Virus record (IMG/VR): IMGVR_UViG_3300046559_000373
Span: 1 to 30,813 of that record
From: a virus
Reading direction: 5' to 3' (one strand)
DNA: 30,813 nucleotides
Positions 1 to 30,813 of this stretch are shown here, piece by piece. Under the pieces are notes generated by a model that was not told the DNA's origin, made no database searches, and saw nothing but the letters and a program-made list of their open reading frames with translations. A program made the position numbers and the translations under genes. Positions within the stretch are counted from its first letter, which is position 1. Each line of letters starts with the position of its first letter.

Positions 1-272
1 AAATCATTACGCATCGCGCAACGATTCAAGACTTCATCGACGACAGGGGCGCCCATTGCATCCAGCGGCACATCATAGGCAATCCAGACCAGATCGGGAT
101 CTTCCTCCTGCGACACCCACGGGATCCATCCTGGCTCGTCCTTGGCGTGTTTCTGGCCGTCTCGCATCAGAGGAGGCATAAAATCGACTTGGCAGATAGC
201 GTGCCCACGCTGCGCGAGGCAACTCGCCACCACGCCAGCGAAATGGCCCAGCCCCACCACGGTCACATTCAC
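1..272 (-). CDS. UDP-sugar dehydrogenase-like protein, N-terminal part (cut by window edge)
   Basis: About 90 residues are visible, reading from a GTG at 272 and open to the left edge. The start overlaps the epimerase stop by four bases (GTGA), the usual junction in this operon. The N-terminus MNVTVVGLGHFAG is a Rossmann NAD(P)-binding loop (GxGxxxG type), followed by CLAQRGH and then VDF, where an acidic residue ends the second strand. This layout, and the later stretch DPDLVWIAYDVPLDAMG, resemble the UDP-glucose/GDP-mannose dehydrogenase family, which oxidises a nucleotide sugar to its uronate. The catalytic cysteine domain lies outside the window, so another Rossmann oxidoreductase is possible. 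Position next to a sugar epimerase supports a nucleotide-sugar role. Confidence 0.6.
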   Translation of the reverse strand, partial: MNVTVVGLGHFAGVVASCLAQRGHAICQVDFMPPLMRDGQKHAKDEPGWIPWVSQEEDPDLVWIAYDVPLDAMGAPVVDEVLNRCAMRND

Positions 273-1159
273 AAGCCACGCTCCACGAAGTCCATCACAG
301 CCGCTTCCATGCCCTGTCGAATCGGAACCGTCGGGGCCCAGCCAATCCCTCGCAGCTTGGAACAATCCAGCACCAGCCCCGGCAAATCACCCGCCCACGG
401 GTCTGCCACTGAGATAATCGCTGGCTGCGCCTGCAGCACCCCGGCCACCGTCTCAATCGAATCCAAGATGGTATTGGGCTGATCGTGCGAAATATTCCAG
501 AGCTCCGCTCCGGTATGTTGACGCGCGAGCGTCAGTCGAATGGCCTGCACCACGTCGGCCACGTCGATGTAATACTTCTGCTGTTGACCTGTGCCGTAAA
601 TCTCAAGGCGTGAAGGATTGGCTTTCAACTTCTTATAGAAGTCCATCAGATTGCCGTGCCGATAGCCAGGACCCACCAGCGAGACGGTGCGAAAGATATC
701 AGCCGTCATGCCGTAGCCGTGACAATAAGCCGCAATCAGCGACTCGCTGGCCAGCTTCATCGCGCCGTAAATAGAAGTCTGTTGAGGAAAGCAGGTCGCT
801 CGCTCGGTGATGGGCGAATCAGTGCAATCGCCATAAACGACCGCAGTCGACATGAAAACGATCCGATTGACGCCAGTGGCTCGCATGGCCTCGAGCACTT
901 GCGATGTGAGGATCAGATTCGACTGCACTTGCTGCACGGGTTGCTTGAGCGCATTGCGCACATCCGCAAGCGCAGCCAGATGAATCACCACATCGCTCCC
1001 GCGCATCGAATCACAGAGCCGATCACGTTGCTCGATCTGATCGGCGGGATGAATCGCGCGATCATATTTTGCGATGGTTGTAATAGAGTGATCATTTACC
1101 AGACGTCGCACGACATGCCGACCGATAAAGCCTTCCGATCCGGTCACGAACACGTTCAC
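269..1159 (-). CDS. NAD-dependent nucleotide-sugar epimerase/dehydratase (extended SDR)
   Basis: This 296-residue protein has the extended short-chain dehydrogenase layout. The NAD-binding loop is TGSEGFIG at residues 6-13, HLAAL is at 60-64, the catalytic Ser/Thr is in MSTAVVYG near 103-110, and the catalytic pair is Tyr131-x3-Lys135 in SIYGAMK. Length and motifs fit the UDP-glucose 4-epimerase/dTDP-glucose dehydratase group, which inverts or dehydrates sugars on nucleotide carriers in the cytoplasm. The exact substrate cannot be read from sequence. It starts with GTG at 1159, inside a 27-bp repeat that supplies its Shine-Dalgarno (AGGAG, 5 nt before GTG). It is followed by the dehydrogenase-like gene with GTGA overlap, so the two probably act on one sugar pathway that could feed the phage glycosyltransferases at the right of the window. 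Confidence 0.88.
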   Translation of the reverse strand: MNVFVTGSEGFIGRHVVRRLVNDHSITTIAKYDRAIHPADQIEQRDRLCDSMRGSDVVIHLAALADVRNALKQPVQQVQSNLILTSQVLEAMRATGVNRIVFMSTAVVYGDCTDSPITERATCFPQQTSIYGAMKLASESLIAAYCHGYGMTADIFRTVSLVGPGYRHGNLMDFYKKLKANPSRLEIYGTGQQQKYYIDVADVVQAIRLTLARQHTGAELWNISHDQPNTILDSIETVAGVLQAQPAIISVADPWAGDLPGLVLDCSKLRGIGWAPTVPIRQGMEAAVMDFVERGL

Positions 1160-1179
1160 TTTGGCTCCTGTGCCTGTGA
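1153..1179. repeat. 27-bp direct repeat, copy 1 (stop/SD/start junction)
   Basis: Identical to 1359-1385. On the minus strand it encodes QAQEPK-stop, an AGGAG ribosome-binding site and the GTG start of the next gene (the epimerase). Confidence 0.95.
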
Positions 1180-1365
1180 CAATTCGTCTTCAAACATTTG
1201 CCATGAGGCCACGACATCGACAAATTCGATAGGCACGCCAAACTCCTCAGCAATCTCAAGGTGCGTCCGTTTCCCGCCCAATCTGGCACGTTCACGAATC
1301 TCGCGACGCGTGCGATCTTTCAGGAGAGCCGCTAACTTCCATTGCATCGCCAGTTTGTCGTTCAC
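1156..1365 (-). CDS. Small helical protein with HTH-like segment, 69 aa
   Basis: The start is GTG 1365, overlapping the stop of the upstream coiled-coil gene by four bases (GTGA). Longer readings upstream in the same frame run through that gene and look non-coding. The protein is highly charged and probably helical: MNDKLAMQWKLAALLKDR, then RREIRERARLGGKRTHLEIAEEFGVPIEFVDVV. The stretch HLEIAEEFGVPIEFV looks like the first two helices of a helix-turn-helix, so a DNA-binding role is possible but unproven. The gene is bracketed by an exact 27-bp direct repeat, so both it and the gene before it end in SQAQEPK. Family not recognised. Confidence 0.75.
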   Translation of the reverse strand: MNDKLAMQWKLAALLKDRTRREIRERARLGGKRTHLEIAEEFGVPIEFVDVVASWQMFEDELSQAQEPK

Positions 1366-1385
1366 TTTGGCTCCTGTGCCTGTGA
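1359..1385. repeat. 27-bp direct repeat, copy 2 (stop/SD/start junction)
   Basis: Identical to 1153-1179, 206 bp away. It carries the end of the coiled-coil gene and the SD plus GTG start of the 69-residue gene. Recombination between the copies would remove exactly one small gene and leave both neighbours intact. Confidence 0.95.
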
Positions 1386-1994
1386 GGAGAGCGCCATACC
1401 GGCCCGCAGATCGGTGAGGGCGGCTTCGAGATCGCCTATGTGCTTCTCGTTGGTGTTCAGATTCTCGACTAAAGCCACCTCGATCCCTTTCCACGTCTTG
1501 CGTTCTTCCTCCAGTTGGGCGCGGACGGCGGTGAGGTCAGCCTCTAACTCTTGCACCCGCTTAAACCATGTTGCTTGCGAGTGTTCGCTGAAGCCCTGCC
1601 GCTCCTGCGAGTCTGGGGATGGTCCGACCGCGATCTGTTCAGTCAGCGCGGCCTCCCTAGCAGCCACGTATTCAAGCATCAGCTTATTGTGACGATTATT
1701 CTCATTAGAGACATGCAGAAGAATCACCGATGGATCGGACACATGTTGAAATGCGCCAGACGCTGCGATAATTTCTTCGAACACTCGCAAACGTCCCCTC
1801 CTCGGCTCATGATGATCAATCGCAAATGCAATGTCTTGTGCCAGCTTCGCAATGGGTGTCGGCCATGGCGCAGGTTCTTTCATTGGGATACCCAGCTTCC
1901 TAGCCATTCTCTCGGCATGGTCTTTCAATTTACCGCGCTGAATTTGCCGTCGTCCGCTGTTATTGGTGTGTCTTCTCGCTCGCCGTTTCCCCAT
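1362..1994 (-). CDS. Coiled-coil hypothetical protein, 210 aa
   Basis: I do not recognise a family. The N-terminus is very basic (MGKRRARRHTNNSGRRQ, then KLKDHAERMARKLG), suggesting nucleic-acid contact. A central region LAQDIAFAIDHHEPRRG precedes a long C-terminal part with heptad-like spacing (VQELEADLTAVRAQLEEE, then VENLNTNEKHIGDLEAALTDL) that should form a coiled coil from about residue 145 to 200. The last residues SQAQEPK lie within the 27-bp repeat. ATG 1994 follows the 33-residue ORF by ten bases. A scaffold or DNA-associated role can only be guessed. Confidence 0.8.
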   Translation of the reverse strand: MGKRRARRHTNNSGRRQIQRGKLKDHAERMARKLGIPMKEPAPWPTPIAKLAQDIAFAIDHHEPRRGRLRVFEEIIAASGAFQHVSDPSVILLHVSNENNRHNKLMLEYVAAREAALTEQIAVGPSPDSQERQGFSEHSQATWFKRVQELEADLTAVRAQLEEERKTWKGIEVALVENLNTNEKHIGDLEAALTDLRAGMALSSQAQEPK

Positions 1995-2004
1995 AAATAC
2001 TGAT

Positions 2005-2106
2005 TTACTTTTCCAGCCCCTGCCGTTCGAGAATCAGACACCCGCACCACCAACGATCAGGCTCTTGTTGCTCGGGGCCTGGTCCGGCCTGAGAGGGCAT
2101 CGTCAT
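2005..2106 (-). CDS. Small ORF, 33 aa, Trp/Cys-containing
   Basis: ATG 2106 overlaps the nuclease stop as ATGA and the frame ends in TAA at 2005. The peptide begins MTMPSQAGPGPEQQEP and contains WWCGCLI. It fills the otherwise empty gap between the nuclease and the coiled-coil gene, which together with the four-base overlap is the main reason to call it. No function can be proposed. Confidence 0.55.
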   Translation of the reverse strand: MTMPSQAGPGPEQQEPDRWWCGCLILERQGLEK

Positions 2107-2372
2107 ACGCTCAACCTCTTGAGAAAGTCATCACAATCGGCCTCAGTGCGCAGCACGGCTGAGATCCCGCGCCAGCTCGCCAGGAACGCCTCCTGCACAG
2201 GTCGCAGCTTGCCCTTTGGTCCCTTCACCTCGGCGACGCCTGTCTGGCCGCATTTCGTGACCAATAAGTCCACCGGCTCGCCTATTTTCTGCACCTGTGC
2301 TCCGTGCGCACGCAGATACTGCACAATGGCCGCTTCGTTCACGTCGGCCTGATGGACTTGGTATTTGCCCAT
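2103..2372 (-). CDS. VRR-NUC-type endonuclease, 89 aa
   Basis: A compact phage nuclease of the PD-(D/E)XK superfamily. The core is visible: IGEPVDLLV gives the acidic residue Asp35, GVAEVKGPKGKL gives Glu48-x-Lys50, and Gln60 in RPVQEAF matches the conserved glutamine that follows. The N-terminal helix (NEAAIVQYLRAHGAQVQKI) and the final SWRGISAVLRTEADCDDFL also fit stand-alone VRR-NUC proteins, which cut branched or flap DNA during phage replication and recombination. I chose ATG 2372 because it overlaps the zinc-ribbon stop as TGATG. The upstream extension has no gene-like content. It sits among small replication or recombination-type genes. Confidence 0.78.
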   Translation of the reverse strand: MGKYQVHQADVNEAAIVQYLRAHGAQVQKIGEPVDLLVTKCGQTGVAEVKGPKGKLRPVQEAFLASWRGISAVLRTEADCDDFLKRLSV

Positions 2373-2467
2373 CAGATTTTCCACTCCGTGACAGGCTTTA
2401 GCTTTCGACCGCAATAACAACAGAACTTCATGCCGTTTTCTCGTGGTCCGCTATCAAACGTCACCAT
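2372..2467 (-). CDS. Zinc-ribbon half-knuckle peptide, 31 aa
   Basis: The reading starts at ATG 2467 (or at an internal ATG giving 19 residues, MKFCCYCGRKL...) and stops at 2372, overlapping the nuclease start as TGATG. It contains a CCYCGRKL knuckle like those at the start of zinc ribbons. Only one CxxC-type pair is present, so metal binding would need a dimer or partner. Confidence 0.6.
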   Translation of the reverse strand: MVTFDSGPRENGMKFCCYCGRKLKPVTEWKI

Positions 2468-2499
2468 CCAACTTCTTACGCCTTGCCATCACCGATACC

Positions 2500-2835
2500 T
2501 CACGCGCGCCGCATCAAGGACGTGCGCTGCTGGCATTGCCAGTTCCCCGGAAAGGGACAGGCCGGCTGATGCGGACAGGTCGCGTCCCGTGTCGACCGAG
2601 GCCGATACGAGACTTTCGAGGTCACGGCTTGCTGCGTGCTGGCCTTATTCAGCCAGTTCACGAGGAACCGAGGCATCCCGAAGGGCGTTTTGCGCCGAGT
2701 CGGATTGGCCTCGAGCCAGGCTGCCGCTTTCAGGAGTTCCGCATCGACCCACGACTGCGAGCGGTAGATTTCCCACCACCGCTCCTGCTGGCCGACTGCA
2801 GGGCTCCACTCGCCGCGCTTCGTGGGAAAGATCAT
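2500..2835 (-). CDS. Phage hypothetical protein with replication-adaptor-like tail, 111 aa
   Basis: Starts at ATG 2835 with ATGA overlap to the upstream gene. The first part reads MIFPTKRGEWSPAVGQQ and ERWWEIYRSQSWVDAELLKAA. The central stretch AWLEANPTRRKTPFGMPRFLVNWLNKA matches a pattern I know from the C-termini of phage replication initiators and their short stand-alone relatives (a RR-K-x-MPRFLVNWL motif). The C-terminus is Ser/Thr/Arg-rich with several Cys. A role in replication is an inference from that motif and the surrounding nuclease and SSB-like genes; no catalytic residues are evident. Confidence 0.75.
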   Translation of the reverse strand: MIFPTKRGEWSPAVGQQERWWEIYRSQSWVDAELLKAAAWLEANPTRRKTPFGMPRFLVNWLNKASTQQAVTSKVSYRPRSTRDATCPHQPACPFPGNWQCQQRTSLMRRA

Positions 2836-3104
2836 TCCGTCCACCCCTGCCGCCGCGCCAGCGATACCAACGTCCGAAACCGCGTCTGATAGCCACCAGG
2901 ACCATAATCGTAGGCGAAGTGTTCCGCTTTCCGCAGCAGCGCCGGCTCAATCAGCAGCACGCGCTTGCCGCGGTCGAGTCCCTCCAGAATCTCCCGCATC
3001 AGGCGCTGATGGCCGCCGTCGCGTTCGGCCTCAATAGGCCGCTGCAGGATGTCGAGCTCGGCCTGTGTGCAGTCGAGCGCGAGGGCTGGTTCGAAGAGGC
3101 TCAT
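2832..3104 (-). CDS. Hypothetical protein, 90 aa
   Basis: ATG 3104 overlaps the preceding 31-residue ORF as ATGA. Begins MSLFEPALALDCTQAELDILQ and has a basic helical middle (HQRLMREILEGLDRGKRVLLI). It ends with AYDYGPGGYQTRFRTLVSLARRQGW. Family not recognised. It shares the first four residues, and the DNA around its start, with the tiny ORF just upstream. Confidence 0.72.
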   Translation of the reverse strand: MSLFEPALALDCTQAELDILQRPIEAERDGGHQRLMREILEGLDRGKRVLLIEPALLRKAEHFAYDYGPGGYQTRFRTLVSLARRQGWTE

Positions 3105-3110
3105 CGGCAC
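3093..3110. repeat. Gene-start direct repeat, copy 1
   Basis: A 12-bp identical core (3093-3104, encoding MSLF at a start codon) is followed by CGGCAC. The same core occurs at 3185-3196 followed by ACCGGCAC. Confidence 0.7.
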
Positions 3111-3196
3111 ACCCGCCTCAGTTGTTCCGCCAGTAGTTCATGCCGGCGCCGGAAGGTCTGCCAGCGGTCGCAGAGATTGCGCCAGAAGAGGCTCAT
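3101..3196 (-). CDS. Tiny ORF, 31 aa, Arg/Trp-rich
   Basis: ATG 3196 overlaps the upstream stop (ATGA) and its own TGA overlaps the next ATG (ATGA), so it bridges two genes with no gap. The peptide starts MSLFWRNLCDRW and ends LAEQLRRVCR, with a predicted basic amphipathic helix. The perfect double overlap supports translation. No function proposed. Confidence 0.6.
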   Translation of the reverse strand: MSLFWRNLCDRWQTFRRRHELLAEQLRRVCR

Positions 3197-3204
3197 ACCG
3201 GCAC
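3185..3204. repeat. Gene-start direct repeat, copy 2
   Basis: Matches 3093-3110 over 12 bp plus 6 bp, with a two-base insertion between. It brackets the 31-residue ORF together with copy 1. Confidence 0.7.
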
Positions 3205-3501
3205 CTCGTCTTTCACCACTTCACAGTGGAGTAGATCCGCATCGAACCAGCGCGTCAGCTTATATTTGATGAACAGCTTGAAGCCTTTGTCCTTCGCCTG
3301 CAAGCAGAGACTCGCGCGCCAGGGGTCCAAGGTCGTCAAGCCGATGCGTCGTTCGCCCAGCGACTCGCCGGTGGTTTTCTCGGCGCCGATCACGAAGCGT
3401 CGGATGCCGTCCGGTCGCTGCCAGGTGCCGCGCGTGCGTGACTCTTCGACGTATTGGATGGTCACGGTCGCCGTATAGAGTTTTGCAGGAGTAGGCGTCA
3501 T
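3193..3501 (-). CDS. Hypothetical protein, 102 aa
   Basis: Follows the SSB-like gene by three bases and starts at ATG 3501. It is rich in beta-strand-like alternation (KLYTATVTIQYVEES, GFKLFIKYKLTRWF, LLHCEVVKDEVPV), compatible with a small barrel fold. No catalytic motif is visible. Tight coupling to the SSB-like protein suggests a DNA-metabolism accessory role, as an inference only. Confidence 0.75.
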   Translation of the reverse strand: MTPTPAKLYTATVTIQYVEESRTRGTWQRPDGIRRFVIGAEKTTGESLGERRIGLTTLDPWRASLCLQAKDKGFKLFIKYKLTRWFDADLLHCEVVKDEVPV

Positions 3502-3504
3502 GGC

Positions 3505-4218
3505 CTAGAACGGCACATCCGAGAGGTCATCGTCAGGCACCGGCGTATTGTCCTCAGGTTCTTCGTCCGGGGCATCAGATGTCGGCGCATCCACGCGGTC
3601 GTGCGTCGTGCGACTCAGATATTCCGTCAGATACGCTTGGAGCTGCTTATCGAGGTCAAGCGCCTGTTGATTCGTCGCTGGCGTCAATGTCGTCAACTTG
3701 AAGGCGGGCATCTTGTAGACGATCCGCCCCTTCTTGCCTTCGGTAGAGCCCGTAATGACCACGGCCTGTTCGAAGAGTTCGCGCCGATGTTCTTTGCGGA
3801 ACTCCATCCACGCGCCCAAGGCCGCGCCCTTGAACTGGAGGCACCCCATCGCGAGTTTCTCGCCTTGCTTGAACCCGAGATAGCAATTCGTGACGAACTT
3901 CCCACCGACACGCGCCGCGCGGTCCTTGATGTCCTTATAGAGCCCTTCCGCCAATGTGCCCGCCTTGAATGCCCGCACCACGAGGAGTTCTTCCCTCGTA
4001 TCGCGCACCTGGTTCGACGTGATGCCGCTCTTGCTGGCCTCGTGCCAGCCGCGGACACTGCTCAACTCGTCGAGGAGCAGGAACGTGAACGGCAACGGGC
4101 AGATGATGTTTTCCTTGAGTTCCTTGTCAAAGTAGCGCACGCTGCCTGTTTCGCCAGACCATTCAAACCATCTGGTCGCTGGATTCGGCGCGTTCGCATT
4201 CGGATTGCTTCGGCTCAT
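3505..4218 (-). CDS. Putative single-stranded DNA-binding protein, 237 aa
   Basis: The C-terminus is a long acidic linker (DAPDEEPEDNTPVPDDDL) ending in SDVPF. This copies the layout of SSB acidic tails, which end in an Asp-rich stretch plus Pro-Phe and recruit partner proteins. The N-terminal part (RWFEWSGETGSVRYFDKE, FTFLLLDELSSVRGWHE, VGGKFVTNCYLGFK) is a beta-rich domain that I do not match to classical E. coli SSB; it resembles uncharacterised phage proteins placed among replication genes. Starts at ATG 4218 with ATGA overlap. The family call rests on the tail and on neighbours (nuclease, small replication-type genes), so it is an inference. A recombination-annealing protein is the main alternative. 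Confidence 0.62.
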   Translation of the reverse strand: MSRSNPNANAPNPATRWFEWSGETGSVRYFDKELKENIICPLPFTFLLLDELSSVRGWHEASKSGITSNQVRDTREELLVVRAFKAGTLAEGLYKDIKDRAARVGGKFVTNCYLGFKQGEKLAMGCLQFKGAALGAWMEFRKEHRRELFEQAVVITGSTEGKKGRIVYKMPAFKLTTLTPATNQQALDLDKQLQAYLTEYLSRTTHDRVDAPTSDAPDEEPEDNTPVPDDDLSDVPF

Positions 4219-4415
4219 TCGCTCACTCCTTCGCGGGACTGGTGTGCCCGCGTCATCGCGTTCACGGCTTTCACGAACAGGTCTTCTAACTGCCGGCAGC
4301 AGTCCGCTTCGTCAATCTCGTGCTGCACGAACCGCGTCACAATCCGCCGCACTTGGTTGTGGATAGACACCTCCACGTTGCGGTCGGTGAGTCGCGTGCC
4401 GGAAAATAGCGCCAT
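4215..4415 (-). CDS. Hypothetical protein, 66 aa
   Basis: I chose ATG 4415, two bases after the upstream TAG; longer readings overlap the previous gene. The peptide (MALFSGTRLTDRNVEVSIHN, then TRFVQHEIDEADCCRQLEDLF) looks like a small helical protein with a Cys pair. Its stop overlaps the SSB-like start (ATGA). Not recognised. Confidence 0.68.
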   Translation of the reverse strand: MALFSGTRLTDRNVEVSIHNQVRRIVTRFVQHEIDEADCCRQLEDLFVKAVNAMTRAHQSREGVSE

Positions 4416-4417
4416 GA

Positions 4418-4627
4418 CTAGATCGTCTGATATTGCGGCTGATCCCAATGACCAGCCTGCCAGTGCTCTCTGGACTGTTGCTGGTTTTGCAGAATCGTTC
4501 CGCATGGACAATAAATATAACCAGCCGTCTCTGGCAGGCGATAGGGAGCGCGAAACGAACCGACAAAACGATGCTTCGCCGGATCAATCTCCGAATCTGC
4601 AACTTGCTGTCCATCAAGGAGCGCCAT
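4418..4627 (-). CDS. Small CxC/His-containing protein, 69 aa, possible zinc finger
   Basis: ATG 4627 overlaps the upstream stop as TAATG. Residues YIYCPCGTILQNQQQSREHW and QAGHWDQPQ give a Cys-x-Cys pair followed by two histidines, spaced like a degenerate C2H2-type zinc finger. The N-terminal half begins MALLDGQQVADSEIDPAKHR. Zinc binding is inferred; partner and role are unknown. Confidence 0.65.
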   Translation of the reverse strand: MALLDGQQVADSEIDPAKHRFVGSFRAPYRLPETAGYIYCPCGTILQNQQQSREHWQAGHWDQPQYQTI

Positions 4628-4959
4628 TAGCGGATCCTCTCCATCGCCCGATCAATCGCATCGGCGCACTTGCTGTGCACGAGCGTCGCGTGCTGTTCGG
4701 CTCTTTTTGTCAGCTTCCGCAGCGCGTTCAGACGGCGCAGCGATTCGTCGCGCGGCAACTGCGTGGCCAGCACAATCTGCTGCTCGAGCGTGGTCAGCGC
4801 ATCGATTAGGGAGTGCATCGCGTTCTCGGCTGGGTCGATGATTGGTTCGGGTGTGTCGAAGTCGGGAATGTCGGCGTAGACTGGCGTTCCGTCTGAATAG
4901 TGGTCCTGTTTCGGTTCGTAGCGGTCGAAATCTGGTTCGTCGGTCACGAAGCGGCTCAT
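4627..4959 (-). CDS. Hypothetical acidic/helical protein, 110 aa, first gene after an operator-controlled promoter
   Basis: I chose ATG 4959 because a strong GGAGG lies 8 bases upstream; the longer reading would start inside the promoter and the previous gene. Residues 1-45 are acidic and Pro/Tyr-rich (MSRFVTDEPDFDRYEPKQD, then PVYADIPDFDTPEPII). The rest is helical and charged (NAMHSLIDALTTLEQQIV, RLNALRKLTKRAEQHA). Family not recognised. It is the first gene downstream of a TTGACA promoter with a palindrome over the -10, so it probably heads a separately regulated transcription unit carrying the SSB-like, nuclease and nucleotide-sugar genes. Confidence 0.75.
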   Translation of the reverse strand: MSRFVTDEPDFDRYEPKQDHYSDGTPVYADIPDFDTPEPIIDPAENAMHSLIDALTTLEQQIVLATQLPRDESLRRLNALRKLTKRAEQHATLVHSKCADAIDRAMERIR

Positions 4960-4976
4960 GGTGTGCCCTCCCTTTG

Positions 4977-5013
4977 TGAGACTCAGAGTAGTCTCAATAA
5001 ACCGCTTTGTCAA
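4977..5013 (-). promoter_or_regulatory. Promoter with palindromic operator
   Basis: On the minus strand, TTGACA (5013-5008) and TACTCT (4990-4985) are separated by 17 nt. A perfect 7-bp inverted repeat TGAGACT-N6-AGTCTCA (4977-4996) covers the -10 and the expected start point, the usual place for a repressor operator. The -10 matches consensus at only three positions, but the -35 is perfect. Confidence 0.6.
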
Positions 5014-5633
5014 TAGGCTAATTCGGGTTGGGCCGAAATATTTTTCTCCCACTGCGACAACTTGGGAATATTGATATTCGGCATCATCGAAAATCCGGTC
5101 CCATCAATGGAATCCGCTCCAGCCTTTAACGCGAGCTCATAGCGACGTTGTCCATTCACCCGACCCCAATGCACCCACACACCACGCGCCTTGGCATAGG
5201 CGCATAACGTGCGGCTTTCCGCGCTTTCCTTAAACGCCGTCGATCCCCCGACAAAGAGAACGCCCAATTCATCCCAAGGCACGCGATCAATCGTGAGTCC
5301 ATCCTGAGCTACGAACGCTGGAACATGGCCTATTCCTCGAATCACTCGAGACCAGAATGGCCAGCGAAGAATCGTGGCGGCAGCATCACCGATGCCGGAT
5401 TTGTAAATCACATCGGGAGCCGTCACAAACAGGCAGCCCGGATAGCCGTCATAGGCTTGCAACATCGCCATGAATTGGCCGGCATCAAACGCTCCCCCAA
5501 ATGCGCCATTGTCCATCGCCCATGTATAGGACAAATCTAATGTCGCTGGATTCGCCCACTGTCCTGGAACGATCAAATGACCGATATCCTCAGAACGTGG
5601 ATAGGTTGTGGCTCCAGATACGAGGACAATCAT
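5010..5633 (-). CDS. DpdA/tRNA-guanine transglycosylase-like protein, 207 aa
   Basis: The pattern fits the small phage branch of the tRNA-guanine transglycosylase superfamily often labelled queuine tRNA-ribosyltransferase or DpdA. MDNGAFGG is near residues 40-47, TAPDVIYKSG near 71-80, FVAQDG near 107-112, LFVGGST at 126-132, VHWGRVN at 154-160 and ADSIDGTG at 173-180. In phages, DpdA proteins exchange guanine in DNA for a 7-deazaguanine base, protecting against restriction. Start at ATG 5633 is fixed by an ATGA overlap with the zinc-ribbon gene. No preQ0-synthesis gene (FolE, QueD, QueE or QueC) is in this window, so precursor would have to come from the host or genes elsewhere. Base-exchange activity on DNA rather than RNA is an inference. 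Confidence 0.75.
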   Translation of the reverse strand: MIVLVSGATTYPRSEDIGHLIVPGQWANPATLDLSYTWAMDNGAFGGAFDAGQFMAMLQAYDGYPGCLFVTAPDVIYKSGIGDAAATILRWPFWSRVIRGIGHVPAFVAQDGLTIDRVPWDELGVLFVGGSTAFKESAESRTLCAYAKARGVWVHWGRVNGQRRYELALKAGADSIDGTGFSMMPNINIPKLSQWEKNISAQPELAY

Positions 5634-5815
5634 CGCATCGACTTCCACACGCGCATGTATTGGTTATAGCCTTCGCGATCCGCCGTTCGTTCCTGAATTC
5701 GTCGCTCCCGATGCCTCTCTCGACAGTCGAGGCAATACACGCGACCTTCGGGATCTCGCCCACACTGAGGACACAGGCCCATCTCGCGACGTTCGTAATA
5801 CCGGACATTACTCAC
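5630..5815 (-). CDS. Zinc-ribbon small protein, 61 aa
   Basis: GTG 5815 overlaps the upstream stop as GTGA; the longer reading in this frame runs through two other genes. Two CxxC knuckles (CPQC near residue 15 and CLDC near 29) form a complete four-Cys zinc ribbon. A strongly basic helix RERHRERRIQERTADREG follows, a common make-up for phage DNA- or RNA-binding accessory proteins. Its stop overlaps the DpdA-like start, so the two are translationally coupled. Confidence 0.75.
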   Translation of the reverse strand: MSNVRYYERREMGLCPQCGRDPEGRVYCLDCRERHRERRIQERTADREGYNQYMRVWKSMR

Positions 5816-5970
5816 GCGGGAACTTTCTTGAGCCCCGCCAACTTTATTTTCCGAGCCTTCGCCATATTCAGCCTCGCCGCCGCGCGCTTCTTCGGACTGG
5901 TGCTCTTGCCGCCCTTCAATCCGCCCAGGCGCCCAATCTCGGCTGCGGTCGGTCCTCGCTTCAGACTCAC
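5812..5970 (-). CDS. Basic small protein, 52 aa, with GRLGGLKGGK motif
   Basis: GTG 5970 overlaps the upstream stop (GTGA) and its TGA overlaps the next GTG (GTGA). The peptide reads MSLKRGPTAAEIGRLGGLKG, then a Lys/Arg-rich tail with SPKKRAAARLNMAKA. Small basic proteins carrying GRLGGLKGGK-type motifs recur in phages and bacteria without known function. Nucleic-acid binding is inferred from charge. Confidence 0.72.
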   Translation of the reverse strand: MSLKRGPTAAEIGRLGGLKGGKSTSPKKRAAARLNMAKARKIKLAGLKKVPA

Positions 5971-6164
5971 TTCGCACGCTCCCGAAGATGTGCCGCCCGT
6001 ATCGCGGACATCGAATCCTTCGCGTCTCTGCGCTCATCCACGAGCCAGGTGTGTGCCTGATACCGCGGCGTCTGCTGCCGCTGAGCATCCTTGACCAGCG
6101 ACCATGCCAGCCAGAGCGTCACGACGGAGCCGAAGCCGGCGGCGATAAATGCGAGGATGTGCAT
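5967..6164 (-). CDS. Small membrane protein, 65 aa, single N-terminal TM
   Basis: ATG 6164 overlaps the upstream stop as TGATG; a TTG one codon earlier is the alternative. Residues 1-24 (MHILAFIAAGFGSVVTLWLA, then WSLV) form one transmembrane helix. A charged tail follows (KDAQRQQ, DERRDAKDS, HLRERAK) that should lie in the cytoplasm. Not recognised; it could belong to a second lysis or superinfection-exclusion set, but nothing in the sequence decides this. Confidence 0.7.
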   Translation of the reverse strand: MHILAFIAAGFGSVVTLWLAWSLVKDAQRQQTPRYQAHTWLVDERRDAKDSMSAIRAAHLRERAK

Positions 6165-6394
6165 CAATGCATCCTCTCTGGCTTCTGCGGCGCCAGTTCC
6201 TTGAGCCCGCTCACCACCAACGCATAATCGGCATCCGTCACCCGCGGCAGCGACAAGAGCTCGACAGCTTTCGTCAGATACTCATTCGCCAGCGTGAGCT
6301 GTTCAATCACGGCATACTGCGCGTCAATCACGTCGTCTTTCGCACGCAGACGATTCTCGAGCGAGGTGACGAGGTCTTCTTCGGTGCGGGTCAT
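6164..6394 (-). CDS. Coiled-coil small protein, 76 aa
   Basis: ATG 6394 overlaps the preceding 26-residue ORF stop as ATGA. The first two thirds (MTRTEEDLVTSLENRLRAKD, VIEQLTLANEYLTKAVELL) have heptad-spaced Leu/Val and should form a coiled coil. The end is VTDADYALVVSGLKELAPQK. No family recognised. Confidence 0.7.
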   Translation of the reverse strand: MTRTEEDLVTSLENRLRAKDDVIDAQYAVIEQLTLANEYLTKAVELLSLPRVTDADYALVVSGLKELAPQKPERMH

Positions 6395-6471
6395 CGCGAT
6401 GTCCTGATCATAAAGACGATGACCGTGACGGCGCAGCCAATGAGAATCGAGAATTCGCCACTACCGATCAT
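6391..6471 (-). CDS. Tiny membrane peptide, 26 aa
   Basis: ATG 6471 overlaps the upstream stop (ATGA) and its TGA overlaps the next ATG (ATGA). MIGSGEFSILIGCAVTVIVF then MIRTSR gives one hydrophobic helix with a basic C-terminus. Overlaps on both sides support it as a real gene. Confidence 0.6.
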   Translation of the reverse strand: MIGSGEFSILIGCAVTVIVFMIRTSR

Positions 6472-6563
6472 GATCGCTTCCTCAGCTGCACCCAGCGCAA
6501 GAGCCGCAACAGCGCCGCTTCCGACTCGACGTGCCAACTGGTCCCGTCAATCTGAATCATCAT
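6468..6563 (-). CDS. Tiny ORF, 31 aa
   Basis: ATG 6563 (followed directly by a second ATG) overlaps the upstream stop as ATGA, and its TGA overlaps the next ATG. It begins MMIQIDGTSWHVESEAALLR and ends WVQLRKRS: a short strand then a basic amphipathic helix. No function proposed. Confidence 0.58.
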   Translation of the reverse strand: MMIQIDGTSWHVESEAALLRLLRWVQLRKRS

Positions 6564-6769
6564 GTGAATAACTCCTGCTGCACAGCATGCACTACGAAAC
6601 CGCTTTCGTCAAGCTCTTTCTGAAACACCGGCGGCTCGCTCGCATGCGCCCACGAAATCAGCCAGCGCCCACACGCGCACACCGCATCGAACTCATAGGG
6701 GCTCGCCGTGGGCGTCACCCGTTGGAGGTCGCCGCAGGTGCGGCAGCGGAGGGTCTGTTTCTGGATCAT
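6560..6769 (-). CDS. Small Cys-rich (zinc-ribbon-like) protein, 69 aa
   Basis: CRTCGDLQRV near residue 8 and CACGRWLISW near 31 give a CxxC...CxC zinc-ribbon-like arrangement. The rest (PPVFQKELDESGFVVHAVQ) is not distinctive. I use ATG 6769. A GTG at 6814 would add 15 residues, and an AGGAGGAG lies between the two starts, too far (about 26 bases) from the ATG and inside the longer version, so the true start is uncertain. This is the first gene after the 1-kb non-coding stretch. Confidence 0.62.
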   Translation of the reverse strand: MIQKQTLRCRTCGDLQRVTPTASPYEFDAVCACGRWLISWAHASEPPVFQKELDESGFVVHAVQQELFT

Positions 6770-7097
6770 GAGATAGACCGACTCTAACCCCGTGACTCTC
6801 CTCCTGGAGCTCACAGGCTGTCTAACGTGCCGTCTTCGAGGTCCCGCTGCGTGAGCCTCACGGTGTGATGCGACCGCGATTCGGTCTGCCGTGATTAGTG
6901 TTCCAGCGAGTAAGAGACGCCACTCTCGAGGGATCGCTCCCCGTCACTTGGGCCCAGGTCGTGAGTCGGCCACGGTGCCTGGTTGCAGCGCCTGTCCATC
7001 TAGGGTCCGGCTTCTCGGTTATCTCACGACAATCGACCCGGCCGCCGTGGCCGAAGGGCGCAGCTCAGCGTGCGAATCCGCCCGTATGGGTAAAGGG

Positions 7098-7125
7098 TTG
7101 AAATGCGAACGGGATGGGTTACAAT
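7098..7125 (+). promoter_or_regulatory. Sigma70-like promoter on the plus strand
   Basis: TTGAAA (7098-7103), a 16-nt spacer and TACAAT (7120-7125). Each hexamer matches consensus at five of six positions. It faces opposite to every gene in the window. Confidence 0.6.
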
Positions 7126-7130
7126 TGCGG

Positions 7131-7211
7131 ACAGAGGCAAGTCCGCTTTGCGAGTCCACACCTCGTAAGGCACCAAGGGCTAGCGTTTACCGCGCTGGCC
7201 CTTTTCGTTTT
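7131..7211 (+). ncRNA. Candidate phage small RNA, about 80 nt
   Basis: Defined by the TTGAAA-N16-TACAAT promoter just upstream and the intrinsic terminator at 7175-7211. The expected start is near 7131-7134. After the start the RNA can form a small CGAG/CTCG hairpin (7151-7164 area) before the terminator stem. No ribosome-binding site or ORF of note lies inside. It is antisense to the gene direction but overlaps no called gene, so it would act in trans or on longer transcripts from this region. Not matched to a known family. Confidence 0.5.
7175..7211 (+). terminator. Intrinsic terminator, plus strand
   Basis: AAGGGCTAGCG (7175-7185) pairs with CGCTGGCCCTT (7193-7203) over 11 bp with one G-T, a 7-nt loop, and then a T-rich tract TTCGTTTT. 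Confidence 0.72.
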
Positions 7212-7527
7212 CTAGTCTACGTCATCTGTCAAATCCGACGCGCGACAGATGGCGAGTCAGCCACTTCAACCGGGGTAGGTTGATTTCCGCCAAGACCACC
7301 TATCACGCGCCGGCGCTCCTACCCTAGCACAGCTTTCCTAAAAGGCTCAGATTACGGTTTTGGTGGTAGTGGGTCCTTTTGCCTCGGCTTCGCTGAGAGG
7401 CGCGTCAGATTGCGTGCGATCTCCCTTGGCCATAAAACACCTCGTTTTCGTGGTACAGTAAACGATAGTCGCGCGGACCTAGGGCGGGACGAGGATCTCT
7501 CCTCGCCCCACATGAAAATTGGCCTAG

Positions 7528-7557
7528 GCGCCCCAGATGGGGCGCTCAGACTTTTTT
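7528..7557 (+). terminator. Hairpin with T6, possible terminator
   Basis: GCGCCCC-AGAT-GGGGCGC is a perfect 7-bp stem with a 4-nt loop. A run of six T starts 6 nt after the stem (7552-7557). The gap is longer than ideal, so this may simply be one helix of a structured RNA. Confidence 0.35.
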
Positions 7558-7580
7558 CATATTCCACCTCCGATGCGACA

Positions 7581-7634
7581 GGGCTTGGTCAAATCACTCC
7601 GTGGCTAGCGGGTAACAGGGATTCGACCAAGCCC
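7581..7634. repeat. Long inverted repeat (10 bp + 4 bp)
   Basis: GGGCTTGGTC (7581-7590) pairs perfectly with GACCAAGCCC (7625-7634). After a one-base mismatch, AATC (7592-7595) pairs with GATT (7620-7623). It is the most stable element of the non-coding stretch after 6966-7054. Confidence 0.8.
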
Positions 7635-7873
7635 ACCGACACGTTTAGGCCAGTCCTAAACGCTGCTCGTCAGTGTAACAGATTCCCAAAGCCGGCGGTC
7701 GTAACCGCTCGTCCTATCAATTGGGTCCGGTGGTCAGAATGACTCGTCGCTGGAGCCCCGGAATGCGCGACTTCGCACCGTGCACGGCTCTTTATGGATT
7801 CGCCGCGACCGAGGCCGCAGCGCGGAGATCAACACACACGAATCTATGTAAGTCCTGACCGCCAAGCGCTTAT

Positions 7874-8149
7874 TTACCGCCCGCGAGTATCGTCAATATA
7901 TCGATCTAAATCGTCAGCTGCCAGTGGCTGCACACCACGCTGGATTAGACGCTGCCGAAGTGCCAGTAAACGCGCGCGGGAGCGTTCCGCGTCTGCTGGC
8001 AGCACAGATACAGTGCTATAGACACCGATCGCTATGTCTCCCGGCACTGCAATGGGCATCATCTCCAGATTTAGTGGAGTGACGAGATACGTCTTCGGGG
8101 TCGCGGCCAACTGTTCATCGATCTTCTTCTGGTCGATAGAAAGCACCAT
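7874..8149 (-). CDS. Hypothetical protein, 91 aa
   Basis: ATG 8149 has GGAG 9 bases upstream. The N-terminal half (MVLSIDQKKIDEQLAATPKT, YLVTPLNLEMMPIAVPGDIA) and a C-terminal helical part (RARLLALRQRLIQRGVQPLA then DDLDRYIDDTRGR) resemble short proteins with a terminal degradation-tag-like or antitoxin-like helix, but I cannot place it in a family. It is the last gene before the 1-kb non-coding stretch. The 59 bases between it and the chimeric gene upstream hold its ribosome-binding site and nothing else I can see. Confidence 0.7.
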   Translation of the reverse strand: MVLSIDQKKIDEQLAATPKTYLVTPLNLEMMPIAVPGDIAIGVYSTVSVLPADAERSRARLLALRQRLIQRGVQPLAADDLDRYIDDTRGR

Positions 8150-8208
8150 GGCTTATGGCTCCTGATTTAGTGACCGGTTGTAGTAGTGCTTCGTGGGCCG
8201 GATCGGAT

Positions 8209-8655
8209 TTATACCTTCGTAGGCTGCCGAACCGTTCGGGTTATGAACTGCTGGATCGCGTCGGACCGATAGCCAAACAGCAAGCCGGAAATCCACGCGC
8301 GGTCAGCGTCCGCCAACTCTGCACGGTCGAGGAAGTCGATCGCGTCGAGCACCCATTCTTCGCGGTAGAACCCATACCGCGTTCGACCGCCTTCCGTCGC
8401 TCGCGTCCACACCCGCACGTTATCGGCATGTCCGGCGAGCCGGACGCATTCCACCAAATCATCCTTGAGCGACGCGAGCGAGGCGACCTTCTGGCAGCCC
8501 ACTTCCGCGAGAGGCTTTTCTGACCGCGCGATGATTTCCGCCGCGAGGACAGCGCGTCCGATCTCGTATTCCGTGAGAACGGCAGGCATCCATTTGCGCG
8601 CCTTTCCGCCGATGTAGGTTTCGTCTACTTCGACTTCGCCGTGCTCGAGAATCAC
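8209..8655 (-). CDS. Chimeric protein: ISXO2-like transposase motif joined to a phage hypothetical, 148 aa
   Basis: GTG 8655 overlaps the upstream stop as GTGA, the local rule. Residues 5-20 (HGEVEVDETYIGGKAR) copy the signature of ISXO2-like DDE domains of IS1595-family transposases (VEVDETYIGGK), whose first catalytic Asp lies in DE. The rest has no transposase features and reads as a small helical phage protein (LTEYEIGRAVLAAEIIARSE, VLDAIDFLDRAELADADR, ISGLLFGYRSDAIQQFI). With no further DDE residues it cannot transpose. The 5' end was probably acquired from an insertion sequence; alternatively translation starts at the internal ATG encoding MPAVLTEYEIG (an SD-like GGAAAGG is 11 bases upstream) and the motif is upstream debris. 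Function unknown. Confidence 0.68.
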   Translation of the reverse strand: MILEHGEVEVDETYIGGKARKWMPAVLTEYEIGRAVLAAEIIARSEKPLAEVGCQKVASLASLKDDLVECVRLAGHADNVRVWTRATEGGRTRYGFYREEWVLDAIDFLDRAELADADRAWISGLLFGYRSDAIQQFITRTVRQPTKV

Positions 8656-8828
8656 AGCCGTGGCACCGGCAGGTCGGACACGCCAAGCACACGCAACAAA
8701 TAGAGCACCAGCAGCACCACCACGATCACGATGATCACGTTCTTGAACGGTGGCGGCATCGGGATATACGTGATGATGAGATAGACGAGAAATCCTACCA
8801 GGGCGAGCGTGAGAATTAAGGCAATCAT
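8652..8828 (-). CDS. Small two-helix membrane protein, 58 aa (Thivi_2564-like)
   Basis: Starts at ATG 8828 and stops at 8652. Two hydrophobic helices (MIALILTLALVGFLVYLIIT and VIIVIVVVLLVLYLLRV) flank a short PMPPPFKN turn. This matches the make-up of the small two-TM family known as Thivi_2564 membrane proteins, which are frequent near phage lysis genes. A short tail SDLPVPRL ends it. It may be a holin or pinholin-type accessory, but the family has no proven role and a separate holin-like gene lies beside the endolysin. Confidence 0.75.
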   Translation of the reverse strand: MIALILTLALVGFLVYLIITYIPMPPPFKNVIIVIVVVLLVLYLLRVLGVSDLPVPRL

Positions 8829-8855
8829 GGTTCAGCCTGTTGCACGTCCCGTGCC

Positions 8856-9230
8856 CTACGTCTTATTCGTCGTGTCGATATTATCCTTCAGCGAGTTCAG
8901 CACATCCGCCATCCCGTCCGCGATCTTTTGCGCGCCCTGCTGGAAGAGGGTCGGGTTGGCGATCGTGTGGTTCACAAGGATGGACGATTGCAGAATGGCT
9001 TGCGCGACCAGCGGTGTCGCCGCAGTGAGTTTCTGCGTTCCGGTCAAGGACAGCGCCTGGCCGGCGCCTTCAATCGTCACAATAATCGACGCAATCTCCG
9101 TCAGATCCTTGCTGATGACCTGCAGCGTTTGGGACTGGCCGGGAAAGGCCATCTGGGCGAGCGGGGAGAACCCCGCGTAGATTTCCACGCCTTTGAGAAT
9201 GATCTGGCCGAGCTTCGTGAGGAATTTCAT
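8856..9230 (-). CDS. Hypothetical helical protein, 124 aa
   Basis: ATG 9230 is preceded by AGGAG with 6-base spacing. The protein begins MKFLTKLGQIILKGVEIYAG, has GQSQTLQVISKDLTEIASII in the middle and ends VLNSLKDNIDTTNKT. It is rich in Ala/Gln/Leu/Ile with periodic hydrophobics, suggesting an all-helical protein, perhaps peripheral to the membrane. Similar short proteins occur near tail and lysis genes of many phages without assigned function. Not recognised further. Confidence 0.75.
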   Translation of the reverse strand: MKFLTKLGQIILKGVEIYAGFSPLAQMAFPGQSQTLQVISKDLTEIASIIVTIEGAGQALSLTGTQKLTAATPLVAQAILQSSILVNHTIANPTLFQQGAQKIADGMADVLNSLKDNIDTTNKT

Positions 9231-9239
9231 CGTGTTCTC

Positions 9240-10409
9240 CTATGGCACCGCGTGACAGGCAGTGGCATCGTTCGGATTCAGGGCCGCGCAGAGCTCGAAA
9301 TGCAGCCCCGTCGGCGTGGGCGTCGAAAAGACCGTGCCCACGGTCCAGATGGGCGGCGGCGGCACAGTCGGATACACGCAGGGCAATGGACCGCCGTTAT
9401 TTAACGCGGTCGGGTCCGTGCAGGTCGTTGGCGGCGGCACGCTATCGCCGACCGTAATGGGCATGACAAAGAGCGTGTTCACTTCGGCGAGGCCGTCTGT
9501 CGACTGCTGATTGCGAAAGATGGCGATTTTATGCGTTCCCGCGCCGAGCACTGCCGGATCGATCGTGATGCTGGTTTGAATATCCCCCTCCTGCACCACT
9601 TGCTTCAGGATGGTGCCAGGAATGCCCGCATGGAGGTTCAGGTCGAGCCGCTGCTGGAACGTGGCCGGCGGCAGTCCTTGGGCCCCATAGCCCGCTGTAT
9701 CCATCCAGAGGGTCATCGGCGCCGTAATCGGAGCGACCGGCAGATAATCCGGCGTCTGCACGAAGTTCACGCCCCAAATAATATCGGGATGCGTGGCGTC
9801 GATCGGAATGCATGCGGCCATATATTCGTGGCTGAGTGGAGTTACGGGTGTTTCTGGCTGCGTGGGATCAACCACGGAGTAAAACGGTGCAATGAGTTCG
9901 TTCACCATCGTGTCGCCGCCCGCGAAATACGTTTCTACCTGAAACTCCGTGCCATACCACCCGTGCGCCGTTGTCCACGGACTCGAGAGCGTGGGATCGA
10001 GCGTGAGATGGCCGGTAAAGAGCACAATCCCCATCGGATCGCCGATGAGCGGCGGCGAGACACTGGAGCCGGTCGCATCCCACACGACATCCCGTGCGCC
10101 ATAGAGCCGATCACCAAAGACCGATTGTCCGCTGAGGTGAAAGAGCGTAACCGTGAAGGGCACGACGAGCGGTCCCGAGAGTTCCCCGTAAAACGGCGCG
10201 TTCAGGTCGAAATGCACATGTTCCAGTGGTGTGATCGCCGCACTCTGCACGGTTTCCGAGCGCCAGTGGCATTGCGGCGTCGAGAACGTGGGCCATTCCG
10301 CAGGCGATCCATAGACCGCTTTCTGCGGATGTCCGTGCAAGGCAATTTGTGCTTGCGCTGGAAAGCTGAACAACCCGACGAGACACACGGACAACCAGAA
10401 CAGACGCAT
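9240..10409 (-). CDS. Secreted protein with signal peptide, 389 aa
   Basis: ATG 10409 is preceded by GAGG at 6 bases. Residues 1-20 are a classical Sec signal peptide: MRLFW, a hydrophobic core LSVCLVGLFSF, then a PAQA cleavage site before QIALHG. The mature part is beta-rich with many Pro, Trp and Tyr and aromatic-rich motifs (HVHFDLNAPFYGE, HGWYGTEFQVETY, DPTQPETPVTPLSHEYM). At least four Cys lie in the mature region (PQCHWR, AACIPID, TTCTDPT, LPCVYP), with another two near the end, compatible with disulfides outside the cytoplasm. No catalytic motif is clear. A signal peptide on a protein this large in a phage late operon suggests export to the periplasm or surface. A cargo (moron) or host-modifying protein is likelier than a virion component. 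Confidence 0.78.
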   Translation of the reverse strand: MRLFWLSVCLVGLFSFPAQAQIALHGHPQKAVYGSPAEWPTFSTPQCHWRSETVQSAAITPLEHVHFDLNAPFYGELSGPLVVPFTVTLFHLSGQSVFGDRLYGARDVVWDATGSSVSPPLIGDPMGIVLFTGHLTLDPTLSSPWTTAHGWYGTEFQVETYFAGGDTMVNELIAPFYSVVDPTQPETPVTPLSHEYMAACIPIDATHPDIIWGVNFVQTPDYLPVAPITAPMTLWMDTAGYGAQGLPPATFQQRLDLNLHAGIPGTILKQVVQEGDIQTSITIDPAVLGAGTHKIAIFRNQQSTDGLAEVNTLFVMPITVGDSVPPPTTCTDPTALNNGGPLPCVYPTVPPPPIWTVGTVFSTPTPTGLHFELCAALNPNDATACHAVP

Positions 10410-10417
10410 GGAATCCT

Positions 10418-10588
10418 CTAGGGAAGTCGAGTGACGACGAGATGCACGTCGAGCGGCCAGACGGCCCCCAGACGCATCAGACGGCCATAGGCGCGATCGA
10501 TCGCGGTCAGGGCATCAGGGGCCGTGGCAGAGACGATCGTGGCCCCAAGGCCGTTCTTGAACGAGGCGAGCACGATTTGGCGCTTCAT
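10418..10588 (-). CDS. Small hypothetical protein, 56 aa
   Basis: ATG 10588 overlaps the upstream stop as ATGA and the frame ends with TAG at 10418, eight bases before the secreted-protein ATG. The peptide (MKRQIVLASFKNGLGATIVS, APDALTAIDRAYGRLM, DVHLVVTRLP) alternates strands and helices like a small alpha/beta domain. Not recognised. Confidence 0.68.
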   Translation of the reverse strand: MKRQIVLASFKNGLGATIVSATAPDALTAIDRAYGRLMRLGAVWPLDVHLVVTRLP

Positions 10589-11787
10589 ACTTCTGCCGCC
10601 GCGAGCACCGCCATTGCGGCCGCACAGCAGGCCGCTTGGTTGGGACCGAGCAACCGGCTGTCGTGGCCATCAACACAGTGAAAGGTCATGCCGTCGCCCC
10701 ACGCAATCGACTCATGCGCCAAACATTGAGCGCCCCACGGTGTATACAGGCTCGCGTCTTCGCTGAACTTCGGCCCCTCCGAGAGATCCGTCGGGAGCAC
10801 GGGACCCCACACCGTCTTGTCTGCATCGACACCGAGCCGGTTGTAATACATGTCCTCGCACAGGTAGATTTTCGGCCAATCCTTCTGCACATGGAACTCC
10901 CGCCGGCCCCAGCCAGGCCGAGGCGGTGGGGCATCGCTTACGGCCGAGCCTTGGGACACCAGCGGGTCCGATGGCCGCGCGTAGTCGTGCGGGACACCCA
11001 CCAGATTCCCGCCGTGGTCGTATTCGTTCGTGAGGGAAATAAATTTATTACTGATGGCCGCTGTCGCGTCGTTCCATCTGGCCCAGAAGTCTTGGCACTT
11101 GCCGAGCGACCAGCCGCGATAGCCGCTATCTGTAAGCACCGGAACATCCACTGATTGACCATACTCAGCGTTCAATGAAAAATATGCCGGAATGGAATCC
11201 CAGTAACGCTGACCGTAAGCGTCTGGGTTGAAATCGGTAATGTTGACGATGTGCGGAAACATCCGTCGGCCTGTTGCGCCGAGATCGTGACTTTGTTGGA
11301 GAAGTGGTCGAATATCTTCGCCGTCCAAGTAGCGTTTGAAGTCGAGGAACCCAGAAATACGACGAGACACATAGCGTCGTCCATTGGCATGCCTCAAATA
11401 GGTGCCATCCCACGTCGGCCGGTCGAGCACTGGCGGCCCGTAGTGCAGCGCCACCGCATCGCTATTGCCGTGATACTCCGGCGGTAGACATGGCGGTTCT
11501 CCGGCTTCCCACTGCGCCTGTTGGCCGACTGGCGGCAGAATGATCCGAAAGTTCTTCGACTTCTGCTGGTAAAAGAGCGTGCCGGCGCCGGTGTTCGTCT
11601 CTGGAATGATGGCCAGCAGCCGTGACGGCGACTCAAAGGAGCAGACAATCGGCGGCGCACCAGGCGGCGAATCGGGCTGGAGCGTCGGCACATCGCCATG
11701 CGGATCGCCAGCGACGTTAAAGCGAATCTCGCGCGTCAGACGGGCACCCCGACCACGCTTGATCCAGCGTATTCGAAATGGCCCCAA
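10585..11787 (-). CDS. TIM-barrel glycoside hydrolase-like phage protein, about 400 aa
   Basis: The body resembles a family of phage proteins that look like clan GH-A glycosidases: FPHIVNITDFNPDAYG and YRGWSLGKCQDFWARWNDAT, then FISLTNEYDHGGN, whose Asn-Glu is placed like the acid/base of such barrels, and finally WGDGMTFHCVDGHDSRLLG near the end. Trp/Tyr content is high, as in sugar-binding proteins. It could be a virion-bound depolymerase or a lysis helper; activity is inferred. The start is uncertain. No ATG lies near the endolysin stop, so I use TTG 11787 (GGAG 8 bases upstream, overlapping the endolysin by 52 bases). An ATG at 11880 would overlap it by 145. Confidence 0.6.
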   Translation of the reverse strand: MGPFRIRWIKRGRGARLTREIRFNVAGDPHGDVPTLQPDSPPGAPPIVCSFESPSRLLAIIPETNTGAGTLFYQQKSKNFRIILPPVGQQAQWEAGEPPCLPPEYHGNSDAVALHYGPPVLDRPTWDGTYLRHANGRRYVSRRISGFLDFKRYLDGEDIRPLLQQSHDLGATGRRMFPHIVNITDFNPDAYGQRYWDSIPAYFSLNAEYGQSVDVPVLTDSGYRGWSLGKCQDFWARWNDATAAISNKFISLTNEYDHGGNLVGVPHDYARPSDPLVSQGSAVSDAPPPRPGWGRREFHVQKDWPKIYLCEDMYYNRLGVDADKTVWGPVLPTDLSEGPKFSEDASLYTPWGAQCLAHESIAWGDGMTFHCVDGHDSRLLGPNQAACCAAAMAVLAAAEV

Positions 11788-12122
11788 TCCGGATGCTCCG
11801 TCCAGCGCCCGCCCCAGCGCAAGCCGAGCGATTCGCCGATCCTCCCCATCACCAACCATGCCGGATCGTGCGCGTCCCACTGGATCTTGTCATCTCCATG
11901 AAGCGCCCAGACCGAATATGGCGCAACGTCGATCGCAAGACCATCCTGATGCTTTGAATGGGTCACCCATGAGACATGCCGAGCAATGGCCGCATCTTGC
12001 TCGGCCTGGGTCCGACGCGTGTTGACGATACAAACGGCTAATCGTGCTTCAGTTAAGCGCGCAAGCAGCGCAAACACTGGAGTCTTAAACACTGGGTCGA
12101 GCGAATCTAATGTGGTATCCAT
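11736..12122 (-). CDS. Endolysin, M15-family L-alanyl-D-glutamate/D-Ala-D-Ala-type peptidase, 128 aa
   Basis: A compact zinc peptidase that cleaves the peptide stems of peptidoglycan to release progeny. The M15 signature is complete: S56-x-H58-x-x-G61-x-A63-x-D65 in SKHQDGLAID supplies two zinc ligands, and DWGHFEY supplies the third ligand His115 and Glu117. The upstream NTRRTQAEQ matches the conserved Arg/Gln substrate-binding segment. Length fits single-domain endolysins of Gram-negative phages; there is no cell-wall-binding domain and no signal peptide, so it needs a holin. ATG 12122 overlaps the stop of the membrane protein upstream (TAATG), which rules out the longer in-frame reading. 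Confidence 0.9.
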   Translation of the reverse strand: MDTTLDSLDPVFKTPVFALLARLTEARLAVCIVNTRRTQAEQDAAIARHVSWVTHSKHQDGLAIDVAPYSVWALHGDDKIQWDAHDPAWLVMGRIGESLGLRWGGRWTEHPDWGHFEYAGSSVVGVPV

Positions 12123-12373
12123 TACTGTCTGGGATTCTGACGCCGTTCGGTGCGTTCCTCGAACATGGTGACGAGGGCCGTGAGCTTGTGGCCGACCTCC
12201 TGGATCTGGTCCGAGATTTCGTGCATATCCATCCGGACATTCGCCCGCCATTCCTCGAGATGATCGATCCGCGCTTCACTGCGACCCATACGAAACACGA
12301 CCCCAATCAGAAAAATACTGATCGTGACAAAGGATCCGATCAGACCGATGATGGCTTGCCATGCGCCGGTCAC
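12122..12373 (-). CDS. Holin-like/XhlA-type membrane protein, 83 aa
   Basis: Starts with GTG 12373. One N-terminal transmembrane helix (WQAIIGLIGSFVTISIFLIG) is followed by a cytoplasmic amphipathic coil (EARIDHLEEWRANVRMDMHE, ISDQIQEVGHKLTALVTM) and a basic tail. This is the layout of XhlA-type and related small phage proteins that act with holins or as the holin. It is directly coupled to the endolysin (TAATG). A phage gp-Rz-like spanin is less likely because no lipobox or long periplasmic coil is present. Confidence 0.72.
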   Translation of the reverse strand: MTGAWQAIIGLIGSFVTISIFLIGVVFRMGRSEARIDHLEEWRANVRMDMHEISDQIQEVGHKLTALVTMFEERTERRQNPRQ

Positions 12374-12410
12374 ACCACGCGTTCAGACATAAATGCTGAG
12401 TATACGCGCC

Positions 12411-13175
12411 TTAGACACTCAATTGTCGCCATCGGAGCACCGACCCAGCATGGCGCCGCGTCAGATCACTGCTTGAGGTATTCTGCGCCCAGCGCACCAC
12501 AAATCCAGAACTTCCGGTGCCACCACCGGTCGAAGAGGCCTGCCCTTGAAACCAGAGCGCATGGGGAATCGTATCCGTCCCTAAAGCGCTCACCGATGTT
12601 AAGGCAGACTGTCCAACGACTGAATTCAGTTGCCCCAACAAGCCGATATAGAGCGGGAATGAATAATTCCCAAACATTGTAGCGGGACCGCTGAAATCGA
12701 CCTTAAAGTCAGGAGTGCCGGCCCCGACTGGAGACGAATAGATCAACATCAATTCCCAGATATATATCTTGCCAGCAGTCATCGAGAAAAAGAGTTCATT
12801 ATCAGCCGTCAGGGTCGTGCTCGAGGAAATATCCTGATCCGTCGCGGCAATAACATCCGTCCAGAAGGAGGAACCACTTGGCCCAGTGGGTCCGGTCGCA
12901 CCTTGCGACCCAGTGCCACCACCGCTACCAGTGGCGCCCTGTGGACCCGTTGGACCGGTTGGTCCCAGTGTGCCGGTAGGACCTGTCGGCCCTGTCGATC
13001 CAGCCGGTCCAGTGGGTCCGGTCGGTCCGGTCGGTCCAAAGGCTCCAGTGCCGCCATCAACCAGCACTTGGCCTGAGGTGCCGCCCCACACGGCAATATG
13101 ACCGGCTCCTACGCCTCCCGTCGGTCCAATTACTTGTAGATTCGCGTCTGGAACTGGCGTGTAAGTGCAGGGCAT
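12411..13175 (-). CDS. Collagen-like tail fibre or receptor-binding protein, 254 aa
   Basis: Residues about 1-40 form a short beta-rich head ([35 protein letters not shown]). Residues about 46-102 are a collagen-like Gly-x-y block (repeated GPTGPTGP, interrupted by SGGG) that should form a triple helix, and the C-terminal 150 residues are a compact beta domain ([56 protein letters not shown]). Phage fibres of this design trimerise and bind host surface sugars. Position right after the tail-tip gene supports a distal fibre. The C-terminal domain is presumably the variable receptor-binding tip. Confidence 0.82.
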
Positions 13176-13178
13176 TGA

Positions 13179-16100
13179 CTATGACCCCAACAAGCCGCTG
13201 ATGTCCCAGAGCGTGAGCGTCATAAGCCGCGTTTGCAGACTAATCTTGCGTCGCATGATGATGCACGGCTCATCGACATAGCCTAACGGTCCAGGCCCAT
13301 CTTCTGAGTTGAGTAAGATGCCTTCTCCGACGTCGACCGTGAGCCACGGATCAATCGGCACCTGGACTTGGATCATCGTCAAGCCGAATTCCAACCGACT
13401 CAACCGACGCTGCAGGATCCATTGAAAGTGATCCGTATTGTCTAGCATCTTGGAATTAATCGGTTGGCCTTGACGAATCCGGCCTTTATATTTCGCAATG
13501 CCAGCCGAACTGGTGTAGGTAAACGGACCCGCGCGTGCTTTGTCGAAATCAGGATCCCAATCACACGAGCCTGTCACGACGTTCTCGCGTTCCTCACCAG
13601 CCGTGCGAACCAGTGGTCCGAAAATGTCCGTGACATGGTTCAACCGAGGCCAGGCAGACGGATCGACGAATTCATCGAACCCGAAATCAATAATCTGTCC
13701 ATGTTGATTGATACCGATTTTGCTCTCGGTGTCCGTGTTCCACTGCCGCACGATGTCCAGATTCGATTGCCGCGTATCGGCATATTCAGACACGAGGATG
13801 CCATCATTGCCGAGTTGATCGATGAAGAATTGTTGACGAGCGGTAAAACTCGAACTGCGGACCATCGCCGTGCCGTCTTCGAATTGAGGAAAGACGAGGG
13901 CGGTGGCATAGGCTCCGGATGACCACTGATTGATCCAATGATTTTCGAGCCGATGCTGTTTCGCATCTTCGATCCGCATGATCGGGAGGCCAGACCCATC
14001 GCCAACGTCTTCAATGCCGATCGCATTAAATGCCAGCGTCACCACACCGTTGAGATGATCATCGAGCAGCGGTCCAGTCACGAACACGCCTGTTAACCAG
14101 AACGTCCGTCCGGTATCGGGATTGGTCAGTTCAAAATAGGGATTCCCAAACGGCCAATTGATGCCAGGCACCAAAATGTCAGCGCGTGTCGCCGGATCAA
14201 GTTTGATGCGATCGTGCGTCTGCAGGGCATCACCGCACCCGAGGTCTGACCCGTAGACGCCTGTATACCGAAACCACGGGCCAAGTCCAGTCGCGACAAA
14301 ACCCCACTCAGTTGCTGCCGGAGGTGCGGTCGTGCCCATCGATAGCAGCACATTCAAATCCCCGTAGCCAATCACGCCCGCGAGGCCGGTATAGCTATCA
14401 GGCACGGTGCCCATGCCTTCGAGTGTAATGGCGTCGGCCACACCGATAATGCTGCTCCAATCAGCGACGGTCGTATGGGCATCGACAGATGCTTGGAGTT
14501 CCGCCACGACTTGCTCGAGCGTGCTACCAGTGGACACCGGAGGATCCGGCACGAGACCCGTCAGATCAAACCGTCCAAGGAAATAGCCAGGAAGCAGACC
14601 CTTTGCGAAATTTCCCGCAGGACTGCCCCCTAATGGACTGGACGCATTTTCATCACTCTTTTCCCCATAGAGCAATGTGATGGGCTGCGTCTTCGTATCG
14701 CCCGTCATGTCAGGCGCAGCAGACCCCAGATCGCCAAAGGTCCAATTCGGATCTTGTCGGCCAGGTCCGAACGGACCAAAATCCGAGAACAGCCAATCCA
14801 CTCCCGTAATCTGTGATTGCAGCATCGATTCGAGCGCCGCTTGTTGCACGATGCCACGTTGCAGGATCCGCGGAGCAATATGCGCGGCACGAGCGGCATC
14901 CGAAGCTAGCTTGACCCGATATTCGTCACCGTCGATGTCTTGATCGGCGGAGAGATCACGGAATAAGCGATCCCGAATATCAGACAATTGCAACGTTGCC
15001 GTTCCTGCCTCGAACCCGCCCTGTTCATTTCCGAGGCCATGCTCGATGTCACCAATCGCGAGCATGCCAGATTCTTTCCGGCCGCCTTCGTAGCCGCTAT
15101 CATCGGCCAATTCTTCAAAGGCCCGCCGATATGTCGTCTTGACCAAGCTTGGATAATCCTCGTGCACCAGCTCGATCCACGGTTCGAGCGTGCTACGCGT
15201 CACATCGCCGGTCAGGACTTCGCCATCATCTGGATCGGCATGTTGTGGCACGGTCCCGACACCATCGCCGAGATTGTATTGTTGTCCTCCGCCCACGCCA
15301 CCGACGTTGCATCCAGCCTTGCCCTTGCCACCATTCGTGACTTGTGCCTGTGGCGCGCACGGTGTCTGCGCTGCCATTGGTGTCGATACCGGAACGGTGC
15401 CCGTAAACCGTCCAATGATCAGATATAAAAATTGCGCGTTGTCTGAGGTCGTAATCGTCCACGTAATCGCGCAGCCGGTGAACGTGATCCCGACCGATCC
15501 CGCCGATTTTAAGGCACTGAAACGCTCAGCGGACACGATCGCCGCATTCGTGGCTTCATAGCGTTCGGTGCCGCCGGCATTATCCCCATCGACGGACCAA
15601 TTGACCCGTTGATGGCCATGCATATCCACGGCGCCGAGAGCCAATGAGCTTTGAACGGTATCGATACTGGTGCTCGCGATGTTGCCATCGCCCAGAAAGA
15701 GAGCCGCCAAAGCACGCGTGCTGCCACTGATGGAGGCACTGCCAGAAGTGGTAGGCGCCACGATCGCGCCGGCCACGGCTGAAATGCCACTGATTACCAG
15801 ATACGCAATCCGTCCTGAATGGGCTGTCAGCCAATTGATGGTGAATCCGTCACTGTTCAGAGAGACGGCAGACGCTTCACACGCAATACCACCAGCGCCA
15901 GCCGCCACGAGACAGCGATCCGTCCGTTGATAGCGCCGGAGCTTGGGCGAACCAACCAGCGCCGTATCATTGCTGGCAGCCCCTTGTGCAGAGGCGGTGA
16001 ACCAGCCGAAGCCATTCGGACCAAAACCAGCCGTCGTGACCGGCACGGAGGTATTCAACGAGGGCAAAAGAATGGTCACCACTGGATCTACCGAGAGCCC

Positions 16101-16574
16101 ACTGATCGTTTGATTCCCCGTGCTCCCGCTCATGGCCGCATCGCCCACTTGCAGCGCGAGCGTATCGCCCCCGAAGGCGATGAAATCGATCAGAATCCCA
16201 GAAAAGCCAGCCGCGGTGGTCCAGTTGATCGTGAACTGTCCAGAGGCCATTGCCGACACATGGCCAATTGAATCAAATGTTTCATTGATATCTTCAATGC
16301 AAATGGCCGCATCATTGCGATAACCCACGGAGGTATCCAGGCTGCCGAATTGAGAGAGATGAGAAATACAAATCTCATGAGTCCCATCGCTGAATCCGTA
16401 AATCTGATGCTGATCCGCATCGGCGAATCCCGTGGCCGTTTGACAGACACTCCAGAAGATAAAGCCTTTGGGCGTAAAGGGGAGGTTGAATTCGTCAACC
16501 AACCCGGTAATGTCTTGCGTGCCAGTTCCGGAGCGCTTCACGAAGCTCCCGACATAACACGCGACGGTGCTCAT
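13179..16574 (-). CDS. Large tail-tip/baseplate hub-like protein, 1131 aa
   Basis: A two-part protein. Residues about 1-400 are repetitive, Ser/Thr/Gly-rich and beta-sheet-like with two related copies (for example GQFTINWTTAAGFSGILIDF and DGFTINWLTAHSGRIAYLVI), suggesting duplicated lectin- or Ig-like domains. A Gly-rich linker with four Cys (APQAQVTNGGKGKAGCNVGG) follows. The C-terminal 650 residues resemble phage minor tail/tip proteins that build the hub (LQLSDIRDRLFRDLSADQD, RIKLDPATRADILVPGINW, DPWLTVDVGEGILLNSEDG, LTLWDISGLLGS). Place in the order (after the distal tail protein, before the fibre) fits a tail-associated hub. It overlaps its upstream neighbour by ATGA. The N-terminal half may be a decoration or adhesin module fused to a conserved hub. 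No enzymatic motif seen. Confidence 0.75.
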   Translation of the reverse strand: MSTVACYVGSFVKRSGTGTQDITGLVDEFNLPFTPKGFIFWSVCQTATGFADADQHQIYGFSDGTHEICISHLSQFGSLDTSVGYRNDAAICIEDINETFDSIGHVSAMASGQFTINWTTAAGFSGILIDFIAFGGDTLALQVGDAAMSGSTGNQTISGLSVDPVVTILLPSLNTSVPVTTAGFGPNGFGWFTASAQGAASNDTALVGSPKLRRYQRTDRCLVAAGAGGIACEASAVSLNSDGFTINWLTAHSGRIAYLVISGISAVAGAIVAPTTSGSASISGSTRALAALFLGDGNIASTSIDTVQSSLALGAVDMHGHQRVNWSVDGDNAGGTERYEATNAAIVSAERFSALKSAGSVGITFTGCAITWTITTSDNAQFLYLIIGRFTGTVPVSTPMAAQTPCAPQAQVTNGGKGKAGCNVGGVGGGQQYNLGDGVGTVPQHADPDDGEVLTGDVTRSTLEPWIELVHEDYPSLVKTTYRRAFEELADDSGYEGGRKESGMLAIGDIEHGLGNEQGGFEAGTATLQLSDIRDRLFRDLSADQDIDGDEYRVKLASDAARAAHIAPRILQRGIVQQAALESMLQSQITGVDWLFSDFGPFGPGRQDPNWTFGDLGSAAPDMTGDTKTQPITLLYGEKSDENASSPLGGSPAGNFAKGLLPGYFLGRFDLTGLVPDPPVSTGSTLEQVVAELQASVDAHTTVADWSSIIGVADAITLEGMGTVPDSYTGLAGVIGYGDLNVLLSMGTTAPPAATEWGFVATGLGPWFRYTGVYGSDLGCGDALQTHDRIKLDPATRADILVPGINWPFGNPYFELTNPDTGRTFWLTGVFVTGPLLDDHLNGVVTLAFNAIGIEDVGDGSGLPIMRIEDAKQHRLENHWINQWSSGAYATALVFPQFEDGTAMVRSSSFTARQQFFIDQLGNDGILVSEYADTRQSNLDIVRQWNTDTESKIGINQHGQIIDFGFDEFVDPSAWPRLNHVTDIFGPLVRTAGEERENVVTGSCDWDPDFDKARAGPFTYTSSAGIAKYKGRIRQGQPINSKMLDNTDHFQWILQRRLSRLEFGLTMIQVQVPIDPWLTVDVGEGILLNSEDGPGPLGYVDEPCIIMRRKISLQTRLMTLTLWDISGLLGS

Positions 16575-17386
16575 GCGACCGGCTTACCCTTGGAGATCTC
16601 GTTGAAGGTGAGACCGACTTGCACATAGGTCGTGGTATTGATGCGGATCGTTTGTGATTGCGTCGGCTGCAACCGGCCGAACATGCCCTCATAGGTTCCA
16701 GGTTTTGGCCAGACAAATCCAGGCAAGCCATCACCATAATTGGTATCAGCCCAGAGCTCGAGGTCTAGGGCATCGGCCACCGAGCACGTCGTTTTCAGCG
16801 TCAATTGTCTCGTGCGTGTTCGCAAAGGAAATGTCAGATCGGTCCCGTAATCGTTCTGATGTCGAACGGCATAGCCCGTCTGCGCCTGCTGAAACCCATA
16901 TTGCCAATCGCGATTGGTAAATGTGCGCTTGGGCCCGTAGAGCAGCACGGCGCCGCCCATGATCAGATCGGTCGTCATGCCGTTGATGACCAGATCGAAG
17001 GCATTCGACGTGCGATGCGAGGCATTGGTATCCAACGTGGTCAGGTCAGCCGCGATCGTCCGAGGAATCCCACTCGGCAGCATCGTCGGAATCGTAATCG
17101 AGACGTTCATGCCGTCATCGCTCGTCAGATGCAGACTGCCGCTGATATTCGAACAGGGAATCACCAGCACATCGGCCTGTTGTTTAGGTGCCGGCGATCC
17201 ACCTGAGAGATGGAAGCGCAACCGATACTGATTCGGCGAGCCTGGCGAGCCCCAGCGCACGCGATCGGCGGGCCGATACGTCAGGAGCGTCGAGGCACTA
17301 TAGGTGGTCAGCGGCGTTGGCGTCGCGACCACACTGGCTCCGATCAGGATGTTGTCAGAGAATCGCTGATGAATGGATGACGACAT
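16571..17386 (-). CDS. Distal tail protein-like, 271 aa
   Basis: ATG 17386 overlaps the tape-measure stop (TAATG). The protein is beta-rich: N-terminal VRWGSPGSPNQYRLRFHLSG, central SGSLHLTSDDGMNVSITIPT and AFDLVINGMTTDLIMGGAVL, and C-terminal SQTIRINTTTYVQVGLTFNE. The position directly after the tape measure is where siphoviruses encode the distal tail protein that joins tube and tip. No specific family match is visible by eye, so the label rests mainly on synteny and fold type. Confidence 0.65.
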   Translation of the reverse strand: MSSSIHQRFSDNILIGASVVATPTPLTTYSASTLLTYRPADRVRWGSPGSPNQYRLRFHLSGGSPAPKQQADVLVIPCSNISGSLHLTSDDGMNVSITIPTMLPSGIPRTIAADLTTLDTNASHRTSNAFDLVINGMTTDLIMGGAVLLYGPKRTFTNRDWQYGFQQAQTGYAVRHQNDYGTDLTFPLRTRTRQLTLKTTCSVADALDLELWADTNYGDGLPGFVWPKPGTYEGMFGRLQPTQSQTIRINTTTYVQVGLTFNEISKGKPVA

Positions 17387-19950
17387 TAGACCGGCAATCC
17401 CAGCGCCCGCTTCGTCTTGATACCGGCGCCGTATTTATCCTGCGCCATGCGATTGATCGTGTTCTCCGCCACCACGCGCCCATCGAGGACGACTTGCACC
17501 GTAATCGGTCCACCACCAGGACCAGACGATCCACCTTGCGGCGTAAATGTGGCCCGTTCTGGTCCGGCTTCGCCCGCCAGGAACAACGTCGGTTTCGTCA
17601 CTAGGTAATCACCACCACTGGCTTGAGGACTCACGGGAAGCGAAGGCGTATCGAACGCAATCGGAATGTGAATCGTAAAGTCGAATTCGCTCTTGATATT
17701 GTCAGCCGCCGTCTGTGCGGCCGACGTGAAATCGTTCTGGAGGGCATTCGCGGTATCGGTATTCTGCGCGTGGACGTAGCCCGTCAGGTCGCTATTGATC
17801 ACCTTCTGTTGATCGGCTGATGTCTGAGCGGCCGCCGTCGTCGCATCAGCTGCCGTCTGTGCCGCCGATTGGGCATCCTTGATCTGCACATCTAGGGCAT
17901 CGCGTTGGGCGCGTTGCTGCTGTTCAATCACGCCGATCTGCGCTTCTGGCGCCTCTTGCCCGATGCTCTGGTTGAGACTGTCTCGCTGACTAATCAGCTT
18001 CTGCAGATTCGAGTCGACAGCCGTGGCCGCAGTCGTCTGCGCTTGCGTCGTCGCCAGCCACGCTTTCGCCGCGGCATCGCCGGCATCCGCTAAGGCCTGC
18101 TGATACGCTATATACGCCTTGGTCGCATCCTCAGCTGTATACTGGCCCGTCTTCACGCCGTCGTAAATCTTCTGATAGGTCGCATTCGCGATATCGGCCG
18201 CATGAATCAACTCATCGTGGCTCTTGATGCCCAGGCTGCTGATATCGCTCTCGATTTCGCCAGACCGCTTCAAGGCCTCATTGAGTTTGTCGACGGCGGC
18301 CTGCGTCGCGGCTGCCCCCTGCCGTTCCGCATCCCAGGCGGCCTTAATGTCCGCTTGTGCCTGCTCGCGTGTTTTCCCAATATCGGCATAGGCCTGTCCG
18401 ACTTTGTTGATGAAGTCCGTGGTCGATCCGAATTGCTTCTGCAGGTCCGCGACAATGTTCCGTCCAGCCGTTTCCTGCGCCGATGGACCGCCAATGCTGA
18501 ATAGCTTATTCAGCGCCAGGCTGAGCACACTGCCGAGCCCTGGCAGGATATCGTTGATGAATCCGCCGACTGCTCCGCCGATGCCTTGTCCGAGCAGGTC
18601 TTCGAAGGTCTTCGAAATATCGGTTCCGAAATGCGTCACCAGGCTTTTGCCAAGGTCCGCGCCAATGTCGGCGCCGAAGGCTTCGATCGCGCCCTTGAGT
18701 CCTCCGCCTCCTGTTAACGCTTGCTGAATCAGATTCGGCAGACTCTGCAGACTCTTAGAAATATTGTCGCTAAAGGCTTTGCCGAAGTCGTTCGCATGGC
18801 TCGCGGCTTGGTCCAGGGTCGGTCCCACGTCCGTGCTAAACGCGGCCATCGATTCTTCCATCTGGCCTTGCGTCACTTTGAATGCGGTGCCGACCTTTTC
18901 AATTCCGCCCAGAAAGGCCTCGGTCGGACCAAACGCCTCACGCTGCACATCGCCCAGCTTCGTAAAGGACTTCACCAAGTCCACGGTGTTTTGATTGGAC
19001 CGCTTGAGTTGGGCTTCCTGGTCCTTCATCATGGCGTAGAAGCTCTTGGCGATGTCGTCGTAAATCTTCGTGAGCTTCCTCGCCGTGTCCTCGTTCAGTC
19101 GCTGCTCGAATTGCGCTTCCTCTTGGGCGGCCTTTTTCTGGGCTTCCAAGCCAGCCTTCATCTGCGCGACCACGTCGGATGGCCCACCGACGACCAGTCC
19201 AACATTCGCCAAACCTTCAGACCGTGCCGCTTCCTCCGCTGCGAGGTCGCGCACTTTCTTCGCCGCTTCACTCAGTTTGTCAATGTAGTCCTGTGCCGCG
19301 AGTGCCGGATCCAAGAGCAGTTGATGGCGTTGCACCTCTTCAAGAATCTTCACCGCCTGGGCGAGATTCGAAACTTCATGGCCAGACGCCTTGGCGGCGC
19401 GCTCCAGCACGTCTTGCTTGTTAATGAAATCAGCTTCGGTCTGAATGGCCTTTTCGCTGGCATCGAGATATTTTTTCAGCGCAAGATAGAGCACGTCGAA
19501 GACGACCACCACGGCCGTAATCGGCCCGATCAGCGCGGTCATCGTCGCCGCGAACCCTTCCGTCGCCACCGTCAACCCAGCCGCCGCCTCGGTCGCCGCC
19601 ACTTCGGCCTCGGCCGTCGTAAACAGCACCGAGCCATAGGCGCCAGATGCGGTCGTGGCTTCGACCGTGGCCACAGTGGACGCCTGCAGGGCCACCGTCT
19701 CGCCAGCAATCATCGCGTCGAGCTGTTCATTTGAGAGCGTGGCCAGATCCTGCGCGCCAGCGAGAGCCGTAGTTGCCGTGGCGAGTTCGGCCACACCCGT
19801 CGTCGCGACCGAGGAACTGGCCCCGATGGCATTCGCTGCTGTCGCCGCGTCAGTAGCTTGCGTCTGGAACGTGGCCGTCGAGGCATTCGCCTTGTTCACT
19901 TCGGCGATATAGCTCGAAAAGTCCGCTTCGAATTTGCCGGTAATGGCCAT
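17386..19950 (-). CDS. Tail tape measure protein, 854 aa
   Basis: Longest gene of the tail block, in the expected place after the tail chaperone pair. The N-terminus (MAITGKFEADFSSYIAEVNK) starts an Ala/Thr-rich helical region. Hydrophobic segments lie near residues 130-160 (TMTALIGPITAVVVVFDVLY) and 455-490 (GIGGAVGGFINDILPGLGSV), as in tape measures that insert into the host membrane. The rest is long helical, Ala/Gln-rich coiled coil, and the C-terminus carries a beta motif (PITVQVVLDGRVVAENTINR) common to phage tape measures. By the usual rule of about 0.15 nm per residue, the tail would be about 125-130 nm. No lysozyme or peptidase domain is evident. ATG 19950 overlaps the chaperone stop as TGATG. 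Confidence 0.9.
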   Translation of the reverse strand: MAITGKFEADFSSYIAEVNKANASTATFQTQATDAATAANAIGASSSVATTGVAELATATTALAGAQDLATLSNEQLDAMIAGETVALQASTVATVEATTASGAYGSVLFTTAEAEVAATEAAAGLTVATEGFAATMTALIGPITAVVVVFDVLYLALKKYLDASEKAIQTEADFINKQDVLERAAKASGHEVSNLAQAVKILEEVQRHQLLLDPALAAQDYIDKLSEAAKKVRDLAAEEAARSEGLANVGLVVGGPSDVVAQMKAGLEAQKKAAQEEAQFEQRLNEDTARKLTKIYDDIAKSFYAMMKDQEAQLKRSNQNTVDLVKSFTKLGDVQREAFGPTEAFLGGIEKVGTAFKVTQGQMEESMAAFSTDVGPTLDQAASHANDFGKAFSDNISKSLQSLPNLIQQALTGGGGLKGAIEAFGADIGADLGKSLVTHFGTDISKTFEDLLGQGIGGAVGGFINDILPGLGSVLSLALNKLFSIGGPSAQETAGRNIVADLQKQFGSTTDFINKVGQAYADIGKTREQAQADIKAAWDAERQGAAATQAAVDKLNEALKRSGEIESDISSLGIKSHDELIHAADIANATYQKIYDGVKTGQYTAEDATKAYIAYQQALADAGDAAAKAWLATTQAQTTAATAVDSNLQKLISQRDSLNQSIGQEAPEAQIGVIEQQQRAQRDALDVQIKDAQSAAQTAADATTAAAQTSADQQKVINSDLTGYVHAQNTDTANALQNDFTSAAQTAADNIKSEFDFTIHIPIAFDTPSLPVSPQASGGDYLVTKPTLFLAGEAGPERATFTPQGGSSGPGGGPITVQVVLDGRVVAENTINRMAQDKYGAGIKTKRALGLPV

Positions 19951-20452
19951 CAGTCCTCGTCGCGCTTGCGCTGTTCGTCAGCAATCATCGCCAGCAAGAC
20001 CTCGTAATCGTCACGGCTCAATTCGCGCACCCAGTCGATCCGCCAGTGCATTAGCCTAGCGATGCTGAGATCGCTCCGGATGGCAGCGTCCCAGCCTTCC
20101 CGTTTTTTCGCGCCTCACGTTCGGCTTCCACCTGCGTCTCATGCGCGTCGATCGCGTCTTTGACTTCGCGGAAACTCTCGAGGTCAAGCGCCTTGATCGC
20201 GCTCTCGCTCACCTCGACGGGTAGTCCGCCTTGATCGCAAAACGACCACGAGACGAGATAGGCCACCATCTTCGTCAGGCCGACCTTCTCCGGGTCGAGC
20301 TCGAACGGCTCACCCGATCGCGCCTGTTTCACGAAGTCAGAGAACACGCGCCGTTGTTCGCCCGCGTTCAGTTCTTTTTTGAGAATGAGGTAATCGCCAT
20401 CAGACAGATCGATTCTGATGGTCTCCGGCTGCACAAACCGAGAACGACCCAT
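19950..20452 (-). CDS. Tail assembly chaperone, frameshifted long form (GT-like), 167 aa
   Basis: Frame 0 from 20452 to the slippery heptamer at 20108-20102, then the -1 frame from 20102 to TGA at 19950. The extension of 50 residues begins REGWDAAIRSDLSIARLMHW and ends ADEQRKRDED. It is open with no stop and is typical of T-domain extensions (Trp- and Leu-rich helix then charged end). An ATG inside it (20051, TAATG overlap) could also make a separate 33-residue peptide, so both routes may operate. It is the functional equivalent of lambda gpGT. Confidence 0.82.
20051..20452 (-). CDS. Tail assembly chaperone, short form (G-like), 133 aa
   Basis: I chose ATG 20452, because AAAGGGG lies 8 bases upstream; a GTG three codons earlier would overlap that site. 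Beta-rich N-terminus (FVQPETIRIDLSDGDYLILK) then helical middle (ELNAGEQRRVFSDFVKQARS) and a charged helix (EAERE ARKNGK). This is the frame-0 product of the G/GT pair that holds the tape measure unfolded before tube polymerisation. It ends 16 codons after a slippery A AAA AAC, and most ribosomes should make this form. Confidence 0.85.
   Translation of the reverse strand: MGRSRFVQPETIRIDLSDGDYLILKKELNAGEQRRVFSDFVKQARSGEPFELDPEKVGLTKMVAYLVSWSFCDQGGLPVEVSESAIKALDLESFREVKDAIDAHETQVEAEREARKNGKAGTLPSGAISASLG
20064..20108 (-). promoter_or_regulatory. Programmed -1 ribosomal frameshift signal
   Basis: Heptamer A AAA AAC at 20108-20102 is in the correct frame (codons CGA AAA AAC). A 6-nt spacer GGGAAG leads to a stem of 11 bp (20095-20085 with 20075-20064, one G-T pair and one bulged A at 20071) with a 9-nt loop. 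The -1 frame stays open for 50 codons to 19950. Confidence 0.88.
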
Positions 20453-20497
20453 AGAAAACACCCCTTTAGAACACCCGTTGGACTCGTTTCCGTCGAC

Positions 20498-20773
20498 TTA
20501 TTGCAACGGCGGACCGAGCGTCGCCGTTAACTGCTGCTCTGAGATATCAAGATCCTGCACGTCCCAGCACCAGCGCCCGCCTTCGCGCGGCGCCGTAAAC
20601 AGGAGCGGCCGCTGCCGAGACTGATACGTGTCAAGTGTGCGCACCCGTGCCGTCAGCTTCCACGTCGGTTTGTCTTTCTCTTTGACAATGCGCCAATCAG
20701 TGAGTGTCGCCGCCGAGCGATAGCCCCACAGGAGCGACCCTGTAGGGCCATGTAATGTCACTGCGCCAAACAT
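20498..20773 (-). CDS. Small tail-region protein, 91 aa
   Basis: ATG 20773 begins six bases after the tail-tube stop. The protein is beta-rich with many Trp and Arg (MFGAVTLHGPTGSLLWGYRS, WRIVKEKDKPTWKLTARVRT, GGRWCWDVQDLDISEQQ). Genes of this size between tube and chaperone often encode tail accessory proteins; the function here is unknown. Confidence 0.72.
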   Translation of the reverse strand: MFGAVTLHGPTGSLLWGYRSAATLTDWRIVKEKDKPTWKLTARVRTLDTYQSRQRPLLFTAPREGGRWCWDVQDLDISEQQLTATLGPPLQ

Positions 20774-20779
20774 ACGGCG

Positions 20780-21187
20780 TTAGGACGGAAGCGTCCACGT
20801 CCCGCCGGCCACGAACGTGCCGGCAATCTTGGGCGCAGCTAGTGTGCAATCGATGTCCACGTCGAGATACGCCAATCCGCCAAACAGCGTCGTCGGATTG
20901 CTCGTGGAGTTGTTCCCGAGCTGCAGATAGCCAGGCGTGCCAGATTGCGACGCGGCGACCAAATGCAGTTCTGCGGCGTTGAAGAATCCGGTCAGCGACC
21001 CACTCACGTCAGGAATGCCTGGGACATACATCTTGTTGGCATCCTGAAAACAGGTCACATCTTCCTTCGGTGTCTTCAGACTGATCTTCCAGCCGTTGAG
21101 GCTGATGATCGTCTGCAGGTTCGGCGGTGACACCACGCCGAGTGCATTCCACTTCACCGTGCCGTATCGTCCAGTCAAAATCGCCAT
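20780..21187 (-). CDS. Major tail tube protein, 135 aa
   Basis: ATG 21187 has AGGAG 7 bases upstream, a strong site expected for an abundant structural protein. The sequence is beta-dominated with a short helical part: LTGRYGTVKWNALGVVSPPN, GWKISLKTPKEDVTCFQDAN and PDVSGSLTGFFNAAELHLVA, followed by YLDVDIDCTLAAPKIAGTFV. This strand pattern and the SGSLTGF segment fit small siphovirus tube subunits that stack as hexamers. Position after the tail terminator and before the chaperone agrees. Confidence 0.8.
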   Translation of the reverse strand: MAILTGRYGTVKWNALGVVSPPNLQTIISLNGWKISLKTPKEDVTCFQDANKMYVPGIPDVSGSLTGFFNAAELHLVAASQSGTPGYLQLGNNSTSNPTTLFGGLAYLDVDIDCTLAAPKIAGTFVAGGTWTLPS

Positions 21188-21218
21188 CGTCTGCTCCTGT
21201 TCTGAATCCCCGATCGCC

Positions 21219-21671
21219 CTAGGTTAATGACATCATCACGCGATAGTGCCCGCCGCGCCGCTGCCACCGAATCGACGGATCGACGGCGTCAATTTCCGTC
21301 AGACGAGTCCGTGCTTCTCGATGCATGGTCATCCAGGTATACCCAGCCACTGGCGCCGGCGGTGAACCCATCGTCAGTGGCTGATCCTCCAGCAACGCAT
21401 CAATCCGAGCGGCCGCCGCCTTGATATTCCCGCTCGCGGCGCCGTTTGACAATTGCAGCATCCGCGCTTCCACCAGATAGACCGCATCCTCATACGCGCG
21501 CCCGCCAAACTCGCCTTCATCCGCCTCTGTGATTAAACTGACAATGACGAACCGCGTCGAGTTCTGCGGCGCCTCCGCGTAATAGACGCCGTTCGGACAA
21601 TACGACAGCAACGTCGAATCGGCTCCCAGCTTGGCGAGAATGGCCTGGTCGATATCACTGCTATCGCTCAT
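21219..21671 (-). CDS. Tail terminator/completion protein (DUF3168-like), 150 aa
   Basis: Begins MSDSSDIDQAILAKLGADST and includes NGVYYAEAPQNSTRFVIVSL, a typical tail-completion opening where a short helix leads to a strand beginning after a Pro. The remainder (YEDAVYLVEARMLQLSNG, KAAAARIDALLEDQPL, REARTRLTEIDAVDPSIRWQ) continues the alpha/beta layout, ending in a strand HYRVMMSL. Tail terminators cap the tube and join it to the head. ATGA overlap with the gp10-like gene upstream. Confidence 0.82.
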   Translation of the reverse strand: MSDSSDIDQAILAKLGADSTLLSYCPNGVYYAEAPQNSTRFVIVSLITEADEGEFGGRAYEDAVYLVEARMLQLSNGAASGNIKAAAARIDALLEDQPLTMGSPPAPVAGYTWMTMHREARTRLTEIDAVDPSIRWQRRGGHYRVMMSLT

Positions 21672-22096
21672 GCGTCACCGATCACAATGAGGCCATTCCG
21701 CTCAAGCAACGCCTTGAGCTCCACATACATCGCGCGACGATGCTTGATAATCGGTGGCACGAAGACGTGTAAGGGTGGCATCCGACCCGTCAGATGCGGC
21801 TTCCCATGCACGGAGACGTAATGCCGCACCTGCGTGCCATTCTCGAAGATAAACGCCAAGGGCGACGTGTTTTTGACCAGACGCGCCGAGGTCGTTTTAC
21901 CCTTATCCAGACGCGATACGAAGACGTGGCCAGCCAACGAGGCCGCGGTGCCTGGATAGCCAGCCCGAATCTCTGCTGCTGCAGCATTCGCGGCCGCATC
22001 GACGATCGGATCCGCTTCCGCACCGAGCGTGTCTGGAAGGGCCGCGAGATTCACCTTGAAGTCATCCAGTCCTGACCAGTGCAAGGTGACGCTCAT
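21668..22096 (-). CDS. HK97 gp10-like head-tail/minor tail protein, 142 aa
   Basis: Opens MSVTLHWSGLDDFKVNLAAL with PDTLGAEADPIVDAAANAAA, a helical region that matches gp10 proteins. A strand region AGHVFVSRLDKGKTTSARLV and the FIFENGTQVRH motif (the wild FxExGT box, commonly FLEFGT, of gp10 family) follow, with PPLHVFVPPIIKHRRAMYVE at the end. The family takes part in head-tail joining. Overlaps its neighbours by ATGA. Confidence 0.82.
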   Translation of the reverse strand: MSVTLHWSGLDDFKVNLAALPDTLGAEADPIVDAAANAAAAEIRAGYPGTAASLAGHVFVSRLDKGKTTSARLVKNTSPLAFIFENGTQVRHYVSVHGKPHLTGRMPPLHVFVPPIIKHRRAMYVELKALLERNGLIVIGDA

Positions 22097-22452
22097 GGCA
22101 CGACCTCTGTGACGCGGGCCATCGTCTGCACCCCAGCGCCCTCGACATCGATCACGTCCAGCACGTTTCCGGTATGCACCACGCCAGCGCGATCGGTCCA
22201 GACCATCCGCGTCTGATTCGTAATCCCCGTATGAAAACGCCCTGTCATCGTATACGTCGCGTGTCCGGTAATCGTGCCTTCGCGCACTTCTTCTGACTTC
22301 CCAGGTCGACCCGCGTCGATCTTGCAGCGCCAGACGGCTGGATTGAGCGGCGTAAACGTCTGCACGAATCCTCCATCGCCGTCAGGACTCGACACGTCTG
22401 GACCTGCCAGTGTGACCACCTGTCGCATGCTGCCGATATCGATGATAACCAC
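22093..22452 (-). CDS. Head closure/head-tail adaptor protein, 119 aa
   Basis: GTG 22452. Small beta-barrel type: MVIIDIGSMRQVVTLAGPDV, GGFVQTFTPLNPAVWRCKI and the later HATYTMTGRFHTGITNQTRM with VDRAGVVH-like strands. The order (connector, closure, gp10, terminator) and size match SPP1 gp16/HK97 gp7-type closure proteins that seal the connector channel. Four-base spacing from the connector gene. Confidence 0.8.
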   Translation of the reverse strand: MVIIDIGSMRQVVTLAGPDVSSPDGDGGFVQTFTPLNPAVWRCKIDAGRPGKSEEVREGTITGHATYTMTGRFHTGITNQTRMVWTDRAGVVHTGNVLDVIDVEGAGVQTMARVTEVVP

Positions 22453-22455
22453 GGA

Positions 22456-23175
22456 TTAGACCCACGGTCCCGGCCAGTAATAGCGCGTGCTGCCAGACAA
22501 CGGACGCACCGTGCGCAGCACTTGCGACGGCAACGCCGAGAACTTAAAGCCATCCATCATGGCCTTGACGCCCAACGGCAACTCGAGCACGGAGCCGCGA
22601 ATCTCGCTGATGTCGGTCGGGAACGTATCGAAGTTACCGATGAGAAAACACAGAATACCCCGCACGAGCGACGGCATGTTGTCCGGTCCGTCCCCATATC
22701 CACAGGTATACCGAATCTTCACGGCCGCCGTTTCACAGAGCGCGATTGGCCAACTCTGGCCGCTGTTCGGTTCCACGAAACCACGGCGCCCGTAATCGCC
22801 GACTGGCTGCACGGTTCGATAGATGAGTGGTGATCCGCCGTAGGTTTGGGTGTTCCCATCGCCATCGACGTAATCGATGCTGACGACTGATTGCAGCGGA
22901 GGCCGCGGCAGTTCAATGCGCGCGCGCCATCCGCTCGAGCCGAAGAACGGGAAGCCATCCAGCCAGAGTTCTCGCGTCGCAGTCAGGAGTTGCCGGCCTG
23001 TCTGCTCCTCAAAATAGGACGCGGCCGCATCAATCCGATGGCCGGTCAATTCATCATCGGCATTGCCGAGCGCCCGAATGTGGAGCTTGGCATAGTCCAG
23101 CGTCAGGGCCCGAACTACTGGCGATCCGCCAGCGACCGTGCTGATCAGCGTGTCGAACTGTTCGAGGTCTCTCAC
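22456..23175 (-). CDS. Head-tail connector/adaptor protein (gp6-like), 239 aa
   Basis: GTG 23175, overlapping the tiny TM ORF as GTGA. The adaptor fold is visible: helical start RALTLDYAKLHIRALGNADD and ELTGHRIDAAASYFEEQTGR, the LTATRELWLDGFPFFGSSGW loop, PLQSVVSIDYVDGDGN, then IRYTCGYGDGPDNMPSLVRG (the common YxxG.g...P..v..A pattern) and a C-terminal VRPLSGSTRYYWPG. Such proteins form a ring under the portal. Although the portal is not in the window, it is presumably upstream of the glycosylation block. Confidence 0.85.
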   Translation of the reverse strand: MRDLEQFDTLISTVAGGSPVVRALTLDYAKLHIRALGNADDELTGHRIDAAASYFEEQTGRQLLTATRELWLDGFPFFGSSGWRARIELPRPPLQSVVSIDYVDGDGNTQTYGGSPLIYRTVQPVGDYGRRGFVEPNSGQSWPIALCETAAVKIRYTCGYGDGPDNMPSLVRGILCFLIGNFDTFPTDISEIRGSVLELPLGVKAMMDGFKFSALPSQVLRTVRPLSGSTRYYWPGPWV

Positions 23176-23252
23176 GACAGTGCCTGCTGCAGCATGATCA
23201 CAATACGCCAGAGAATCAAACTTGAGATGATAACCTCCATCGTCAATCTCAT
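23172..23252 (-). CDS. Tiny membrane peptide, 26 aa
   Basis: ATG 23252 overlaps the GT2 stop as ATGA and its TGA overlaps the connector GTG as GTGA. MRLTMEVIISSLILWRIVIM then LQQALS is one hydrophobic helix. It sits precisely at the border between glycosylation and head-tail genes and couples their translation. Confidence 0.6.
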   Translation of the reverse strand: MRLTMEVIISSLILWRIVIMLQQALS

Positions 23253-23866
23253 GCGAGCACCTGCATCAACTCGGGATAGGCTTCCAAGCGAAAGACGAAA
23301 CTGGTCTGGTCGACATGCTGCCACCGATAGCCGGCATGCATGATGCGAAAAATCAATTCCCAATCCCACGCGAACTGACCACGACAGGGCAAGTCATCTT
23401 GGAATAAGTCACGCAGCATCGATCGCCGAAAGAGTGGTTGCCCGAGGTCAATGCCCGCGCCCACCGGCGGCGCATAACGCAGCTCCTTCCGACCGGCATA
23501 GAGACAGGAACTGTAGGCGAATCCAAGACCAGGATCGGCATCGAAGGCCGCCAGTAAGGGCGCGAAGTGATTTGGCAAGTAGGCATTGTCATCGCTCAGA
23601 AAGCAGACCAATTCGCCCGAGCACGCTTTCAGTCCAGCCATCGCTGGTGAAATGCCGAAGTCGTTCATCCGCACCGGCAAATCGAGATGCGATACGCCAG
23701 CATCGGCGCAGGCCTGCGCAATGCCACCCAGATAATCGCCAGGTGGATGATCAGACACCACGATCTGTTCAAAGTCTCGAAAGATCAGTTTCTGCGTGGA
23801 CCGCAGACAGCGTTCCAGGCAAGCCACGCGGTCATAGACCGTCGTAATGATCGAGACGCGAGGCAT
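23249..23866 (-). CDS. Family 2 glycosyltransferase, 205 aa
   Basis: GT-A fold enzyme transferring a sugar from a nucleotide donor. Start PRVSIITTVYDRVACLERCL is the first strand and the uridine-binding Asp. QIVVSDHPPGDY and GISPAMAGLKACSGELVCFL lead to SDDNAYLP, the DxD-type metal/donor site; LFRRSMLRDLF and FAWDWELIFRIMH are the acceptor-side motif and ED-like general base region. Shorter than free-standing family members (which often exceed 250) but complete in core motifs. ATG 23866 overlaps the previous stop by one base (TGATG), with GGAG 8 bases upstream; GTG 23869 is the alternative. Confidence 0.87.
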   Translation of the reverse strand: MPRVSIITTVYDRVACLERCLRSTQKLIFRDFEQIVVSDHPPGDYLGGIAQACADAGVSHLDLPVRMNDFGISPAMAGLKACSGELVCFLSDDNAYLPNHFAPLLAAFDADPGLGFAYSSCLYAGRKELRYAPPVGAGIDLGQPLFRRSMLRDLFQDDLPCRGQFAWDWELIFRIMHAGYRWQHVDQTSFVFRLEAYPELMQVLA

Positions 23867-24084
23867 CACGATGGCTCCGATTCATCCACGATACTGAAGG
23901 TATATCGACGCATGATCGTTATCGTTTGCTTGATGCCGTCCTTTTCTGGATAGAACACGACGTCTGCCGTCACGGCCGAATTGACATCGAAATGCAGATC
24001 GAGTTTCTTCACATGCTTCAGTCCTAACACGTCGCAAATCTCTTTGGCTAATACCGAATGACCACTGATCGGCCTATCGCTCAC
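23866..24084 (-). CDS. Small hypothetical protein in glycosylation block, 72 aa
   Basis: GTG 24084 overlaps the CgeB-like stop (GTGA); the longer reading runs through that gene. MSDRPISGHSVLAKEICDVL then LDLHFDVNSAVTADVVFYPE is a helix followed by strands, a pattern shared with small phage proteins of the type ending in VTRFV. Not an enzyme by inspection. Function unknown; position suggests a link to glycosylation or to virion assembly. Confidence 0.72.
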   Translation of the reverse strand: MSDRPISGHSVLAKEICDVLGLKHVKKLDLHFDVNSAVTADVVFYPEKDGIKQTITIMRRYTFSIVDESEPS

Positions 24085-25004
24085 GCCGTCACCGCCATTC
24101 CGACAGTTGCCAGCACCGTCTGCAACCGATGGGCGTAGGTCGCATCGGCCAATCGTGCGGCACACGCCACGCGAATCGATTCCGCCGTGTCAGGATGGGC
24201 CAAGAGATGCGTGATCAGTGACACACACTCATCTTCCGTTCGGAACGTCGGCAGCTCAGGCACAATGCGATCGACTTCTGGCCGCCACTCGCTGACCACG
24301 AGCGCCCCGCAGGCCAACGCTTCATAGACGCGCGGATTCAGCGACGTCGCCGGAATCTGCTCCCGGTTGTAGTGATGCACTTCCCGAAAGACGTTGAGCA
24401 CAATTTGGGTCTGCTGATAGAACGCCGCCGTTTGACGTGGTTGAATATTGCCTGAGATTGTGAGCCGTGTCACGTCCGAATCGTTCCAGGCCCCGCCAAC
24501 CACATAACTGAGAAGGCCGGCTCGTGCCAACCGTCCTAGATAGCGATCGCGCGTCGGATTGCCGCCTCCGATGAATCCGACCGTATAAGGTCTCAGTCCA
24601 GCCCCTGGACGATGAATGTGCGGGTCATAACAGACCGGTAGATAGGTCGCGCCAGGATGACGATGTAACGTGGCCGGATCACTGATGAACACATGGGAAA
24701 AATTGCCAGACCAGGATGCCGTGTCATCCACTTCATACGGTTCATCCAGCAACCAGACCGCCGACCGTGGCACCGGTCGGTGCGTCTGGGCGAATCGTCG
24801 GCCATGCACCACAAAGACTAGATCCGGCGCAAACGCCTCCATCCGAGCGTTGAGGTCGCCAGCATTCCAGACGGCATGGTCATAGGGCCATCCCAGATCA
24901 CCAGCAGCCGCCGCCAATCCATCCGTAAAGACCGGACCACAGGACAGAAACGGATAGTCGACGCCAAAGACGCGCGGATTAGAAGACACGGGCATCCTGC
25001 GCAT
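24081..25004 (-). CDS. CgeB-like/GT-B glycosyltransferase, 307 aa
   Basis: The C-terminal half carries the donor-binding signature of the CgeB/Glyco_trans_1_2 group: NREQIPATSLNPRVYEALAC then GALVVSEWRPEVDRIVPELP, followed by FRTEDECVSLITHLLAHPD. The N-terminal half has Rossmann-like DLVFVVHGRRF, SAVWLLDEPYEVDD and a VGFIGGGNPTRDRYLGRL segment. Such proteins are found in phages and in spore-coat or S-layer loci and transfer sugars from nucleotide donors. It overlaps the upstream gene by 26 bases with ATG 25004 (GAGGAA 11 bases upstream); ATG 24995 is the alternative. Confidence 0.85.
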   Translation of the reverse strand: MRRMPVSSNPRVFGVDYPFLSCGPVFTDGLAAAAGDLGWPYDHAVWNAGDLNARMEAFAPDLVFVVHGRRFAQTHRPVPRSAVWLLDEPYEVDDTASWSGNFSHVFISDPATLHRHPGATYLPVCYDPHIHRPGAGLRPYTVGFIGGGNPTRDRYLGRLARAGLLSYVVGGAWNDSDVTRLTISGNIQPRQTAAFYQQTQIVLNVFREVHHYNREQIPATSLNPRVYEALACGALVVSEWRPEVDRIVPELPTFRTEDECVSLITHLLAHPDTAESIRVACAARLADATYAHRLQTVLATVGMAVTA

Positions 25005-25713
25005 GTTCCGTCAATTCCTCGTGGACGGAGGCCATCGTATCGGCCCAATGATGCGTCCCGTGATGGTGCAGTCGATTGACGGCGCTGATACGTTCCGCGC
25101 GGTCGCGCACCCGACGAATCGCCGCAAAGGAGGGATCGGCATTCTGCCAATGCGCCCCGTCAAACCGATGCGTCTCAGAGACCGGTTGATCCCCGACGAA
25201 TCGATGATTCCCAGGCGTCAGTTGTAAGCCGTGATTCGGTCTCAGAAAGGACGGTTTATTGCCGAACAGATAGCCGTGCCGGCGCTGACAGACCACTGGC
25301 GTCTGTGCGAGATCTAAATCGGCATCGGTCACATGTCGATAGACCTGAAAGAGCCATCCATAAAAGGCCACCGCATGCCGTGGCACCGTCGAGAGATATT
25401 CAAGTGCCGACGAACAGGACGGATCATCGGGCGGCCAAAAGAATTCATCCGCATCCGCGACCAGATGCCACGCATGGACGTAGTCTGGCTGTCTGAGTGC
25501 TTCGTTGATGGATTGGACTTTCGCTTCATCATCGATCCCGTCAGGCATCGCCACATCGGTAATCTGCACCCGCGCATCAGCCGCCAGCAGTGCTCTAGTG
25601 CCATCCTGAGACGGCGTGACAATCGCGTGAATCGTCTGGACCCAATGATAGTGACTGAGGAAAAACGGAATCAGTGGCGCTTCGTTATAGAACGCGGCGA
25701 AGAGTTTAATCAC
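24979..25713 (-). CDS. GT2-like glycosyltransferase (Glyco_tranf_2_4 type), 244 aa
   Basis: GTG 25713 overlaps the upstream stop (GTGA). The fold begins MIKLFAAFYNEAPLIPFFLS with HYHWVQTIHAIVTPSQDGT, and YVHAWHLVADADEFFWPPDD carries the DxD-like VADADEFF motif found in this compact group that often modifies surface polysaccharide. Later RVCQRRHGYLF-type basic region and PGNHRFVGDQPV are typical of the same group, and EHAQDARVF ends it. Substrate unknown. Confidence 0.83.
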   Translation of the reverse strand: MIKLFAAFYNEAPLIPFFLSHYHWVQTIHAIVTPSQDGTRALLAADARVQITDVAMPDGIDDEAKVQSINEALRQPDYVHAWHLVADADEFFWPPDDPSCSSALEYLSTVPRHAVAFYGWLFQVYRHVTDADLDLAQTPVVCQRRHGYLFGNKPSFLRPNHGLQLTPGNHRFVGDQPVSETHRFDGAHWQNADPSFAAIRRVRDRAERISAVNRLHHHGTHHWADTMASVHEELTEHAQDARVF

Positions 25714-26330
25714 GCGGCACGTTCCTGTAGGCGTGCCAGTTCATCCTCGAATGGCGCACGCGAAAAGGTCGTCAGTGCGGTCCGTCTCGAACAGTTGATC
25801 ACGGTCACGCTGAGCGCCGCGAATGGTTCGACCAGGTGTTCAAAGGCCGCCCGCATTTGTGGATAGGGCGACGGCTGTTTGTCTGGATGTTCGCCAAACC
25901 AATGGGACTTCGTGCCATCACAGCCCATGTCATACCCAAGCAAGAGAATCCGTGTTGCGCCAAATCGCCCAACCGCAAGATGCAACGCCTGGTAGCCGCT
26001 ATTGAGTCCCGTCCGTAAGGCATTCGGATTCGGATCAAATCCCAAGCTGCCAGTATTCTTGAGAATCTGAATACTCGGATCGCTCACGGTTTGCGCGGCC
26101 TCGAGTGAAAATTTCATCCCTTGGAAATCTGGCACGTTCTTATGCCAGTCCCACCATTTTTTGTCACAGGCATACAGCACGTCCGCCCACGGCGCCAGCA
26201 CGTAAGCATCGTTGATCGCAATCACGCGAGCCAGGCCCCGCACCGCATGGACGTCATCGCGCGTAAGACTCGGCCCTCCGCCAATGCACACGGCCGTTTC
26301 TCCAGACCACGGTTTCGGTGCAGGCATCAT
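25710..26330 (-). CDS. DUF115/MptE-like (motility accessory factor-like) protein, 206 aa
   Basis: ATG 26330 overlaps the upstream stop as ATGA. Gly-rich loop ETAVCIGGGPSLTRDDVHAV is followed by ARVIAINDAYVLAPWADVLY and ACDKKWWDWHKNV, the arrangement of DUF115/MAF-like and MptE-like domains; GT42 sialyltransferases share the GxGPSL box. GATRILLLGYDMGCDG adds a second nucleotide-sugar-binding-like loop. In flagellar systems, relatives attach pseudaminic or legionaminic acid to protein, so a glycan-transfer role inside this cassette is plausible. Exact reaction cannot be read from sequence. Confidence 0.72.
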   Translation of the reverse strand: MMPAPKPWSGETAVCIGGGPSLTRDDVHAVRGLARVIAINDAYVLAPWADVLYACDKKWWDWHKNVPDFQGMKFSLEAAQTVSDPSIQILKNTGSLGFDPNPNALRTGLNSGYQALHLAVGRFGATRILLLGYDMGCDGTKSHWFGEHPDKQPSPYPQMRAAFEHLVEPFAALSVTVINCSRRTALTTFSRAPFEDELARLQERAA

Positions 26331-26806
26331 GTGAAGTTACGGCCTGCTTCTCCGCGATCACCCTTCAGACCTTGCGGCCCTGGCGATCCCTGTTTGCCTT
26401 CGCGTCCGTCTCGACCAGCCTTTACCGCTAGACGCCACTTGGTCGCGCCGTCACCAGGTTTCTCGTTGGTCGCATCTTTGGCGATCCAGAACGATCCAGC
26501 CCACGTCACGCCATCGCCCTTCTCATAGGTGCGTGTGGCCACGTAGACGCCGCGGTCGACCACCATCGCCGTCTGATGGCGAAACTCCTTCACCCGATCG
26601 CCGTGTCGATACCGTCTGATGAGGAATCGGCCTCCATCCTCGATGTCTTCCTCAAGGTCCTCAATCCCCAGACCATCCTCACCGTTCTTGCCGTCGACGC
26701 CATTCCTGCCAGCGCCGATGGATTCGACAGCTTTCACCCGAGCTGACAATCGAGACAGCGCCGGCGCCAAGACACGCGCCAGGGCTTGTATTTCCATGAT
26801 GTTCAT
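26327..26806 (-). CDS. Collagen-like protein with carbohydrate-binding-type module, 159 aa
   Basis: ATG 26806 overlaps the large glycosyltransferase gene stop (ATGA). The N-terminal 30 residues are helical (NIMEIQALARVLAPALSRLS); a short Gly-rich run (GRNGVDGKNGEDG) follows; YVATRTYEKGDGVTWAGSFW and IAKDATNEKPGDGATKWRLA form a CBM5/12-like beta module with conserved Tyr, Trp and PG; the C-terminus (GREGKQGSPGPQGLKGDRGE) is a collagen-like stretch. This module order is often seen in phage virion adhesins. It lies inside the glycosyltransferase operon, so it could be a substrate or a surface partner of the enzymes. Confidence 0.8.
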   Translation of the reverse strand: MNIMEIQALARVLAPALSRLSARVKAVESIGAGRNGVDGKNGEDGLGIEDLEEDIEDGGRFLIRRYRHGDRVKEFRHQTAMVVDRGVYVATRTYEKGDGVTWAGSFWIAKDATNEKPGDGATKWRLAVKAGRDGREGKQGSPGPQGLKGDRGEAGRNFT

Positions 26807-29634
26807 AGCCGCCCCAAATCTCTCAAGCAAATAGCTATCTGCGATTTACACCAGGCCTGTTGCGGCATGGGCACGTTCGGCAATACGGCTTCAAATCGCT
26901 CGAGGGCTTCCTGTTTCCGCCCAAGCCAATACGCACAGATGGCCACTTCTGCCGCGGCCTCAAATTGGTAGACCAACGGTTGCGTAAAGAGCGCCACCGC
27001 CGGCTGGGGAATCGAAGCCGCTTGGGTTGCAAACAGATACGCCAAACCAAACTGGCGCCGAGTCTCATCGCGATACCATCGCGCAAGCGCCGTCAACGCT
27101 TCGGCCTTCGGAATGCCAAGACCGGCCGATTGCAACAAGGCCGTCGTCGGGTCCTGTCCAAGTTGAATGCGAATCACGCCTATCTGGTAAGCCGCATGGG
27201 ACCGTTCTTCTTCCCATCCTCCCAGCATCGCGACTCGCTGCGCGTAGGCATCGATCGCTTCTTCGAGACGTCCGGCATCATGCAGGCTTCGAGCGAGATA
27301 GAACTGCATGCGCGTATCGTCTGGATGATCCAAGAGCCACTTTTTCGCCAGCAGCGCATGTTTGCCAAACTTAACCGGAGCCGCGTCTTGGTCCTGATAG
27401 CCGTAAGCTGACTTTCCTCTCCGATAGGACAATCCCACAAGCGGTGCGGCCTGCCCGTGCCCTTCCAGGACTTCGTGAATAATGCCACGGTAGCGCGCCC
27501 CGAGCGCGGACCGAAAGAGCTGCACGCGTGCATAGCGAAGTCCACCGTCCTCGATCGTCACTTCATACGCATCACGATCCAGCGTGGCTGGCAAGGCGCC
27601 TTCGAGCGCATCATCCGCATCCAGCACGAGCACGTAATCGGTGCGCTGCTCAGCGATCGCAACCGCCTCGTTCCTCGCCCCGGCAATGACGCCGTGTCCA
27701 GTCTGCCAGTTGATCGCTGGGCTTGCACGCACGAACACATCCGCGCCAAGTGACCGCGCCACATCTGCGGCGTCATTCTGGGCATCACAGACGACCGTGA
27801 CGCAATCCACACCGGCTTTCTGACCGCTCCGAATCGCCCGTGTGACGACAGTGCTGACTTCATCGCCTTTCGCAATGATGCACAGGCCAACCGTGGGACG
27901 ACCATCGTGGCGTGCCGGCATCTTCGACGGCTTCGCCGGCAATTCCCACGGCTCGGTGAGGTTCTGTGTCTTACGGAAGATGACCAGGCTCGCGTAGTGG
28001 GTATCAATCAGCAGCCGGTCACAGGTCGTCAGGTCTTCGGCAATGACCTGCGCGATCGGACTACCATTCTTCCCGTCCTGCGTAAACCAGCCATAGTAAT
28101 CGTGGAGGATGAAATAGCCGCCAGGCCGCACCCACGGCACGAATCGGTTGACATCATCGCGCACACCAGCGACATCGTGGCGACCATCAATGAGCAGCAG
28201 ATCGATGGGCTTCGCTGGCACCGCATCTTCCGATCGCCTATTGACCAGACGCACATAAGAAGACAGTCCGGCGTGTTCAAGGAGTTCGGTCGCTTCTTGT
28301 CGTGGACTTGGATCAATCGAGACCACGCGCGATGGCGTGCGCGGTCCATAATTCACGTCGGGACGTTGTTCGGCTGCCTTCGGTTCGGTCCATCCGATGT
28401 CTTGTAGTTTGCACGCCGCTGCGAGCGCCAATGTCGAGAAGCCTTTGAATCGGCCGATTTCGACAATCTCTTGCGCCTTCATGCTCGTCGCTAGCGAGAA
28501 CAGCATCAGGCCGGCGCCAAATTCGCTGCCGCCAGGTGCGAGCTGACTGCGTAGCAGTGACAGAAAATCACCAAAGAACGGACCGAGATGATCCTGGTTC
28601 GCCACCAGACGCGGATCGGCAGGCATCTGCGATTCACAACTGATCGGCACCGTGCGGCCCGTTAAATGCAGCACGTCTTCCCACTTCGGAATGAGCGCGG
28701 CCGGCGATAAATCGGAGACAGCAGGAGTTTTGGGAAACAAGCCAAACGCTTCAATGAAGCCATCTTCAAAGGCTTGCGGATCTTCCGTGATGTAATCCTG
28801 ATTCTTTACGGATTCGATGAAGCCGCCCTTCCCCGCTTCGCAGAGGATATGCACGCGCGTGCCAGCCCGTTCCGCCAGCGCCGCAACACAGCCGAACACC
28901 TCAGTCATGGTGTTGACCATGAACAAGCCTTCTGCTTGTGCAATGGCAGCGCGATATTCTTTCGGATTCATCGATGCCGCTAACCAAATCCCAGCCGCGT
29001 GTTGTTCTGCTGTGAGTTTAGGATATTCACCCCAACCAGGATTGGCGAGCATCAACAGACAATCAGCCATTGCTGGATGCCGTTGCTTCATAGCACACCA
29101 GAGCGCAACGGTCGCCTCGAAGCCCTTCATCGCTCCAGACGCAAACACGAACAAGCCGCGCTGTTTCTTGACCACTGGCATCGGCTCGAGCATCGGCGAA
29201 ATCACCACACGATCTTTGGCATAGTCAAAGGTGTCGGCTTGCCAGTGCGTATTCGCGACCAGCGTCGCTCGCCCAGTCGAGAGCCAGGGCCGATGCACGT
29301 CATACGGTGGACAGCGCAAATCATTGGCTCGCACAATCACGCGCACATCAGAGGGAATCTCCATCCGTGTAGATGGCGTGCTGAACCGTTGCAGATAGAG
29401 CGCTTTTTGCGGCGTATGCTGCCACGCCTGCGCAACGGGCACATAGGTCATGCCGTCCTCGACCTTCAACTCGTCGACACCATTCGCAATGGCGACGGAA
29501 TGGCCACGATTCGTCAGCCCACGCGCCACTTGGAGAATCTCAATCTCGCTGCCGCCAAGCCCACGCGTCTGCAAGGAGGCTTCGGTGTAGGATCCGCCAA
29601 TGCTATCGAGCAAGAGCACGTCTGGTTGGGTCAT
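26803..29634 (-). CDS. Four-part glycosylation enzyme: GT4-like, SAM methyltransferase, GT2, TPR-like, 943 aa
   Basis: Residues 1-300 look like GT4 (GT-B): LQTRGLGGSEIEILQVARGL, VIVRANDLRCPPYDV and FVFASGAMKGFEATVALW, then FMVNTMTEVFGCVAALAE (the second acid of the usual EX7E is shifted). Residues 385-555 are a class I methyltransferase: EIVEIGRFKGFSTLALAAAC, VVSIDPSPRQEA, IDLLLIDGRHDVAGVRDDVN and WVRPGGYFILHDYYG. Residues 580-740 are GT2 with VGLCIIAKGDEVSTV and VLVLDADDALEG (DxD near 672-675). Residues 755-943 form TPR-like helices (MQFYLARSLHDAGRLEEAID). ATG 29634 overlaps the upstream stop (ATGA), excluding a longer start. One polypeptide could bind, sugar-decorate and methylate a glycan. 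Substrate unknown. Confidence 0.86.
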   Translation of the reverse strand: MTQPDVLLLDSIGGSYTEASLQTRGLGGSEIEILQVARGLTNRGHSVAIANGVDELKVEDGMTYVPVAQAWQHTPQKALYLQRFSTPSTRMEIPSDVRVIVRANDLRCPPYDVHRPWLSTGRATLVANTHWQADTFDYAKDRVVISPMLEPMPVVKKQRGLFVFASGAMKGFEATVALWCAMKQRHPAMADCLLMLANPGWGEYPKLTAEQHAAGIWLAASMNPKEYRAAIAQAEGLFMVNTMTEVFGCVAALAERAGTRVHILCEAGKGGFIESVKNQDYITEDPQAFEDGFIEAFGLFPKTPAVSDLSPAALIPKWEDVLHLTGRTVPISCESQMPADPRLVANQDHLGPFFGDFLSLLRSQLAPGGSEFGAGLMLFSLATSMKAQEIVEIGRFKGFSTLALAAACKLQDIGWTEPKAAEQRPDVNYGPRTPSRVVSIDPSPRQEATELLEHAGLSSYVRLVNRRSEDAVPAKPIDLLLIDGRHDVAGVRDDVNRFVPWVRPGGYFILHDYYGWFTQDGKNGSPIAQVIAEDLTTCDRLLIDTHYASLVIFRKTQNLTEPWELPAKPSKMPARHDGRPTVGLCIIAKGDEVSTVVTRAIRSGQKAGVDCVTVVCDAQNDAADVARSLGADVFVRASPAINWQTGHGVIAGARNEAVAIAEQRTDYVLVLDADDALEGALPATLDRDAYEVTIEDGGLRYARVQLFRSALGARYRGIIHEVLEGHGQAAPLVGLSYRRGKSAYGYQDQDAAPVKFGKHALLAKKWLLDHPDDTRMQFYLARSLHDAGRLEEAIDAYAQRVAMLGGWEEERSHAAYQIGVIRIQLGQDPTTALLQSAGLGIPKAEALTALARWYRDETRRQFGLAYLFATQAASIPQPAVALFTQPLVYQFEAAAEVAICAYWLGRKQEALERFEAVLPNVPMPQQAWCKSQIAICLRDLGRL

Positions 29635-30257
29635 GATCGAATGAGCACCACTGTATACGAGCCGGCCGATACTGGCGCAAACGATCCATTCCAAACGCCT
29701 ATATTAGCCGCCGTATGCGTCCAGGCCGGATTCTGCGCGGCAATCGTGGTTTCCACCAGATAAGCGAGGGCGGTGCCATAACTGACGCCACCCGTGCCGG
29801 TCCGGTCTTGGATGACCGAAAAGCTGCTATCCACACTGGAAATCGCGCTATCCGAGGCCACGACACCCGAGAGCACCATCGAATTCGCACTCACCGGTGT
29901 CACCGATCCGCCTTGGGCTGGAGAGGCTTGTGCGTCAGCATGATTCTGTTGGCCATCAAAGATCGCACTGGTCGCCGTGTTCGAGAAAGCCGCCGCAATG
30001 ATCGTCGGAAACGTGGTAGTCGTCCCAAAACTATGTGAACTCGATGTGATCGGACTTTCAATGTAATACAACTGCGCCGAGCCCCCATTGGAACACGCAC
30101 AGGTGTTCAAGGGTCCAAGGATCGTATTGGGCTGCGTGAGATCCGTGGGCGCAACAATCACGTTGCCAGACACCCAGAGCGCAATAAAGGAGGCACCCGT
30201 GCTATCAATCGTGACCACGGTCCCACCCACGTCCGAGTGCAACAGCGTAATCGCCAT
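29631..30257 (-). CDS. Beta-rich structural-looking protein, 208 aa
   Basis: ATG 30257 follows the upstream stop directly. Ser/Thr/Ala/Gly-rich, low in charge, with alternating strands (MAITLLHSDVGGTVVTIDST, ASFIALWVSGNVIVAPTDLT, ANSMVLSGVVASDSAISSVD, AALAYLVETTIAAQNPAWTH-type ends such as ALAYLVETTIAAQNP). The WVSGNVIVA and SYTVVLIRS segments look like a jelly-roll or Ig-like domain used in phage decoration or fibre proteins. No enzyme motif. A likely surface component and candidate glycan acceptor because it is coupled to the glycosyltransferase gene. Confidence 0.72.
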   Translation of the reverse strand: MAITLLHSDVGGTVVTIDSTGASFIALWVSGNVIVAPTDLTQPNTILGPLNTCACSNGGSAQLYYIESPITSSSHSFGTTTTFPTIIAAAFSNTATSAIFDGQQNHADAQASPAQGGSVTPVSANSMVLSGVVASDSAISSVDSSFSVIQDRTGTGGVSYGTALAYLVETTIAAQNPAWTHTAANIGVWNGSFAPVSAGSYTVVLIRS

Positions 30258-30566
30258 CTAGCGTAGTTTCGTAAACAACTGCCGCAACGCCGTATCGACA
30301 TTCGACGTCGCCCCATCGCCACTGATCTTGGCCAGATCGGCATTGATCTCATCCCACGCAGCTTTTGCGGTCGTCGTGCTCGCAAACCCGTAATTGGTCA
30401 CGACATTATCGAAATGCGTGATGCTGCTGCCGTCCCCATTCAAATCGGCGGTCATAGTCGCCTGTTCGGCGATCAAGTTCGCACGCCCCACTTCAAGCGC
30501 GTTCAACGCCGTTCGCAGCCGGCTGCCGGCGGGACGACTCGGATCAAAGGTGTAATGTGTGCTCAT
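30258..30566 (-). CDS. Small helical protein, 102 aa
   Basis: ATG 30566; its TAG is directly next to the ATG of the 208-residue gene. Begins MSTHYTFDPSRPAGSRLRTA, then a helical LNALEVGRANLIAEQATMTA and a C-terminal TALRQLFTKLR, with GDGSSITHFDNVVTNYGFAS in between. It resembles short helical proteins beside phage fibre genes (predicted trimerisation or chaperone-like), with no clear family. Function unproven. Confidence 0.7.
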   Translation of the reverse strand: MSTHYTFDPSRPAGSRLRTALNALEVGRANLIAEQATMTADLNGDGSSITHFDNVVTNYGFASTTTAKAAWDEINADLAKISGDGATSNVDTALRQLFTKLR

Positions 30567-30573
30567 CGCATCC

Positions 30574-30813
30574 TCAATAGATAATCAAGATCAGACCGTC
30601 CGATCCCTTGCCACCGGCCCCACCCGATCCGCCACGGCCTCCGGCGGTGGTCCGTCCCACGCCTCCGCCGCCGCCCCCTCCGCCGCCCCCGCCGCCATGT
30701 CCGCCGAATCCTGTAGCGCCCACAGACCCATCTTGACCGCTCGCACCGGTGCCGCTCGACAGGCCCGCGCCGCCCGTGCCACCGATTCCCCCTTGCCCCC
30801 CCACGCCGCTGGT
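30574..30813 (-). CDS. Glycine-rich fibre-type protein, C-terminal part (cut by window edge)
   Basis: The frame is open to the right edge and reads TSGVGGQGGIGGTGGAG, then a long Gly tract and VGRTTAGGRGGSGGAGGKGS and ends DGLILIIY. A Gly-rich body closing in a GLIxIxY strand is common at the C-termini of phage tail-fibre or needle-like proteins, where glycine loops (as in polyglycine-II packing) support receptor contact. The true start lies outside the window; GTG 30804 is only the first in-frame start inside it. Confidence 0.72.
   Translation of the reverse strand, partial: TSGVGGQGGIGGTGGAGLSSGTGASGQDGSVGATGFGGHGGGGGGGGGGGGVGRTTAGGRGGSGGAGGKGSDGLILIIY

Follow-up and report, generated by a model that had tools for sequence, protein, structure and literature searches.

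Why does a phage keep a group of glycosyltransferase genes in the middle of its structural operon, and which molecules do their products modify? The locus lies in the window analysed here, the whole IMG/VR virus record IMGVR_UViG_3300046559_000373 (30,813 bases), which is probably a genome fragment and lacks capsid, portal and terminase genes. A minus-strand operon, presumably late, starts at the right edge and extends to about 11.7 kb. It contains, at 23249-29634, a cassette of intact minus-strand genes between a 208-aa orphan with 26% Ser+Thr (29631..30257, minus strand), which overlaps the first cassette gene, and a head–tail connector/adaptor (22456..23175, minus strand). The connector (phrog_442, E 5e-14) is conserved in relatives and ties the cassette to the structural operon; it is followed by a tail-completion/Neck1-like protein, a major-tail-protein-like ORF and an 854-aa ORF in tape-measure position, and further downstream by a 1131-aa ORF, a collagen-like tail-fibre-type protein and an M15 endolysin. 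A sequence-only reading of this stretch had proposed a glycosylation module that is expressed late together with the virion and modifies virion proteins, and we regard a late-expressed virion protein-glycosylation cassette as the probable answer.

In the order of transcription, the cassette encodes a 943-aa fusion protein, a 159-aa collagen/CBM protein, a DUF115 protein, a Glyco_tranf_2_4 glycosyltransferase, a Glyco_trans_1_2 glycosyltransferase, a 72-aa protein and a family-2 glycosyltransferase. The four glycosyltransferase-type genes that had been named were all recovered. Three exceed the Pfam cut-offs, namely the 244-aa enzyme with a DAD motif (24979..25713; Glyco_tranf_2_4, E 3e-9), the 304-aa GT-B type enzyme (24081..24995, with 24995 as the preferred start; Glyco_trans_1_2, E 1e-21) and the 206-aa family 2 enzyme with an SDD motif (23249..23869; Glycos_transf_2, E 6e-12); the fourth is the fusion protein (26803..29634). 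In this protein, residues 394-516 form a clear Methyltransf_24 domain (Pfam E 6e-19), and the C-terminal part with a GT2-like domain and TPR matches phrog_13126 ('beta-1,4-glycosyltransferase', E 1.5e-9) and a glycosyltransferase of phage Tunturi_5 (30% identity, E 2e-17); a similarity of the N-terminus to GT4 is only suggestive (Glyco_transf_4, E 0.15). All other genes named in the sequence-only reading are present as well, but the 72-aa gene (23866..24084), which overlaps both neighbours and has no counterpart in relatives, had been omitted, and for the two upstream genes, of 208 aa and 102 aa, no match was found, their structural role being a presumption of that reading. It had also been stated that every junction is an overlap, and this holds for the seven consecutive junctions from the 208-aa gene through the last glycosyltransferase (six of 4 bases, one of 17 bases) but not for the last one, as a 73-base gap precedes the connector. 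Since 4-base overlaps occur further down the operon as well (HTJ/g10, g10/g150, 271/1131), overlap by itself is not distinctive of the cassette; it is an argument for co-transcription and not for anything peculiar to these genes. A scan for internal sigma-70-like promoters and for terminators gave none above shuffled expectation. Position, orientation, overlaps and this result support the proposed late co-expression with the virion, which is further favoured by the conserved position in many phages and by the homologues of coliphage P1 discussed below.

The interpretation depends most on the 206-aa DUF115 protein (25710..26330, minus strand). Its designation as DUF115/MptE-like stayed under the cut-off in Pfam (MptE-like, E 0.0035) and was strongly backed by PHROGs, where residues 16-200 fall into phrog_4603 ('alpha-2;3-sialyltransferase', E 2e-44). 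A search of PDB sequences with the DUF115 profile returned chance matches only, and a fold comparison was therefore needed. AlphaFold modelling and Foldseek, which had been suggested as a check, point to a Maf- and CstII-like glycosyltransferase fold: with the AlphaFold2 model (pLDDT 90.8), CstII was the only Foldseek match in the PDB with E <0.001 (probability 1.00), and the VIA structural ranking placed Maf 5mu5 first (Z 16.0, rmsd 3.8, 184 residues), followed by CstII (Z 12.2), Cst-I (11.8), MptE-type HPPK (10.7) and mammalian sialyltransferases (about 8), with the first unrelated fold at Z 6.4. The model has the DUF115/Maf catalytic fold, but it is a single 206-aa domain versus a 632-residue Maf chain, and because the flanking domains are absent, we term the protein Maf-like and do not file it as a Maf. 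In 25 divergent DUF115 proteins, GPS, NxG, GxD and two His are invariant, and the invariant residues include G19-P20-S21, D56, W59, G108, N110, G112, G132, D134, H143 and H148. GPS, SG and GxD align with CstII (query sequence matching PDB 1ro7 over its whole length), although with an hhalign probability of 4.6 this is a weak sequence comparison, and by the same alignment no position equivalent to the catalytic His188 of CstII (PMC4202792) was found. The missing extra domains of Maf and the weak CstII sequence match count against our interpretation. Maf enzymes O-glycosylate flagellin at Ser/Thr, no sequon is known for them, and Neu5Ac and Kdo can serve as their donors (PMC11339370); given these properties a stripped-down Maf-like enzyme could plausibly prime a virion protein.

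The cassette is not an isolated case. A scan with the DUF115 protein yielded 30 loci, five of which (L002-L006) carry a core of the DUF115, 304-aa glycosyltransferase and GT2 genes in the same order and at the same place, with 57-75% amino-acid identity and conserved about as well as the neighbouring structural genes. As the core recurs in the same order in five other contigs, the arrangement is not due to chance. The connector follows the core in four of these loci, and the fifth ends inside the GT2 gene; L003 and L004 are near-identical over the cassette region. The 244-aa glycosyltransferase is kept in L002-L004 and missing from L005 and L006, and the 943-aa fusion occurs in the window contig alone. 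L002 instead carries, between the terminase and a protease–capsid fusion, a stand-alone methyltransferase, a GT2 and a gene weakly similar to GT25, and a second methyltransferase lies between the CBM protein and DUF115. The dN/dS values of 0.12-0.32 among relatives indicate purifying selection, and in one close pair the glycosyltransferases (86-88% identical) are more diverged than the connector (95%). When the connector, the 943-aa fusion and the 208-aa protein were each scanned against viral contigs, none of them retrieved a relative, but the connector is conserved in L002-L006 despite its empty scan, and such negative results therefore mean little. With the DUF115 profile, at least 578 relatives were found in viral contigs and 31 in bacterial genome contigs, the latter mostly from Alphaproteobacteria and some from Beta- and Gammaproteobacteria. 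Recognisable head or packaging genes lie no more than 8 kb from DUF115, and always on the same strand, in 125 of the 145 fetched loci, which include some near-duplicates. In the survey of related phages that had been proposed alongside the sequence-only reading, the co-encoding of glycosyltransferase and virion genes that marks phage virion glycosylation systems was found. In 50 further records, PF00535 glycosyltransferases occurred in 26, and 47 of 48 matches lay within 8 kb of DUF115, all of them downstream. NeuB was found in none of 50 records, and a host-made donor is therefore to be expected.

A frequent partner of DUF115 in these loci is a CBM/collagen domain, present in 82 of the 145 and usually encoded just upstream. 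In the window, it belongs to a fibre-like protein of 159 aa (26327..26806, minus strand, preferred start 26806), which is predicted to consist of an N-terminal helix, a short collagen stretch, a CBM5/12 domain and a collagen tail. Pfam gave no CBM hit, and the carbohydrate-binding domain assumed in the sequence-only reading was confirmed by structure: in the AlphaFold model (pLDDT 84.7), residues 85-131 adopt a CBM5/12 fold (chitinase B, ChiB, Z 8.1, 26% identity over 46 residues; Foldseek probability 1.00 to chitin-binding domains). The family, whose whole alignment is too divergent for scanning, recurs adjoining the DUF115 gene, mostly just upstream; a scan from the CBM protein itself added nine loci, and in the stretches fetched, DUF115 is present in six of them (one being the contig of L070) and a related glycosyltransferase in one more. 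CBM presence was also associated with GT2 presence (27/31 versus 20/40; Fisher p 0.001 with kinship ignored).

Virion proteins had been proposed as acceptors, which the closeness of the modelled DUF115 fold to the protein-modifying Maf would support indirectly, but the candidates that had been named fared poorly. The 208-aa protein is an orphan with no detectable relative in the single-protein scan of viral contigs. Glycosylation of Thr in the collagen of the CBM protein family was rejected, as the stretches carry Asp/Pro, and Thr occupies only 70 of 2613 Y positions. Threonines of Gly-Pro-Thr-type repeats are glycosylated in some collagens, and the 254-aa collagen-like tail-fibre-type protein of the window (12411..13175, minus strand) has Gly-Pro-Thr repeats with Thr at 13 of 21 Y positions. 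That this protein is an acceptor is speculative; it occurs in this contig and in none of 31 fetched related records, which excludes it as a general acceptor and makes it a local one at best. No single acceptor is evident, and this counts against virion glycosylation.

Could the enzymes instead act on the host surface? This is the main rival, in which host LPS or capsule would be modified late in infection, blocking superinfection or changing the serotype. Phage glycosyltransferase genes often have such roles (PMC12619734), glycosyltransferase and methyltransferase families of this kind are common in surface polysaccharide loci, and lipooligosaccharide is what the CstII-type relatives of DUF115 modify (PMC4202792). 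Against this, a transmembrane-like stretch was found in none of the cassette enzymes, DUF115 is consistently placed among head and packaging genes, and its nearest fold appears to be that of the protein-modifying Maf. We therefore consider a host-surface target unlikely, and virion protein glycosylation the better account of the cassette.

The DUF115 family includes genes of well-known phages, and these bear on the question whether the proteins are enzymes at all. In Pseudomonas phage D3, orf7 is located between the capsid gene and the connector gene, and farther along come a GT9-like protein (a label taken from the annotation of a related record) and a methyltransferase. The Klebsiella jumbo phage Eowyn has a three-gene unit of DUF115, GT9-like and methyltransferase genes, and virus S20 has two DUF115 copies, a GT-D, a GT2 and a methyltransferase ahead of the head-closure gene. 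Coliphage P1 encodes the members pmgO and its paralogue pmgP together with the phrog_1962 glycosyltransferase pmgQ, all behind an annotated late promoter. In all of these phages and in PAJU2, P7 and Caulobacter phage CcrSC, DUF115 is paired with another glycosyltransferase, and in most also with a methyltransferase. The P1 and P7 homologues were deposited as morphogenetic or head morphogenesis proteins, and ORF010 of PAJU2 as 'structural protein', which would fit proteins with a morphogenetic or structural role whose enzyme activity has been lost. Such a loss seems improbable, more so than a host-surface role, as the GPS, NxG, GxD and His positions stay invariant in divergent proteins, independent glycosyltransferase and methyltransferase families are persistently found alongside, and each of pmgO, pmgP and pmgQ can be lost without abolishing plaque formation on laboratory E. 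coli (PMC10695390). This dispensability counts also against virion glycosylation, as does the cassette of CcrSC, which lies after the tail genes and before the lysis genes, outside the head module. Hypermodification of phage DNA bases, a known role of other phage glycosyltransferases (reviewed in PMC12619734), is very improbable here, since the cassette adjoins head and not replication genes and no thymidylate synthase/hydroxymethylase-type gene exceeded the cut-off in 44 records, including the whole D3, S20 and P1.

The analysis shows the gene content and order, the predicted folds of the enzymes, the purifying selection and the repeated linkage; late timing, donor, acceptor, glycan and benefit belong to the following mechanism, which we propose for virion protein glycosylation. 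The DUF115 protein would be a minimal Maf-like transferase that uses host-made CMP-nonulosonic acid or the ubiquitous CMP-Kdo, and it would act in the cytoplasm, ahead of assembly or in its course, on Ser/Thr of a virion protein. Extension of the priming sugar may then fall to the GT-A and GT-B enzymes, and capping of the glycan to the methyltransferase. As the genes lie inside the structural operon, enzyme and acceptor would be made together. The adjoining CBM5/12-collagen fibre could be a co-selected partner, either as an acceptor or as a glycan-binding surface fibre, and the payoff may be particle stability, altered surface properties or altered adsorption. More tentatively, and with less confidence than for the window cassette itself, we suggest that minimal Maf-like modules next to capsid, portal and connector genes are widespread in phages of Gram-negative hosts, transferring nonulosonic acid or Kdo onto virion Ser/Thr, and that P1 pmgO/pmgP/pmgQ and D3 orf7 belong to them.

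The cassette shares features with several known systems. With the Maf flagellin glycosyltransferases, its best structural match, the DUF115 protein would share a protein acceptor and a CMP-sugar donor, but it is far shorter than the solved chain, lies in a phage structural operon and has no flagellin to act on. With the GT42 sialyltransferases CstII and Cst-I it shares the predicted fold (Z about 12), the GPS and SG motifs and GxD, whereas these enzymes act on lipooligosaccharide oligosaccharides and have about 15% identity to DUF115. Phage virion glycosylation had been described as little studied, which is right, but it has already been demonstrated: according to recent accounts, phage-encoded glycosyltransferases were shown experimentally to glycosylate virions of the mycobacteriophages Che8, Corndog and Myrna (PMC12363180 and PMC12619734, both citing Freeman 2023). 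Decoration of virion proteins by phage-encoded glycosyltransferases is proposed in both cases, there from experiments and here from genes and predicted folds; the window cassette is set apart by a Maf/GT42-like anchor enzyme and by phages mostly of Gram-negative hosts. The P1 pmgO-pmgP-pmgQ and D3 orf7-orf12-orf13 genes resemble the cassette in having DUF115 beside another glycosyltransferase and in their late or head-module position, and D3 also in its methyltransferase, but they differ in their glycosyltransferase partners, which are phrog_1962 in P1 and GT9-like in D3. In the openly licensed literature, we found no description of the association of DUF115 with the head module, although an earlier description is possible; the TayeBlu paper mentions a single gene of sialyltransferase type, for which it suggests a role in exopolysaccharide (PMC12772287).

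If our interpretation is correct, virion glycosylation would be common also in phages of Proteobacteria, and it would be achieved by flagellin-type chemistry. P1 and D3 genes long labelled 'morphogenetic' or hypothetical would gain a testable function, and as the family occurs in P1 and D3, phage self-glycosylation is open to test in these phages. Such a modification would matter for the stability, surface charge and adsorption of the particle, and the family would be a source of small protein-modifying transferases for glycobiology.

The cassettes of two related contigs, L005 (5958-8189) and L006 (3229-6559), are variants without the 244-aa glycosyltransferase, indicating that single glycosyltransferases are gained and lost in modular fashion. 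In Klebsiella phage Eowyn, a three-gene unit (DUF115, GT9-like, methyltransferase; L034:5998-8083) is stand-alone, lies on the opposite strand to its neighbours and is similar to the set of Pseudomonas phage D3, which suggests that this unit is mobile as one block. Within the window cassette, a 72-aa gene (23866-24084, minus strand) has 4-base overlaps with the glycosyltransferase genes on both sides, and its product had no match in the relatives fetched.

The collagen-like tail-fibre-type protein encoded at 12411-13175 (minus strand) carries Gly-Pro-Thr repeats with Thr at 13 of the 21 Y positions, and no collagen run resembling it was found among 31 related records. Portal proteins (phrog_1289) also show a match to the CBM5/12-collagen domain encoded at 26327-26806 (minus strand), in their C-terminal part, which suggests that this domain is a fibre on the head or neck surface that can be either free or fused.

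Family matches at phage P1 pmgO, pmgP and pmgQ (L040:4965-7523) place both pmgO and pmgP in the DUF115 family (phrog_4603 and phrog_2111) and link pmgQ to a glycosyltransferase family; 'morphogenetic' looks like a misnomer for these three genes.
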